Of a DNA stretch of 53,614 nt, positions 1-53,614 are shown one piece after another. The stretch is from positions 1-53,614 of the forward strand of contig JACZTG010000015.1 in assembly GCA_022573815.1 (NCBI GenBank), given 5' to 3'. Made by a program: the position numbers and the translations under genes. A model generated the notes under the pieces. That model had not been told where the DNA came from. It worked only from the letters and a program-made list of their open reading frames with translations, and did not search any database. The stretch comes from Candidatus Neomarinimicrobiota bacterium. Its GTDB lineage: Bacteria; Fidelibacterota; SORT01. Positions within the stretch are counted from its first letter, which is position 1. Every line of letters starts with the position of its first letter.

Positions 1-1
1 T

Positions 2-2440
2 GCGACTATAGAAGAAATGTTCTTAACTCAATGGTCAGATCCTGATCTTGGTGATTTTGGAGATGATTTTGCAGGAAGCGTTCCGGAACTCAGTCTCGGA
101 TATACTTACAACTCTTCATCGATAGATGTTGCCTTTAGAGACTTTGGCCTCCCGCCTCCGGCAGTTGGATATGATTTCTTCCAGGGTCCGATTGTTGACT
201 CTCCGGGAGATTCCGCAATATTTAATTTGAAAGTAGTTCATGATAAGAGAAATCTACCAATGTCCTCTTTTGTATTCTTTGCGGCGGGCAGCTCAATCTC
301 CGATCCGCCTCTTGGTACTTATGAAGGAACTATTCAATGGTACAACCTGATGCACGGTTTAATTCCTACGTCGGGTAACCCCTTTGTAGATCCAAATACG
401 GGAATAGCAACAAAATTTACTCTATCCGGTGATCCCAAAACCGGAGAAGGCTGGGTAGATGGTAATCCGTTAGGACCGGGCGATAGAAGATTCCTGCTTT
501 CAGCAGGTCCATTTACAATGGCGTTTCAAGATACACAGGAACTTGTTATTTCTCTAATAGCAGGTATAGGTGGTGATAGAATATCAAGTATTGATGTTTT
601 GAAATTTTATGATATCACCGCTCAAAATGCTTTTGATAACTTGTTTGACCTGCCGACTCCACCGGCAGCGCCAAGGGCTACTGCTATTGCTTTAGATAAA
701 CAGATAGTTATTGCGTGGGGTAATGAAGCCGGCAACGTTGAAAATACTGAAGTCAATTCGGATAGTAAAGGATATACATTCGAAGGATATAACGTTTATC
801 AATTGCCTTCTGTGACATCCACATTGGCTGAGGCGACCAAACTGGTGACATTCGATGTTGCAAATGAAATTACAACAATTCTTGATCCGACGTTCGAGCC
901 GGTTAGTGGGCAGATACTGCTTCTTCCTTCCCAAATAGGCAAGAATTCAGGTATTGAAAGGTCACTGATAATTAACACTGACTCAGATGGAAACGGGATA
1001 ACCAATTATCACGAATATTATTACGCGGTAACGGCGTATAACAATAATTCAAGCGCTGATGTTCCTGTTCATGCGTTGGAAAGTCCGCCTGTAATTCTTA
1101 CGGTAATTCCACAGCCTGCAGATGCAGGAGTGAGATATGCATTCACTGCAGGTCAGATGCTTACCAGTGCGGGAGATGACTCTTCAATTACACATACCGG
1201 AACTGCAAATGCTACCGCAGAAGTCCAGATTCTGGATCCATCCTCGACAATCACCGCTGATTGGACATTAACTATGAATGGTGATGGAGCCGGTTCTTTC
1301 TGGTATAATCTTGAAAATCCGGTTGACGGTGTTGTTCTTGGCAATTTGACAAACCTTTCAAGCGATGATGACAGAATTATGCGGAAAGGTATGACTGTAA
1401 AAGTATTGGGTAGTTTTGATGCTCCTGTTACATGGTTCGATGATAACACTGTTGGCGCAAACTTAAGCTTCTGGGGCGACTCTCAGTTATTCGGTTCCGC
1501 AACAGGTTTCTGGTTTGAATTTGGATCACCAGTTCCAGTACCGACAATTAACCAGGCACAGATTGATCTCGAATACAGGTTCACCGGCGTAGCTTCTGAT
1601 AATGACAGCCCTGTCACTTCTGGCGGTTCATTTTCCACTCAGTGGCCACGGGATGCATTTGGTGGAACTGGAACAGAACCCAATGTACAACTGCGAATTC
1701 CGTTTGAGCTCTGGGACATTGAAAGTAATGACGGTGCCGGAAGACAGTTAGAAGTAGCCGTTATAAACAGAAATGCTGATGCAGGTGCTCCTACTGATTA
1801 TATTCCTTATGATAGTGGCCAACCCAACAACAATCCCGGAGCATCAGATGGTTTTGGAACATCAGCCAATGCACGCTGGCGGATGGCAGGTAGAGACTAT
1901 ATAGTCGTTCTCAATAGGGATTATCAAGATGACGCAAATTTTGTGCGCTCCATAGTAGATCCATCTGCAACATGGATGCACTTCTTTGAACAAGGTGGCG
2001 CGTCTGTCTGGGCAACCGGAGATGTGCATACTATGAATTTTGCTAATCCATTACAGGTTGGTCTGGATACATTTACATTCTCAACCACTGCGCCGGCAGC
2101 AACTGATGCGGCACAGGACAAGGATCATAAGGCAATAAATGTTTTCCCGAACCCATATTTAGGAGTTAACAACTTTGAAGTTACAAGGAGTGTTCGTTGG
2201 GTGAGGTTTACGCATTTACCAGCAAAAGCAACAATTAGGATATTCAATTTGGCTGGAATACATGTAGCCACAGTAAATAAAAACGATAACTTGCAACACG
2301 TTGATTGGAATTTGAATAACTGGAATAGTCTACCGGTAGCTAGTGGCATATACTTAGCCCATGTTTCTTTAGAGAATGGTTTTGAGAAAACTCTAAAACT
2401 GATGATTGTTCAAGAGCAACAATTCCTACAGAATTTCTAA
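2..2440 (+). CDS. Secreted protein with FnIII-like region and type IX-like C-terminal sorting tail (5' partial)
   Basis: The reading frame is open to the left edge, so the start and signal peptide lie outside the window. At about 650-1100 there is a fibronectin-III-like stretch (opening PPAAPRATAIALDKQIVIAW, ending YYYAVTAYNNN). The last 90 residues (about 2130-2437) begin NVFPNPYLGVN and continue with IRIFNLAGIHVATV and SGIYLAHVSLENG. This is the beta-sandwich pattern of Por/T9SS (FlgD-like) C-terminal sorting domains, which direct export and are cleaved at the outer membrane. The middle is beta-rich with no catalytic motif that I recognise. A PorV/PorQ-like gene follows 63 bases downstream of the stop. 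The function of the mature protein is unknown; secretion by a type IX-like route is inferred from the tail. Confidence 0.8.
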   Translation, partial: ATIEEMFLTQWSDPDLGDFGDDFAGSVPELSLGYTYNSSSIDVAFRDFGLPPPAVGYDFFQGPIVDSPGDSAIFNLKVVHDKRNLPMSSFVFFAAGSSISDPPLGTYEGTIQWYNLMHGLIPTSGNPFVDPNTGIATKFTLSGDPKTGEGWVDGNPLGPGDRRFLLSAGPFTMAFQDTQELVISLIAGIGGDRISSIDVLKFYDITAQNAFDNLFDLPTPPAAPRATAIALDKQIVIAWGNEAGNVENTEVNSDSKGYTFEGYNVYQLPSVTSTLAEATKLVTFDVANEITTILDPTFEPVSGQILLLPSQIGKNSGIERSLIINTDSDGNGITNYHEYYYAVTAYNNNSSADVPVHALESPPVILTVIPQPADAGVRYAFTAGQMLTSAGDDSSITHTGTANATAEVQILDPSSTITADWTLTMNGDGAGSFWYNLENPVDGVVLGNLTNLSSDDDRIMRKGMTVKVLGSFDAPVTWFDDNTVGANLSFWGDSQLFGSATGFWFEFGSPVPVPTINQAQIDLEYRFTGVASDNDSPVTSGGSFSTQWPRDAFGGTGTEPNVQLRIPFELWDIESNDGAGRQLEVAVINRNADAGAPTDYIPYDSGQPNNNPGASDGFGTSANARWRMAGRDYIVVLNRDYQDDANFVRSIVDPSATWMHFFEQGGASVWATGDVHTMNFANPLQVGLDTFTFSTTAPAATDAAQDKDHKAINVFPNPYLGVNNFEVTRSVRWVRFTHLPAKATIRIFNLAGIHVATVNKNDNLQHVDWNLNNWNSLPVASGIYLAHVSLENGFEKTLKLMIVQEQQFLQNF

Positions 2441-2503
2441 GGGTGACCAATAATGAATAAAACCATAGAAATTCTAAAAACAACAGTAGGTAGGAGAAAT
2501 ATT

Positions 2504-3559
2504 ATGAAGGGTAAATTTGTAAATATTTTATCAGCTGGAATTCTGATACTGCTGCTGTCTCAATCGATAGCGTTTGCAGGCGGCAGAGCCAGGGCTGGAA
2601 CATCAGCTGGCGCTCAGCTCTTGATTCCGGTGGGAGTACGTGGAATCGCAATAGGCGGTTCAAACGTCGCGAGCATTGGCGGAATAGAAGCGATGTTCTG
2701 GAATCCGGCCGGTATGGCAGTCAACAACAATAAGACAACCGCGCTCTTCTCACGAATGTCATATATTGCTGATATGGACATGAGTTATGGCGCTATCATG
2801 ACCAATGTAGCCGGCGTAGGTACGTTTGGATTTAGCCTAAAAAGTCTTGATGTTGGAGATATTGCCGTTACAACCGAAAATAATCCTGATGGTACAGGCG
2901 AGATTGAATCTCCCAGTTTCTTTATTTTGGGAGTATCTTTCGCGCGTAATCTTAGTGACCGGGTATCAGTTGGTCTGAATACAAAAGTAATTAACGAAAC
3001 ATTTGCTAATGTAGGAGCTACCGGTTTTGCAGTGGACATCGGTGTTCAATACAGCGGATTAGGCGGTGTTGAAGGCTTGACATTAGGCGTAGTAATGAAG
3101 AATTTTGGTACGCCGATGAGCTATTCGGGATCAGGGCTTTTGACAAGAGCGGAGGCTGACGATTTTTCTCGACCAAGTTCTTTATTCGGGATTCAAACAC
3201 AATCAGATGAATTGCCTTCTACACTTGAATTAGGCACTTCTTATACTCTGCGATCAGGTGAAAATAATACACTGAATTTATCGGCTACTTTTGTTAACGA
3301 TAACTTCCAATCTGACTTTGGTAGGATTGGCGCAGAATATGTAATGAATGATATGATATCGCTTAGAGGTGGTTTTCAAACAAACATTAGCGAGATCGAC
3401 GTCGAAAGTGGAGACTCAAATAAAGACATTTTTGGATTAACACTCGGCGCAGGATTGGAGATCGAATCCGGTGGTCTTGATTTGACACTTGGTTATGCAT
3501 TCAGAGACGTTGATGTTTTTGATGCCAACCATGTGTTCTCATTGGAAATTGGTTTCTAA
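2504..3559 (+). CDS. PorV/PorQ family outer-membrane beta-barrel protein
   Basis: This is a 351-residue protein with a signal peptide (MKGKFVNILSAGILILLLSQ, cleaved near AFAGG). An N-terminal signature follows (AGTSAGAQLLIPVGVRGIA, then EAMFWNPAGMA) that is typical of PorV/PorQ (FadL-like) barrels. The rest is alternating beta-strand sequence ending in the aromatic VFSLEIGF expected of an outer-membrane barrel. In Bacteroidota, PorV shuttles type IX cargo to the surface, and the adjacent upstream gene carries a type IX-like tail. I chose the ATG at 2504 because AGGAG sits at 2492-2496, seven bases ahead. An upstream in-frame ATG at 2453 would put an unusual 17-residue charged extension before the signal peptide. 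The family call is solid; the role in secretion is inferred. Confidence 0.85.
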   Translation: MKGKFVNILSAGILILLLSQSIAFAGGRARAGTSAGAQLLIPVGVRGIAIGGSNVASIGGIEAMFWNPAGMAVNNNKTTALFSRMSYIADMDMSYGAIMTNVAGVGTFGFSLKSLDVGDIAVTTENNPDGTGEIESPSFFILGVSFARNLSDRVSVGLNTKVINETFANVGATGFAVDIGVQYSGLGGVEGLTLGVVMKNFGTPMSYSGSGLLTRAEADDFSRPSSLFGIQTQSDELPSTLELGTSYTLRSGENNTLNLSATFVNDNFQSDFGRIGAEYVMNDMISLRGGFQTNISEIDVESGDSNKDIFGLTLGAGLEIESGGLDLTLGYAFRDVDVFDANHVFSLEIGF

Positions 3560-3582
3560 TTTCAGTCTAAAAATATATTAAT

Positions 3583-3620
3583 AAAAATACCCTGCCTAAT
3601 TTGGCAGGGTATTTTTATTT
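3583..3620 (+). terminator. Rho-independent terminator after the PorV/PorQ-like gene
   Basis: A 14-bp perfect stem (3583-3596 with 3603-3616) has a GC core CCCTGCC/GGCAGGG and a 6-base loop, followed by a T-rich run. Because the A-tract on the other side is also present, it could act in both directions. Confidence 0.9.
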
Positions 3621-3655
3621 TCTCGGTCATTATTCAGAATTAATTGGAGAATACC

Positions 3656-4642
3656 ATGAAACAAATACTCTATCTACTATTCTTTTTGTTACTGATTACA
3701 TCAAACCTGTATGCTCAGAATTATCCCTCGGCGATTCGCAAAGCTAATACCTATTCAATTGTGGCTTATGACAAAGAAAGCAATCAAATGGGTGTGGCGG
3801 TTCAATCCCACTATTTCGGTGTCGGATCAATAGTAACATGGGCTAAGCCGGGTGTGGGTGCAGTTGCGACACAATCAATAGTGGAGGTTAGCTATGGACC
3901 TCTTGGATTAAGTCTTATGGAGGCGGGTAAAACGGCTGTACAAGCCCTTAGAGGTCTTTTAGCGGCAGATCCAAGCTCCGATGTACGGCAGGTGGCTATG
4001 GTGGACGCTAATGGTATCGTATCTGCTCATACCGGGGCTAATTGTATAGCCGAAGCCGGGGATCATATTGGTGAACATTATTCTACACAGGCGAATATAA
4101 TGCTCAAGAATACGGTGTGGGAAGCTATGGGAAAGGCATACGAGAAGACGGATGGAGAATTTGTTGACAGGTTATTAGCTGCGTTAGATGCTGCTCAATC
4201 TGAAGGCGGCGATTTAAGGGGAAAACAGTCAGCTGCTTTGATTATAGTATCAATTGATCCGATTGGAAATGTTTATTTGGATCGGCCATACGATTTGAGG
4301 GTAGAAGATTCGAGCGAGCCGCTAAAAGAGCTAAGGCGTTTGGTTTATGTAGCAAAGGCTTATAATCATGTCAGCAGAGGAGATGATTATGCGGCTGAGG
4401 AAAAATTTGATGAGGCGTTGGAAGAATACAAATTAGGAATGCAAATGCTGCCGGACAATGTTGAGCTGCGGTTTTGGTATGCAACTACTCTTGTAATGGT
4501 TGATAAAGTCAAAGAATCATTGCCGGAATTTAAGTGGGTATTCAAAAGGGAACCAATATGGAAAAAGCTTGTCCCGAGACTTAGCGCCAGTGGATTTTTG
4601 CCTGATGATAACAAAATTATTAAAAAGATTCTGAAGCAGTAG
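3656..4642 (+). CDS. Secreted DUF1028 family protein with C-terminal helical extension
   Basis: The start is ATG 3656 with GGAGA at 3646-3650; a TTG at 3644 overlaps that ribosome site and is rejected. The protein has 328 residues with a signal peptide (MKQILYLLFFLLLITSNLYA). Residues 20-220 are the DUF1028 domain: TYSIVAYDKESNQMGVAVQS near the start, then GVGAVATQS, SAHTGANCIAEAGDHIGEHY and an RGKQSAALIIV strand near the end. DUF1028 has an Ntn-hydrolase-like fold by established family knowledge, but its substrate is unknown. Residues 225-328 are helical with a TPR-like repeat (DYAAEEKFDEALEEYKLGMQ), an arrangement known for part of this family. It is monocistronic as far as can be seen and runs into the convergent lipoprotein operon with only 6 bases between. 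Confidence 0.82.
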   Translation: MKQILYLLFFLLLITSNLYAQNYPSAIRKANTYSIVAYDKESNQMGVAVQSHYFGVGSIVTWAKPGVGAVATQSIVEVSYGPLGLSLMEAGKTAVQALRGLLAADPSSDVRQVAMVDANGIVSAHTGANCIAEAGDHIGEHYSTQANIMLKNTVWEAMGKAYEKTDGEFVDRLLAALDAAQSEGGDLRGKQSAALIIVSIDPIGNVYLDRPYDLRVEDSSEPLKELRRLVYVAKAYNHVSRGDDYAAEEKFDEALEEYKLGMQMLPDNVELRFWYATTLVMVDKVKESLPEFKWVFKREPIWKKLVPRLSASGFLPDDNKIIKKILKQ

Positions 4643-4648
4643 AAAAGT

Positions 4649-5254
4649 CTAGCTAATTTTAATATATAATGCGCTTAACTTAAATATATTGGTAATTATA
4701 TGAGGTGTGCCGGGAAACAGCTGGATTTTAGCTAAAGCATTGATTCTTACAGTTCGCTCATCCCCATTTTCTAAATAAAAATAATCCCACATTTTGACAG
4801 AATTATCAGTCTCATGGAACCATTCGATTTCAACATAGAAAGTATCCCCCGGGTCTAAGGTAATATATGACGAATCAATGTGAGAAGGGATTCCGATCGG
4901 AGGGAATTCACTATATTGAGAAAGTAAAAAAGTTTTTCCGACAGAAGGGTCTTCTTCTAACCATATTTCGAAAGTGCCGTTGATTGAATCCGCCAGGCCT
5001 TGCAGAGTTTCATCAAATATGTTTATCAACTGTAAATGATATACTATGGGGGGAGGGTGTTTTGTACTTATATTTAAAGGGTCTCGTGTGAAAGTAAATG
5101 TTGTTCCGCTGTCAGCAGTCTGGAAAATAGTCTCGAATAATTGAACCGGTGTTGCTTCTCTGGTAGGAAGAGATTCCTCGCAGCTCATTGAAAGAACAGT
5201 TAAAGTAAAAAAACTGAATAATATTGAAAAAATAGAATTCATACGATATTTCAA
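4649..5254 (-). CDS. Putative lipoprotein, paralogue of the gene just upstream
   Basis: I do not recognise the family. It has about 200 residues with a hydrophobic leader (SIFSILFSFFTLTVLSMSC) ending at a Cys followed by EESLPTREATPVQLF, read as a relaxed lipobox. The body is beta-rich: LINIFDETLQGLADSINGTF, then DPGDTFYVEIEW. It aligns by eye along its whole length with the 5251-5847 product (shared CEESLP, TFTFTRDP/SFTITRDP, INIFDETLQG, LDPGDTF/IDPGDTF, KIQLFPGTP/KIQLFRELP). It therefore arose by tandem duplication. The start is uncertain: a TTG at 5254 overlaps the upstream stop as TTGA, or an ATG at 5242 gives a cleaner signal peptide. It is last in an operon behind a TonB-dependent receptor, so it may be the surface or periplasmic partner of that receptor (inference). 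Confidence 0.75.
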   Translation of the reverse strand: MKYRMNSIFSILFSFFTLTVLSMSCEESLPTREATPVQLFETIFQTADSGTTFTFTRDPLNISTKHPPPIVYHLQLINIFDETLQGLADSINGTFEIWLEEDPSVGKTFLLSQYSEFPPIGIPSHIDSSYITLDPGDTFYVEIEWFHETDNSVKMWDYFYLENGDERTVRINALAKIQLFPGTPHIITNIFKLSALYIKIS

Positions 5255-5847
5255 CTATTTTTAATGTAAAGGATATGAAGTTGGAGTAATTCGGATACTA
5301 TTACCGGTAGCTCTCTAAAAAGTTGGATTTTTACTAATACACTTATATTTACAAGTTTAGAGGAACCGTTAACCATTCCCAAATATTCCCATACTTTGTC
5401 CGTGCCCTCGACTTCGTGAGGCCAGGAAATTTCGACAAAAAAAGTATCGCCTGGATCAATTGTCAAGAAAGAATTCTGTATCAGAGATGGTGTTCCAGTA
5501 GTAGGAAATTCGTTGTCTTTAGTCAATACATACGTATTGCCAGCGAGATTTATATCGTCGGCAATCCAAATATCAACTGAGCCGGTGATATTTTCCGAAC
5601 TACCCTGTAATGTTTCATCAAATATGTTAATCAAAGCAAACCGTATTCTAACCGGAGCAGGATGTGGAAAATTAAATGCCGCAGGGTCTCTCGTGATAGT
5701 GAAAGATGTTCTACCGTCAGCAGTACTAAGATATGTAGAAAATAAATCAACAGGAATTTCATTTCTGCTCGGCAACGATTCCTCGCAGCTGATCATAGTT
5801 ATGCTTGATAAAAATGAGAGCAATATAATTTTAAGGGATTTATTCAC
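5251..5847 (-). CDS. Putative lipoprotein, first of the tandem pair behind the TonB-dependent receptor
   Basis: This 198-residue protein has a GTG start at 5847, 20 bases after the receptor stop. The leader MNKSLKIILLSFLSSITMISC ends in a Cys followed by EESLPSRNEIPVDLF. The lipobox is non-canonical (M-I-S before Cys), so lipidation is likely but not certain. The mature part is beta-strand-rich with an immunoglobulin-like feel and contains INIFDETLQGSSENITGSVD and TIDPGDTFFVEISW. No enzyme motif is visible. It is a paralogue of the 4649-5254 product, and the two genes overlap by 4 bases, so they are co-translated. A substrate-binding or receptor-accessory lipoprotein is plausible, but it does not look like SusD. 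Confidence 0.76.
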   Translation of the reverse strand: MNKSLKIILLSFLSSITMISCEESLPSRNEIPVDLFSTYLSTADGRTSFTITRDPAAFNFPHPAPVRIRFALINIFDETLQGSSENITGSVDIWIADDINLAGNTYVLTKDNEFPTTGTPSLIQNSFLTIDPGDTFFVEISWPHEVEGTDKVWEYLGMVNGSSKLVNISVLVKIQLFRELPVIVSELLQLHILYIKNS

Positions 5848-5867
5848 TAAATTGTAAGTGATGAAAA

Positions 5868-8468
5868 TTATAAATCTACAGTGATCCCGATGAAAGATCT
5901 TCTGCCAATATTAAACGCTGAAGGGTCATCCAATTCTCCTCCGAGTTTTCCGGAGGAATCTGCCCAGATAGCGTTCTTCGAGTCCAGCAGGTTCCGGGAA
6001 GTGAAATAAACCATCACGGATCTGCCTGAAAGTTTGCCTTTAGATCTTGTTAAAATAAATCGTTTGGATAGTTGTATATCGACTATTTTAGAGGAAGGAA
6101 GTCTTCTATTATTGGGAATGAATGGTTGATCGGGATTTTCAGCGGTAACTCCATCAGATGAAGGAAAAAACGTGAATGGTCGGCCGGAATGCACCTCCCA
6201 GAGAAGTGAAAAAAGGTAATTGTTTGATGTTTCAAATAGAAGATCACCCTTAAAGGTATGTCTTTGATCCCAACTCATAAAATAAATTTGTGAGGGTACT
6301 TCAAATCCCCATTGCGCGAAGTTCAGCCCCTGATCAGTGTTTTCGCTCAGACCCTTTGCTCTACCGAGGACATATGATATGTTGCCATTTAGTCTTTTGG
6401 CGCCTTTTCTAGAAATGATAAATTCAAATCCCGAAGATTTGGCGAATGGATTATTTACGAATTCTGAAAATCCATAATCTCCTGCGATTCTGCTGTTTGT
6501 GGGTATTAAAGTCCGGGAATCAATTTGGTTTGTTGTCTCTTTCTGATAATAAACAACCGAAAAACTTGAATGGGACGGTAGACGATATTTAAGACTGATT
6601 TCGATAGCTCTTGTTGTCTCGGGTTCAAGATCCGGATTACCTCTCAAAACACTATTTCCAAATCGGAACTGGGTGTTGGAGAGTCCCGAGTAGAGTTGCT
6701 CAAACAGCGGGTTTTGGAAATATTGACCAAAAGTCAGAAACATAACCGCTTTATCGGTCAACGGGGCAGAAAATCCCAATCGAGGACTTATGTTATATTT
6801 TACAGATGCGGGAACAAACGAAGAAACATTTTGTTCAAATTCGTTTTCACTTATCGGTATCAATTCGATAGCAGGCCGACTTGCGCGAGGATCAAGAAAA
6901 TCTAATCGCACTCCGACGCTCACGGTTGACCCGTCGTAACCGGAGACTATCTTATCTTGAATATATATACTTCCGGACCTTGGGCGGTATTCATAACTAT
7001 TGCTGTAATTAAGTAAATCTTCACCTAATTTCGGTTTACCGAAATAGGTTTTTCTCGGTTCGAGTTTTATGATTTCCGAGTTCACATTGAAGAGATTGAG
7101 ATTTACCCCCGCTTTGAATAGATGGCGGTCAAAGAGCTTACTCTGGATGTCAGATTTAATTGTGTAGTTTGTTTGATTTGTTTTTTCCCACCAGTTTCGA
7201 TTACCGGAAATAACGTAACGAAGGAGAATATCATATTGCCACGGCTCTACGCTTAATTGATCGGGACTTCCTTCGCCGATGCGAGACTGAATATCGTAAC
7301 GCGACAGGGAAATAGTGTATAAGATTCTGTTTGAAAGCGAATGAGACCAAAATAAAGCCAGCCTTAGGGAATCTCTCTTCCGTTTTGGTAAGCCGCTTAG
7401 ATTAAATCGCCAGCTGAATTCGTAATCACGCCATTTTCTGCTTGAATATATTCCCTGGATAGCTAATGTTTTATTCCTGCCGAAATTCATTTCTAATTTT
7501 GATAATAAATTTCCGGCGGATGAAGTTGGTGAATCGAAATATAAATCCATATCCTGCCACCATCTTGTACTTGAGGAGTTAAAATTTCCCGACACAAGAT
7601 AACTCAAATTAGAATTCCTCAGAGGACCGCTTAAATACAGCTCCGCTTCAGATTCCTTGCTGTGTTCTGTCCCACCCTGAAGGTTATCCGATTTAAATCG
7701 AAATGATCTAACAGTTTTATCCTTACTTGTGGATGTTGAAATATTGATTACACCCGAAAGGGCATCGCCGTATTCGGCGTCAATACCACCGGTTTGGAGA
7801 GTGTATCTCTCTATGGAACTCTTAGGTAAATCGGTGCCGAGACCTCCGGTTATCAAGTCATTGGCCGGCAAGCCGTCTATTAGGTATAAGACTTCATTTC
7901 GTCTGCCGCCTCTGATATAACCATCACGAGTCACTCCTACCTGCAAACCCGCAATTTCTTCGAGTGTATTAACCGGAATATTCTGAATTTTCTCTCTGCC
8001 CAATTCATGTAAAGAGCCGGTAATATCCCGTCTGATTAAAGGTGATGCGGCTTCCACTACTACTTCTTCCATTGAAAGTGTTGATTGTTTCAATATTATG
8101 TCCAAAGAAGAGATTATATCAGGTAATATAGTAACATTCTGATAGATGACGGCCTGATATCCAATCATAGAAAATCTGATGTCATAGGAGCCGTATTTAA
8201 TGTTGAATATTAAAAAATTACCTTTGCTGTCGGTTGCCGCACCCATTGATGTGCCTGTCAGTACCACTGAAGCGCCTATAAGTGGTTTCCCATTTTCGTC
8301 CTTTATGCTGCCGTTGAGGGCACCGGTATCTCCCGCTGTGGCGAAATCAGGTAATATTAACGACACAAGTAGAAGGGTAAGGGTAACTATAAAAATGTGC
8401 CTGATGATATATAGCGACAAAACAGGTGTTTCCCGCTTCACGGTAAAATTTGTGTGATTCAGTAACAT
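5868..8468 (-). CDS. TonB-dependent outer-membrane receptor with N-terminal carboxypeptidase-like domain
   Basis: The protein has 866 residues. A signal or anchor segment (YIIRHIFIVTLTLLLVSLILP) lies at about 20-40. Residues 48-130 form a CarboxypepD_reg-like domain (GSIKDENGKPLIGASVVLTG), as found in SusC/FecA-type receptors. Residues 135-250 form the plug (MEEVVVEA opening, YIRGGRRNEVLYLIDGLPAND, EYGDALSGVINIST). The remainder is a beta-barrel ending FNIGRRSFIGITVDL. It imports a ligand using TonB energy from the inner membrane; the ligand cannot be told from sequence. It is the first gene of a minus-strand operon with two paralogous lipoproteins. At 866 residues it is shorter than typical SusC proteins and no SusD is present. 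The ATG at 8468 has only a very close AGG upstream, so the exact start is uncertain. Confidence 0.9.
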   Translation of the reverse strand: MLLNHTNFTVKRETPVLSLYIIRHIFIVTLTLLLVSLILPDFATAGDTGALNGSIKDENGKPLIGASVVLTGTSMGAATDSKGNFLIFNIKYGSYDIRFSMIGYQAVIYQNVTILPDIISSLDIILKQSTLSMEEVVVEAASPLIRRDITGSLHELGREKIQNIPVNTLEEIAGLQVGVTRDGYIRGGRRNEVLYLIDGLPANDLITGGLGTDLPKSSIERYTLQTGGIDAEYGDALSGVINISTSTSKDKTVRSFRFKSDNLQGGTEHSKESEAELYLSGPLRNSNLSYLVSGNFNSSSTRWWQDMDLYFDSPTSSAGNLLSKLEMNFGRNKTLAIQGIYSSRKWRDYEFSWRFNLSGLPKRKRDSLRLALFWSHSLSNRILYTISLSRYDIQSRIGEGSPDQLSVEPWQYDILLRYVISGNRNWWEKTNQTNYTIKSDIQSKLFDRHLFKAGVNLNLFNVNSEIIKLEPRKTYFGKPKLGEDLLNYSNSYEYRPRSGSIYIQDKIVSGYDGSTVSVGVRLDFLDPRASRPAIELIPISENEFEQNVSSFVPASVKYNISPRLGFSAPLTDKAVMFLTFGQYFQNPLFEQLYSGLSNTQFRFGNSVLRGNPDLEPETTRAIEISLKYRLPSHSSFSVVYYQKETTNQIDSRTLIPTNSRIAGDYGFSEFVNNPFAKSSGFEFIISRKGAKRLNGNISYVLGRAKGLSENTDQGLNFAQWGFEVPSQIYFMSWDQRHTFKGDLLFETSNNYLFSLLWEVHSGRPFTFFPSSDGVTAENPDQPFIPNNRRLPSSKIVDIQLSKRFILTRSKGKLSGRSVMVYFTSRNLLDSKNAIWADSSGKLGGELDDPSAFNIGRRSFIGITVDL

Positions 8469-8522
8469 CCTACAATCTAAATGCTGGATATATAAAATGT
8501 TGACTTTTTTTGCTTTTAATAA

Positions 8523-8550
8523 ATATGTTAAGAAGTCGATATGTTAAGAA
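8523..8550. repeat. Pair of 12-bp direct repeats (candidate operator)
   Basis: ATATGTTAAGAA occurs at 8523-8534 and again at 8539-8550, 16 bp apart, followed by the palindrome ACATATGT at 8555-8562. The repeats lie 55-82 bases upstream of the receptor start, between it and the divergent tRNA promoter. This is the right place for a regulator of the receptor operon, but no regulator is identified. Confidence 0.45.
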
Positions 8551-8591
8551 ATTCACATATGTAAACTTGGTGTTCGGATTATAATAACCGC

Positions 8592-8620
8592 TTGACAAGT
8601 TTTTTAATTGATTATATATT
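8592..8620 (+). promoter_or_regulatory. Sigma-70-type promoter for tRNA-Val
   Basis: TTGACA at 8592-8597 and TATATT at 8615-8620 are separated by exactly 17 bp. The tRNA body starts 13 bases after the -10 hexamer. Confidence 0.8.
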
Positions 8621-8633
8621 TACTCCGCTGTAA

Positions 8634-8707
8634 GGGCGATTAGCTCAGTTGGTTAGAGTGCCACGCTCACATCGTGGAGGTCACTGGTTCGAGTCCAGTA
8701 TCGCCCA
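8634..8707 (+). tRNA. tRNA-Val (anticodon CAC)
   Basis: The cloverleaf is complete. The acceptor arm GGGCGAT (8634-8640) pairs with ATCGCCC (8700-8706), and A8707 is the discriminator base. The D arm is GCTC..GAGT. The anticodon arm is CCACG-CTCACAT-CGTGG, giving anticodon CAC. The T arm is ACTGG-TTCGAGT-CCAGT. The CCA end is not encoded (CGG follows), so it must be added by the CCA-adding enzyme. Confidence 0.97.
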
Positions 8708-8814
8708 CGGAAAATGGAATATATGCTTAGAATAATAAAAGGAATTGGAAAGTGAAGTCACCGGGAAATCGGAGACTGATATTTTTACCACTTCGAAAAA
8801 TAAAATTTTAATAT

Positions 8815-8845
8815 AAATGCCCCTCATATTTAGGGGTATTTTTTT
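8815..8845 (+). terminator. Rho-independent terminator behind tRNA-Val, abutting the next start codon
   Basis: The stem 8815-8824 pairs with 8832-8841 (core CCCCT/AGGGG with one G-T pair) around a 7-base loop, followed by a run of T to 8845. It ends five bases before the GTG start at 8851, an unusually tight arrangement. Confidence 0.8.
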
Positions 8846-8850
8846 ATGCT

Positions 8851-9651
8851 GTGAAAGTAAACGACGCTATAAAAATATTGAATGATTGGGCTCCGGAAGA
8901 AACAGCTCAGGAATGGGATAATGTAGGATTATTGATTGGTTCTGAAAGTGATGATTTATCAGGTATATTAGTCGCATTGGATATTACGGAAATGGTGGTG
9001 AAAGAAGCTGTTAAAACGGATTCTAACCTTGTAGTTACACACCATCCGATTATATTTGATCCCTTATTCAAGTTGAAATCAAATGAATATCCTGCTTCAG
9101 TAATTATCAATATTATTAAAAATGATATTTCCGTTTACTCAATGCATACGAATTTAGATGCCGTTAAGGGTGGAGTAAACGACCAGCTTGCAAAAAAGTT
9201 AAATTTAACCGAAGTGGAACCAATAGGGAGTGATGCCATTGGTCATTTAGGCAGGATAGGAAAAACAGTTGAGAAGATAAAATTAGGTGATTTTCTTGAT
9301 ATGGTAAAAGTCGCTTTAAAAGTGGAAGCGCTTAAATATCAAGGTAATTTGGAGGATAACGTTAAAAGTGTGGCTATCTGTTCAGGCTCAGGGGGGAGTT
9401 TCCTTGAAAGCGTGATTGAATTAGGCGCCGATGTGTTTGTCAGCTCCGACATCAAGCATAGTCATTGGCTTCAGGCCAAGAACAGAATAAGTTTAGTTGA
9501 TGCGGGACATTATGAAAGTGAACAGGTGATTTTAGATTTGATTGTATCGCAATTGAAATCAGGATTAGCGTCATCAGACATTTCTGTTGCAAGGTCTGAA
9601 ACAGAAACTAATCCATTGAAATTGTTTAATGGTAACTCAGATATAAATTAA
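8851..9651 (+). CDS. Nif3-like dinuclear metal-centre protein
   Basis: This 266-residue protein belongs to the Nif3/DUF34 (YbgI) family. The metal-binding motifs are present: VVTHHPIIFDPLF near residue 60-75, MHTNLDAVKGGVND near 95-110 and DAGHYESEQ near the C-terminus. The N-terminal WAPEETAQEWDNVGLLIG is the usual opening of the family. Family members hold two metal ions in a hexameric toroid; their in vivo reaction is debated (GTP cyclohydrolase-like and chaperone roles have been proposed). The GTG start has no Shine-Dalgarno sequence because the terminator T-run lies directly in front. It is followed 38 bases later by a C4 zinc-ribbon protein gene, a pairing I recall from many bacterial genomes. 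Confidence 0.9.
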   Translation: MKVNDAIKILNDWAPEETAQEWDNVGLLIGSESDDLSGILVALDITEMVVKEAVKTDSNLVVTHHPIIFDPLFKLKSNEYPASVIINIIKNDISVYSMHTNLDAVKGGVNDQLAKKLNLTEVEPIGSDAIGHLGRIGKTVEKIKLGDFLDMVKVALKVEALKYQGNLEDNVKSVAICSGSGGSFLESVIELGADVFVSSDIKHSHWLQAKNRISLVDAGHYESEQVILDLIVSQLKSGLASSDISVARSETETNPLKLFNGNSDIN

Positions 9652-9689
9652 ATTACATTTTGAATTCAATGTCATTTAGGAGAAAGTAA

Positions 9690-10409
9690 ATGCGGGAATC
9701 GTTGGACAGATTGATAGAACTTCAACAAGTAGATTCAAAACTAAGCGAGATAAAAGAACTTCGTGGAAGCCTTCCTCAGGAAGTGGAAAGTCTGAAGTTA
9801 GATCTTGAAGAGACTAAAAAAAGTTTAAAAGAAAGTGATGCTCGAATAGAGGAAATAAATAAGAGTATTCGGGATATCGAGGCTAATATCGCACAGGCTA
9901 ACACAAAACTTAAAAAATATAAAGAACAGCTGTATGCAGTAACTACTAATAAGGAATATGATGCTCTTACACATGAAATAGAGACGCTCCAAAATGCCAT
10001 TGACGAAAGTGAAAATCAGACTCTTGATTTAATGTCTGAACGGGAGACAAGCGAGGAAGAAAATAAAAATTCACAGGCATTGTCAGAGGAAATACAACAA
10101 GATCTTGAATCAAGAACAAAAGAATTGAATAAGAGGATTGACGAAACAAAGAGTGATGAAACCGAGTATCTTAAGAAGAGAGATAAAATTACTCCTAATA
10201 TCGCGCAATCAATGATTTCAAAATATGAACGGATTCGTGAAGCGAAAAACGGTCGTGCCGTAGTACCGGTTGTCAGAGGTTCATGCGGCGGGTGTTTCCA
10301 TAGGCTTCCGCCTCAATTAATTGTGGAAGTGAAAAAAATGGATAAAATTATTAATTGTGAATCTTGTGGTCGGGTCCTGATTCATCAGGAAGTCAAAGTT
10401 GAAAATTAA
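9690..10409 (+). CDS. Coiled-coil protein with C-terminal C4 zinc ribbon
   Basis: The protein has 239 residues. About 1-180 is one long antiparallel coiled coil (repeated EIEELQN-type heptads, KYKEQLYAVTTNKEYDAL). Residues 190-239 are a zinc ribbon with two pairs of cysteines (GSCGGC and NCESCG). This matches the C4-type zinc-ribbon family (Pfam zf-RING_7), which is related to H. pylori HP0958, a FlgZ-type RNA/flagellar chaperone; the function elsewhere is not settled. The start is well supported by AGGAGA ahead of the ATG. It lies between nif3 and the RNase P RNA, whose 5' end is only 11 bases past the stop, so the two may share a transcript. Confidence 0.88.
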   Translation: MRESLDRLIELQQVDSKLSEIKELRGSLPQEVESLKLDLEETKKSLKESDARIEEINKSIRDIEANIAQANTKLKKYKEQLYAVTTNKEYDALTHEIETLQNAIDESENQTLDLMSERETSEEENKNSQALSEEIQQDLESRTKELNKRIDETKSDETEYLKKRDKITPNIAQSMISKYERIREAKNGRAVVPVVRGSCGGCFHRLPPQLIVEVKKMDKIINCESCGRVLIHQEVKVEN

Positions 10410-10420
10410 AATTAATGTTT

Positions 10421-10802
10421 CAAGCAGATCGGGCGATCGCCTTTCGCTAATATTAGCGGGGGGAGGAAAGTCCGAACTCCATACAGCAGGGTGCTCCCTA
10501 ACGGAGAGGTTTCGCGAGGGACGGAAAGTGCAACAGAAAGTATACCGCCGATTTCCGATTTTATCGGAAAGGTAAGGGTGAAAAGGTGGTGTAAGAGACC
10601 ACCAGTTCCGGGGGTGACCCCGGAAGCTTTGTAAACCCCACCTGGAGCAAGATCATGCAGGAGAGAGCGTGGCTGGCGCGTTTCGGTGCAAACCGATTAA
10701 TTTCCGGGTAGATCGCTTGAGTGTTGTGGTAACATAACGCCTAGATAAATGATCGCCATCCCGATTTTTCGGGATACAGAATTCGGCTTATAGATCTGCT
10801 TG
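10421..10802 (+). ncRNA. rnpB: RNase P RNA (M1 RNA), bacterial type A
   Basis: This is the catalytic RNA that removes 5' leaders from pre-tRNAs. The ends pair as helix P1: CAAGCAGATC (10421-10430) with GATCTGCTTG (10793-10802). The conserved GAGGAAAGTCC block starts at 10463. Further conserved blocks are ACAGAAAGTATACC, GGTAAGGGTGAAAAGGTG, the ACCCCACCTGGAGCAAG region and the 3' block ending GAATTCGGCTTATAGATC. A strong hairpin at 10758-10775 (ATCCCGA-TTTT-TCGGGAT) is a peripheral helix of the RNA rather than a terminator. The length of about 382 nt suits type A. Confidence 0.95.
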
Positions 10803-10831
10803 AAGCTTATATTTTTAAATAATGGTGAACA

Positions 10832-12529
10832 ATGAATAAATTATGGTCCTTTCCTGAAATAGATAAGAATAAATCTAAGGCTCTTTCAGCTGAAACAGGG
10901 CTTTCAAGAATAATCGTTGAATTACTTCTTAATCGCGGAATTCAAACGCTTAACGAAGCAAAACTATTTTTTAATCCTTCCGAAGAGCATTTTCATGATC
11001 CTTTTTTACTGAATGATATGGAGAAAGCGATTGAAATAGTTTTCAAACATATAGAAAAGGATAATCGTATTCTTATTTATGGCGACTATGATGTTGACGG
11101 GACGACTTCAACTTCTATTCTATACCTTACTCTCAAAAAAATGGGAGCTCGTGTGACATATTATATTCCGAAGCGTGAGGAAGGATATGGTCTGTCAATA
11201 AAAGGTATTGAATCCGCTAAACAGGTAGGCATTAGCTTAATAATTTCATGCGATTGTGGTATCACCGCTCATAAAGAAGTTGAATTTGCAATGAGCAACG
11301 GTATTGAAGTTATAATTACCGACCACCACGAAGCCGTTGGGGAATTGCCGAATGCAGCGGCTGTAGTCGATCCTAAAAGACCTGATTCATCATATCCATT
11401 TCGTAATCTGTCCGGCGCCGGGGTGGCTTTCAAATTTGTTCAAGCCATACGGAAACATCAAGATAAAGAAAATTGGTATGCAGAAGAATTCTACGATTTG
11501 GCGGCGCTCGGTACAGCCGCGGATATAGTTCCCATGACAGGTGAAAACAGAGTAATCGTTTCTCTCGGATTACCTGCCATTTTCAAAGGGGGAAGAGTGG
11601 GTTTGAAATCGCTCTTGCGCTCTTCAGGGTTTAAAAAAAACCGTCTCACAGTGAGCGATGTAATATTCAAATTCGGACCGAGAATCAACGCTGTAGGCAG
11701 AATCGGGGATGCGCGGGAAGCTGCTGAACTTTTTACTACGAATAATTTCCAGCGTGCAGAGGAATTGGCGAAAAAGTTTGAGATTCTAAATACGGAAAGA
11801 CGTGCGATAGATATGAAAACATTTAAGGAGGCTGAGGAACAGTTACTTGAAAGATATGATCCTGATCAATTTTCCGGCGCTGTTCTTTATGGGGAGAACT
11901 GGCATCAGGGAGTAATCGGCATTGTCGCTTCGAGAATAACGGAAAAATATCATAGACCGGCAGTTATGATTTCGCTCAATAACGGTATTGGGAGAGGATC
12001 GGGACGAAGTATTCCGGGATTTAATCTACACGAAGCGCTAAAAGAATGTTCAGATCTTTTAATCGGATTCGGCGGTCACGAACAGGCTGGAGGCCTGACC
12101 ATAGAAAGGTCAAAGCTACAAGAATTCGTTGACACATTTGATGATGTTGTAGCGGCCAAGCTGACAGACGAAATGATTAAGCCGACCCTCAAAGTAGAAA
12201 GCAAAATTTCATTCGGTGAAATTGATAAAAAACTGTTGGAAACTATTCGAAGGCTTGAGCCTTACGGAGTTGACAATGCACAACCGATTTTCGTATCAGA
12301 AGGAGTTGAAATAGAGGGAAAACCGCTTATAGTGGGAGATAATCATCTGAAAATGAAGGTCAAACAGGGTGGTATTTTGTTTGATACCATTGGATTCAAT
12401 ATGGCTGAAGATCTGGTAAGGATTCTCAACCCGCCTGAAGCGGGTATTAAATTAGCATATGAAATCGAAGAAAATGAATGGAACGGCAGAAAAAACACTC
12501 AACTGGTATTAAAGGATATTCAACTTTAA
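10832..12529 (+). CDS. recJ: Single-stranded-DNA 5'-3' exonuclease RecJ
   Basis: The 565-residue length is standard for RecJ. DHH-family motifs are clear: YGDYDVDG at 83-90, CDCGIT near 140, DHH at 164-166 and GPRINAVGR near 262-270. The DHHA1 domain carries GIGRGSGRS (365-373) and GGHEQAGG (394-401). The C-terminal OB-like domain starts near 450. RecJ degrades 5'-ended single strands in RecFOR recombination and mismatch repair, using Mn/Mg bound by the DHH aspartates and histidines. The ATG start has a weak GGTGA ahead. It is 29 bases downstream of rnpB and may depend on transcription through it. Confidence 0.95.
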   Translation: MNKLWSFPEIDKNKSKALSAETGLSRIIVELLLNRGIQTLNEAKLFFNPSEEHFHDPFLLNDMEKAIEIVFKHIEKDNRILIYGDYDVDGTTSTSILYLTLKKMGARVTYYIPKREEGYGLSIKGIESAKQVGISLIISCDCGITAHKEVEFAMSNGIEVIITDHHEAVGELPNAAAVVDPKRPDSSYPFRNLSGAGVAFKFVQAIRKHQDKENWYAEEFYDLAALGTAADIVPMTGENRVIVSLGLPAIFKGGRVGLKSLLRSSGFKKNRLTVSDVIFKFGPRINAVGRIGDAREAAELFTTNNFQRAEELAKKFEILNTERRAIDMKTFKEAEEQLLERYDPDQFSGAVLYGENWHQGVIGIVASRITEKYHRPAVMISLNNGIGRGSGRSIPGFNLHEALKECSDLLIGFGGHEQAGGLTIERSKLQEFVDTFDDVVAAKLTDEMIKPTLKVESKISFGEIDKKLLETIRRLEPYGVDNAQPIFVSEGVEIEGKPLIVGDNHLKMKVKQGGILFDTIGFNMAEDLVRILNPPEAGIKLAYEIEENEWNGRKNTQLVLKDIQL

Positions 12530-12556
12530 CTTTTAAACGATAAAGAAAAATATCAG

Positions 12557-14221
12557 ATGAAAATTTTTGAATCAAAATTAGATACCAAATCAAAAGAATT
12601 TAAAGAACGTAAAAAGTTTCTCAAGATTCTCCTCGAAGAATTGAATTCAAAATCAGTTGAAACAAAAGAGCATGATAAATCGCGCCTTGCTAAACTCGCC
12701 GAGAAAGGGAAACAGAGTGCGAGAGAAAAAATAAAGCGTGTACTTGATAAAAACTCACCCGCTACGGAAATTGGATTGTTTGCCGCTGATGGTATGTATG
12801 AAGAGATTAAAGGCGGTTATAAATCCGCAGGCGTGGTCACGGTTATCGGCGAGGTTGCCGGTAAAAAGTGCGTCATAGTAGCGAACGATCCGCTTGTTAA
12901 ATCAGGAGCCTGGGTAGAAATTACATGCAAGAAAAATCTTAGAGCTCAGGAAATCGCAATGGAGAATCATCTGCCCATCATATATATGGTGGATTCAGCG
13001 GGCGTCAACCTTGAACGTCAGGCTGAGATTTTTCCTGATAAAGAGCATTTTGGAAGGATATTCAGAAATAATGCCAAGCTTTCGGCGATGGGTATCCCGC
13101 AAATATCGTGTGTGTTCGGATTTTGTGTTGCGGGAGGGGCTTATCTTCCCGCTATGTCCAGCGAATTAGCGATGATAACCGGAAACGCTAATATGTTTTT
13201 AGCCGGCCCGTTTCTCGTAAAATCGGCATTGGGACAGGATGTCGATATGGCAACATTAGGCGGGGCAGAAATGCATAACGCCGTCAGCGGAGTAGCGGAT
13301 TACCAATTCGATACGGAAGATGAGGCTTTCGATTGGATACGCAATCAGATGGCTCTTATCGGCGCTCAGAAAAAATTAGGTCTGGCGAGAGAGAAAGCAA
13401 TAGAACCGAAATTAGATCCCGATGAGTTACTTGGGATTCTCCCCGCTGACTTAGGCGGCAAGTACGATGTGAGGGAGATAATCGGACGAATCGTGGACGG
13501 AAGTGAATTGGAGGAATATAAGAAAAAATACGGGAAGACGATAGTCACCTGTTTTGCCAGGATCGGAGGATTTTCTGTCGGCATTGTAGCCAATCAGGGG
13601 ATGTCGGTAAAAAAAGAAATGCCGCTCGATCATACCGGAAAATCCCAACCCCCGCAAATACAGATGGGAAATGTGATTTATTCGGATTCCGCGAAGAAGG
13701 CTGCCAACTTTATAATGCTGTGCAACGAACGGAGGATACCACTCGTTTTTATGCAGGACGTAACAGGATTTATGGTAGGAACAAAAGCTGAGAATGAAGG
13801 AATTATTAAGGATGGCGCTCAATTTGTTAATGTTCAGGCAAATTCGGTTGTTCCGAAGTTTACTGTTATCCTGCGGAACTCTTTCGGTGCGGGAAACTAT
13901 GCGATGTGCGGAAAAGCTTACGACCCCCGCTTGATAGTTGGCTGGCCCACGACTCGACTTGCGGTAATGGACGGCGGAATAGCGGCAAACACGGTCCTAT
14001 ATACAAAGAGGGATTTAAGCGATTCAGAGAAAGAAGAATTTTATGAACGGATTAAAGCAAAGTACGAAAAAGAAATGTCTCCATATTATTTAGCTGCCCG
14101 AATGATGTTAGATGCCGTAATTGACCCTCGTGATACCCGAAACTTGTTGATTCAGGGATTAGAAATGGCAGACCATAATCCGGATATGCCCGCCTATCTG
14201 ACGGGAGTATTAAGGACTTGA
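12557..14221 (+). CDS. Acyl-CoA carboxylase, carboxyltransferase (beta) subunit of the methylcrotonyl/geranyl-CoA type
   Basis: The protein has 554 residues with two crotonase-like carboxyltransferase halves (about 90-340 and 350-545). Motifs include VDSAGVNLERQAEIFPDKEH, FCVAGGAYLPAMSSE, LAGPFLVKSALGQDVD and, in the second half, SFGAGNYAMCGKAYDPR with WPTTRLAVMDGG. The FGAGNYxMCGxAYDPR form is the one I know from methylcrotonyl-CoA and geranyl-CoA carboxylases rather than from propionyl-CoA or acetyl-CoA carboxylases. The enzyme moves CO2 from carboxybiotin to an acyl-CoA. The biotin carboxylase/BCCP subunit is not in the window, so it must be encoded elsewhere. The 3' end overlaps the next gene by TTGA, which links it to the AtuA homologue. 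Confidence 0.88.
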   Translation: MKIFESKLDTKSKEFKERKKFLKILLEELNSKSVETKEHDKSRLAKLAEKGKQSAREKIKRVLDKNSPATEIGLFAADGMYEEIKGGYKSAGVVTVIGEVAGKKCVIVANDPLVKSGAWVEITCKKNLRAQEIAMENHLPIIYMVDSAGVNLERQAEIFPDKEHFGRIFRNNAKLSAMGIPQISCVFGFCVAGGAYLPAMSSELAMITGNANMFLAGPFLVKSALGQDVDMATLGGAEMHNAVSGVADYQFDTEDEAFDWIRNQMALIGAQKKLGLAREKAIEPKLDPDELLGILPADLGGKYDVREIIGRIVDGSELEEYKKKYGKTIVTCFARIGGFSVGIVANQGMSVKKEMPLDHTGKSQPPQIQMGNVIYSDSAKKAANFIMLCNERRIPLVFMQDVTGFMVGTKAENEGIIKDGAQFVNVQANSVVPKFTVILRNSFGAGNYAMCGKAYDPRLIVGWPTTRLAVMDGGIAANTVLYTKRDLSDSEKEEFYERIKAKYEKEMSPYYLAARMMLDAVIDPRDTRNLLIQGLEMADHNPDMPAYLTGVLRT

Positions 14222-15579
14222 GCGCGGATATAATCCGAATTGCCAACGCTCAGGGCTTTTGGGGAGATTCCGTAGATGCTCCTCTGAATATGGTCAGGGG
14301 TGGACAAATAGATTACCTGACGTTGGATTATCTGGCTGAAGTGACTATGTCAATTATGCAGAGGCAAAAAAGTAAAAATCCACAGGCTGGTTACGCCAAA
14401 GATTTTGTGGATGTAATGAGAGAAATTTTCCCCGACGTATTGGAAAAAGGAATAAAAGTTGTTACGAATGCGGGAGGAGTGAACCTTGATTCCTGTTTAG
14501 AGGCGCTGAGAAGTACCGCCAATGAATTAGGAATCTCGGGTTTAAAAATTGGCATCGTAAAAGGTGATGACATATTGGATAGGCTTGATGAACTGTTGGA
14601 TGATGGGGCACCGCTGTCCAATATGGATACCGGGCTTTCACTGAAAGAGATTAGGGACAGCATTGTCTCCGCTAATGTTTACCTGGGAGCAGCTCCAATT
14701 GCGGAAGCGCTTTCGAAAGGCGCTGATATTGTGATTACCGGAAGGGTTACCGATACGGGGTTAACGCTCGCTCCGATGATATATGAATTTGGCTGGAATT
14801 CTGATGATTTTAATCTTCTGGCTGCGGGAACGGTGGCGGGTCACATTCTTGAATGCGGGGCTCAAAGCACAGGCGGTAATTACTCGCGCTGGTGGGATGT
14901 TCCCGATTATTCAAATATAGGATACCCGATTGTTGAAGCTTCTTCTGACGGTTCATTTGTCATAACAAAACACGATGGGACAGGGGGGCTTATCAACAGA
15001 GAATCGGTTAGCGAACAGCTGTTGTACGAAATGGGAGAGCCGACGAATTACATCACACCCGATTGTGTTGTAGATTTCACAAGTATTGCTTTGGAAGAAG
15101 AGGGGAATAATCGCGTTCGCGTCACCGGTGTGAAAGGGGGTGCGGCTACTGATACATTCAAAGTATCTATCAATCATTTCGTCGGATATAAAGCGTCGGG
15201 AAGTTTAACTATTTCCGGTCCGTTCGCGGTTGATAAAGCAAAAAAATGCGCTGAAATTATTTGGAAAAGGCTCGAGCAAGCCGGATATGAATACGAAGAA
15301 ACGAATACGGAATTTTTGGGATTGGACTCAAGTCATGGAAAGATAAATCCAATTCCGGAACAGGTCAATGAGGTTGTGCTCCGACTCGGTGTGCGGGATT
15401 CAGATAAATCAGCGGTTGAACGATTCGGGAAAGAGTTGGCTCCTGTCATTACTAACGGCCCCCCGGGTATTACCGGATTTGCAGGCGGAAGACCGAAACC
15501 ACAAAATATTTATGCGTATTGGCCTGCTTTGTTAAGTAAAAAACTGATAAAACCTGAAGTAACGGTGGAATCAATTTAG
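14218..15579 (+). CDS. AtuA family protein (DUF1446), main domain
   Basis: The protein has 453 residues and a TTG start inside the stop of the carboxyltransferase gene. Family marks are IANAQGFWGDSVDAPLNMV at the N-terminus, TNAGGVNLDSC, ADIVITGRVTDTGLTLAPM, LECGAQSTGGNYS and a GGAATDTFKV strand. AtuA is encoded with geranyl-CoA carboxylase in Pseudomonas acyclic-terpene utilisation, but its reaction has never been firmly assigned. Here the C-terminal small domain is a separate downstream gene, so the two together (453+119) equal one full-length AtuA. A role in the same acyl-CoA pathway as the carboxyltransferase is inferred from the overlap. Confidence 0.88.
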   Translation: MSADIIRIANAQGFWGDSVDAPLNMVRGGQIDYLTLDYLAEVTMSIMQRQKSKNPQAGYAKDFVDVMREIFPDVLEKGIKVVTNAGGVNLDSCLEALRSTANELGISGLKIGIVKGDDILDRLDELLDDGAPLSNMDTGLSLKEIRDSIVSANVYLGAAPIAEALSKGADIVITGRVTDTGLTLAPMIYEFGWNSDDFNLLAAGTVAGHILECGAQSTGGNYSRWWDVPDYSNIGYPIVEASSDGSFVITKHDGTGGLINRESVSEQLLYEMGEPTNYITPDCVVDFTSIALEEEGNNRVRVTGVKGGAATDTFKVSINHFVGYKASGSLTISGPFAVDKAKKCAEIIWKRLEQAGYEYEETNTEFLGLDSSHGKINPIPEQVNEVVLRLGVRDSDKSAVERFGKELAPVITNGPPGITGFAGGRPKPQNIYAYWPALLSKKLIKPEVTVESI

Positions 15580-15581
15580 CT

Positions 15582-15941
15582 GTGAGAAAAATCAGACTTT
15601 TGGATATTGCCCACGCAAGATCAGGTGATAAAGGTAATTCAAGTAATGTCGGGCTAATTGCAAAGAACCGGGAAGCTTATGATATCATCGCAGCTGCGGT
15701 GACCGCTGAAAAAGTCAAATCACATTTTGGGGATATTGTGAAGGGAGATGTTGAACGATACGATCTGCCGAATCTTCTTTCGTTGAATTTCATATTGCAT
15801 GATTCATTGGGAGGCGGAGGTTCACAATCGTTGAAAAACGATGCGCAGGGAAAGACACACGGGCAAGGGCTGCTGCTTATGGAGATCGAAATTCCTGACG
15901 AGTTCACTATTGGGATGGATGAAAATCGGCCAAGCAGTTGA
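15582..15941 (+). CDS. AtuA-like ferredoxin-fold domain protein (split-off AtuA C-terminus)
   Basis: The protein has 119 residues and a GTG start two bases after the preceding stop. DIAHARSGDKGNSSNVGLIA at residues 8-27 is the signature that begins the C-terminal small domain of AtuA proteins. It is followed by YDLPNLLSLNFILHDSLGGGG and a closing EIEIPDEF strand. The stand-alone form occurs in other bacteria, so this is gene fission rather than a frameshift: it has its own start and is in another frame. It probably assembles with the upstream product. Nothing here shows the reaction. Confidence 0.85.
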   Translation: MRKIRLLDIAHARSGDKGNSSNVGLIAKNREAYDIIAAAVTAEKVKSHFGDIVKGDVERYDLPNLLSLNFILHDSLGGGGSQSLKNDAQGKTHGQGLLLMEIEIPDEFTIGMDENRPSS

Positions 15942-16058
15942 AAATGACGACTTTTGTTTCAAAAGACTTTGGATTTAATTGAAATAGCAGAGCTGCGAGA
16001 TCTATCCGAGAATACTTTCCCCTTGCTGATATAGGCTAATCTGATTAAGTTTATCGTT

Positions 16059-16078
16059 GTTAATACTTGTTTATTAAC
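16059..16078. repeat. Inverted repeat ahead of the GlmU-like gene (candidate operator)
   Basis: GTTAATA (16059-16065) and TATTAAC (16072-16078) form a perfect 7-bp inverted repeat with a 6-bp spacer. It lies 17 bases before the TTG start in the only sizeable gap (153 bases, 15942-16094) of the acyl-CoA cluster. I see no convincing promoter hexamers, and nothing else in that gap. It could be a regulator site or a chance feature of AT-rich DNA. Confidence 0.35.
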
Positions 16079-16094
16079 GAATATAGGATAATTA

Positions 16095-17567
16095 TTGGAA
16101 AAAGAAGATACTCTTTCACTTCTCAAAAAACTAAGCTCGCCATTAGACCTCTCAAAAGGCTCTGTGGGCATCATACTTGCAGCAGGACACGGAAAGCGAA
16201 TAAAATCCGAAAAGTCTAAAATGCTTCACGAAATCTGGGGTAAACCGACTGTTTTGCGTGTTCAAACAGCTTTGGAGCAGGGACTGGTCAGTTCGGCTCA
16301 GATTATCGTGGTCGGCATTAAGGCGAATGAAGTAGCGGATACAGTCAGTAAGAAGGAGAATCTTGCTTTTGTTTTTCAGGAGGAACAAAAAGGAACGGGA
16401 GACGCTGTCAAAAGAGCGTTGAATCTTTTAAGCGATGAGGATTTCGATGGGGCTGTTTACATAGTTCCGGGCGATATGGGACTAATAGACAAGGATACTA
16501 TATCTGATTTTAAAGAATCATTTCAATCATCAAAAGCGGATATGATGGTATTGACGGGACTCTACGAAGGAGATACGAAACGCAATCAATATGGCAGAAT
16601 TGTTCGAGTACCGGATGGTAAGCATAAAGGTGAGGTGGTTGAGATCATAGAGCATAAAGATATTCTCGCAATGAGCAATGCTCAAGCCTATCAAATAACT
16701 CACAAAGGAATGAAATTTGAGGTCGGCAAAAACGATCTTTTGAACATTCGCGAATTTAACACGGGAATATTTGGCTTCAAGGCAAAGTCGTTGAGAGAAA
16801 ATCTTGGGGAATTAACTACAGATAACGTTCAGGGTGAATTATATCTCACGGATCTGATAAAGATGTACAATGAAGATGATAAGAAAGTCAGCGCGGTAAA
16901 TGCTGAGAACAGCAGATTAGTAGAAGGATTCAATGAAAAAAGTACTCTATTGGAAATGGAAGCTATTGCAAGGGATAGAGTCTATGAACTGCTGAAAGAT
17001 GTGATTACCATTGAAGACAGGTATGATTTTTTCATTGCGGAAGAAGTAGTAGAACGGATTTTGAAGCTGGATAATTCAGGGAAATCCGGAGACATAATAA
17101 TACAAAAGGGTGTATCTCTTGGACCAAATGTGCGGCTCTCGAACGGCGTTGAAATATGCACAAACAGCCAGCTAACAGGCGAAGTGCAAATAGGAGCTAA
17201 TACTTTTATCGGGAAAAGAGTAACGATGAGTAACTTCCCCGGACAGTCCATAAAAATCGGTGAAGGAACGGAAATTCTTCACGGAAACGAAATTAAAGGG
17301 GAGGTAAAGATCGGTGATAATTGTATAATTGAATCGCGCGTATCTATAACCGGCAATGATGAATTTCCTGTAATTATAGAAGACAATGTCCATTTGAGAG
17401 GTGTTACATATATATTCGGAAGCAAAATTGAGAAAGGCGTTCATATAACCCATTCGGTGCTGAAACGTAAACATGTGAGAAATTTGGAATCAGAAAGCGG
17501 AAATACTTTTAAAATAAGATATGTTTTACCTTCCCCTGAGGGAGAAGAAGCGGTGACAGACATTTGA
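16095..17567 (+). CDS. GlmU-like sugar nucleotidyltransferase with left-handed beta-helix
   Basis: The protein has 490 residues. Residues 22-250 are a nucleotidyltransferase domain: GIILAAGHGKRIKSEKSKML (the GxG(x)R pyrophosphorylase loop), QKGTGDAVKRAL, VPGDMGLI and NTGIFGFKAK. Residues 335-460 are hexapeptide repeats (GVSLGPNVRL, QIGANTFIGK, EVKIGDNCII). This fits UTP:GlcNAc-1-phosphate uridylyltransferase. The acetyltransferase signature of bifunctional GlmU (VEVK...GHL and NIGAGT...NYDG) is missing, so the acetyl-transfer step is probably not carried out here, or the substrate differs. The TTG start has AGGA ahead. It sits oddly between AtuA and enoyl-CoA hydratase genes and overlaps the latter by TTGA. 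Confidence 0.82.
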   Translation: MEKEDTLSLLKKLSSPLDLSKGSVGIILAAGHGKRIKSEKSKMLHEIWGKPTVLRVQTALEQGLVSSAQIIVVGIKANEVADTVSKKENLAFVFQEEQKGTGDAVKRALNLLSDEDFDGAVYIVPGDMGLIDKDTISDFKESFQSSKADMMVLTGLYEGDTKRNQYGRIVRVPDGKHKGEVVEIIEHKDILAMSNAQAYQITHKGMKFEVGKNDLLNIREFNTGIFGFKAKSLRENLGELTTDNVQGELYLTDLIKMYNEDDKKVSAVNAENSRLVEGFNEKSTLLEMEAIARDRVYELLKDVITIEDRYDFFIAEEVVERILKLDNSGKSGDIIIQKGVSLGPNVRLSNGVEICTNSQLTGEVQIGANTFIGKRVTMSNFPGQSIKIGEGTEILHGNEIKGEVKIGDNCIIESRVSITGNDEFPVIIEDNVHLRGVTYIFGSKIEKGVHITHSVLKRKHVRNLESESGNTFKIRYVLPSPEGEEAVTDI

Positions 17568-18346
17568 GCGGCAAGGTCAGATTAAAAAATGATTCTTTCA
17601 TAGCGGAAATAGTACTCGATAATCCACCTGTAAATGCGCTGGGGTCGGAGACCGTAATCGAACTGTTTGAAGCTACCGAACAAATCAGTGATTGGATCAA
17701 GAGTCGTCAAACACGAGTCGTGATTCTTCGGTCAAAGGGTAAACATTTTTGCGCCGGAGCAGACCTTAAAGAGAGACTAAAACTTGATGATTCGGAAGTA
17801 TCGGTGGCAGTGAAAAAGATACGGAAGGCAGTTGATGGGATTTGGAATATCAGGGTTCCTGTGCTGGCACTTATTCACGGTGTCGCATTGGGCGGAGGGA
17901 TGGAACTTGCGCTTGCAGCGGATATTCGCCTTGCAGCGGATGATTCGAAAATGGGACTAAAAGAAGTTTCGCTGGCAATAATGCCGGGCGCCGGAGGTAC
18001 TCAAAGACTGCCGCGGATTGTGGGCATGGGGAAAGCGTTAGAATGGATAACCACAGCAAAAGATATAAGTCCGGAGGAAGGGCTAAAATCAGGGCTGTTA
18101 AATGAAATAATGCCGGCAAATATTTTATTGGAGCGAGGACTCGAATTAGCGAAGTCAATAGCAAGTAACGGTCCTATCGGAGTTCAGTCTGCAAAAAAGG
18201 CGGTTCGGGATGGATTTGACAGAAAATATGAAGATGCGATGGAAATCGAATGGTCTGAATACTTAAAGACGGTTCCCACTCAAGATAGATTAGAAGGTCT
18301 GAATGCATTTAAGGACGGCCGGATTCCGAAGTATGAAGGTCGGTAA
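17564..18346 (+). CDS. Enoyl-CoA hydratase/isomerase, methylglutaconyl-CoA hydratase type
   Basis: The 260-residue length is standard for the crotonase family. The CoA/oxyanion motifs are HFCAGADLKERL and HGVALGGGMELALAADIR. Both catalytic glutamates are present, one in GGGMELAL and one in KEVSLAIMPGAGGTQRLPR. The tail EGLNAFKDGRIPKYEGR resembles AUH/LiuC (3-methylglutaconyl-CoA hydratase) more than FadB-type hydratases. It would hydrate the product made by a methylcrotonyl-type carboxylase, and the carboxyltransferase three genes upstream is of that type. The TTG start overlaps the previous stop by 4 bases. Substrate specificity is inferred from similarity and context. Confidence 0.85.
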   Translation: MSGKVRLKNDSFIAEIVLDNPPVNALGSETVIELFEATEQISDWIKSRQTRVVILRSKGKHFCAGADLKERLKLDDSEVSVAVKKIRKAVDGIWNIRVPVLALIHGVALGGGMELALAADIRLAADDSKMGLKEVSLAIMPGAGGTQRLPRIVGMGKALEWITTAKDISPEEGLKSGLLNEIMPANILLERGLELAKSIASNGPIGVQSAKKAVRDGFDRKYEDAMEIEWSEYLKTVPTQDRLEGLNAFKDGRIPKYEGR

Positions 18347-18358
18347 CACTTTACTCAC

Positions 18359-18387
18359 TTGAACGGAGTGAAGAATATGGATATATT
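18359..18387 (+). promoter_or_regulatory. Sigma-70-type promoter ahead of the acyl-CoA dehydrogenase gene
   Basis: TTGAAC (18359-18364) and TATATT (18382-18387) are 17 bp apart. They would give a leader of about 25 bases to the TTG start at 18419. Confidence 0.6.
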
Positions 18388-18418
18388 GGTTTAAGCGAAA
18401 ACTTAAAGGAAAACGAAA

Positions 18419-19564
18419 TTGGATTTTTTTACAGATGATCATAGGCTGCTGCAAGAGACTATAAGGGATTTTGCGCTTAACGAAGTAGCGCCTATAGCAG
18501 ATGAGATCGACGAAGAAGAACGCTTCCCGCTTGAGACAGTTGCTAAAATGTTTGATCTCGGTCTCATGGGCATACCTTTTTCGCCTGAATATGGCGGAGC
18601 CGGAATGGATTATGTATCCTATGCCATCGCAGTTGAGGAGTTGTCAAAAGTATGTGTTTCAACAGGCATAACTTTGGCGGCACATATCTCTCTTGGAGTC
18701 GGTCCCATCTATTATTTCGGAAATGAGGAACAGAAGAAAAAATATCTTCCTAAACTTACGCAAGGAGGGAAATTAGCTTCTTTCGGACTGACCGAAGCGA
18801 GCGCCGGAAGTGATTCAGGAGCAACGCAAACAACAGCTGTTCAGGAGGGCGACCAGTGGGTGATAAATGGGTCGAAAATGTTCATTACCAACGCGGGATT
18901 CGCGGAAACATTTGTGCTGTTGACGGTGACAGATCGAAATAGCGGGAAGCCCGAACTCACAAATTTCATTGTAGATAAGGGGACACCCGGCTTAATTATC
19001 GGACCTCCGGAGAAAAAAATGGGGTGGCGAGGATCAGATACGCGCGCTTTAACATTTGAAAACTTAAAGGTTCCGGCTGAAAATATGCTTGGTAAAAGAG
19101 GCGAGGGTTTCAAGCAATTTATGCAAACTTTAGACGGAGGAAGAATTTCTGTCGGGGCGCTGAGTCTTGGATTGGCAGAAGGAGTCTATGAGTTATCGCT
19201 GAAGTATGCGAATGAACGCACCGCCTTCGGAAAGCCGATATTCGAATTTCAGGGGATAAGTTTTAAATTAGCGGATATGGCGATGAGAATTGAAGCGGCG
19301 CGTCATTTGGTTTATAACGCTGCCAGATTACGCGACGCAGGGAAGGACATCAAAAAAGCCTCCGCCATGGCGAAACTTTACGCTTCGGAATTAGCAATGT
19401 GGGCAGCAGGTGAAGCAATTCAGATTCACGGAGGCTATGGCTATCTTAAAGATTTTCCTGTGGAACGGTTTTATCGAGATGCGAAGGTATGCGAAATAGG
19501 AGAGGGTACGTCAGAAATCCAAAGAATCCTGATTGCGAGGGAGATAAGAAAAGAACTTCACTAA
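18419..19564 (+). CDS. Acyl-CoA dehydrogenase (short-chain type)
   Basis: The 381-residue length is standard for the family. It is an FAD enzyme that introduces the alpha-beta double bond into acyl-CoA and passes electrons to ETF. Motifs are FGLTEASAGSDSGA (FAD binding), GSKMFITNAG, RTAFGKPIFEFQG and IQIHGGYGYLKDFPVERFYRD. The catalytic base is Glu362 in IGEGTSEIQR. Isovaleryl-CoA dehydrogenase has Ala/Gly at that position, so this is a butyryl/short-chain-like enzyme and not the leucine-pathway IVD. The TTG start has AAAGGA ahead. pgpH follows after 10 bases and may be read from the same promoter. Confidence 0.92.
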   Translation: MDFFTDDHRLLQETIRDFALNEVAPIADEIDEEERFPLETVAKMFDLGLMGIPFSPEYGGAGMDYVSYAIAVEELSKVCVSTGITLAAHISLGVGPIYYFGNEEQKKKYLPKLTQGGKLASFGLTEASAGSDSGATQTTAVQEGDQWVINGSKMFITNAGFAETFVLLTVTDRNSGKPELTNFIVDKGTPGLIIGPPEKKMGWRGSDTRALTFENLKVPAENMLGKRGEGFKQFMQTLDGGRISVGALSLGLAEGVYELSLKYANERTAFGKPIFEFQGISFKLADMAMRIEAARHLVYNAARLRDAGKDIKKASAMAKLYASELAMWAAGEAIQIHGGYGYLKDFPVERFYRDAKVCEIGEGTSEIQRILIAREIRKELH

Positions 19565-19574
19565 ATAATATCCT

Positions 19575-21932
19575 ATGGCAAAAACAGATTCAAAGAAAAT
19601 TGATTTAATAGTAAGGGTGGGCACTATAGCAGTGCTGTTAACATCGAGTTTATTCTTTTTCCCCCGGGAAAAATCACTCGAATACGCTTACGATGTTGGA
19701 CAAATTACTACGGAAGAAATAATTGCTCCATTCGATTTTCCTATCTTAAAAATGAAAAAGGAACTTGAAGAGGATAGGGCGGCAGCTCTTGCGGAGATTT
19801 ATCCTCTTTTTGTGCGAAGAGATGACTTGATGTTGGCTCAGCTGGAGGAGATGAATCAGTTTTTTGATATGCTTCGGAACGTAAGAAGTTCAAAAAGTGA
19901 GTACGGCAAGAATCTGGTCGCAAAAGTGTTACGTGGAACGAGTCTCGATTCTGTGTTTATGGCGCAATTAAACGCCGATTCAGCCCAACTGTTTGGTTTA
20001 ATTGAAAAAGTCGGTGACGATTACGGTTTTGATATATCAAAACCGCTCTGGAATTTTATGACGGACTCTGATAAACAGCCGACCGGCGGCGTTGATGTTT
20101 TGGAGGCGTTTAGCGCAAATATAGAGCGTATAGCGCGGGATTTATTCAGGGAAGGTATCCTTGATATGGCACTGGATGATATTAAAAAACAAGAGATAGC
20201 CGTATTGGAAAAAGGCGAGGAAATCGTTGGTGATAAAGGGTATTACATGAGTCACCTTGATGTCGGCGGACAAGCGGATATTCGACTGAAGGCAAGCTTG
20301 GGGATTGAATCGGGTGAAGAAATAGATGCGGGTGTCCGAATATTAAGGAAATTCATAAAGCCCAATATTATTTATGACGAAATAACAACTACTAATCGGG
20401 AACGGGATGTCATTGCATTAGTTCCTATCAGTCGCGATATAGTCCGGCGAAATGAACGAATAGTTGACAGGAATGAAAGAGTGACCCCTGCCATTCAGCA
20501 GAAACTCGAATCGATGTTTTCTGAGAAAGCAAGACGGGGAGGAGAAAAGGGAGGAATAGTAACTCTTTTACCCCAAATCGGAAGATTACTTTTAGTATCG
20601 GTAATACTCTTTTTCTTCGGCGCTTTTATTGTGGCGTACCGTCCTCAAATTTATAAAGACAACAGGCTGGTACTGCTTATCGGATTGATATTTTTATCTC
20701 ATATAGCCTTTTCATCATTGGTAATCTATAGATATGGTCTTTCAGAATATTTGATTCCAATAGTCATCGCTTCAATGGTATTTACTATTTTAGTCGATGC
20801 CCGCATCGCCTTCATCGGAACTGTGACACTTGCGCTTCTCATCGGAGTGATTCTCGGCAATAAACTCGATTTTGTAATAGTGTCGGTATTCGCGGGAACA
20901 GCGTCAATATTTTCCGTTACCCGGCTGCGGACGAGAAGCCAGCTTTTCAAATCTGTAGTGTTCGTTTCGGCTGCATATATTATTGCGATAACGGCGGTAG
21001 AATTATTAAAGTTCAGCAGTACGGATGTGTTATTGGAGAGTTACGGCTACGCATTTGCTAACGCACTTTTTTCGCCGATTATCGTATATGGAATTATCGG
21101 ATTTTTGGAAGTAGCTTTTGGAATTACAACCGATTTAACGCTATTAGAGCAATCTGACCTCAACAGACCGCTATTGAAGCAGTTAGCTATAAAAGCGCCC
21201 GGAACCTATCATCATAGCGGATTAGCGGGTAATCTGGCGGAAGAAGCCGCAGACGCTATAGGCGCAAATTCTTTGTTGGCAAGGGTAGGATCATATTATC
21301 ATGACATTGGGAAAATGAACAAACCGGAATATTTTGTGGAAAATCAGATGGGCGCGGAAAACAGGCATGAGATGTTACGACCGAACTTGAGCGCCCTCAT
21401 ACTTGCTTCCCATGTTCGGGATGGGATTGATCTGGCAAAAAAACATAAATTACCTGACGTGATAACACAATTTATATCCTCTCATCACGGAACAATGCGG
21501 ATGGAATATTTTTACAAAAAAGCTACTGAACTAGCTGGAGACGAGTCCAAAGTAAATGAAATGGATTTCAGGTATCCCGGTCCGCTACCGGTCTCGAAAG
21601 AAGCCGGAATAGTTATGATTTGTGAAGGGATAGAAGCCGCCACGAGGTCTATAAAAGAAAAAACTTCCAACAGAATTACCGATATGGTGGAATTAATAAT
21701 TCAGAGCAGACTAAACGACGGGCAGTTAGATGAATGTGAACTGACACTCGCTGAAATCGGCAAAATAAAGGAAGCGATATTGCCTATGTTGATCGGCATG
21801 TATCATGTAAGGGTTGAATATCCTGATGATACTCAGAAAGATGAGGAAAAACCTTCCGAAAACGGAGACACGGAAAAGGGTTCAGAAAAGACTACCTTAG
21901 AAACTGAATCTATTCATGGACATGACGCTTAA
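19575..21932 (+). CDS. pgpH: 7TM-HD family phosphohydrolase, cyclic-di-AMP phosphodiesterase PgpH-like
   Basis: The protein has 785 residues. One N-terminal membrane segment (GTIAVLLTSSLFFFP) is followed by an extracytoplasmic 7TMR-HDED domain (about 40-320). Seven membrane spans lie at about 340-515. A cytoplasmic HD domain (about 535-700) has HHSGLAGNLAEEAADAIGA near 544 and the HD pair in YYHDIGKMNKPEYFVENQ near 575, with SSHHGT later. PgpH in Listeria degrades c-di-AMP to pApA. The tail (about 745-785) is acidic and low in complexity. Its 3' end overlaps ybeY by 17 bases, and a pgpH-ybeY order is also common in Firmicutes. Confidence 0.93.
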   Translation: MAKTDSKKIDLIVRVGTIAVLLTSSLFFFPREKSLEYAYDVGQITTEEIIAPFDFPILKMKKELEEDRAAALAEIYPLFVRRDDLMLAQLEEMNQFFDMLRNVRSSKSEYGKNLVAKVLRGTSLDSVFMAQLNADSAQLFGLIEKVGDDYGFDISKPLWNFMTDSDKQPTGGVDVLEAFSANIERIARDLFREGILDMALDDIKKQEIAVLEKGEEIVGDKGYYMSHLDVGGQADIRLKASLGIESGEEIDAGVRILRKFIKPNIIYDEITTTNRERDVIALVPISRDIVRRNERIVDRNERVTPAIQQKLESMFSEKARRGGEKGGIVTLLPQIGRLLLVSVILFFFGAFIVAYRPQIYKDNRLVLLIGLIFLSHIAFSSLVIYRYGLSEYLIPIVIASMVFTILVDARIAFIGTVTLALLIGVILGNKLDFVIVSVFAGTASIFSVTRLRTRSQLFKSVVFVSAAYIIAITAVELLKFSSTDVLLESYGYAFANALFSPIIVYGIIGFLEVAFGITTDLTLLEQSDLNRPLLKQLAIKAPGTYHHSGLAGNLAEEAADAIGANSLLARVGSYYHDIGKMNKPEYFVENQMGAENRHEMLRPNLSALILASHVRDGIDLAKKHKLPDVITQFISSHHGTMRMEYFYKKATELAGDESKVNEMDFRYPGPLPVSKEAGIVMICEGIEAATRSIKEKTSNRITDMVELIIQSRLNDGQLDECELTLAEIGKIKEAILPMLIGMYHVRVEYPDDTQKDEEKPSENGDTEKGSEKTTLETESIHGHDA

Positions 21933-22371
21933 TGTAGAGAATGCTGAAGATGCGGGAATCCGACCTGATTTAGTGAAATCAGCGGTCAACGAAGTTTTTT
22001 CAGGTGAAGCAGTGACTATCAGCTCTATATCCGTACTATTCATATCAGATGATGAAATAATGAAAGTGAATAAAAAATATCTCAATCATGATTTTACAAC
22101 CGATGTTATTACTTTCCCGCTCGGCGAAGAACCGGATTCTATTGAGGGTGAAATTTACATTAGTATAGATACAACTCGACGAAATTCGGCAGAATATGGA
22201 GTTACGCACAAAAGTGAATTACTTCGGGTAGCAATTCACGGCGCATTACATCTTGCCGGATATGATGATTCAACCTCAATATTAAAATCGAAGATGAAGG
22301 CCAAAGAAAACTATTACCTGAACCTAATCGGGGAGTTTACGGCTATGGAAGATCATCGGGAGGCGCAGTAA
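21916..22371 (+). CDS. ybeY: Endoribonuclease YbeY (rRNA maturation factor)
   Basis: The 151-residue protein is a zinc-dependent single-strand endoribonuclease needed for 16S rRNA 3'-end maturation and ribosome quality control. Motifs are NKKYLNHDFTTDVITFPL and the metal site HGALHLAGYDD. The third zinc ligand, usually His (GYDH), is Asp. I recall the same change in Bacteroidota YbeY, so it probably still binds metal. The ATG at 21916 lies inside the end of pgpH; a second ATG at 21922 is possible. Confidence 0.93.
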   Translation: MDMTLNVENAEDAGIRPDLVKSAVNEVFSGEAVTISSISVLFISDDEIMKVNKKYLNHDFTTDVITFPLGEEPDSIEGEIYISIDTTRRNSAEYGVTHKSELLRVAIHGALHLAGYDDSTSILKSKMKAKENYYLNLIGEFTAMEDHREAQ

Positions 22372-22408
22372 CACGCTGGACAATTATTTCTGGTATAAGA
22401 TAGCAGGT

Positions 22409-23668
22409 TTGGCGCTGTTGATGCTGATTTCAGCATTCTTTTCGAGCAGTGAAACGGCGTATTTTTCATTGAAAGATAAACGTATCAAGGAGCTTGCCAC
22501 AGAAGGGGGCAAGCGGAAAAAGAGATTGTCCGCTCTATTAAAAGAACCCCGGAAACTCCTGATAACCATCCTGACGGGCAATACAATTATTAACGTAATA
22601 ATCGCAAGCCTCTCAACTCTGATCGCTCTTGACATTGCTGTAGAAAAGGGGATCAACAGAAACACCGCGGTATTGGTTGAAGTCATAATTGTAACATTAC
22701 TGGTTTTGATTTTTGCGGAGGTTTCCCCAAAATTAGCGGCTGTTAAACATTCGGAGGCGATCGCGAAACTTTTCGCGTATCCTCTTTCTTTTGTACACGT
22801 TATCCTGCAACCTATCTCAAGAGTTTTATATGGACTGACAGATTTTGTAATGCGAATCTTCGGTATAGAAAAAAGTAGGATTAGTTTTAGTGAAGAAGAA
22901 GTTAAAACGTTAGTGGACGTTGGGGAAGAGCAAGGTACTCTTGAAAAAGAGGAACACAAAATGCTTCACGCTGTCATCGAGCTGAGTGAAACAATGGTTA
23001 GAGAGATAATGGTTCCCCGGACAGACGTTACAATGATGCACGAGGATACCACAATAGAAGAGGCGATAGAAATAATACGCCAAAACCGCTATTCCCGTAT
23101 TCCGGTTTACGGCGAAAGTGTAGATGATATCGAAGGAGTTCTTTATACCCGGGATCTGATTCAATTTCTAACAAAGAATCCTAAAAATCTTGTAATATCG
23201 GAACAACTCAGACCTGCTTATTATGTCCCGGAAACTAAAATGGTGGACGATCTTTTGAGAGATTTTCAGGAACAACGGAAAAAATTCGCCCTCGTCGTTG
23301 ACGAATACGGAGGATTGGCCGGTCTTGTCACGCTTGAGGATATACTCGAAGAAATTGTCGGCGAAATACAGGACGAACATGATAACGAGCAACCGATTTT
23401 CAGAAGGATAAACGCTAATACTCTTAAAGCGGATGCGAGATGGGACCTTGACGATGTGGAAGATGAGATAGGAATCTCATTCCCAACAGGCGAGGGTTAT
23501 GATTCTCTCGGCGGATTTCTATTCCATCAATTCGGCGAGATTCCCGCCGAAAATCAGGAAATCAGTTACAGCGGCGTAAAATTCAAAGTGTTAACTGTCA
23601 ACTCAAACCGCATAATGGAAGTGGAAATTGACAGTACGAATAAAAAAATAATTGAAAAAGACGACTAG
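22409..23668 (+). CDS. CNNM/CorC (HlyC/TlyC) family membrane protein with CBS pair
   Basis: The protein has 419 residues. The N-terminal DUF21/CNNM membrane domain (about 1-170) begins LISAFFSSSETAYFSL. A CBS pair follows (REIMVPRTDVTMMHEDTT to about residue 310). The C-terminal CorC_HlyC domain (340-415) contains FDxxxx-type strands (GYDSLGGFLFHQFGEIP). The family is associated with Mg/Co efflux and homeostasis, and CBS pairs bind adenosine nucleotides. The start is uncertain. TTG 22409 cuts into the first membrane span, and the frame is open upstream to a CTG at 22376 preceded by GGGAGG at 22358-22363, which would add LDNYFWYKIAG. The pgpH-ybeY-CorC order is a recurring bacterial neighbourhood. 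Confidence 0.88.
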   Translation: MALLMLISAFFSSSETAYFSLKDKRIKELATEGGKRKKRLSALLKEPRKLLITILTGNTIINVIIASLSTLIALDIAVEKGINRNTAVLVEVIIVTLLVLIFAEVSPKLAAVKHSEAIAKLFAYPLSFVHVILQPISRVLYGLTDFVMRIFGIEKSRISFSEEEVKTLVDVGEEQGTLEKEEHKMLHAVIELSETMVREIMVPRTDVTMMHEDTTIEEAIEIIRQNRYSRIPVYGESVDDIEGVLYTRDLIQFLTKNPKNLVISEQLRPAYYVPETKMVDDLLRDFQEQRKKFALVVDEYGGLAGLVTLEDILEEIVGEIQDEHDNEQPIFRRINANTLKADARWDLDDVEDEIGISFPTGEGYDSLGGFLFHQFGEIPAENQEISYSGVKFKVLTVNSNRIMEVEIDSTNKKIIEKDD

Positions 23669-23749
23669 ACTTTCCATCCATATAACAATCTTTTAATAAC
23701 AACACTGTAGCAATTCATAAACCCCGTGTGCGCTAAAATGTGACCGGGT

Positions 23750-23812
23750 ATTTCCGCCGGGTTCCCAGCCCGACAATCTGTCTGGCCTGTCAGACAACCA
23801 GGCGGGCGGACA
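23750..23812. other. GC-rich structured element between convergent genes
   Basis: This is much more GC-rich than its surroundings. It has short inverted repeats: TGTCTG (23779-23784) with CAGACA (23791-23796), and GCCCG (23768-23772) with CGGGC (about 23803-23807). It lies in the 173-base gap between the convergent CorC-like and M28 genes. It could be a bidirectional terminator or a copy of a dispersed palindromic repeat; only one copy is visible in the window. Confidence 0.35.
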
Positions 23813-23841
23813 TTTGTCCTAATAGTAAGTAAGGAATTCCT

Positions 23842-25284
23842 TTAATCGCTCCATCGCCACTGACCGGTTATGGAAAGCGGTTCTTTAAGTTTGTGCTTGA
23901 TAAGCATATCTCTAATTTCGCTGTCTGAATAAAGCCTGCCGATCCTTTCCGGTTCGTCCGCAATACGAAGCAGAGTGGTTGCCGCGATAACGGCTGCATT
24001 ATTCAAAAAAGTCTCGGATGCTTTATCGAACGTATCACCGGCGCTATGGTAATAACGCCACATACTTTCAGGTAAATTAGCTGCAAGACTCATAGCCGGA
24101 ACTCCCGCTAACATAAACGATTCGTGGTCGCTGTGTAAGCCCGCTTTAGATACAACTTTATCGGGTTCCATACCAAACCCCTGTAAATCCGCTGCAAGAT
24201 TTTTTAGAAATGGCAGAGCTTCATCGTGACCATATACTTTATAGCTGAACGGATCACCTATCATATCCATATTGAGCATCATTACGATATTGCCTAACTC
24301 GGCAGAATGTTGCTTGATATAATTTGAAGATCCGTACAGACCGAATTCTTCTCCCATAAAGAGTATAAAGCGGATTGTGCGTTTTGGTTTTGCTTTCAGT
24401 TTTGAAAGAACCCGCGCTGTTTCAAGCAATGTGACGGAGCCGACTCCATTATCAATTGTTCCCTGACCTAAATCCCACGAATCAAGGTGAGCGCCGACTA
24501 TCACTACTTCATCCGGTAGCTCCGAACCGCGAATTTCTGCAATGATATTATTCGCGTAAGTTTTTTTGGTTTTGTTCTTCATATCAATTTTTACTTTCAC
24601 ATCAGGATGATTCTTTAGATATCTTCTCAGCCAGGTACCGTGTTCGGCAGAGACACCAACTGCGGGAATTTTAACATAGCCGCCTCTTTTAACCGTTCCT
24701 GTGCGTGGTAAATTGCCCGGAGCATTAGTTATCAGAATAAATCCTGCCGCCCCATATTTCATTGCGAGTTGAACCTTTTCAGTTCTGTGTACCGAGCGTT
24801 TGTCGGGTAAGGTTCCTACTTCAGCGAGTACGATCTTTCCTTTTATGTCATCGGATAATTTTTCGAATTCATCCGGATGCCCAAAGCCGACATCAATAAC
24901 CATCTCGGTAATCTTTGATTTTGAAGGAGTATTTGCCAACGCTGCGGCAGAAAGTAGTTTTTTATCGGGTGTGGCGACTTCAACTTTTAAAGAACCTCGT
25001 TCCCATCCGGGCATTTCAAACCGTTCAAAATGAGGATTTTGTAAACCGTAAGAATTGAACTTATTCAGCGCCCATCTTTCCGCCTCGTAACCGGATTTAG
25101 TGCCAGATACTCTTCCACCTATGTTATCAGAAAGTTCACGTAAATTCGAGTAGGCGGCTGAGTTATAAAAAACTTCGCCGAATATCAGATGATAAATTCC
25201 TTTTCGTTCGGCATTGACCTGCGCGATGAATCCGATGGCAATAGGCAAAAATGCGAATAGTAAAATGTACATATTTCGATTCAT
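23842..25284 (-). CDS. Secreted M28 family metallopeptidase with PA domain
   Basis: The protein has 480 residues with a signal peptide at 1-25 (YILLFAFLPIAIGFIAQVNA). A protease-associated insert at about 130-235 (GKIVLAEVGTLPDKRSVH to AVGVSAEHG) precedes the M28 catalytic domain. The zinc ligands and catalytic residues are all visible: H266 and D278 (GAHLDSWDLGQGTIDNG), E312/E313 (GEEFGLYGSS), D340 (NMDMIGDP) and H413 (YYHSAGDTFD). It should act as an exported aminopeptidase or carboxypeptidase similar to plasma glutamate carboxypeptidase (PGCP). The ATG has GGAG six bases ahead. It is transcribed alone from its own divergent promoter. The substrate is probably small peptides (inference). 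Confidence 0.92.
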   Translation of the reverse strand: MNRNMYILLFAFLPIAIGFIAQVNAERKGIYHLIFGEVFYNSAAYSNLRELSDNIGGRVSGTKSGYEAERWALNKFNSYGLQNPHFERFEMPGWERGSLKVEVATPDKKLLSAAALANTPSKSKITEMVIDVGFGHPDEFEKLSDDIKGKIVLAEVGTLPDKRSVHRTEKVQLAMKYGAAGFILITNAPGNLPRTGTVKRGGYVKIPAVGVSAEHGTWLRRYLKNHPDVKVKIDMKNKTKKTYANNIIAEIRGSELPDEVVIVGAHLDSWDLGQGTIDNGVGSVTLLETARVLSKLKAKPKRTIRFILFMGEEFGLYGSSNYIKQHSAELGNIVMMLNMDMIGDPFSYKVYGHDEALPFLKNLAADLQGFGMEPDKVVSKAGLHSDHESFMLAGVPAMSLAANLPESMWRYYHSAGDTFDKASETFLNNAAVIAATTLLRIADEPERIGRLYSDSEIRDMLIKHKLKEPLSITGQWRWSD

Positions 25285-25313
25285 ATTATCTCCGTAGTAA
25301 AACAGTATTGAGA

Positions 25314-25342
25314 AAGATATAATTTAGCGAAGTCACAATCAA
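25314..25342 (-). promoter_or_regulatory. Candidate sigma-70-type promoter of the M28 peptidase gene
   Basis: On the minus strand TTGATT (25337-25342) and TATCTT (25314-25319) are 17 bp apart, about 30 bases before the ATG. Confidence 0.5.
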
Positions 25343-25376
25343 GTTCTCCAATATTATCGGGATTTTGCGTTGTATG

Positions 25377-25405
25377 TTGAAATTTTCAGTCTAAAGAGAT
25401 ATATT
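25377..25405 (+). promoter_or_regulatory. Sigma-70-type promoter of mazG-greA
   Basis: TTGAAA (25377-25382) and TATATT (25400-25405) are 17 bp apart, facing away from the M28 promoter. The leader would be about 75-95 bases, depending on the mazG start. Confidence 0.65.
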
Positions 25406-25508
25406 CAGTTCAGGATGCGCGCTGAAGGGGATTAATTGTATTTCGGCGAAACCATCCTTTTATTTATTTTAAGGAAGGAAGAACACCATAAACAGCTCGA
25501 AAAAAGAA

Positions 25509-26282
25509 TTGTACAAAACAGAATTTTCTAACTTGATAGAAATTATGGAAGCATTACGCGCAGAAAATGGATGCGAATGGGACAAAGCTCAGACGCACGA
25601 ATCTCTAAGACAATATTTGGTCGAGGAAGCATACGAAACAGTTGAAGCGATTGACTCTGGTGATATGACGAGCCTGAAGGAAGAGCTTGGGGATTTGCTT
25701 CTGCATGTGGCGTTCCACGCTAAATTGGGAGAAGAAGCGGGAAATTTCGATATACACGAAATTCTGAAGAGCATTAATGATAAGTTAGTGAGACGGCATC
25801 CCCATATATTTGACAACGAAAATGTGAATGGTACAAATGCGATTAAGGATAATTGGGAGGAGATGAAACAATCTGAGGGAAGGGAATCGCGGCTTGATGG
25901 TACGCCAAAAACCTTACCCGCTTTACAGCTGGCTTACAGATTGCAGGAGAAAGCCGCAAGCACAGGATTCGATTGGGAAGATATTTCGGGAGTGTGGGAA
26001 AAAGTCAATGAGGAATTGACCGAACTAAAAAAAGCGACTGAATCTGCCGACCGCCAGGGTGAGGAGGAAGAAATCGGAGATCTGATATTCAGCCTTGTAA
26101 ATCTTTCCAGATATTTGGATATTAATCCGGAGGACGCTCTACGTAGAAGCATTAGAAAATTTGATTACAGGTTTAAGGGTATTGAAAAAGAGGCTAACAA
26201 ATCCGGACGTAATTTGAAAGAGATGTCTCTAAAGGAAATGGACGAAATTTGGGATGGGCTAAAGCATAAGAGGATTTTATGA
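25509..26282 (+). CDS. mazG: Nucleoside triphosphate pyrophosphohydrolase MazG
   Basis: The 257-residue length is standard for the two-domain MazG. The first domain has the metal-binding helices YLVEEAYETVEAIDSG and LKEELGDLLLHVAFHAKLG. The second has ELTELKKATESADRQGEEEE and EEIGDLIFSLVNLSRYL. It hydrolyses (d)NTPs to NMP and PPi, removing non-canonical nucleotides and tempering ppGpp. The start is odd. A strong AAGGAAGGAAG (25471-25481) is followed 6 bases later by ATA at 25488, in frame and giving INSSKKEL as a leader, while the first conventional start is the TTG at 25509 with only a weak site. The stop overlaps greA by ATGA. Confidence 0.93.
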   Translation: MYKTEFSNLIEIMEALRAENGCEWDKAQTHESLRQYLVEEAYETVEAIDSGDMTSLKEELGDLLLHVAFHAKLGEEAGNFDIHEILKSINDKLVRRHPHIFDNENVNGTNAIKDNWEEMKQSEGRESRLDGTPKTLPALQLAYRLQEKAASTGFDWEDISGVWEKVNEELTELKKATESADRQGEEEEIGDLIFSLVNLSRYLDINPEDALRRSIRKFDYRFKGIEKEANKSGRNLKEMSLKEMDEIWDGLKHKRIL

Positions 26283-26749
26283 GCGACAAATATTTTTTTA
26301 AACAGGAAGAGTATGACGAGCTGATGGCGCAGCTCAAAGAGATGAAAGGACCTGAAAAAACTTCTGTCCAGAAAGCGATCTCCAGCGCCAGAGCGCAGGG
26401 AGATTTAAGCGAAAACGCAGAATATCACGCCTCCCGCGAGAGGCTTTCTATGCTTATGACGAAAATTCAGGATTTGGAAGATAAGCTTGCTAATTCGGAA
26501 GTTTATGACCCGGCGGATCGTCCGAAAGGTCAGGTCTTTGTCGGTTCGAAGGTAGTAATTGAGAATGTGGATTCAGGCGTAGTTCTTGAAGGGGAAGTTG
26601 TATCTATGCCTATGTTTAAAAGTGAGATGATGGAAATTTCCACAAAGTCACCTGTGGGTAAGGCAATCTTGGGTAAAAGCGTGGGGGATGAGGTTACTGT
26701 CGAATCCGAGCGGGGTACGAACAGGTGGAGAGTCACAAAAGTCGAATAA
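26279..26749 (+). CDS. greA: Transcription elongation factor GreA
   Basis: The 156-residue protein binds the RNA polymerase secondary channel and stimulates cleavage of backtracked RNA. The acidic tip of the coiled coil is intact: RAQGDLSENAEYH at residues 38-50, with Asp42 and Glu45 in the catalytic positions. The C-terminal FKBP-like domain runs from about 80 (VFVGSKVVIENV) to 156 (SPVGKAILGKSVGDEVTVES). It is translationally coupled to mazG by an ATGA overlap. It converges on the yjbQ-type gene with a 14-base gap and no obvious hairpin. Confidence 0.95.
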   Translation: MSDKYFFKQEEYDELMAQLKEMKGPEKTSVQKAISSARAQGDLSENAEYHASRERLSMLMTKIQDLEDKLANSEVYDPADRPKGQVFVGSKVVIENVDSGVVLEGEVVSMPMFKSEMMEISTKSPVGKAILGKSVGDEVTVESERGTNRWRVTKVE

Positions 26750-26763
26750 GATTACTTGGCTCT

Positions 26764-27162
26764 TTATTTTCCTAATACCTGCACGACAACTCTCCGATTT
26801 CGTGGGCCGTCAAATTCGCAAAGAAAAATCGCCTGCCACGTGCCTAAGCTGAGACGACCGTCCTCCACCGGAATCTGAACGGATGATCCAAAGAATGTTG
26901 TCTTCAGGTGGGCAGCCGAATTTCCCTCTAAGTGCTTATATCCGTCTTGAATCGGAACGATTTTATTTATTTCCATTATCAAATCGTCCGCTACATCGGG
27001 GTCTGCCCCTTCGTTAATGGTTATTCCAGCGGTAGTATGCGGTACAAAGACCGTGCATATTCCGTTTTTTATTTCAGCTTTGCCGAGCTCATTTTGAACC
27101 TGGCTTGTAATATTGACCATCTCTGTGGAAGAACGTGTATTTATAGAAAACTGTGACGGCAT
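26764..27162 (-). CDS. YjbQ/UPF0047 family protein
   Basis: The protein has 132 residues. The family signature HTTAGITINEGADPDV at about 42-57 and the C-terminal SLGTWQAIFLCEFDGPRNR are present, and the conserved histidines (H42, H78 in GYKHLEGN, H85) are in place. E. coli YjbQ has weak thiamine-phosphate-synthase activity; the physiological role is unsettled. GAGG lies about 8 bases before the ATG. It is the last gene of the six-gene minus-strand operon, 8 bases after the preceding stop. Confidence 0.9.
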   Translation of the reverse strand: MPSQFSINTRSSTEMVNITSQVQNELGKAEIKNGICTVFVPHTTAGITINEGADPDVADDLIMEINKIVPIQDGYKHLEGNSAAHLKTTFFGSSVQIPVEDGRLSLGTWQAIFLCEFDGPRNRRVVVQVLGK

Positions 27163-27170
27163 TTGGAACC

Positions 27171-28424
27171 TCAGGTTTTTTGTGGTTTTTTCCGTGCTGC
27201 GGGAAAGAGAACATTGTTTAATATCAGCCTGTAACCGGGTGAATTCCGGTGCAGATCAAGATTTGTGGGCGGATCGTTTACGTAGTGTCGCGGGTCCTCC
27301 GGATCGTGCCCTCCGAGAAAAGTGAATGTGCCCTTTCCGCTATTTCCGTGAATATATTTTACTTCGTCAGACGATTCCACATCTCCCATAATGACCACGT
27401 GATCCTTTATAAGAGACCTTCGGAACGAAGTGGTCTGTCCCATAAATCCCTTTAGCACTCCCACATGGTTTTGTGTTAACATTGTAGGTACAGGATCATG
27501 TTTGGCGGAAAATTCAAAGAGCGAAAAATAATCCGTTTCAACGGGACGCGGAGCGGCGCCGCTTCCCGGTACGGCGTCAATGTCGGAAAACTCATAAATC
27601 ATAGGGTCGGTAACAAGTTTGAAATCTTTGAACGCTAATGTTTTATCATAATTCAATTTAATGTCGGAATCAACCGGGCTCATATCGAATGGCATGCCGA
27701 CGATGTCTATTCCTTCGGCAGCCAATGCAATGTCATAGCTGTCGGTGGCTGAACACATAGCAAAAAGAAACCCGCCATCTGTTACGTATTCATTAATCGT
27801 TTTTGCTACAGCTTTTTTCTCCTCTGAAACACTTGAATATCCAAAATCCGATGCCAATTTTTCATATTGAATTTGTTGCTGTATATACCATGGCGCATTG
27901 TGATATGATGCGTAAAATTTACCGTATTGTCCGGTAAAATCTTCGTGGTGGAGGTGAAGCCAATCGTATTTCGATAAGCTTCCTCTGAGTACATCCGGGT
28001 CCCAAAGTTTATCGTATTCAATCTCAGCATAAGCGAGAGCGAGGGTCACGGCGTCATCCCAGGGTTGAGCGTTCGAAGGAGTATATACTGCTATTTTCGG
28101 CGCTTTTTCCAGGAGAATAACTTCCATATTATTGGCTTCGATATCAGAGTAAATATTGATTATATCGTTAGCGGAAGGTCTTTCGAAGCTGACTCCACGG
28201 ACTCTGCATTCGCGGGCAATTTTATCCGAATAGTCAAACATAAATGAACCGCCTCTGTAATTCAAAAGCCATTCGACTTCCAAGCCCCTTTCGAGAGCCC
28301 AAAACGTTATTCCGTAAGCTTTTAGGTGGTTGGTTTGGGACAGGTTCATCGGTATAAGTATTTTCTGAGCTGAGAGATTCGAGAAACTTATCAGAGCGAA
28401 TGCGAGTGTAAAAATAAGTCTCAT
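27171..28424 (-). CDS. Secreted protein of unknown function with GATase-like motif
   Basis: The protein has 417 residues with a signal peptide (MRLIFTLAFALISFSNLSAQ). I cannot name the family. Features seen are KILIPMNLSQTNHLKAYGI directly after the leader, WLLNYRGGSF, a histidine-rich WLHLHHEDFTGQYGKF (155-170), YVTDGGFLFAMCSATDSYD with Cys224, and FLGGHDPEDPRHYVND near 374. The GGFLFA strand followed by a Cys, and a later GGHDPEDP, recall the nucleophile elbow of class I glutamine-amidotransferase/ThuA-like folds. The DUF4159 protein of the same operon shares YLTSGGFLFA. I recall similar proteins labelled asparagine synthetase B in databases, but there is no N-terminal Cys nucleophile or synthetase ATP loop here. 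It is probably periplasmic. Confidence 0.72.
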   Translation of the reverse strand: MRLIFTLAFALISFSNLSAQKILIPMNLSQTNHLKAYGITFWALERGLEVEWLLNYRGGSFMFDYSDKIARECRVRGVSFERPSANDIINIYSDIEANNMEVILLEKAPKIAVYTPSNAQPWDDAVTLALAYAEIEYDKLWDPDVLRGSLSKYDWLHLHHEDFTGQYGKFYASYHNAPWYIQQQIQYEKLASDFGYSSVSEEKKAVAKTINEYVTDGGFLFAMCSATDSYDIALAAEGIDIVGMPFDMSPVDSDIKLNYDKTLAFKDFKLVTDPMIYEFSDIDAVPGSGAAPRPVETDYFSLFEFSAKHDPVPTMLTQNHVGVLKGFMGQTTSFRRSLIKDHVVIMGDVESSDEVKYIHGNSGKGTFTFLGGHDPEDPRHYVNDPPTNLDLHRNSPGYRLILNNVLFPAARKKPQKT

Positions 28425-28425
28425 T

Positions 28426-30315
28426 TTAATTTGCGCGCCTGAGTTGGGTTAATTTTCGGACTTTATTCCTCGCTATCTTGCCGTAAAGACTTCGGGGGTG
28501 TTCTATGAGAAGCCGTTCATAATACATAATGGCGCCGTTGGAATCTTTCATTCCCCTTTCGCTTACTTCTCCTGCCGCCAATAAAGCTCTATCGGCTAAT
28601 TCGGATTCGGGAAACAGAATTAAAAAATTGTCAAATTGACCGAGTGATTCCTTGAATCTGCCCATTATAGCGGACATTTCAGCAGCCTTGAAAAGGGCAT
28701 TGTCTGAAACAGGCGAATCAGGATAATCCTCCAGCAGCGTAAGGTAAGCCTGCCTTGCTTCCGAACTGCGCCGCCGATGAGATAACAGATCCGCTTTTGC
28801 GTATAACAGCAAAGCGTTTTCTGATTCTGCATTTTTACTGTTTCTACTTGATTCAATTAAGATACTAAGTTCGAGAGCGTCGTTCATAAGAGGATCTTCA
28901 AAATTTGATTCGAAGATAAAGTCATTTAAATGATATAGCGCGCTGTCGAATTCACCTTTGTAATATTCAATCCGTGAAACTGATAATTGCGCATTAGCAC
29001 GAATTTCTTTTGATACCGCGGATTCGGAAAGCTGCAAATATTCATTTTCCGCTTTTATCAGGTCGCCCCGCTCAAGGGAAATATCCGCTAATTTAAGCAG
29101 TGCAGGCTCAACGATATATAATCCTCCATGGGATTGAATGGATTTTTTAAATGAGGATTCGGCTTCGTCAAGGTTTTGCAACCGGTCAAAGTATATTCTG
29201 CCGATATTATAATATGCTTTTGCGGAAATCAGACTGTTCCCGTATATAGTGGCGACCGAATCATACAACAAAATGGATTTAGGAACACCGGGTGACTCGT
29301 TTATTTTCTGCATTTCGAATAATGGAAACAGCGGAGAGTAATTAATCTCTGAAAAGGGTGGAGCTGTTTCGCTCAGTTCGGTGAGCTCTGCAAGAAGAAA
29401 ATGTACTTTAGGGTAATACTTGCCGGCGGGATGGAGAGCCATTAGTTTTCTTGAGGCGAGTATGGCTAATAGATACTGCTTATCCTCTTTTAGATTTTCG
29501 ATGAAGTTCAAAAGAAGTCTGCCGTCCGAATCATTATTTTCCTCAAGCAGAATAAATTCTTCATACGCCTGACTGAAATTTCCAGTCCTGTAATGATAGT
29601 CGGCGACTAAATGCCTAAGATTTTGATTCTCAGGTCGCCTATCAAGTCCTAATTCAAGTCGGCTTAGCACTATGCTTACTGTGACAGAGTCAGTGTTAAA
29701 CCGTGAAAGTCGGCGACGAACGTAATTATAGTTATTCGGGTCTGCGTCAAGAAACTTCACGAATTCGTCAGTGGCGTTTGAATAGCTCAAACGCGAACTG
29801 TAGAAATTTGCCAGATCACGTGTGACTTGAGACGGATTTTTCAAACTTTTTTGAGCGCTTTTGTATATCTTCACAGTTTCATCATAAAGTCTGTTATTGT
29901 TCATCACCAAAGCGAGGGTTTTATATACCGAATAGTTATTCGGACGAGCGGCGATTAGCCGATTCGCAAGAGTGATCGCCTTTTCCCGTTTATCCAGCTT
30001 CAAATATACATCAACAATTTCAGTTTCTATCCGCCAATTCGCGGGATTAAGCGATAACCCGCGGTTAAGAAGGGAAAGAACTTTGTCATAATCAGCTAAT
30101 TTGAGATATGTATTTTTTAAAAAATTAGAGATAGCAATATTTGAAGGATAATCATTATTGAGATTTTCGAGTATTGCCACAGCTTCATCGAGTTTCCCTG
30201 CACTTTGAAGATCTCTCGCCCGCCGCAGCTGAACATCGGTTTTACCTGTCTGAGCTGATAGAGATAAGGAAAAACTCATTAATAGAAATAAATAGACCGC
30301 CAGTCTGAGAATCAT
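28426..30315 (-). CDS. Periplasmic TPR-repeat protein
   Basis: The protein has 629 residues with a signal peptide (MILRLAVYLFLLMSFSLSLSAQ) and tetratricopeptide repeats along nearly its whole length. Examples are AGKLDEAVAILENLNNDYP, ADYDKVLSLLNRGLSLNPAN, YNIGRIYFDRLQNLDEAESS and FKESLGQFDNFLILFPESE. No enzymatic domain is visible. TPR proteins scaffold other proteins. Overlap of its start with the upstream DUF4175-like gene (4 bases) and a 1-base gap to the downstream gene suggest a partner within the operon. Specific function unknown. Confidence 0.85.
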   Translation of the reverse strand: MILRLAVYLFLLMSFSLSLSAQTGKTDVQLRRARDLQSAGKLDEAVAILENLNNDYPSNIAISNFLKNTYLKLADYDKVLSLLNRGLSLNPANWRIETEIVDVYLKLDKREKAITLANRLIAARPNNYSVYKTLALVMNNNRLYDETVKIYKSAQKSLKNPSQVTRDLANFYSSRLSYSNATDEFVKFLDADPNNYNYVRRRLSRFNTDSVTVSIVLSRLELGLDRRPENQNLRHLVADYHYRTGNFSQAYEEFILLEENNDSDGRLLLNFIENLKEDKQYLLAILASRKLMALHPAGKYYPKVHFLLAELTELSETAPPFSEINYSPLFPLFEMQKINESPGVPKSILLYDSVATIYGNSLISAKAYYNIGRIYFDRLQNLDEAESSFKKSIQSHGGLYIVEPALLKLADISLERGDLIKAENEYLQLSESAVSKEIRANAQLSVSRIEYYKGEFDSALYHLNDFIFESNFEDPLMNDALELSILIESSRNSKNAESENALLLYAKADLLSHRRRSSEARQAYLTLLEDYPDSPVSDNALFKAAEMSAIMGRFKESLGQFDNFLILFPESELADRALLAAGEVSERGMKDSNGAIMYYERLLIEHPRSLYGKIARNKVRKLTQLRRAN

Positions 30316-33300
30316 TTATTTTCCTGCCCGACTTGATTGCCGCGAAGCAGATCATAATATCCTCTGATAAGCTCTTGATAATCTCTTGAATAGCCTTCGC
30401 GCATCGCATTGATGAGTTCACGGTTAAGTAACTCACCCCGTTCACCCAGGTTTTCCGGAAGCCCGAGTGGGCCCTGATGTGCCAGATCAACCGCTGATTT
30501 TGATTTTCGTTTTTTGCTCTTGTCTCTTTCTCTCATGGATTTTTGCGAGTCAAGCATACGTGATAAAATCCGCTGTTGCCTTTGGATTGTTTTTCTCGTT
30601 ACTCTCCGATTCTGAAGCTCTCTGATTATCTCTTCCATTTCGCTTGCAATGCCGTCGAGTCTTCCGGGAACTTCATGCTTGCCTGCCATCTCTTTTCTCA
30701 TTTTCTCCAAAGAGCGTCTTATTTGCTCCTGACGAGCGGCAAGTCTTCTCATAGCGCCGGAAATGCCGGCGCGTCCCTGCCCTTTACCCTGCATCAGATT
30801 GAGAGTTTCAGCGTTAAGCCCGCCCTGAGCGTTAGCCATCTGCTGCATTTGCTGCATATACTGCTCGAAGCCTGTTCCTGAGCCTGAAGCGGAAAGCTGA
30901 GACATCGCGCCGCGAAGGGATAATATCGTTTCATTCAATCCGCCCAGCGCATCCTTTTGCGATTTGGAACTACCCGAAACATTTCGCTGACTCAGATTCT
31001 CGACTGCCTTGGTCATTGCTCCTGAAGTTTTGCCAATGGAACGAGCCACAGAGGGACTTATTCCAAAAGTCTTATTCGACAACTCAACCAAATCTTCGAC
31101 AATATTAACCAAATCACGGCGAAACGATTCCTGACGGCTTGCGATCTCGTCAAGATTCGGACTGTTACCTTTCAGATTTTTGCTTTCTAAATTGAGCTCT
31201 TCTTGAAATTTCGAGAGTTGAATCGCTTTTTGGGTGATTTTTTGAAATCCTGCCAGAACCTCTTCTAACTGTTTAGCTCGAATTTCCGCGCCGAGTGCGG
31301 AAAGTTTTTGCAGCATCTTCTTCATTTCACGGCTTGCGGATTTAGAATCATTTTTCGAAGCGGAAATGTTTTCTTCCGACATTGACCGCCGTGCGTTCTC
31401 AAGCTGCTCCGATAGTTCGCCTGACTCCATATCTTTTTGCAATTCTGCGATGGTTGATGTGGGTATTTCGGGGAATTCCTCACTGAGTTTTTCTAATTCT
31501 TTCATTACATCGGAGATTTCGCTGAGTTCTTCCGAAACGTTCTTTTCTTTCTGAGCGAGTTCTTTTAGAGAATTCTCATCGCCATTTTTAAGGGAATCTG
31601 TCTCCTTAGAAATATTTTCCTGTAGTTCGCTTAGTTTCTCCATCCGTTTGATGATCTCGTCAATTTTCTGCTCGATTTGCACACGCTTGAAAATCTCTAA
31701 TGTTCTCTCAAGTTCCCTCGCAAACCGTTCCTGAGAAATTTTGAAGTCTTCTATCGCACGCGCCATATCATTCTGGTCGAGGGAGAGCGCCGCTTCCCGC
31801 ATTTTTTCCATAGCCGCTAACAGCTCGGGTGATGATATATTCTGAAAAAGATTCTGCAGTTCGAGATACATCTCCAAAGTCTCCGGGGAGAGGAGATCGT
31901 TATTTTCCGCTTCATCGATAATTTCACCGAGTTTTTCTGAAATAGAAGAAAGTTTCTCTTCTAAATTTAGCTGTTTATTCAGAGTTTCTTCTATTTTTTG
32001 CTGCTTCGCCCAATCAATTTCAGGGTTTTTCTTGAGATCATCGCTTAGTTCTTTTATCGCTTCCTGTAATTCCTTTGCTTCACGGACGGTTTCTTCGGCG
32101 ATTTCCTCAATGTCATTGTTGTCTTCGTCTATACGATTGAATAATTCTGCAAGAGAAGGGAATCGGGCAAAAAATAGTCGTGTTCGTCCCATCTTTGGTC
32201 CCGTAACAGCATCGTTATCAAAAGCAAAAGCGTAATATTCCACTATATCGCGTGGAGCTAAATCAATATCGGATAAATTCATCAGGTGGAAAAATTCAAG
32301 GCTGTTTCCGGAAACGGCAGGCAATGGAACATCTATCATCCGGAACAATGAGTCGGAAAAATCGGTGAATTCGTTCCTGATTCTAAGGGCGATTCCCGCC
32401 TCGTTTATGCCGAAGTCATCGTCAATACGCAGCACCATAGGGATTTGCATTGACGCATCAAGGTCAAACTGCTCGCTTTGTTCGAGCAGTGAAATTACGG
32501 GTGTTTCGTCTCGCAATGCCGTAATGCTGTAGTCAATTGGATTTAAGTTGAATATGCCCATTTGATCTTCTAAATCAATATGAAATTCGGAGTTATTGGA
32601 GATAGTAAACGATCCTTTAGCGGAACTTCCTTCGATCTTGAGCGATACTCCGCTTCCCCCTGAAAACGAAATGTCGGCAGAGTTGAGCGATTTGCTTGAT
32701 ATAATTGAAACCGATGCTCTTGTACCTTTAAGTGCGGTTATTTCACCTATATTGCCTTCAATAACCCGTGTTTCTATTTTTGCGTAATCAGGGTAATCGA
32801 GACGAACTCTAAGATGCTGAATAAAGGGTCTGTTAATCACATTGACGTTATACACATCGGAGGAATAATTCACCCAAGACTTAAGCACTTTAGGGTCTTC
32901 GGCGTAGAATCGGTAGCTGAAACTTTCTGCTACTGCGGGAATTTCAAATTGGAACTGATTATTTTCTCCGGCTTTAATCGAATATGATTTAACGCCGAAT
33001 TTATCTTCTATTTCGATATACATTTCAGATGGAATCAGTGTTCCTGAGGCAGTAGCAGCCAATTGAAGAGTGTCCCCTTTAATAACCTCCAAATCTCCCG
33101 GCAACACACTGACTTCGAATGGAAGTACCGGAATAAAACTTTTATTTGGCAATGTGAGCCTTAGAGCCGCTTCGCTCAGCCGCTGCGGCGACAACCAAAA
33201 AAACATTCCGATAATCAATGATACAACCATTAAAGCTCTTGCGAGTTTATTCTGAACGGCTTTCTCTATGGAGTTATTCACGTATACTTCTGAAAGCGAA

Positions 33301-33710
33301 TTCTCAACTCTGTTAATTGATTCGTTAACAAGCTCCTTCGAGTATCCGTCTTCATCGGTCAAGCTCATCAGCTGTAACGCATTCAGAAGGTTGTCTTTGA
33401 TTTGCGGATTATCCGTTCCGATTTTTCTGGCTATATCTTCATCAGAACTGCCCGCAAATTTCCCCTCTTTTGTCTGTTTAAGAATCCTGAATATCACTGC
33501 CATCGAAAAAAGTAGTCCGAGAACGAAACTTGTCATAATAGTCCATCTGATCAAGTTTCCGAACCAGAATACGCCCTCAAGGAAGAGGAGGAGAAAACCT
33601 GATATGAAAAGCAGGTTTAAAAAAACTAATGTCAATAAACGCAGACGGTTACCCGCTAAATCAGTTCTAAATTCGCTTATTTTCAGTGATATGGCGCTAT
33701 TTCCGTTCAT
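30312..33710 (-). CDS. Large DUF4175-like membrane and coiled-coil protein
   Basis: The protein has 1132 residues. There are two membrane spans near the N-terminus (about 24-46 and 52-76) and a third at 157-173 (LMVVSLIIGMFFWLSP). A beta-rich region follows (about 190-500), with VSVLPGDLEVIKGDTLQL and a DETPVISLLEQS segment. A very long Glu/Lys/Leu coiled coil occupies about 525-900, and a Gln/Met/Gly-rich stretch (YMQQMQQMANAQGG) lies near 955. The layout matches DUF4175-type proteins as I know them from FCB and other Gram-negative bacteria. The bulk should be periplasmic. It is co-transcribed with DUF4159 (4 bases upstream) and a TPR protein (4-base overlap). No reaction is known; a structural envelope role is inferred. 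Confidence 0.82.
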   Translation of the reverse strand: MNGNSAISLKISEFRTDLAGNRLRLLTLVFLNLLFISGFLLLFLEGVFWFGNLIRWTIMTSFVLGLLFSMAVIFRILKQTKEGKFAGSSDEDIARKIGTDNPQIKDNLLNALQLMSLTDEDGYSKELVNESINRVENSLSEVYVNNSIEKAVQNKLARALMVVSLIIGMFFWLSPQRLSEAALRLTLPNKSFIPVLPFEVSVLPGDLEVIKGDTLQLAATASGTLIPSEMYIEIEDKFGVKSYSIKAGENNQFQFEIPAVAESFSYRFYAEDPKVLKSWVNYSSDVYNVNVINRPFIQHLRVRLDYPDYAKIETRVIEGNIGEITALKGTRASVSIISSKSLNSADISFSGGSGVSLKIEGSSAKGSFTISNNSEFHIDLEDQMGIFNLNPIDYSITALRDETPVISLLEQSEQFDLDASMQIPMVLRIDDDFGINEAGIALRIRNEFTDFSDSLFRMIDVPLPAVSGNSLEFFHLMNLSDIDLAPRDIVEYYAFAFDNDAVTGPKMGRTRLFFARFPSLAELFNRIDEDNNDIEEIAEETVREAKELQEAIKELSDDLKKNPEIDWAKQQKIEETLNKQLNLEEKLSSISEKLGEIIDEAENNDLLSPETLEMYLELQNLFQNISSPELLAAMEKMREAALSLDQNDMARAIEDFKISQERFARELERTLEIFKRVQIEQKIDEIIKRMEKLSELQENISKETDSLKNGDENSLKELAQKEKNVSEELSEISDVMKELEKLSEEFPEIPTSTIAELQKDMESGELSEQLENARRSMSEENISASKNDSKSASREMKKMLQKLSALGAEIRAKQLEEVLAGFQKITQKAIQLSKFQEELNLESKNLKGNSPNLDEIASRQESFRRDLVNIVEDLVELSNKTFGISPSVARSIGKTSGAMTKAVENLSQRNVSGSSKSQKDALGGLNETILSLRGAMSQLSASGSGTGFEQYMQQMQQMANAQGGLNAETLNLMQGKGQGRAGISGAMRRLAARQEQIRRSLEKMRKEMAGKHEVPGRLDGIASEMEEIIRELQNRRVTRKTIQRQQRILSRMLDSQKSMRERDKSKKRKSKSAVDLAHQGPLGLPENLGERGELLNRELINAMREGYSRDYQELIRGYYDLLRGNQVGQENK

Positions 33711-33714
33711 CGTC

Positions 33715-34389
33715 TTAATGTGTTAATGCCCATATAATAACATTCGTTCCCATTCTTAAAGCTGCGTCGCGACGTTCCTCGGAGTCACCGTGAACCGAGG
33801 CATCTTCCCAGCCGTCTCCAAGGTCACTTTCGTAACTATAGAATAGTACGAGTCTTCCTTCGTGAAAGATTCCGAAAGCCTGCGCGGGTTTATTATCATG
33901 CTCATGAATTTTAGGTAATCCGTTTTGAAAATTGTAATGTATCCGAAAGATTCCATGAGATTTCGGAAGTTCAACTAAATCTTTGTCAGGGAATATTTTC
34001 TTTATCTCCCTGCGGAAGGACCTGTCCATACCGTAATTGTCATCTGCAAATAGAAATCCGCCGGAGGTGAGATAGTCCCGTAATCTCGCCGATTCGGATT
34101 TTGTAAACCTGATGTTTCCGTGACCTGTCATATAAAGAACAGGATATCGGAACAAGTTTTCATTCTCCACCTTGACTCTTACCTCTCTAAAATCTGTTCT
34201 CAAAGTTGTATTGGCGTCAATAAACCGCAGTAAGTTCGGAAGGCTGCTTGGGTCGGAATACCAATCACCACCCCCGCCGTATTGCAATCGAGCGATAGTG
34301 AACAGTCCGGGTTTTGAGCCGTTAACGATTACCGCTGATAGATTAAAATAGAGAAGATAAGCCAGTGAAATTGTGAGGAATCTTTTCAT
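33715..34389 (-). CDS. DUF4159 family protein, exported
   Basis: The protein has 224 residues with a hydrophobic leader (FLTISLAYLLYFNLSAV). The DUF4159 signature is clear: FTIARLQYGGGGDWYSDPSS, LPNLLRFIDANT, YPVLYMTGHGNIRF, LTSGGFLFADDNYG and HGIFRIHYNF, closing with DAALRMGTNVIIWALTH. The fold is predicted to be Rossmann/GATase-like by family knowledge. In many genomes DUF4159 genes neighbour MoxR, DUF58 and VWA genes; none of these is near here. The position between DUF456 and DUF4175-like genes points to an envelope task. Biochemical activity unknown. Confidence 0.88.
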   Translation of the reverse strand: MKRFLTISLAYLLYFNLSAVIVNGSKPGLFTIARLQYGGGGDWYSDPSSLPNLLRFIDANTTLRTDFREVRVKVENENLFRYPVLYMTGHGNIRFTKSESARLRDYLTSGGFLFADDNYGMDRSFRREIKKIFPDKDLVELPKSHGIFRIHYNFQNGLPKIHEHDNKPAQAFGIFHEGRLVLFYSYESDLGDGWEDASVHGDSEERRDAALRMGTNVIIWALTH

Positions 34390-34392
34390 ATT

Positions 34393-34893
34393 CTAAAAGT
34401 AATAAAACCCTACTGTGACGACCATTGCAAGGGCAGTTATTGTTTTCATCGTTTTTCCGCCGACTGCGCCGACGAATGCTCCGATGCCTGCAAGCAACGA
34501 ACGGTCGAATTCGCGGGAAAGGAAATATTCACCAAGAAATGCTCCGATGAACGCGCCGAGAAAGGCTCCTAATAGAGTGCCGATTACCGGAAAAATCATT
34601 GTTCCCCAAATGGCGCCGATCAATCCGCCTGCAATTGCGCCGAATATAGACAACTTTGAACCGCCGAACCGCTTTGCCATATAACCCGATAACGTGGCTT
34701 CAAGGATTTCCATCAGGACTGCGAGAACGAATAGAAAAACTATCAACGCCGAATTAAAGCCCTCGAAATCGGTCAGAACATCAAAAATCAAGACAGATAC
34801 CGCAATAATGAATGTGCCGGGTAACCCGAGAGGAGTAACCGCCACACCCGCAATCAACACGATCCAGAACAGAATCCCAAATAAAATGTTCAA
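34393..34893 (-). CDS. DUF456 family integral membrane protein
   Basis: The protein has about 166 residues, nearly all hydrophobic, with the DUF456 pattern LIAGVAVTPLGLPGTFIIA. Glycine-zipper-like helices follow (GAIAGGLIGAIWGTMIFPVIG, GTLLGAFLGAFIGAFLGEY). I prefer the TTG at 34893 because AGGT lies about 7 bases ahead and the protein then begins directly with its first helix. A TTG at 34920 would add nine residues. It opens the six-gene operon and is three bases from DUF4159. Function unknown. Confidence 0.82.
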   Translation of the reverse strand: MNILFGILFWIVLIAGVAVTPLGLPGTFIIAVSVLIFDVLTDFEGFNSALIVFLFVLAVLMEILEATLSGYMAKRFGGSKLSIFGAIAGGLIGAIWGTMIFPVIGTLLGAFLGAFIGAFLGEYFLSREFDRSLLAGIGAFVGAVGGKTMKTITALAMVVTVGFYYF

Positions 34894-35045
34894 TAGTGAA
34901 CCTAATATTATTCTACACAATTGTCAGTTCAAGTTATCCGATTGGGCAGATTAAATCAAGACCGGCAGGATAAAAGTTGTATATTTTATGTTAAATGCTG
35001 ATATTACTAAGGATAGGTCGAATAATTAGGGTCAAAGAACAAACA

Positions 35046-36734
35046 GTGAATCAACGTATTTCCTATATTTTACTCGCTTTAGTTGCTTTTACATTAATTT
35101 CGTATTCGTCGGCGAAAGCTCAATTTTTCGGGTTTAAGCGGCACACCTACCAAACACCGTTCACTCTGACGGTGTTTGACTTGAAAGTGGGAGTGGAGAA
35201 TTTCAACTATTCCAACCCGGTTGGAGTAAGCGGTTCCAGATTGGCTTCTGTATATACGCTCGATTTCGCGAAATTTAATTTTATGAGATATATCTGGAAG
35301 CAGAGTATGGTTGATATGCTCACCGGGTTTTCCATCAGCTACATAACGTCATTAGGCTTTAGTGATCTTTCATCTGCGTTTCCTCAACCGACTGTTGATT
35401 TCAAGGGAACAGCTGCGCTCTCTCCGAGAGTGGTGGAATTCAACATTAACGAGACATTTAATTATACATTGGGCACCCGGATGATTCTTTACGGTCAGAT
35501 TTCTTACGGGTTCGCCAACGCTGATATGTATCGCAGTAGAGAAGGTTCTTCGTATTTGAAAGGCTCCGCCAATCCGCTTGGTATCGGATTCGGGGCGCAG
35601 CTGTTGCTCAGAAGCCATGAATCGTCCCGGGTAGGCTTGGGATTTGAATTCAAATTCACTGATTTAAGGGTAAAAGACCTTGAAGACCCGGAAGGTATTG
35701 CTCGATTCACCGAGTTAGATCTTTCACATTATGGCGTTGCTGTTACACTTGCAATGATATTCGGAGGTAGAAAGTCAGTTGGGGATGATGCTGAAAAGCT
35801 ATATAAAAGCGGAAGGTTTATAGATTCGAGGAGTAAATATACCGAATTTTTGAGGCTCCACCCAAGTCATCCGAGAGCAGAACGGGCTCGGCGACAGATT
35901 ACCGAAGCGGACAAGCACATTCCATCCGAGCTTTACGATAAAGCGACTGATTCACAAAGAGATAAAAATTTCGATGGAGCGCTCCGGTTATACGACAGAA
36001 TAGATGTGCTGAATCAAAGAGATTTTGATTTAGCCCGAAAGGTATCTACACGAAAGAAAGAAATTGCGCAAAATTATTTTGAAATGGGATTAAAGGCGCA
36101 TGCCGAATGGGATTTCAGTAATTCGGAGAGATGGTTCCTTAGAGCGGAGTTTATAGACAGTAGTCTGTCCGACGCGGCAGGAATCGCTATATCTGAAATG
36201 CTGCTGACTAAGTCCAAACTCTTAATTGAAGAGGAAAAAGTACGGGTTGCGGAGGCGATACTGATCAGGGTTATAGAGATGAATCCGGCTCTGAGCCGGG
36301 AAGTCGAGATAGCCTACAGCAAGATAGCGAGGATAGCATTTCTGGAAGGAGTAGAGGCGCTCAATAGAAACTCCTACATTTACGCCAAAGAATCGTTCGA
36401 GCGAGCGGGAAAATATAACCGTGAAATGCGAAAAAAAGCGGACCTCCAAATCGCTTTCGTGGAAGAAGCAATCGCCAAGGAGAAAATCAGCGCGGGAAAA
36501 ATACGGCATGCTGAAATAATGGCTCAAAATAAAAGACATCTTACCGACAGGCTAATTGCCGGCGTAGATAAAGAGAGAGTATTACGGCTGTGGGGAATGC
36601 CTTCATACAAATACTATGTAACCGACGGGCCAACGAATTATGAGCTATGGGTATATCAGTCCGCCAGAAATCAATACTACTATATTTACTTTGCAGAGAA
36701 CAGGCTGCACAGCTGGGAGATAGCGGAGTTTTAA
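35046..36734 (+). CDS. Secreted three-part protein: beta-barrel-like region, TPR repeats, BamE/SmpA-like C-terminus
   Basis: The protein has 562 residues from the GTG at 35046, which gives a textbook signal peptide (ISYILLALVAFTLISYSSAKA). An ATG at 34995 would add a 17-residue charged lead. Residues 25-245 are beta-strand-rich with aromatic periodicity (PFTLTVFDLKVGVENFNY, YGQISYGFANADMY, VALGFEF-like strands). Residues 250-500 contain TPRs (SGRFIDSRSKYTEFLRLHPSH, NFDGALRLYDRI). The last 60 residues (RVLRLWGMPSYKYYVTDG, YELWVY, YIYFAENRLHSWEI) have the look of a BamE/SmpA fold. An outer-membrane assembly or biogenesis role is conceivable but unproven. Confidence 0.75.
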   Translation: MNQRISYILLALVAFTLISYSSAKAQFFGFKRHTYQTPFTLTVFDLKVGVENFNYSNPVGVSGSRLASVYTLDFAKFNFMRYIWKQSMVDMLTGFSISYITSLGFSDLSSAFPQPTVDFKGTAALSPRVVEFNINETFNYTLGTRMILYGQISYGFANADMYRSREGSSYLKGSANPLGIGFGAQLLLRSHESSRVGLGFEFKFTDLRVKDLEDPEGIARFTELDLSHYGVAVTLAMIFGGRKSVGDDAEKLYKSGRFIDSRSKYTEFLRLHPSHPRAERARRQITEADKHIPSELYDKATDSQRDKNFDGALRLYDRIDVLNQRDFDLARKVSTRKKEIAQNYFEMGLKAHAEWDFSNSERWFLRAEFIDSSLSDAAGIAISEMLLTKSKLLIEEEKVRVAEAILIRVIEMNPALSREVEIAYSKIARIAFLEGVEALNRNSYIYAKESFERAGKYNREMRKKADLQIAFVEEAIAKEKISAGKIRHAEIMAQNKRHLTDRLIAGVDKERVLRLWGMPSYKYYVTDGPTNYELWVYQSARNQYYYIYFAENRLHSWEIAEF

Positions 36735-36738
36735 CTAT

Positions 36739-37797
36739 TCAGACTATTCGGTAACTCTTGAGACTCTTTACCAATTCCTCTATAACTACCTTGAAGATGC
36801 TCGTGAGTGGAATAGCAAAAATCAATCCGGTTACGCCGAGTAAACTGCCTCCGATGAGGACAGCTATCATTACTACAAGCGGATGAAGGTTGACGGCATT
36901 GGAAACAACGATCGGTGTAATGAATATATTATCGATCAGCTGAACAACAGCAAATAAAAGAGCTATCCAGAGGATGATTGCTAAACCGGCAGGGTGGCTT
37001 GTCATCAGGGCGACTATAATTGCCACAGTGGCTCCAATGATCGGCCCCATATAAGGTATCATATTGGTAAGCCCTGCAATAATTCCTACTATATAGAAAT
37101 AGGGAATCCCGAGGATAGCTAATCCGATTGAACTAAGAATGGCCACTATAAGTCCGTCGAGAAGGACGCCCCTGATATAGCTTCCAAGCTGGTTTTCAAT
37201 CCTGTAAACCATAACGAGAGACATCTCGAAGAACCTGTTAGGTACCATCCCGATGAGATTCTTTTTTATAATCCGTTGGTCTTTTAGAAAGAAGAACGTC
37301 ATGAACAGGACTATCAGCGTCGATGTAAAAACAGAAACAAGACTGAACACAATTCCGATTCCTTTTTGCAGCGATGTGGAGAGATAGCTCCCGAGTTTGC
37401 TCGTAATCATTTTTGCGTCCAGCATGGGAAAGCGGGATTCTATAAATTCACTCATGTTCTGAAAAACTTTATCAGGTCCCTGTGTCGCAATGGTAGCGCT
37501 TAGCGACTCCGCCTCCGCTCTGATTGGAGGTATGATCAAATTAAATACAAGTCCTACCACGAGGAATCCTATTAGAAAAACTATGATTATAGATAATGCT
37601 CGGGGTATTCCTTTGCTCTCGAAGTTATTGACAAGAGGTACGAGAAGCGAATAAAGCAGGAGAGAAATCAAGAAAAGAATTATAATATCTTCCAAACGGG
37701 GAAGGAAATAAAATAAGGCGGCAATGCTGCCTAAAGTGACAATCAATCGGGTAGTGTATTTTAAAGCTGATTGCTGTTCCGCTACTTGTGGTATCAT
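36739..37797 (-). CDS. AI-2E family transporter (YdiK/PerM type permease)
   Basis: The protein has 352 residues with seven to eight membrane spans. The family core includes IPRALSIIIVFLIGFL, FFFLKDQRIIKKNL, GSYIRGVLLDGLIVAILSSIGL, GLTNMIPYMGPIIGA and NAVNLHPLVVMIAVLIGGSL. Members export small molecules or ions (autoinducer-2, Na/H antiport); the substrate cannot be told here. The ATG overlaps the stop of the upstream cyclic-nucleotide-binding gene (ATGA), so the two are co-translated. It converges on the preceding plus-strand gene with a 4-base gap. Confidence 0.9.
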   Translation of the reverse strand: MIPQVAEQQSALKYTTRLIVTLGSIAALFYFLPRLEDIIILFLISLLLYSLLVPLVNNFESKGIPRALSIIIVFLIGFLVVGLVFNLIIPPIRAEAESLSATIATQGPDKVFQNMSEFIESRFPMLDAKMITSKLGSYLSTSLQKGIGIVFSLVSVFTSTLIVLFMTFFFLKDQRIIKKNLIGMVPNRFFEMSLVMVYRIENQLGSYIRGVLLDGLIVAILSSIGLAILGIPYFYIVGIIAGLTNMIPYMGPIIGATVAIIVALMTSHPAGLAIILWIALLFAVVQLIDNIFITPIVVSNAVNLHPLVVMIAVLIGGSLLGVTGLIFAIPLTSIFKVVIEELVKSLKSYRIV

Positions 37798-38333
37798 TTA
37801 CTTGAATCGCTGTTATTTTCCAATGAGGCTACTATCTCACGAAGTTGCTGAGCATTGGCGTTCGAATGCCTGAGACGTTCACTGACAACCCTGGCAAGAT
37901 TAACAATTATTTTGATAGCAAGCTTCGGTCGGCGTTCCACAAGTTCATAAAGGTCTGTTCGATAAAAACCGAGGATGCTTGATTCCTCTAAGCTGATTGC
38001 TGTCGCTGTGCGCGGCGATTCGTCCAGAAGCGCTATTTCCCCGAAAAAATCACCGTCCTCAAGAGTTGCGAGCGTTTCCTCGGTAGCGCCGCCATGATTT
38101 TTTATGATAGAAACCGAACCGTCCATAATGATATACATACCGCCGCCGGGGTCCTTTTCCCGGAAAATATCTTCGTTTAAGCTGTACTGACGCTTATGAA
38201 TAAGCTTTTCAACCGCCGCAATTTCTTTTTTGGAAAGTGATTCAAAAATGGGAACTTTTCGAATCGCACTGGCTGCCTCGGATTCGCCTTTTCCGAGATT
38301 AAAAATGTTACTCCAAACCGAATCATTATTCAT
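37794..38333 (-). CDS. Cyclic-nucleotide-binding (Crp-like) domain protein without DNA-binding domain
   Basis: The protein has 179 residues. Residues 25-145 are one cNMP-binding domain: VPIFESLSKKEIAAV, GGGMYIIMDGSVSII and the phosphate-binding cassette GDFFGEIALLDESPRTATA, with the Arg that contacts the cyclic phosphate. A helical tail follows with no HTH, so it is not a classical Crp regulator. I chose ATG 38333: GGAGG lies 10 bases ahead, and a TTGACA/TATTAT promoter lies inside the longer frame that would begin at 38417. Coupling to an AI-2E permease gene suggests that it gates or regulates that permease (inference). Confidence 0.85.
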   Translation of the reverse strand: MNNDSVWSNIFNLGKGESEAASAIRKVPIFESLSKKEIAAVEKLIHKRQYSLNEDIFREKDPGGGMYIIMDGSVSIIKNHGGATEETLATLEDGDFFGEIALLDESPRTATAISLEESSILGFYRTDLYELVERRPKLAIKIIVNLARVVSERLRHSNANAQQLREIVASLENNSDSSK

Positions 38334-38363
38334 TCTGTTTAAACCTCCAATAATGAAGATATT

Positions 38364-38392
38364 ATAATAGTTAGCGGGGATTTTTATGTCAA
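38364..38392 (-). promoter_or_regulatory. Sigma-70-type promoter of the cNMP-binding/AI-2E operon
   Basis: On the minus strand TTGACA (38387-38392) and TATTAT (38364-38369) are exactly 17 bp apart, giving a leader of about 25 bases with GGAGG in it. It fixes the downstream start at 38333. Confidence 0.8.
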
Positions 38393-38465
38393 GCGAAATA
38401 GGAATGACACGAATCATCTTTAATTCAATTGAATATCATCGATTGTTAAATTAACTTTAATTTCA

Positions 38466-39698
38466 ATGATCTCAGTGATGAAAAGAATGTTAAAAGTTTA
38501 CTCTGTCTTAATTATAGCATACGCTTTATTAATCGCGGATCCATTGTATTCCCAATCATCCAATAATATTGAAGATAAGATCTATGACAGGGGAGAGGAA
38601 TTGGAAGATCTGAGAACTACGATAAATGACCTGAAACAAGAGCTGAGACAAAAAAAATCCACCGAAATAAACGTGTTGCATCAACTTGGTAATCTCGGGA
38701 AGAAGCTCGATTACACTAATCGTCTGATAGCAAGACTTGGGCAGGAGATCCAAATCAGAAACAGAGGTGTGACCGAATCGAGAATGGCGGTGAATGCATC
38801 AAAAAATCACATTGTTAAACTGAAAAAAAGATTCGCCAAGCGTGCCGTGAAAATGTATAAGACAGGAACTTACAGCGACTTTGAATTGTTATTGACATCA
38901 GCCAGTGTCAGCCAGTTTTTCTATCGGCTGAAATATATGAAAATCATCAACGACTATGACAGGAAATTGTATTCTTCAATCGGTGCGGCTATTAAAAATT
39001 TAAATGAAAAAGAGAATTTTTTATTAAGGGAGATTAGCGAACGAGAAAAAATTATTGACGAAAATGAGAATGAAAAGCGAAATCTGTCCAAAAACAGAAA
39101 AGACAGGCGGAAGTTGCTGAAAAGAGTTCGGAAAGATAAGGGAGCGTTGACGCAACTTGTACGGGAAAAGGAAATTGCCGCGAAACAGGTGGAAGCAATT
39201 ATTACCGCTTTGGAAGATGAACGAAAGCGGTTAATAGAGCTTGCCCGGTTACGTAAAGTACCTATCGAAGAGCTCACATTTGATGCGGAATTCGCGAGTC
39301 ACAAGGGGAAATTAATCTGGCCGATAGTCGGAAGAGTAATCGCAAAATTCGGCAGAAGAAGACATCCGCAGCTGAAGACTATTACCCAGAATTCAGGAAT
39401 AGACATAGCGGGAAAAGACGGTGCGGAGGTTGTATCGGTTCTCAGAGGAAGAATTACGAGTATTACATGGATTAGGGGTTTCGGAAATACGCTTATCATT
39501 GACCACGGAGCCGGCTATTATTCAGTTTACACTCATCTCGGAGAGATTTATGTTATTCCGAACGAAATAGTGGCAGCCGGTCAAAAAATCGCCACGCTGA
39601 GTGATTCCGGTTTAGAAGACGTTGTAATTCTGCATTTTGAAATCTGGCATAACCGCGAAAAGCAGAATCCTGCGTTATGGCTAAGGAAACCGCTATAA
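38466..39698 (+). CDS. EnvC-like murein hydrolase activator (degenerate LytM/M23 domain)
   Basis: The protein has 410 residues with a signal peptide (VYSVLIIAYALLIADPLYSQ). A long coiled coil (about 30-260) precedes a C-terminal LytM domain (about 285-405). Two of the four M23 zinc-site positions are changed. The HxxxD motif reads NSGID (Asn309, Asp313 kept), and the HxH motif reads ILH (Ile388, His390 kept). The YTHL histidine remains. The same kind of loss marks E. coli EnvC, which activates cell-wall amidases at the septum rather than cutting murein itself. An activator role is therefore likely. Its 3' end overlaps holB by 22 bases. ATG 38466 is taken; ATG 38478 is possible. Confidence 0.88.
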   Translation: MISVMKRMLKVYSVLIIAYALLIADPLYSQSSNNIEDKIYDRGEELEDLRTTINDLKQELRQKKSTEINVLHQLGNLGKKLDYTNRLIARLGQEIQIRNRGVTESRMAVNASKNHIVKLKKRFAKRAVKMYKTGTYSDFELLLTSASVSQFFYRLKYMKIINDYDRKLYSSIGAAIKNLNEKENFLLREISEREKIIDENENEKRNLSKNRKDRRKLLKRVRKDKGALTQLVREKEIAAKQVEAIITALEDERKRLIELARLRKVPIEELTFDAEFASHKGKLIWPIVGRVIAKFGRRRHPQLKTITQNSGIDIAGKDGAEVVSVLRGRITSITWIRGFGNTLIIDHGAGYYSVYTHLGEIYVIPNEIVAAGQKIATLSDSGLEDVVILHFEIWHNREKQNPALWLRKPL

Positions 39699-40789
39699 TT
39701 TTGGATATTAACGCTCACATTTCCCGGAATAAGTCTTTAAAACTTCTCGCTCAAGCATTGCGAAAAGACCGGTTGGCGCATGCCATATTACTTTCAGGAG
39801 TTCCGGGCTCGGGTAAAGAAGCCGTCGCTTTGGAAATGGCGAAGATTTTGAATTGTACCGAAGAAGAATATACGGCATGCGGAAAATGTTCTGCTTGCAG
39901 GCGAATAGCTTCGTTTGAACATCCCAACTTCCAATTTATATATCCGCTGCCCGGCGGGTCAAAAGACAAAGATAATCCTGCGGCAAGCCTGAAGGACGAA
40001 ATCCTTGAAATTATTCAATCGGAATTAAGTAAAAAGGCATCAAATCCATATTACAGAATTGAAATTCCCGGCGCAAATTTCGTGCGGATTGATAGCATAC
40101 GTTACTTAAAGAATAACAGTTATTTAAAAAGCGCCGAACAGGGTAAGCGGGTTATATTGGTTTCACGGGCGGAGAAAATGAATGACGAAGCAGCTAACGC
40201 TTTCCTGAAGTTATTAGAAGAACCGCCTGACGATACTTATATTTTTCTCACATCGTCTAAGCCGGACCTGATGGTATCCACCATTCGTTCGCGATGTCAG
40301 GAGGTTAAGCTTAAAAGATTGGCAAAAAGCGAAGTAGAAGAAATTCTGGTCTCCGACACACTGTCCCGCGAAGAGGCGGCAGCTTATGCGAAATCCGTAA
40401 ATTGGGATATCGGGAGTGCGCTTAGACTTATTGACGAAGGTGAGTTTGAGAATCGTATGTCGCTGGCAAATGAGATTGTTACCGTGATAACATCGGGAAA
40501 AGCGCTTGATATTTCCGGAATGAACAGGAAAATGGCCATTGTGGCTAAAGAGGGAAAAGAAAAAATAGCAGCTGTTTTTCATCTTGCGCTTAGCTGCCTA
40601 TTAGAAAAGAAAATCAATGATATTCAACGGATTACGGAGCTGAAAGTCGCTGAATGCTTTGATAAAGCAATTGATTTGGTCGGTCGAAATATTTATATTC
40701 CGATGATTTTTTCCTCGTTGGTGTTCGAAACGCGGAATATATTAAAGGGTAAAAAAATCGGGGGCGAGGGATATAAAGTAGTTGGATAA
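39677..40789 (+). CDS. holB: DNA polymerase III clamp-loader delta-prime subunit
   Basis: The protein has 370 residues. The AAA+ core has [11 protein letters not shown] (41-51), and a zinc module has Cys60, Cys68, Cys71 and Cys74 (CGKCSACRR). The sensor region is [20 protein letters not shown], followed by STIRSRCQ. The residue after the P-loop lysine is Glu instead of Thr/Ser, in keeping with the non-hydrolysing role of delta-prime in the loader. It is followed by ricT with an 8-base overlap, an order also seen in Firmicutes (holB-yaaT). Confidence 0.9.
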
Positions 40790-41597
40790 TGTTGTAATAC
40801 TAAAATTTAAAGGCTCTCGAAGAGAATTCTATCAAAATTATCTTGATCTGCCATTCGGTATCGGGGATTATGCCGTCGTTGAAACGGCTAACGGTGAAAA
40901 TATGGGACTGATTACTCAGAGAAATCTGACCGTGGATAGCGAAAGCATAAAAAAAGAGCGAAAAATCCTTAGAAAAGCCAATTCTGCTGATATTCAGGCA
41001 TTATTTGATAATGAAATAAAAGAGAAGGAAGCGTATCAGGTTGGAATAGAAAAAGCTTCCAAGCTCGGACTTGATATGAAGATAACCGATGTGGAAATGC
41101 AAATCGACAGGAAGAAACTCACCTTTTATTTTACCGCCAAAGAGAGAGTTGATTTCAGACAGTTGGTAAAAGAGCTTGCAAGCAAATACAAGACTCGGAT
41201 AGACTTACGGCAGATAGGACCTCGGGATGAAGCGAAACGTCACGACGGCTGTGGAGTGTGCGGCATAAGACTTTGCTGCTCCTCATGGATGTCGGATTTC
41301 GAGCCTATAAATACGCAAATGGCTAAAGAGCAAGCGCTGCCTATAAATCCGTCCCGGCTTGCGGGTGTATGCGGCAGACTGAAATGCTGCTTGAGATTCG
41401 AGCATGATTTTTATAATGACGCCTTAAATTATTTCCCTAAGGTCGGTACAAAGTTGAAGACAAAAGATGGGGTAGCAGAGGTGGCGAAAATTGATATATT
41501 CAGCGAAGTTGTTTACGTGCGATATCCGACTCAGGAATGGGCTGCCCTTAAACTTGCTGAATTCAATACAAAATTCAGCGATTTGAGTGTTAACTGA
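40782..41597 (+). CDS. ricT: PSP1 domain protein RicT/YaaT-like
   Basis: The protein has 271 residues with a TTG start overlapping the end of holB. The PSP1 C-terminal domain contains the cysteine cluster [14 protein letters not shown] (Cys157, 160, 165, 166) and [13 protein letters not shown] (Cys197, 202, 203). In Bacillus, RicT with RicA and RicF forms the iron-sulfur Y-complex that assists RNase Y. No RicA or RicF is visible here, so the role may differ. The run of cysteines strongly suggests a metal or Fe-S site. Confidence 0.88.
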
Positions 41598-41601
41598 ACT
41601 G

Positions 41602-43614
41602 ATGGGGGAATTCAAAAGAACTTTAGTCACAGCTGCTCTTCCATACGCCAACGGACCGCTTCACATCGGGCAAATAGCAGGAGCCTATCTCCCTGCGGAT
41701 ATCTTTGTCAGATACAGCCGATTAGTCGGGACAGACATAATATTCATGTGCGGTACTGATGAATACGGTGTGCCTATAACCATTACAGCGGAAAAAACAG
41801 GAAAGACCCCTCAGGAAGTTGTGGATTATTATTATGCGGTCATAAAAGATAGTTTTGAAAAATTCGGTATCAGTTTCGATAATTTTTCCCGCACATCGGC
41901 TCCGATACATACGGAAACAGCGCAGGATTTTTTCCTGAAGATTTTAGAGCAGGATTACCTCGTAAAACGCGATTCGGAACAGTGGTTCGACACTGATAAA
42001 AAGATGTTTTTACCTGACCGGTACGTCACGGGGACGTGCCCTCAATGCGGAAATGAAGACGCAAAGGGCGACCAATGCGAAGTATGCGGTAAATGGTATG
42101 AGTCGGTTGATCTTATAAATCCGGTGAGCCAGCTAAGCGGCGAGACACCGGTGTTGAAAAAAACCACCCACTGGTATATGCGATTTGATAAATTTCAGGA
42201 TAAACTTTCCGAATTTCTTGATTCCCGAAGTCATTGGAAAGCAAATGTCCTGAATTATTGCAGGGGATGGTTGGAAGAAGGACTTGAAGAACGAGCGGTG
42301 ACCAGAGATTTGGATTGGGGAGTTCCTGTTCCACTTGATGGCGCAAAGGGAAAGAAAATATACGTTTGGTTCGAGGCGGTTTTAGGCTATATCTCGGCGA
42401 CAAAAGAATGGGCTATACAACAGGGAAAACCGGATTTGTGGGAAGAATATTGGAAAAGTAACGATACCCGCCTGATTCACTTTATTGGAAAAGATAATAT
42501 ATATTTTCACGCTCTTATGTTTCCCGCTATGCTTATGGGATATGAGGGATTTGTTCTTCAGGACAACGTTCCCGCTAATGAATTTCTGAACCTCAAGGGA
42601 CGAAAATTATCTACCAGCAAAAATTATGCAGTTTGGCTGCATGAATATCTCGAAAATTTTGAGCCTGACCCACTCCGGTATGTCCTGGCTGCCAACGCGC
42701 CCGAAGGGAAAGATGCCGATTTTTCATGGTCGGATTTTCAATCAAAGAATAATAATGAATTGGCGGATATATTCGGCAATTTTGTTCATCGGACGATAAC
42801 GTTTGCCCATAAATATTTTGATGGTAAAGTGCCTGCCGCATCAGAGCTTACTGAAATTGACAGCAAACTTTTGAAGAGAATAGAAGAGTCGGCGATATTG
42901 GTGGGAGACGCATATAGCCGATTTAAAGTAAAAGAAGCTCTCCGAAAATTGATGGATTTAGCGAAGGAATGTAATAAATATTTTAATGAAAATGAACCAT
43001 GGCTGACGCGCAAAAGCGATATTAAAAAGTGCGCGACTACGATTAATATCTCTCTTCAGGCGGTAAAAACTCTCGCTGTGCTGGCTGCGCCGATTCTTCC
43101 GACTACATCCGATAAAATACGGCAAATGCTGAAGATTCCGGAAGAATTCAAATGGAGTGATGCCGGTGTAGCTGATTTGAAGGAAGGGGATGAACTTGGA
43201 GAAGCTGTTGTTCTGTTCACAAAATTCGATGATGAAATAATTGAAGCAGAGGAGTTGAAATTGAGCGGTAAAGACGTTCCTGAAGAACAAAATAAAATTA
43301 GTATTGAAACACTGAAGAGTTTAGGATTGAAGATTGCCACAATCATTGAAGCAGAAAAAATACCCGATACGGACAGGCTTCTGAAGCTGAAAATATCCTT
43401 AGGCGAAGAAGAGAGGCAGATAGTGGCCGGTATTGGTGAACAATACGGCACGGAAGATCTGATCGGAAAGAAAATCGTGGTGGTTTCTAACCTTAAAGCG
43501 ACAAAAATTAAAGGTGTCGAATCCGACGGAATGCTGCTTGCTGCCGAATCAGAGTCGGGCCTCGTTCTGCTAACTGTCAAAGATGAGGTCCCGAACGGCT
43601 CACCGATAAACTAA
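41602..43614 (+). CDS. metG: Methionyl-tRNA synthetase
   Basis: The protein has about 670 residues and is a class I enzyme. HIGQ lies at 21-24 (the HIGH motif, after ALPYANGPL), KLSTSKN near 335 (the KMSKS equivalent), and there is a zinc knuckle TCPQCGNEDAKGDQCEVCG near 140-165. The C-terminal Trbp111/EMAP-like tRNA-binding domain (about 570-670) contains IVAGIGEQYG and GVESDGMLLAAES. ATG 41602 gives the usual N-terminus and follows the ricT stop by four bases; a GTG at 41587 is possible. It is an essential housekeeping gene. Confidence 0.96.
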   Translation: MGEFKRTLVTAALPYANGPLHIGQIAGAYLPADIFVRYSRLVGTDIIFMCGTDEYGVPITITAEKTGKTPQEVVDYYYAVIKDSFEKFGISFDNFSRTSAPIHTETAQDFFLKILEQDYLVKRDSEQWFDTDKKMFLPDRYVTGTCPQCGNEDAKGDQCEVCGKWYESVDLINPVSQLSGETPVLKKTTHWYMRFDKFQDKLSEFLDSRSHWKANVLNYCRGWLEEGLEERAVTRDLDWGVPVPLDGAKGKKIYVWFEAVLGYISATKEWAIQQGKPDLWEEYWKSNDTRLIHFIGKDNIYFHALMFPAMLMGYEGFVLQDNVPANEFLNLKGRKLSTSKNYAVWLHEYLENFEPDPLRYVLAANAPEGKDADFSWSDFQSKNNNELADIFGNFVHRTITFAHKYFDGKVPAASELTEIDSKLLKRIEESAILVGDAYSRFKVKEALRKLMDLAKECNKYFNENEPWLTRKSDIKKCATTINISLQAVKTLAVLAAPILPTTSDKIRQMLKIPEEFKWSDAGVADLKEGDELGEAVVLFTKFDDEIIEAEELKLSGKDVPEEQNKISIETLKSLGLKIATIIEAEKIPDTDRLLKLKISLGEEERQIVAGIGEQYGTEDLIGKKIVVVSNLKATKIKGVESDGMLLAAESESGLVLLTVKDEVPNGSPIN

Positions 43615-43631
43615 CTCCGAGAACGGCTCTA

Positions 43632-44405
43632 TTGCTGCTTGTTGATTCACATATACATCTCGATTCAAAAGTTTATTCCGAAGACTTGCCTCTACTGATT
43701 TTCAATGCTAATGCTTCGGGAGTTGATGTTATGATTACTCCCGGTACATCAATTGAATCAAGCAAAAATTGCGTTAAAATCGCAACTGAATATGACAGTG
43801 TTTATTCCGCGGTTGGAGTACATCCGCATAATGCGGACAATGCCGAAGACGAATTTATTGTTTCACTGAAAGAACTGGCTAAAGATAAAACTGTCGTCGC
43901 AATAGGTGAAATAGGGTTGGATTTTAACAAGAATTATTCAAGTCTCGAAGCACAATCGAAAATTTTTAAGGCTCAGATAAAACTTGCGCAGGAACTCGAT
44001 CTGCCGATGATAATCCATAACAGGGATTCGGATGAATTGATGGAGGAAATCCTGCTGTCAGCAGGTTATTTTAAGGGTGTGATTCACTGCTATACCGGAG
44101 GACCGGAATTCGCAAAAAAACTGGTTGAGATGGGATTTCAGATCGGCTTTACGGGGATAGCCACCTTCGGGAGCAAGGAAATAGAAAAGGTAATAAAATG
44201 GATGCCGTTGGATCGAATTTTAGTGGAAACAGACGGACCTTATATGACGCCCGTGCCGCATCGAGGAAAACGAAATGAGCCGTCTTACGTAAGGTATGTA
44301 GCAGAAAAAATCGCCGAGCTGAAAGAAATCTCCTTTGAAGAATTGGCTGATATGACCACAAAAAATTGTTTAGACCTGTTTGAGCGAATTAATGTCGCCT
44401 CGTAA
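43632..44405 (+). CDS. tatD: TatD family metal-dependent hydrolase (DNase)
   Basis: The 257-residue protein is a TIM-barrel amidohydrolase-like enzyme. Metal ligands are DSHIHLD at the N-terminus, GEIGLDFNKN (Glu), HNRDSDELM, HCYTGG and ETDGPYMTPVPHRGKRNEP. TatD enzymes show Mg-dependent 3'-5' exonuclease and endonuclease activity on DNA. The start is TTG, 18 bases after metG. The order metG-tatD-rsmA is common across bacteria. The end overlaps rsmA by 14 bases. Confidence 0.93.
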   Translation: MLLVDSHIHLDSKVYSEDLPLLIFNANASGVDVMITPGTSIESSKNCVKIATEYDSVYSAVGVHPHNADNAEDEFIVSLKELAKDKTVVAIGEIGLDFNKNYSSLEAQSKIFKAQIKLAQELDLPMIIHNRDSDELMEEILLSAGYFKGVIHCYTGGPEFAKKLVEMGFQIGFTGIATFGSKEIEKVIKWMPLDRILVETDGPYMTPVPHRGKRNEPSYVRYVAEKIAELKEISFEELADMTTKNCLDLFERINVAS

Positions 44406-45216
44406 CCAAGGATTTCGTCATAAGAAACGTTTGGGTCAAAACTTTATGATGGACAGGAATGTGGCCGCTAAAATAGTAGATGCCTCGGAAATTGGCGAGA
44501 ATGATGTAGTGCTTGAGATTGGTCCCGGAATGGGGAGCCTTACAAAGGAGTTATTGAGTGTCGCCAAAAATGTGACAGCGGTAGAAATAGACGAGCGATT
44601 AGTTGAAAATTTGAAAGTGGATTTTGAGGATAATGATAACTTTAAAATCGTTCATAAAGATTTTTTGGAATTTGATATTTCCGGTTTCGCCGCTGCAACG
44701 GGAAGAAAAATAAAAATTGTCGGTAATATCCCTTATAATATTACGAGTCAAATTCTTATTCATACCTTTGATCATTTCAGCGCTGTCAGCAGCCTCACGG
44801 TGACGATGCAGAAGGAGGTAGCCGACAGAATTCTGAGTAATGCCGGAAGCAAGAATTATGGAATACTTTCGGTATATGCAGCGTTGTTTTCTCATCCAAA
44901 GAAGCTGTTCAACGTTTCACGCGGCGTATTCAATCCTAAGCCGAAAGTTGAATCGTCGGCGGTTATGTTCAAAATCAAAAATAGACTGCCTGACGATTTA
45001 TTAGACTTAGATTTGTTTAAAAAAGTCGTTCGCAAGACATTCGGCAAAAGGCGTAAAATGCTTAGAAACAGCCTCAAAGAAATTGGCGAGTGCACAGAAT
45101 TTCTTGCGGAAAATGGATTTGATCTCCGGAGACGTCCTGAATCCCTTGATGTAGAGGAGTTTATTGAACTTTCCAATGCTATTCATAGGTGGCAAAAGAG
45201 CGATAGCGATTCCTAA
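44392..45216 (+). CDS. rsmA: 16S rRNA dimethyladenosine transferase KsgA/RsmA
   Basis: The protein has 274 residues from ATG 44392, in the usual size range. It dimethylates A1518 and A1519 of 16S rRNA using SAM. Motifs are KKRLGQNFMMD, VLEIGPGMGSLTKELL (SAM loop), NIPYNITSQIL (catalytic NxPY) and GVFNPKPKVESSAV. An in-frame TTG at 44380 would add four residues (MSEL) and is less likely. A terminator hairpin follows at 45237-45267 and closes the operon. Confidence 0.95.
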   Translation: MSPRNQGFRHKKRLGQNFMMDRNVAAKIVDASEIGENDVVLEIGPGMGSLTKELLSVAKNVTAVEIDERLVENLKVDFEDNDNFKIVHKDFLEFDISGFAAATGRKIKIVGNIPYNITSQILIHTFDHFSAVSSLTVTMQKEVADRILSNAGSKNYGILSVYAALFSHPKKLFNVSRGVFNPKPKVESSAVMFKIKNRLPDDLLDLDLFKKVVRKTFGKRRKMLRNSLKEIGECTEFLAENGFDLRRRPESLDVEEFIELSNAIHRWQKSDSDS

Positions 45217-45236
45217 GTTTATAATTATAGACGGTA

Positions 45237-45267
45237 AAGAAGGCGGAGATAATCAACTCTGCCTTTT
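45237..45267 (+). terminator. Rho-independent terminator after rsmA
   Basis: The stem AAGGCGGAG (45240-45248) pairs with CTCTGCCTT (45257-45265) through one G-T pair. The loop is 8 bases and a short T tract follows. Confidence 0.7.
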
Positions 45268-45309
45268 ACATTCATTCAAATAAATCTTATTAAATTGATT
45301 ACAAATGAT

Positions 45310-45338
45310 TTGACTTGGATAGGTGATAATTCTAAATT
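45310..45338 (+). promoter_or_regulatory. Candidate sigma-70-type promoter of mltG-pcrA
   Basis: TTGACT (45310-45315) and TAAATT (45333-45338) are 17 bp apart, giving a leader of about 30 bases to the mltG ATG. Confidence 0.55.
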
Positions 45339-45375
45339 GATGTTCGTCTTTTTTTCGGACGTGCAAAATTAAATA

Positions 45376-46422
45376 ATGAAGAAAACTTTTGAAATAAATA
45401 TTGGAGTGATTGTCGCTGGCGGCGTTTTAATACTGTTTTCACTTCTTTTTTATTTTTTACTGATGACCGGTATTCAGCTTCCAAATGATGATGAAGAGTA
45501 TTACCTCCTGACAATTCCTATGGGAGCGAGTTTGGGTCAGGTGGCAGACAGCCTGTTATCTTTAGGAGTTACCGATTCTCGAAGAGAAGTTACAACGGCG
45601 GGTAGAATGCTTGGCGCTGATAAACTCATTAAAGCCGGTAGATATAAACTCAAGGCAGGCTCAAGGCTTTATGAAATATTTAATCTGATAACTTCGGGCG
45701 ATGTGGAGCCTATCGTAGTGACTCTTTTAGAGGGCTGGAGCGCCAGAAGGATTGCCGAAGAACTGGCTGATAAACTCGATATAAATAAAACGCTATTTAA
45801 AAACCATCTGTCGGACTCTGCATATATAAGGAGTCTTGGTATGGATGTTCCTCATTTAGAGGGCTATCTGTACCCCGACACATATCATTTCAGTTTTGGT
45901 ATGAACGAAAAATCGATGATACAATGGATGGTGACTCTCTTCTTTGAAAAATTCGGTGAGGCGGAAAAAAAGAGAGCAGAAGAACTTTCTATGTCAGTAA
46001 GAGAAATTATCACTCTTGCTTCAATTATTGAAGGCGAGGTAGTTCAGGATGAAGAAAGACCGATAGTATCATCTGTATATCATAACAGACTTAACAACGG
46101 TATGCGGCTTCAGGCGGATCCGACTATACAATATATATTAACTGACGGCCCCCGAAGGTTGTCAAGAAAAGATCTCTTTATCAAATCACCTTATAATACT
46201 TACAGGCACAGCGGACTTCCGCCCGGACCGATAGGTAATCCCGGTTTTCCGTCAATACAAGCGGCTCTCTGGCCGGCAGAAACTGACTTTATTTATTTTG
46301 TAGCAACAGGTGACGGTTATCATACGTTTTCCAATACGCTGGAAGAACATAATATAGCGAAACAAAAATTACGGAAATTGAGACAAGAATATGATAGACA
46401 GCAGTTGGAGAACACAAAGTGA
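45376..46422 (+). CDS. mltG: Endolytic murein transglycosylase MltG
   Basis: The protein has 348 residues. One N-terminal membrane anchor (IGVIVAGGVLILFSLLFYFLL) precedes a LysM-like region (about 40-120) and the YceG catalytic domain. The catalytic Glu219 is in ASIIEGEVVQDEER. Other family motifs are LEGYLYPDTYHF, ADPTIQY and SPYNTYRHSGLPPGPIGNPG. It cuts nascent glycan strands and so sets their length. No Shine-Dalgarno sequence is evident before the ATG. The stop overlaps pcrA by GTGA. Confidence 0.95.
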   Translation: MKKTFEINIGVIVAGGVLILFSLLFYFLLMTGIQLPNDDEEYYLLTIPMGASLGQVADSLLSLGVTDSRREVTTAGRMLGADKLIKAGRYKLKAGSRLYEIFNLITSGDVEPIVVTLLEGWSARRIAEELADKLDINKTLFKNHLSDSAYIRSLGMDVPHLEGYLYPDTYHFSFGMNEKSMIQWMVTLFFEKFGEAEKKRAEELSMSVREIITLASIIEGEVVQDEERPIVSSVYHNRLNNGMRLQADPTIQYILTDGPRRLSRKDLFIKSPYNTYRHSGLPPGPIGNPGFPSIQAALWPAETDFIYFVATGDGYHTFSNTLEEHNIAKQKLRKLRQEYDRQQLENTK

Positions 46423-48608
46423 GCGGGTTAAATCTCCAAGAACTGTTAAATCCGGAACAATTGGCAGCCGCCACAACGGTGGACGGCCCGATACTGATAT
46501 TGGCCGGCGCCGGGAGCGGCAAAACGAGAGTTATAACTCATAGGATTGCCTACCTTATTAAGGAGGCGGGCGTAAGTCCTGAAAATATTCTGGCTGTAAC
46601 TTTCACGAATAAAGCAGCGGAGGAAATGCGTGAAAGGATGAAAAAGATTTTAGGCGCGAAAGCGGCGAAAGTGCAGCTAAGCACGTTTCATTCGACCTGC
46701 GCAAGGCTACTCAGACAGGAATGTGAGTTATTGGGTATGCCGCGTAATTTCAGCATTTATGACAGCTCGGACCAGATTTCGGTCATCAAAGAGGTAATGG
46801 AAGACTTGGGAATCGAGTCCGGCGATTATAAACCAAAGCAATTCAGGTCGGCTATCAGCCGTTCAAAGAACAATATGCTGACTCCGAGAGACTTGATGGA
46901 AAAGGGAGGTTACTTTAACGAATTAACCGCAGAAGTACTCTCCGCGTACAATGTAATTTTAAAGAGATCGTCTGCGCTCGACTTTGATGATCTGTTACTC
47001 AAACCGTTAGAGTTATTCAGAAACAATGAGGAACTGAAAACAAAATACAGAGATAGATACAAATATCTTCTCGTTGACGAGTTTCAGGACACGAACAGGG
47101 CGCAATTCGAGCTGCTGCTCTATCTCACAGGAGAAGATAAAAACCTGTGCGTGGTCGGAGATGACGATCAGTCAATCTATGGATGGAGAGGCGCCGACAT
47201 CTCCAATATATTGAATTTCGAGAAACACTTTCCTGATACCAAAGTATTTAAATTAGAACAGAATTACCGCTCTACTAAGCACATACTCGGAGCCGCTTCC
47301 AGCGTTGTTAAAAACAACAAGAAGAGAAAAAAGAAGAAGCTGTGGACAGATTCCGCTGAGGGTAAAGTGGTGACCTTTATTAAAACTTCTGACGACAGGA
47401 GTGAAGCAGCCCAGATTCAGGCGTATATACAGGAAGAAATTTTTAACGAAAAGAGAACTTTCAAAGATTTTGCCATACTTTACAGAACTAACGCTCAAAG
47501 CAGGGTTTTGGAGGAAGCGCTTCGGTTGGAAGGAATTGCCTACGTTATAGTCGGCGGTGTGAAATTCTATGATCGTAAAGAAGTCAAAGACCTGTTGAGC
47601 TATCTCAGGCTGATTTCTAATCCGAACGATTCGGCAAGTTTGAAGAGAGTTATTAATTATCCTCCCCGTGGCTTAGGTGCGGTGACTTTAAGAAAAATCA
47701 AGGAGTTCGCCCTCAGCAACAAACTGTTGTTCTGGGAGGCTTTAGAACGTTTAGATGAGATAGAAATCGGGACGAAACAGAAAAAAAGCTTGACCGGATT
47801 TAGAAAACTGATCGAAAAATATACCGAATTAAAAAAGGAACTTCCCCTTGAGGAACTTGTAAGAGTGTTAGATGAGGAGCTTGGGATAAGAAAATTGCTG
47901 AAACAGGAAGGCACGGAAGAATCGCTGCAGCGGGAAGCAAATATCAGGGAACTCTTTAACAGCATTTCCGAATTTTGCGAACAGAACCCGGGAACCGATC
48001 TTGACGGTTTTTTAGAAAATGTAGCGCTCGTATCCGATATTGACAGTTTAGATTCGGCGCAGAATGCAGTTAAGCTAATGACTCTTCACTCTTCAAAAGG
48101 ATTGGAATTTCCTGTAATATTTATTGCAGGCTGCGAAGACGGACTTCTTCCCCTTATTCGTGAAGCCGATATAAATGGCGAGAGCGAAAATATCGAAGAG
48201 GAACGAAGACTGTTTTACGTAGGAATGACGCGGGCTAAAGAGAAGCTTTATCTTACAAGCGCAGCAGTTCGTCGAACATACGGAAATTTCACTCCGTCCA
48301 AAGAATCACCCTTTTTGTCTGAAATTGATGAAAAAAATATTGAAACTGTTCAGCCTGAGTATAGAATTAATCAATTAAAAGCCGCCTCTGTTTCAAGAGC
48401 GAGAAAGCCGTATCGTTCCAAGAAAGGAACAGCTGATTCAAAATATAAAATTGTAGCCGGAAATATAGTATCGCATAAACTTTTCGGCAAAGGGAAGGTT
48501 TTGGAGGTAACTCCCGATCATGGCGACCTGAAACTCGTCGTGGATTTCGGCGAAGTAGGCACCAAGAATTTACTCGCCGGTTATGCCAAGTTAGAGGTTA
48601 TTTCATAG
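46419..48608 (+). CDS. pcrA: UvrD/PcrA-type ATP-dependent DNA helicase
   Basis: The protein has 729 residues and a GTG start. The superfamily 1 motifs appear in order: GAGSGKT at 30-36, TFTNKAAEEMRERM, LVDEFQDTNRAQ (Walker B), GDDDQSIYGWRGAD, YRSTKHILGAAS, LMTLHSSKGLEFPVIF and ERRLFYVGMTRAKEKLYLT. The C-terminal 50 residues (IVSHKLFGKGKVLEV) are the Tudor-like RNA-polymerase-binding tail of PcrA. It acts in nucleotide excision and replication-transcription conflict repair. It is co-translated with mltG. Confidence 0.95.
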   Translation: MSGLNLQELLNPEQLAAATTVDGPILILAGAGSGKTRVITHRIAYLIKEAGVSPENILAVTFTNKAAEEMRERMKKILGAKAAKVQLSTFHSTCARLLRQECELLGMPRNFSIYDSSDQISVIKEVMEDLGIESGDYKPKQFRSAISRSKNNMLTPRDLMEKGGYFNELTAEVLSAYNVILKRSSALDFDDLLLKPLELFRNNEELKTKYRDRYKYLLVDEFQDTNRAQFELLLYLTGEDKNLCVVGDDDQSIYGWRGADISNILNFEKHFPDTKVFKLEQNYRSTKHILGAASSVVKNNKKRKKKKLWTDSAEGKVVTFIKTSDDRSEAAQIQAYIQEEIFNEKRTFKDFAILYRTNAQSRVLEEALRLEGIAYVIVGGVKFYDRKEVKDLLSYLRLISNPNDSASLKRVINYPPRGLGAVTLRKIKEFALSNKLLFWEALERLDEIEIGTKQKKSLTGFRKLIEKYTELKKELPLEELVRVLDEELGIRKLLKQEGTEESLQREANIRELFNSISEFCEQNPGTDLDGFLENVALVSDIDSLDSAQNAVKLMTLHSSKGLEFPVIFIAGCEDGLLPLIREADINGESENIEEERRLFYVGMTRAKEKLYLTSAAVRRTYGNFTPSKESPFLSEIDEKNIETVQPEYRINQLKAASVSRARKPYRSKKGTADSKYKIVAGNIVSHKLFGKGKVLEVTPDHGDLKLVVDFGEVGTKNLLAGYAKLEVIS

Positions 48609-48619
48609 CGGAGGCATAT

Positions 48620-51600
48620 TTGAATCGATTCAACTGTTCTCTTATCTTGCTCCTTCTGTTCCTCAATTTCGGGCCTCTTTATTCCCAAACTGATGATAAT
48701 GAAAAGTTTATTTTCGCTTCCAAACTGTATGAAGATAAACTCTATGATGTTGCCGCTTCCCAGCTGAACGAGTTTTTGGAGAGCTATCCTGATTCCCCGC
48801 TTAGAATGAATGCGCTGAGTTTATTAGGAAATTCATATTACAGCCTTGAAAATTTCAGTGACGCCCGGAGAATATATTTTCAGATAGAAGAGGAGTATCA
48901 CGGTACTCCCGAATCGGAAGAGGCTTTCAAGCGTGCCGCTCTCTCAAGTGAGCAGCTGGGAGACTTTATTCCTGCGGCTGTTACGTTTAAGAAATTCACT
49001 GCCTATTATCCCAAGAGTAAGTTTGTCGAGTCGGCATATCTTGCAAGCGGATTCAACTATCTGAAAGGGGGGATGGATGACCTGACCTTGTCAATACTTC
49101 AGGAACTCCTCACTCTTAACCCGGAAAGTGAAAACTCTCTGGTCGCCTTGACCGTCCGCGCGACCGTCTATGAAAATAAAGATAGGTATGTTGAGGCTTT
49201 GAGTGAGCTTGAGCTCGCAGTAAAGCATACGCATTCGAAAAAACATCTATCTCTCATATTGCATTCGAAAGGGAGAATACAAACTAAATTATCGGATTAT
49301 AAGGGAGCGGCAAAAACTCTCCAACGTCTCGCCAAACTATCAAGAGATGATGAAGAAGTTCAGAAGGGTTTATTGCTGCTGGGAGACCTGGAATTATCAG
49401 GAAGAAATTATAATTCCGCGTATAAAAGATATAAATCCGTTGAGGAATTGACCGGAAGAGAACTGAAAAATGAGGCGTTATTGCGGATGGGCGATGCTAA
49501 AACGCTTTCGGAAAATTATGATGAAGCCTTAAAAGAATATCGGAAAATAGACGTGCGATCGTTATCGGAAAATGAAAAGACTTTATTGGATTTTAGATTC
49601 GGTTATGCGTCCGAACAAGCGGGAAAGCCTTTAGAGGCGCTGAATTATTATGATAAGGTGCTGCGGCAGGGCTCCGCCGATGATATGAAGTTGAACGAAG
49701 AAACACTGAAAAGGCTGGTTGACTTGTCGTTGGAGCTAAAAGACACTCGAGCGGCGCTGAACTATTCTGTCGGCTATCTGAGAAATAATCCTGCCGGAAA
49801 TGAACGGACATATTTTGCGTTCCGCGCAGGAGAGCTATATCAGCAGCTCGGCGAATATGAATCCGCTGTCACCTATTACAAACTCGTGACTGAAAAATCC
49901 GTGAAGAATCCTATGTCCGACGATGCTTCTTTCGGTCTGGCAAAAAGCTATTTCGAGCTCGGATTGATCGAAGAATCGTTGCAAGAACTCGAACGGTTAG
50001 CGGCTTTCTTTCCGGGAAGCAGCAGCGGGAAAAATGCTGAAGTCTTATCAACGCACATCGAAGAGCAGATTAGGAAAGAAAGCGAAATTGGTTTTGAGCG
50101 GCTCGCCGGGCTGATGGGTGACCTGATAAGCGGTAAGCCGCGCGAGGGTCTTCAGATGGAGCTGGCTTCGATTTATTACGAAGAGATGAAAGATTTCGAG
50201 AGGGCGGAGAGGATGCTGAAAAATATATTAAAATCCGCCGCCTCAGATTCTGTTAAGGCCACGGCTCTGTTTATGCTTGGAGATATAAACCTTAAACTTG
50301 CCGCTAAAGCAAGCATCGAACAAGATAAGGAAATGGAGAAGTTTTATCATCAGCAGGCTCGATTCGTATTGACAGATCTTTCGCAGAAGTATCCGTTTTA
50401 TGATAATATTTCTTCCGTTGCGTATTTTCTGGCAACGCTGGTTGACGGCACAGATGCGGAAAAGCTCAGCTCAATGCGGTCGTTTCTGAAAAGATATCCT
50501 AAATCAGAATTTATCGGAAAAGCGCTTTTTAAAATTGGAAATTATCAAATGTCTGCCGGCAATTTGAGAAACGCGCGTAAAACGTTTGAGAGGATTCTAA
50601 AAGAATTTCCGATGGGTCCCGAATCAGAAAAAGCCTCTATGCGGATAGCGACAATCAGCGCCCGCGAGAATTCGGGAGAGAGGGAAAGACTGGACCTCTC
50701 TTATTACCTCAGGCGGTATCCGGGGGGAGCGGATATTGTGAGAGCGAAATACCTGATGGGAAATTCTCTGTTTGAATCGGGAAAGCAGGCAGAGGCGATG
50801 AAGCAGTACTCGGATATTATAGAAAATCATTATTACTCTGAATACGTTGACAGCGTTAGCTCAAAACGGGGTATGGTCTATTACAACGCGGGCAAATACG
50901 AACTTGCGCTGGAGAATTTTATCTCCGGCGGCGGCGAGCGGTCATGGTTTTCCAATCTGGTGCTGCCTTATAATATTCCGGTGGTGGGAGAGGAATTATA
51001 TTATGCGGGTTCTTCATCGGAAAAGTTAGGCGATACGCGGATGGCGAAGTCATTCTACAGACGGTATCTCCAATGGAGCGGAGGCGGGGATAATTCCGCT
51101 ATCGCCGCGCAAGCTCTGATATCTATCTATGAGTCTGAAAACGATCCTCAGAAGATTAAGCCGCTGCTGAAATCTCTGATCAAGAAAAAATGGAAAGCTG
51201 ATGTCGCGTCAGGTTTTCATGCAAAATTAGCGGATCTGTACTTTGACGCTAAAGATTATCCCCTTGCGCGGAGCGAATATGAAATCGCTAAAAGTCTTCT
51301 GCCGGCTGCCAAGAACAAGGAATTCACTCTGAAAATTCTTACCTGCTACTTCCGTGAGGGAAAGATAACCGATGCGGAACGGGTGGAGGCTCGGTTTAAA
51401 AACCGTCATCTGAACACGGCGACAAATGATGAGCGCGCGCTGCTTCTGTATGAAAGAGGGATGTATCTCAAGAATAAGAAAAAGAACGCCGCCGCAAAGC
51501 GGCACTTCAAGGAAATAACGAAGAACTTTCCCGAAAGCCGATATGGAGCGTCATCCGAATTCGAGCTCGGTCTTTTAGAAATATTAGATGATAAAAAACA

Positions 51601-52279
51601 GGATGCTTTAATTCGATTAAGCGAGATAGCCGATAACTATCCGGAAAGCGACCTGCTTCCCGAAGTTTATCTTGCTATCGGTAAAATATTTCAGTCGGCG
51701 CAGCAGTATAACGACGCTATAGAATATTATAAAAAAACCATCGATCATCCCGAATCAGCTGATTCGAGGGAGAAAGCGTATTCAGGCTTGATAAGAAGTT
51801 ACGAAGAAGCGGGACTGCTCGAGCCCGCGCTCAGCACAGCGGTTATGTTTTCGGAGAAATATCCATATTCAGAGAACATATTCAATGTGAAGATGAAAAT
51901 CGGCAGCCTGCTGATGAATATCGGCGACTACGAGCGCGCTGTGGAACATTGGGAGGCGCTGCTTCCGTATGCCGACTCCGAATCGTCCGCGGAAATTCTC
52001 TTCTGGCTGGGAGAGAGCTATTTTAACACGGGCGATTACTCACGGGCTATAGCGGAATACCTGAAGGTCTCTTATCTGGGGAAACCGACAAAACTCGACT
52101 GGGGCGCGTCCGCCTGGTGGAAAGCGGGTAACGCCTACGAAGAATTAGGCGATTATGAAAAATCGGCTATCCTTTATCGGAAGATAATAAGTGAAAAAGG
52201 AACGCAAAGTAGTTTCGGAAAGTTCGCGCAACAGCGAATAGATTCTCTCCTGCAATCAGGAAAAATTTCGGAGGGGTAG
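48620..52279 (+). CDS. Very large exported TPR-repeat protein
   Basis: The protein has 1219 residues. The TTG start has GGAGG ahead, and a signal peptide (SLILLLLFLNFGPLYSQ) follows. TPR/BamD-YbgF-type repeats run almost end to end, many with an xxYPDSP/NFPESRY turn. Examples are AASQLNEFLESYPDSP, SAVTYYKLVTEKSV, ALFKIGNYQMSAGNLRNA, HFKEITKNFPESRYGASSEF and GESYFNTGDYSRAIAEYLKV. No catalytic domain is visible. Such proteins usually scaffold envelope complexes; here the partner is unknown. The end is overlapped by 24 bases by the convergent small membrane protein gene, which marks the start of AT-rich accessory DNA. Confidence 0.88.
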   Translation: MNRFNCSLILLLLFLNFGPLYSQTDDNEKFIFASKLYEDKLYDVAASQLNEFLESYPDSPLRMNALSLLGNSYYSLENFSDARRIYFQIEEEYHGTPESEEAFKRAALSSEQLGDFIPAAVTFKKFTAYYPKSKFVESAYLASGFNYLKGGMDDLTLSILQELLTLNPESENSLVALTVRATVYENKDRYVEALSELELAVKHTHSKKHLSLILHSKGRIQTKLSDYKGAAKTLQRLAKLSRDDEEVQKGLLLLGDLELSGRNYNSAYKRYKSVEELTGRELKNEALLRMGDAKTLSENYDEALKEYRKIDVRSLSENEKTLLDFRFGYASEQAGKPLEALNYYDKVLRQGSADDMKLNEETLKRLVDLSLELKDTRAALNYSVGYLRNNPAGNERTYFAFRAGELYQQLGEYESAVTYYKLVTEKSVKNPMSDDASFGLAKSYFELGLIEESLQELERLAAFFPGSSSGKNAEVLSTHIEEQIRKESEIGFERLAGLMGDLISGKPREGLQMELASIYYEEMKDFERAERMLKNILKSAASDSVKATALFMLGDINLKLAAKASIEQDKEMEKFYHQQARFVLTDLSQKYPFYDNISSVAYFLATLVDGTDAEKLSSMRSFLKRYPKSEFIGKALFKIGNYQMSAGNLRNARKTFERILKEFPMGPESEKASMRIATISARENSGERERLDLSYYLRRYPGGADIVRAKYLMGNSLFESGKQAEAMKQYSDIIENHYYSEYVDSVSSKRGMVYYNAGKYELALENFISGGGERSWFSNLVLPYNIPVVGEELYYAGSSSEKLGDTRMAKSFYRRYLQWSGGGDNSAIAAQALISIYESENDPQKIKPLLKSLIKKKWKADVASGFHAKLADLYFDAKDYPLARSEYEIAKSLLPAAKNKEFTLKILTCYFREGKITDAERVEARFKNRHLNTATNDERALLLYERGMYLKNKKKNAAAKRHFKEITKNFPESRYGASSEFELGLLEILDDKKQDALIRLSEIADNYPESDLLPEVYLAIGKIFQSAQQYNDAIEYYKKTIDHPESADSREKAYSGLIRSYEEAGLLEPALSTAVMFSEKYPYSENIFNVKMKIGSLLMNIGDYERAVEHWEALLPYADSESSAEILFWLGESYFNTGDYSRAIAEYLKVSYLGKPTKLDWGASAWWKAGNAYEELGDYEKSAILYRKIISEKGTQSSFGKFAQQRIDSLLQSGKISEG

Positions 52280-52645
52280 GGGTGAGGAGAGAAGAGAAGG
52301 ATGTGTAGTATTTATATCACGATCCTCAAATAATAATGCTGATCTAAGCAGTAAAGAACCTAATTTATGGAGTAAGTTTAATTCCTCATCTTTATTATTA
52401 GTCTCGGTAGCCTTCACTATAAGATTATATAGTTCTTTATAAAACTCAAACTGCAAATCCCATTTTTTTCTTTCCTTATAGATATCATGTTCTTTATTAA
52501 GTAATTCAATATTAGCTTTCAATCCTTCTTCTACTTGTTTTGATATGTTTTTTTCATTTGCTTTGGTTTGTAATTTGACTCCAACAAATGCGAATATACC
52601 CACAAGTAATGAGCTCAAAAATGAAGCGATAATTGTAGAATCCAT
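52256..52645 (-). CDS. Small membrane-anchored coiled-coil protein, unknown function
   Basis: The protein has 129 residues. One N-terminal membrane span (IIASFLSSLLVGIFAFVGVKL) is followed by a charged helical region (28-80: KANEKNISKQVEEG, LLNKEHDIYKERKKWDLQFE). The ATG has GAGGT five bases ahead. The base composition is markedly more AT-rich than the genes to the left. The last 16 residues (THPSLLSSPLPLRNFS) are encoded by a purine-rich run that overlaps the end of the TPR gene. They look unlike the rest of the protein, so the original 3' end may have been lost at a junction. I do not recognise the family. Confidence 0.6.
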   Translation of the reverse strand: MDSTIIASFLSSLLVGIFAFVGVKLQTKANEKNISKQVEEGLKANIELLNKEHDIYKERKKWDLQFEFYKELYNLIVKATETNNKDEELNLLHKLGSLLLRSALLFEDRDINTTHPSLLSSPLPLRNFS

Positions 52646-52669
52646 ATTTACCTCAGGTTTAGAATTTTA

Positions 52670-52701
52670 ATTGAGGCAATCTCCGTGTTCATTGCCTCAA
52701 T
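52670..52701 (-). terminator. Perfect 11-bp inverted repeat, candidate terminator
   Basis: ATTGAGGCAAT (52670-52680) and ATTGCCTCAAT (52691-52701) pair perfectly around a 10-base loop. It stands between two minus-strand ORFs, 16 bases past the stop of the upstream one. The flanking T run is weak, so it may be a processing or regulatory hairpin instead. Confidence 0.5.
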
Positions 52702-52716
52702 ATTTAATTATCATTA

Positions 52717-52851
52717 CTAAATATCAAGCCCAAGTTCTTCTCTCATTAGTTTTAGAGATTTGCCTGTGAGTCTGCCCATATTTCCGTGGAAATTATCTAT
52801 TGAATCTCCTTCTAGTGCCTTATCGATTATATTTGTTAATTCAGGTAACAT
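52717..52851 (-). CDS. Possible small protein or remnant of a longer gene
   Basis: The ATG-to-TAG frame encodes 44 residues: MLPELTNIIDKALEG, then DSIDNFHGNMGRLTG, then KSLKLMREELGLDI. The frame stays open 16 codons further upstream (to a TGA near 52898) and reads plausibly (NPLTLGGNSLDE) but offers no start codon with a good ribosome site. It could be a true small protein or the C-terminal remnant of a broken gene. Composition is helix-forming and amphipathic. It fills most of the otherwise empty 276-base gap between its neighbours; I see no other feature there besides the hairpin at 52670-52701. Confidence 0.35.
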   Translation of the reverse strand: MLPELTNIIDKALEGDSIDNFHGNMGRLTGKSLKLMREELGLDI

Positions 52852-52921
52852 TTCATCAAGTGAGTTGCCTCCAAGAGTTAGTGGATTAGATGGCCGTCAA
52901 CGGTAAGTTCCTATTGTTGAT

Positions 52922-53614
52922 TTAAATATTTTTCCCAATTAAAAATCTAATCCGGTTAACAAGCTGATCTTTTAAATCTTCAATCGTTTCCCAGACAATA
53001 TGATTATACTGTCGAGTATCAAAATGTAATTTTTTTGTCTCCCCTTTTTTGCATGTCCAAATTACTGGAATATCTAATCCTAACGCAAATCCACTTTCAA
53101 AATATACTCCGTGTTTCTGTCCGGAAAAGTCGGCGATTATAAACTTGCTCTCCTTTATCTCAGCAAGAATTTTATCATCAATTTTGTCATTATGTTGTTC
53201 GCGGTCAATTCTATATGATCTATACCCTGTACTTTCTATCGCTGGTGCGATACCGTCTTCATATAACTGATCATATTTTTCATCAAAATTCATTGCCACA
53301 AAAACCTTTTCAGAGTTAATTCTAGGCAAACTCATCTCATGGACTCTATTCCATCCCTTTACTGTTAATAATACTCTATCACTTTGAGTATCCTTATTTA
53401 TAAAGTCAGATTCACGTAAATGTCTGTCGTAGTATCCATATTCTCTTTTATTGGCCGCATATGCGAGCGGATAAGCGTTATCCACATCTATTTTAATATT
53501 ATGACCGGGGAAATTTGACAATCTTGAAAAATTTAACAACAACCTATCAATTTTCTCAGAAACATTTATCGGAGAGTATGTAATCACAAGATCTTCAATA
53601 TTTTGCGTGGTAAT
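52922..53614 (-). CDS. Protein with nucleoside-2-deoxyribosyltransferase/TIR-like C-terminal domain (5' partial)
   Basis: The frame is open past a GTG at 53587 to the window edge (reading ITTQNIEDL into VITYSPINVSEK), so the N-terminus is missing. A small winged-helix-like region (RVLLTVKGWNRVHEM) lies about 135-145 residues before the C-terminus. The C-terminal domain reads KVFVAMNFDEKYDQLYEDGI, RIDREQHNDKIDDKIL, KFIIADFSGQKHGVYFESGF, ALGLDIPVIWTCKKGE and HFDTRQYNHIVWE. This is the flavodoxin-like fold shared by nucleoside 2-deoxyribosyltransferases and TIR-type NADases; the Glu in VYFESGFA is in the catalytic position. Such proteins occur in accessory and defence regions. Exact activity unknown. 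Confidence 0.78.
   Translation of the reverse strand: MTTQNIEDLVITYSPINVSEKIDRLLLNFSRLSNFPGHNIKIDVDNAYPLAYAANKREYGYYDRHLRESDFINKDTQSDRVLLTVKGWNRVHEMSLPRINSEKVFVAMNFDEKYDQLYEDGIAPAIESTGYRSYRIDREQHNDKIDDKILAEIKESKFIIADFSGQKHGVYFESGFALGLDIPVIWTCKKGETKKLHFDTRQYNHIVWETIEDLKDQLVNRIRFLIGKNI

Follow-up and report, generated by a model that had tools for sequence, protein, structure and literature searches.

In a Candidatus Neomarinimicrobiota genome that is 96% complete (GCA_022573815.1), a six-gene cluster probably encodes the middle of the leucine (isovaleryl-CoA) route, with AtuA and its small subunit the likely agents of 3-hydroxy-3-methylglutaryl-CoA (HMG-CoA) cleavage in place of an absent HMG-CoA lyase. 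Support comes from the absence of that lyase from the genome, from patterns in which AtuA and HMG-CoA lyase are swapped, from the fold match of both subunits to citramalate lyase and from the cleavage by that enzyme being of the same chemical type. Against it stand an HMG-CoA lyase, or a piece of one, in 3 of 35 AtuA genomes, the remoteness of the similarity between AtuA and citramalate lyase, the lack of a recognized isovaleryl-CoA dehydrogenase and the genome's own HMG-CoA lyase-like protein, which is a rival lyase. The first-pass annotation had suggested a leucine-like or isoprenoid-acid route with an AtuA step; the lineage of the carboxyltransferase and its Phe165 uphold the leucine part, the isoprenoid part is disfavored, and the missing HMG-CoA lyase had gone unseen.

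The window, by which we mean the whole 53,614-nucleotide stretch analyzed (contig JACZTG010000015.1), holds all six genes on its plus strand, and their reactions and substrates are putative throughout. A short-chain-type acyl-CoA dehydrogenase (18,419–19,564), or a paralogue elsewhere, would form 3-methylcrotonyl-CoA, which the carboxyltransferase (CT; 12,557–14,221), the 554-aa beta subunit of an MCC-type acyl-CoA carboxylase, would convert to 3-methylglutaconyl-CoA together with a biotin carboxylase and BCCP encoded elsewhere. An enoyl-CoA hydratase (17,564–18,346), a candidate 3-methylglutaconyl-CoA hydratase, would then yield HMG-CoA, and the AtuA large subunit (14,218–15,579; 453 aa, TTG start) and small subunit (15,582–15,941; 119 aa, GTG start) would cleave it. 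The TTG start of AtuA lies within the CT stop, a 4-nt overlap with AAGGA upstream, so that the translational coupling claimed earlier is plausible and the overlap itself is present. At another locus (L025), an open frame of 331 codons lies between CT and AtuA. The sixth gene, a conserved neighbor missing from the first-pass list, encodes a 490-aa GlmU-like nucleotidyltransferase with hexapeptide repeats (16,095–17,567; 199 bits, under the GlmU model's cut-off of 450), and it also adjoins AtuA in several relatives.

The identity of the CT is central to the choice of substrate. It carries FGAGNYAMCGKAYDPR, belongs to Carboxyl_trans (PF01039, E 2e-135) and has its best PDB relatives at 432–457 bits (9tps, 4q0g, 9yx0 and the MCC beta chains 8j4z and 3u9r), with 334 bits to the GCC beta chain. 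In a tree of 36 CTs, four PCC rows split off at 100/100 and the window CT sits in the gamma-carboxylase (MCC/GCC) lineage, where it and a near relative group with four KSB1/Calditrichota CTs in a separate branch. The methylcrotonyl/geranyl form read earlier is thus confirmed, and the grouping with propionyl-CoA carboxylases that had been named as evidence against it was not seen; a PCC identity is ruled out by the tree and the PDB scores (at most 243 bits to other PCC-named chains), though the best single chain, 9tps (456 bits), is named a propionyl-CoA carboxylase. According to the accessible part of a published study (PMC4673880), Phe at the selectivity position marks MCC and blocks geranyl-CoA, and Gly is found there in GCC. 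By alignment to MCC 8j4z, in which this Phe is residue 191, the window CT has Phe165 (in EHFGRIF) and not the Gly of the geranyl-CoA carboxylase beta subunit. As far as its sequence tells, the window CT is MCC-type by this rule, which favors leucine over terpenes. A motif scan found Phe in 55 of 60 CT rows, among them all those from the branch to which the window CT belongs, and Tyr in two rows of one genome (G006), with some rows representing one gene in two loci.

The cluster might instead degrade isoprenoid acids of the citronellyl- or geranyl-CoA type, with AtuA cleaving 3-hydroxy-3-isohexenylglutaryl-CoA, a reaction put forward for Pseudomonas and Thauera. In favor of this reading, AtuA is linked in three alphaproteobacterial plasmid clusters to CTs in which the selectivity position is Gly (L199, L202) or Ala (L200). 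The AtuA proteins of those clusters, however, group in a branch that does not include the AtuA of the window (100/100), and there is no short-chain dehydrogenase or acyl-CoA synthetase among the scanned neighboring genes of the window. With Phe165 and the prevalence of Phe across the motif rows also against it, we consider degradation of isoprenoid acids unlikely.

The remaining enzymes fit the leucine route to differing degrees. The hydratase is closest among solved structures to 3kqf, an enoyl-CoA hydratase/isomerase family protein (204 bits), and then to the methylglutaconyl-CoA hydratase 1hzd (187 bits), in keeping with the resemblance noted earlier (PF00378). The dehydrogenase (PF00441/PF02771; 446 bits to 5ol2_C) has its glutamate as Glu362 in GEGTSE, and LDGGR stands at what we take to be the position of the glutamate of isovaleryl-CoA dehydrogenase. 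The signature of that enzyme is a catalytic Glu on another helix and Ala at GxGTSE; four acyl-CoA dehydrogenases were found in the genome, and all of them lack it. The short-chain assignment holds, and with it the mixed signal that the first-pass annotation had pointed out. It was also right that the window has no biotin carboxylase among its scanned genes; two matches to the C-terminal domain lie on other contigs. One (L069) is preceded by a small 153-aa gene, and the pair is probably AccB-AccC, judging by gene size only. The other, of 500 aa, has a 177-aa BCCP-like gene, methylmalonyl-CoA mutase and BirA as neighbors. In further support of the leucine route, the source genome has in one row a Glu/Leu/Phe/Val-type dehydrogenase, an acyl-CoA dehydrogenase, a 3-hydroxybutyryl-CoA dehydrogenase and a thiolase, and the L027 cluster of a Caldithrix sp. 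adds a thiolase and a branched-chain aminotransferase.

A PF00682 profile search of the source genome returned no HMG-CoA lyase and one protein, of 429 aa and 2-isopropylmalate-synthase-like (contig C12, L066 8480–9769). This protein could itself be the organism's HMG-CoA lyase, leaving AtuA some other step of the pathway: its family allows it, its gene overlaps that of another enoyl-CoA hydratase and a similar pair of matches occurs in L129 (G061). Its score against the HMG-CoA lyase model is only 28 bits, however, where the cut-off is 246, and it reads GTAMGIGERVGN where the HMG-CoA lyase of G019 reads GGIGGCPFAPGASGN; moreover, 10 of the 17 AtuA genomes of the phylum (one of them 66% complete) contain nothing that this model recognizes at E 0.001. 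We regard this assignment as quite improbable.

Genomic swap patterns point instead to AtuA as the lyase. Among 61 genomes surveyed in the phylum, AtuA occurs in 17, all of which have an MCC-like CT (at least 45% identity in 15; 33–34% over the longer piece in G009 and G035), and in none of the 42 that lack such a CT. The two genes lie within 3 kb of each other in 15 of the 17; the exceptions are G004, where they are on different contigs, and G023, which also has a weaker HMG-CoA lyase relative (181 bits). In the only two genomes with an MCC-like CT and no AtuA (G019 and G047), an HMG-CoA lyase (388 and 393 bits) adjoins the CT; because both belong to one family and their CT is in the classical MCC branch, unlike that of the window, the number of independent events behind this contrast is small. 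Also against the pattern, one genome of the 61 (G031) has HMG-CoA lyase without an MCC-like CT. A further prediction, that a 3-oxoacid CoA-transferase is required alongside HMG-CoA lyase but dispensable with AtuA, was not supported and does not discriminate: a CoA_trans protein occurs in 0 of 3 genomes with HMG-CoA lyase and in 3 of 17 with AtuA.

The first-pass annotation had held that AtuA in relatives without carboxylase genes nearby would speak against its reading. Taken literally, this was found: in one scan, 24 of 42 AtuA loci had no CT in the stretch available, some stretches being short. Yet when 35 of those 42 genomes, from several phyla, were followed genome-wide, 33 had an MCC-type CT somewhere (at least 44%; one a fragment), so nearness is too strict a test. 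In the same 35 genomes, HMG-CoA lyase passed the cut-off in two and was present as a fragment in one more (G069, G075 and G068). In Sulfidibacter corallicola, a culturable organism with AtuA, the strongest HMGL match reaches 61 bits.

A second swap involves HMG-CoA reductase (HMGR). It adjoins AtuA and the small subunit in four mevalonate-degradation operons, two from Clostridia and two from haloarchaea, and HMG-CoA lyase is in the corresponding place in five other HMGR loci opened; neither is annotated nearby in 8 of 15. The order in a clostridial operon is AtuA, small subunit, HMGR, TctB-like and TctA, and its Roseomonas counterpart runs HMGR, TctB-like, TctA and HMG-CoA lyase. Taken with the isopropylmalate-synthase-like character of the sole PF00682 protein, the swaps beside CT and HMGR suggest AtuA as a substitute for HMG-CoA lyase. 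Were AtuA to assist the carboxylase and not act as a lyase, HMG-CoA would have no known exit in genomes that lack HMG-CoA lyase, and we therefore consider that role less likely.

AtuA matches PF07287 over positions 1–436 of 437 (E 1.5e-154; 515 bits, cut-off 22.8) and no NCBIfam model at E 0.001, HMG-CoA lyase families included. The gene directly after it matches PF23544 (AtuA_ferredoxin, 101 bits) and no other Pfam family at E 0.001, so it has no DUF4387; in 8 of 25 AtuA loci searched, the small subunit had no recognizable match within the stretches available, and a ninth (L046) stops at a contig end. The AF2 model of AtuA (pLDDT 91) has one PDB match below E 0.001, 9evf_A (E 1.1e-25, Z 30.4 over 411 residues, 16% identity on superposition), and that of the small subunit (pLDDT 85.7) likewise has one, 9evf_B (E 1.3e-4); by its title, 9evf is a citramalate lyase-ADP-pyruvate complex. 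At the sequence level, a profile built from 22 small subunits gave nothing better than E 0.15 in the PDB, the fold search alone revealing this relative. Rows other than 9evf in VIA-align cover only about residues 321–437 and were left out of the interpretation, and an alignment of fused AtuA with small subunits was set aside because the small rows looked wrong. That AtuA is a plain citramalate lyase (CmlA) with an incidental place beside the CT is very improbable: the predicted fold and two-subunit architecture match CmlAB, and 16 AtuA-type rows have 17 invariant residues that 4 Cml-type rows conserve without exception as well, but a CmlA relative encoded next to methylaspartate ammonia-lyase (L190) reaches 554 bits with 9erq_A and is paired with a DUF4387 small subunit rather than AtuA_ferredoxin, whereas a profile made from 37 AtuA sequences reaches 25 bits with citramalate lyase; none of the eight window genes scanned is a methylaspartate ammonia-lyase, and AtuA is closely linked to HMGR in other groups and, within the phylum, to MCC-type CT.

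If the AtuA pair cleaves HMG-CoA, it could conceivably do so as an ATP-assisted acetate lyase forming acetoacetyl-CoA and acetate, a tentative proposal to which we give somewhat less than even weight. The free carboxylate of HMG-CoA would be phosphorylated, retro-aldol cleavage would give acetoacetyl-CoA and acetyl phosphate, and the latter would return its phosphate to ADP or feed a phosphotransacetylase. Hints by analogy are the ADP bound with pyruvate in 9evf, acetate as a named product of the terpene pathway and, in Rhodococcus gordoniae, a phosphotransacetylase-like gene that overlaps AtuA by 4 nt. In that case, the breakdown of leucine and mevalonate would require neither HMG-CoA lyase nor an acetoacetate activation step.

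More broadly, the proposed substitution offers a testable function for a widespread family whose function has long been unassigned, with relatives in Neomarinimicrobiota, KSB1, Acidobacteriota, Ignavibacteriota, Bacteroidota, Clostridia, Actinomycetota, Alphaproteobacteria and haloarchaea. If correct, leucine and mevalonate degradation may be mis-scored as incomplete in uncultivated genomes that have the full route, and one fold, seen in citramalate lyase, would explain cleavage in glutamate, leucine, mevalonate and terpene breakdown. In a literature search that covered few subscription journals, we found no printed claim of AtuA as an HMG-CoA lyase and no publication on the 9erq and 9evf structures. 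The accessible parts of the terpene literature tentatively call AtuA an acetate lyase and assign the cleavage step inconsistently, to AtuA in one paper and to LiuE in another.

Several known systems resemble parts of this cluster. The CT shares its lineage and its Phe with the classical MCC beta subunit (LiuB, MCCB), but its own branch lies outside the one in which classical MCC and GCC-like CTs are joined. HMG-CoA lyase (LiuE/MvaB, DRE-TIM) takes the same place as AtuA in leucine and mevalonate clusters and would share its substrate, whereas AtuA is of an unrelated family and its products may be acetoacetyl-CoA and acetate rather than acetoacetate and acetyl-CoA. The AtuA of acyclic terpene utilization in Pseudomonas and Thauera has the same Pfam family by name and also lies beside a gamma-carboxylase and a hydratase; going by the available descriptions, it is one undivided polypeptide some 600 aa long (615 aa in Thauera), in contrast to the two genes and MCC-type CT here. 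Finally, the CmlAB citramalate lyase (9erq, 9evf), an AtuA-family protein with a DUF4387 partner, splits acetate off a tertiary hydroxy acid, as the window pair may do, and the two systems share the fold of both subunits, the two-gene architecture and the 17 invariant residues; they differ in their very low sequence similarity, in the small subunit and in genomic company, methylaspartate ammonia-lyase for CmlAB and MCC-type CT or HMG-CoA reductase for the AtuA pair.

The cluster begins downstream of recJ with the acyl-CoA carboxylase carboxyltransferase (CT; 12557-14221), directly followed by AtuA (14218-15579), whose TTG start overlaps the CT stop by four bases, the small AtuA subunit (15582-15941), a GlmU-like gene (16095-17567), an enoyl-CoA hydratase (17564-18346) and, last, an acyl-CoA dehydrogenase (18419-19564). 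The genes lie where the first-pass annotation had placed them, and what it said of their sequences was borne out. The GlmU-like nucleotidyltransferase/hexapeptide protein scores below GlmU cut-offs, and its gene keeps its place in the cluster in several relatives. Upstream on the plus strand are tRNA-Val (8634-8708) and, just before recJ, a class A RNase P RNA (10421-10806).

Against solved structures, phmmer scored the CT at 456 bits to 9tps (a chain named propionyl-CoA carboxylase, PCC), 443 to AccD1, 436 to the carboxyl transferase domain protein 9yx0, 411-434 to chains named methylcrotonyl-CoA carboxylase (MCC), 334 to geranyl-CoA carboxylase (GCC) and at most 243 to the remaining PCC-named chains. 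As its earlier reading as an MCC/GCC form implied, the CT does not group with PCCs, four of which stand apart at 100/100 in a 36-sequence tree. Among the 32 non-PCC rows, in four branches whose mutual order the tree leaves open, the CT, a near relative and four KSB1/Calditrichota CTs form one branch (100/100), two more come mainly from genomes with AtuA, and a 13-row branch (100/100) holds GCC-like CTs, CTs linked to HMG-CoA lyase (HMGL) and the CT of the canonical Mycetohabitans leucine operon (isovaleryl-CoA dehydrogenase, CT, hydratase, biotin carboxylase, HMGL). PMC4673880 gives Phe as the selectivity residue in MCC and Gly in GCC; aligned to the MCC 8j4z, the window CT has Phe165 in the stretch EHFGRIF, and by that rule 3-methylcrotonyl-CoA is a more likely substrate than geranyl-CoA. 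A motif scan caught Phe in 55 of 60 CT rows, Tyr in two (both from one genome) and, in three alphaproteobacterial CTs beside a fused AtuA, Gly twice and Ala once.

The genome (2.39 Mb, 65 contigs, 96% complete; the window is contig C15) has two biotin carboxylases, one of which, on contig C8, adjoins a BCCP-like gene, methylmalonyl-CoA mutase and BirA; the window CT probably uses this one too. Contig C7 carries a CT of PCC type together with what its sequence, read by eye, suggests is a small cobalamin-binding subunit. None of the four acyl-CoA dehydrogenases found carries the isovaleryl-CoA dehydrogenase signature. One of the four is encoded on C8, in a row with a Glu/Leu/Phe/Val-type dehydrogenase (sole NCBIfam match listed, tryptophan dehydrogenase, under its cut-off), 3-hydroxybutyryl-CoA dehydrogenase and thiolase. 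HMGL was not found in this 96% complete genome, whose sole PF00682 protein is isopropylmalate-synthase-like. In the stretch L066 6412-10517, the gene for that protein overlaps an enoyl-CoA hydratase gene and adjoins a DgcN-like gene and, read by eye, a dipeptide epimerase-like gene; at L129 in genome G061, a hydratase lies close to a match resembling the same protein.

The structure model of AtuA (37 sequences, pLDDT 91) has 9evf_A, titled 'Citramalate lyase - ADP - pyruvate complex', as its sole PDB match below E 0.001 (E 1.1e-25); VIA-align superposes 411 residues at rmsd 3.8 and 16% identity (Z 30.4; next row Z 9.7). The small-subunit model (pLDDT 85.7) likewise has one PDB match at E < 0.001, 9evf_B (E 1.3e-4). 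A profile of the 37 AtuA sequences finds 9erq_A, 'Acyclic terpene utilization AtuA family protein | Citramalate lyase, subunit A (cmlA)', at 25 bits, and 17 residues invariant in 16 aligned AtuA-type rows are likewise invariant in four Cml-type rows, including Gly175, Arg176, Asp179, Glu212, Cys213, Tyr270, Glu271, Asp286 and Lys315 (window AtuA numbering). Judged by these predicted folds and common residues, the window pair is built like an enzyme that takes acetate off a tertiary hydroxy acid. In Clostridia, an AtuA relative adjoining methylaspartate ammonia-lyase (L190) scores 554 bits to CmlA, and its DUF4387 small subunit 99.5 bits to CmlB. CmlA-type proteins occur at L187-L190; methylaspartate ammonia-lyase is their neighbour at three of these loci (L187, L189, L190), and L187 and L190 also have DUF4387, still listed as unknown in Pfam.

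Across the phylum, AtuA is present in 17 of 61 genomes and an MCC-like CT of at least 45% identity also in 17; in G009 and G035, which have AtuA as well, the CT reaches 33-34% identity, measured on the longer of its pieces. Counting these two, all 17 AtuA genomes have the CT, within 3 kb of AtuA in 15, and none of the 42 genomes lacking it has AtuA (Fisher p ~3e-13, or 2e-10 without the two weaker CTs; the genomes are not independent). HMGL exceeds its cut-off in three of the 61: directly adjoining the CT in G019 and G047, which lack AtuA, and in G031, which lacks the CT and where the HMGL gene (L072) is flanked by genes for an aconitase-family protein and a family III CoA-transferase. Among the 19 CT genomes, HMGL thus occurs in 0 of 17 with AtuA and in both without (p 0.006, or 0.018 if a weak lyase relative of 181 bits in G023 is counted); this exclusion is one or two events, because G019 and G047 are one family with a classical CT.

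A scan of named genomes from several phyla gave 42 AtuA loci, of which seven lie in genomes already among the relatives; we followed the other 35. Their genomes carry an MCC-type CT in 33 of 35 cases (exceptions G084 and G094; a fragment in G068) and HMGL above cut-off in two (G069, G075), plus a fragment in G068. The expectation that AtuA always keeps to carboxylase neighbourhoods was too strict, as 24 of the 42 loci have no CT in the stretch examined, some of these stretches being short. At L006, L007, L035, L036, L043, L047, L048 and L061, no small subunit was recognised beside AtuA in that stretch; it may be encoded elsewhere in those genomes.

The same alternation appears in mevalonate operons. 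Two Clostridial loci (L064, in G094, and L227, in G300) share the order AtuA, small subunit, HMG-CoA reductase, a small TctB-like gene and TctA, and the L227 reductase scores high enough to be placed in TIGR00532, the degradative family. The operon of Roseomonas mucosa, with related Tct proteins, reads HMG-CoA reductase, TctB-like, TctA, HMGL, an order repeated in the Lichenicola annotation. We label the small gene TctB-like from its position and 38% likeness to the Roseomonas gene; two such proteins tested gave no Pfam match. Two haloarchaea, Salinigranum marinum and Halalkalicoccus sp., have a degradative HMG-CoA reductase followed by AtuA and the small subunit. Among 15 reductase loci opened from 37 plasmid records, using an incomplete gene table, the annotated flank holds HMGL in five, AtuA in two, neither in eight and both in none. 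PF07287 matched in 35 of 391 genomes sampled from the Clostridial class (eight strongly), and the reductase adjoins AtuA in two. Because Clostridial and haloarchaeal AtuA fall in separate parts of the AtuA tree (99/98), the reductase association probably arose more than once.

If ATP activates the carboxylate, as the ADP in 9evf suggests, cleavage of HMG-CoA by the AtuA pair would yield acetoacetyl-CoA and acetate. In Rhodococcus gordoniae, AtuA overlaps a gene for a phosphotransacetylase-like protein (matching PF01515, though under the cut-offs of the NCBIfam models), a hint of such an ATP/acetate mechanism. On that plasmid (L195, 3291-7655), an AMP-binding enzyme, the phosphotransacetylase-like gene, AtuA and the small subunit succeed one another, overlapping by 4 nt, and genes for TetR, CT, biotin carboxylase and acyl-CoA dehydrogenase come next. 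Clostridial L161-L164 hold a second type of AtuA, with a small subunit, downstream of a transporter (CitMHS in L161 and L163, similar by eye in L162 and L164; L161 also has two CoA-transferase subunits); this type may be a lyase acting on a different hydroxy tri- or dicarboxylate.

The literature searched held no description of AtuA standing in for HMGL in leucine and mevalonate breakdown, the role proposed here. What is already known is the family itself, a citramalate lyase that belongs to it and, tentatively, a part for AtuA as a lyase when terpenes are degraded. PMC4847356 has the terpene pathway releasing acetate and names AtuA for that step, among enzymes 'characterized or tentatively identified', and PMC4097962 assigns the release to LiuE. 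PMC4682846 describes a DUF1446 gene adjoining methylaspartate ammonia-lyase and leaves the fate of citramalate unclear in E. coli, and PMC10434189 lists AtuA-family genes beside the same enzyme in Prevotella intermedia; the CmlA entries fit that gap. HMGL itself differs from the proposed AtuA reaction in its products, which are not acetoacetyl-CoA and acetate.
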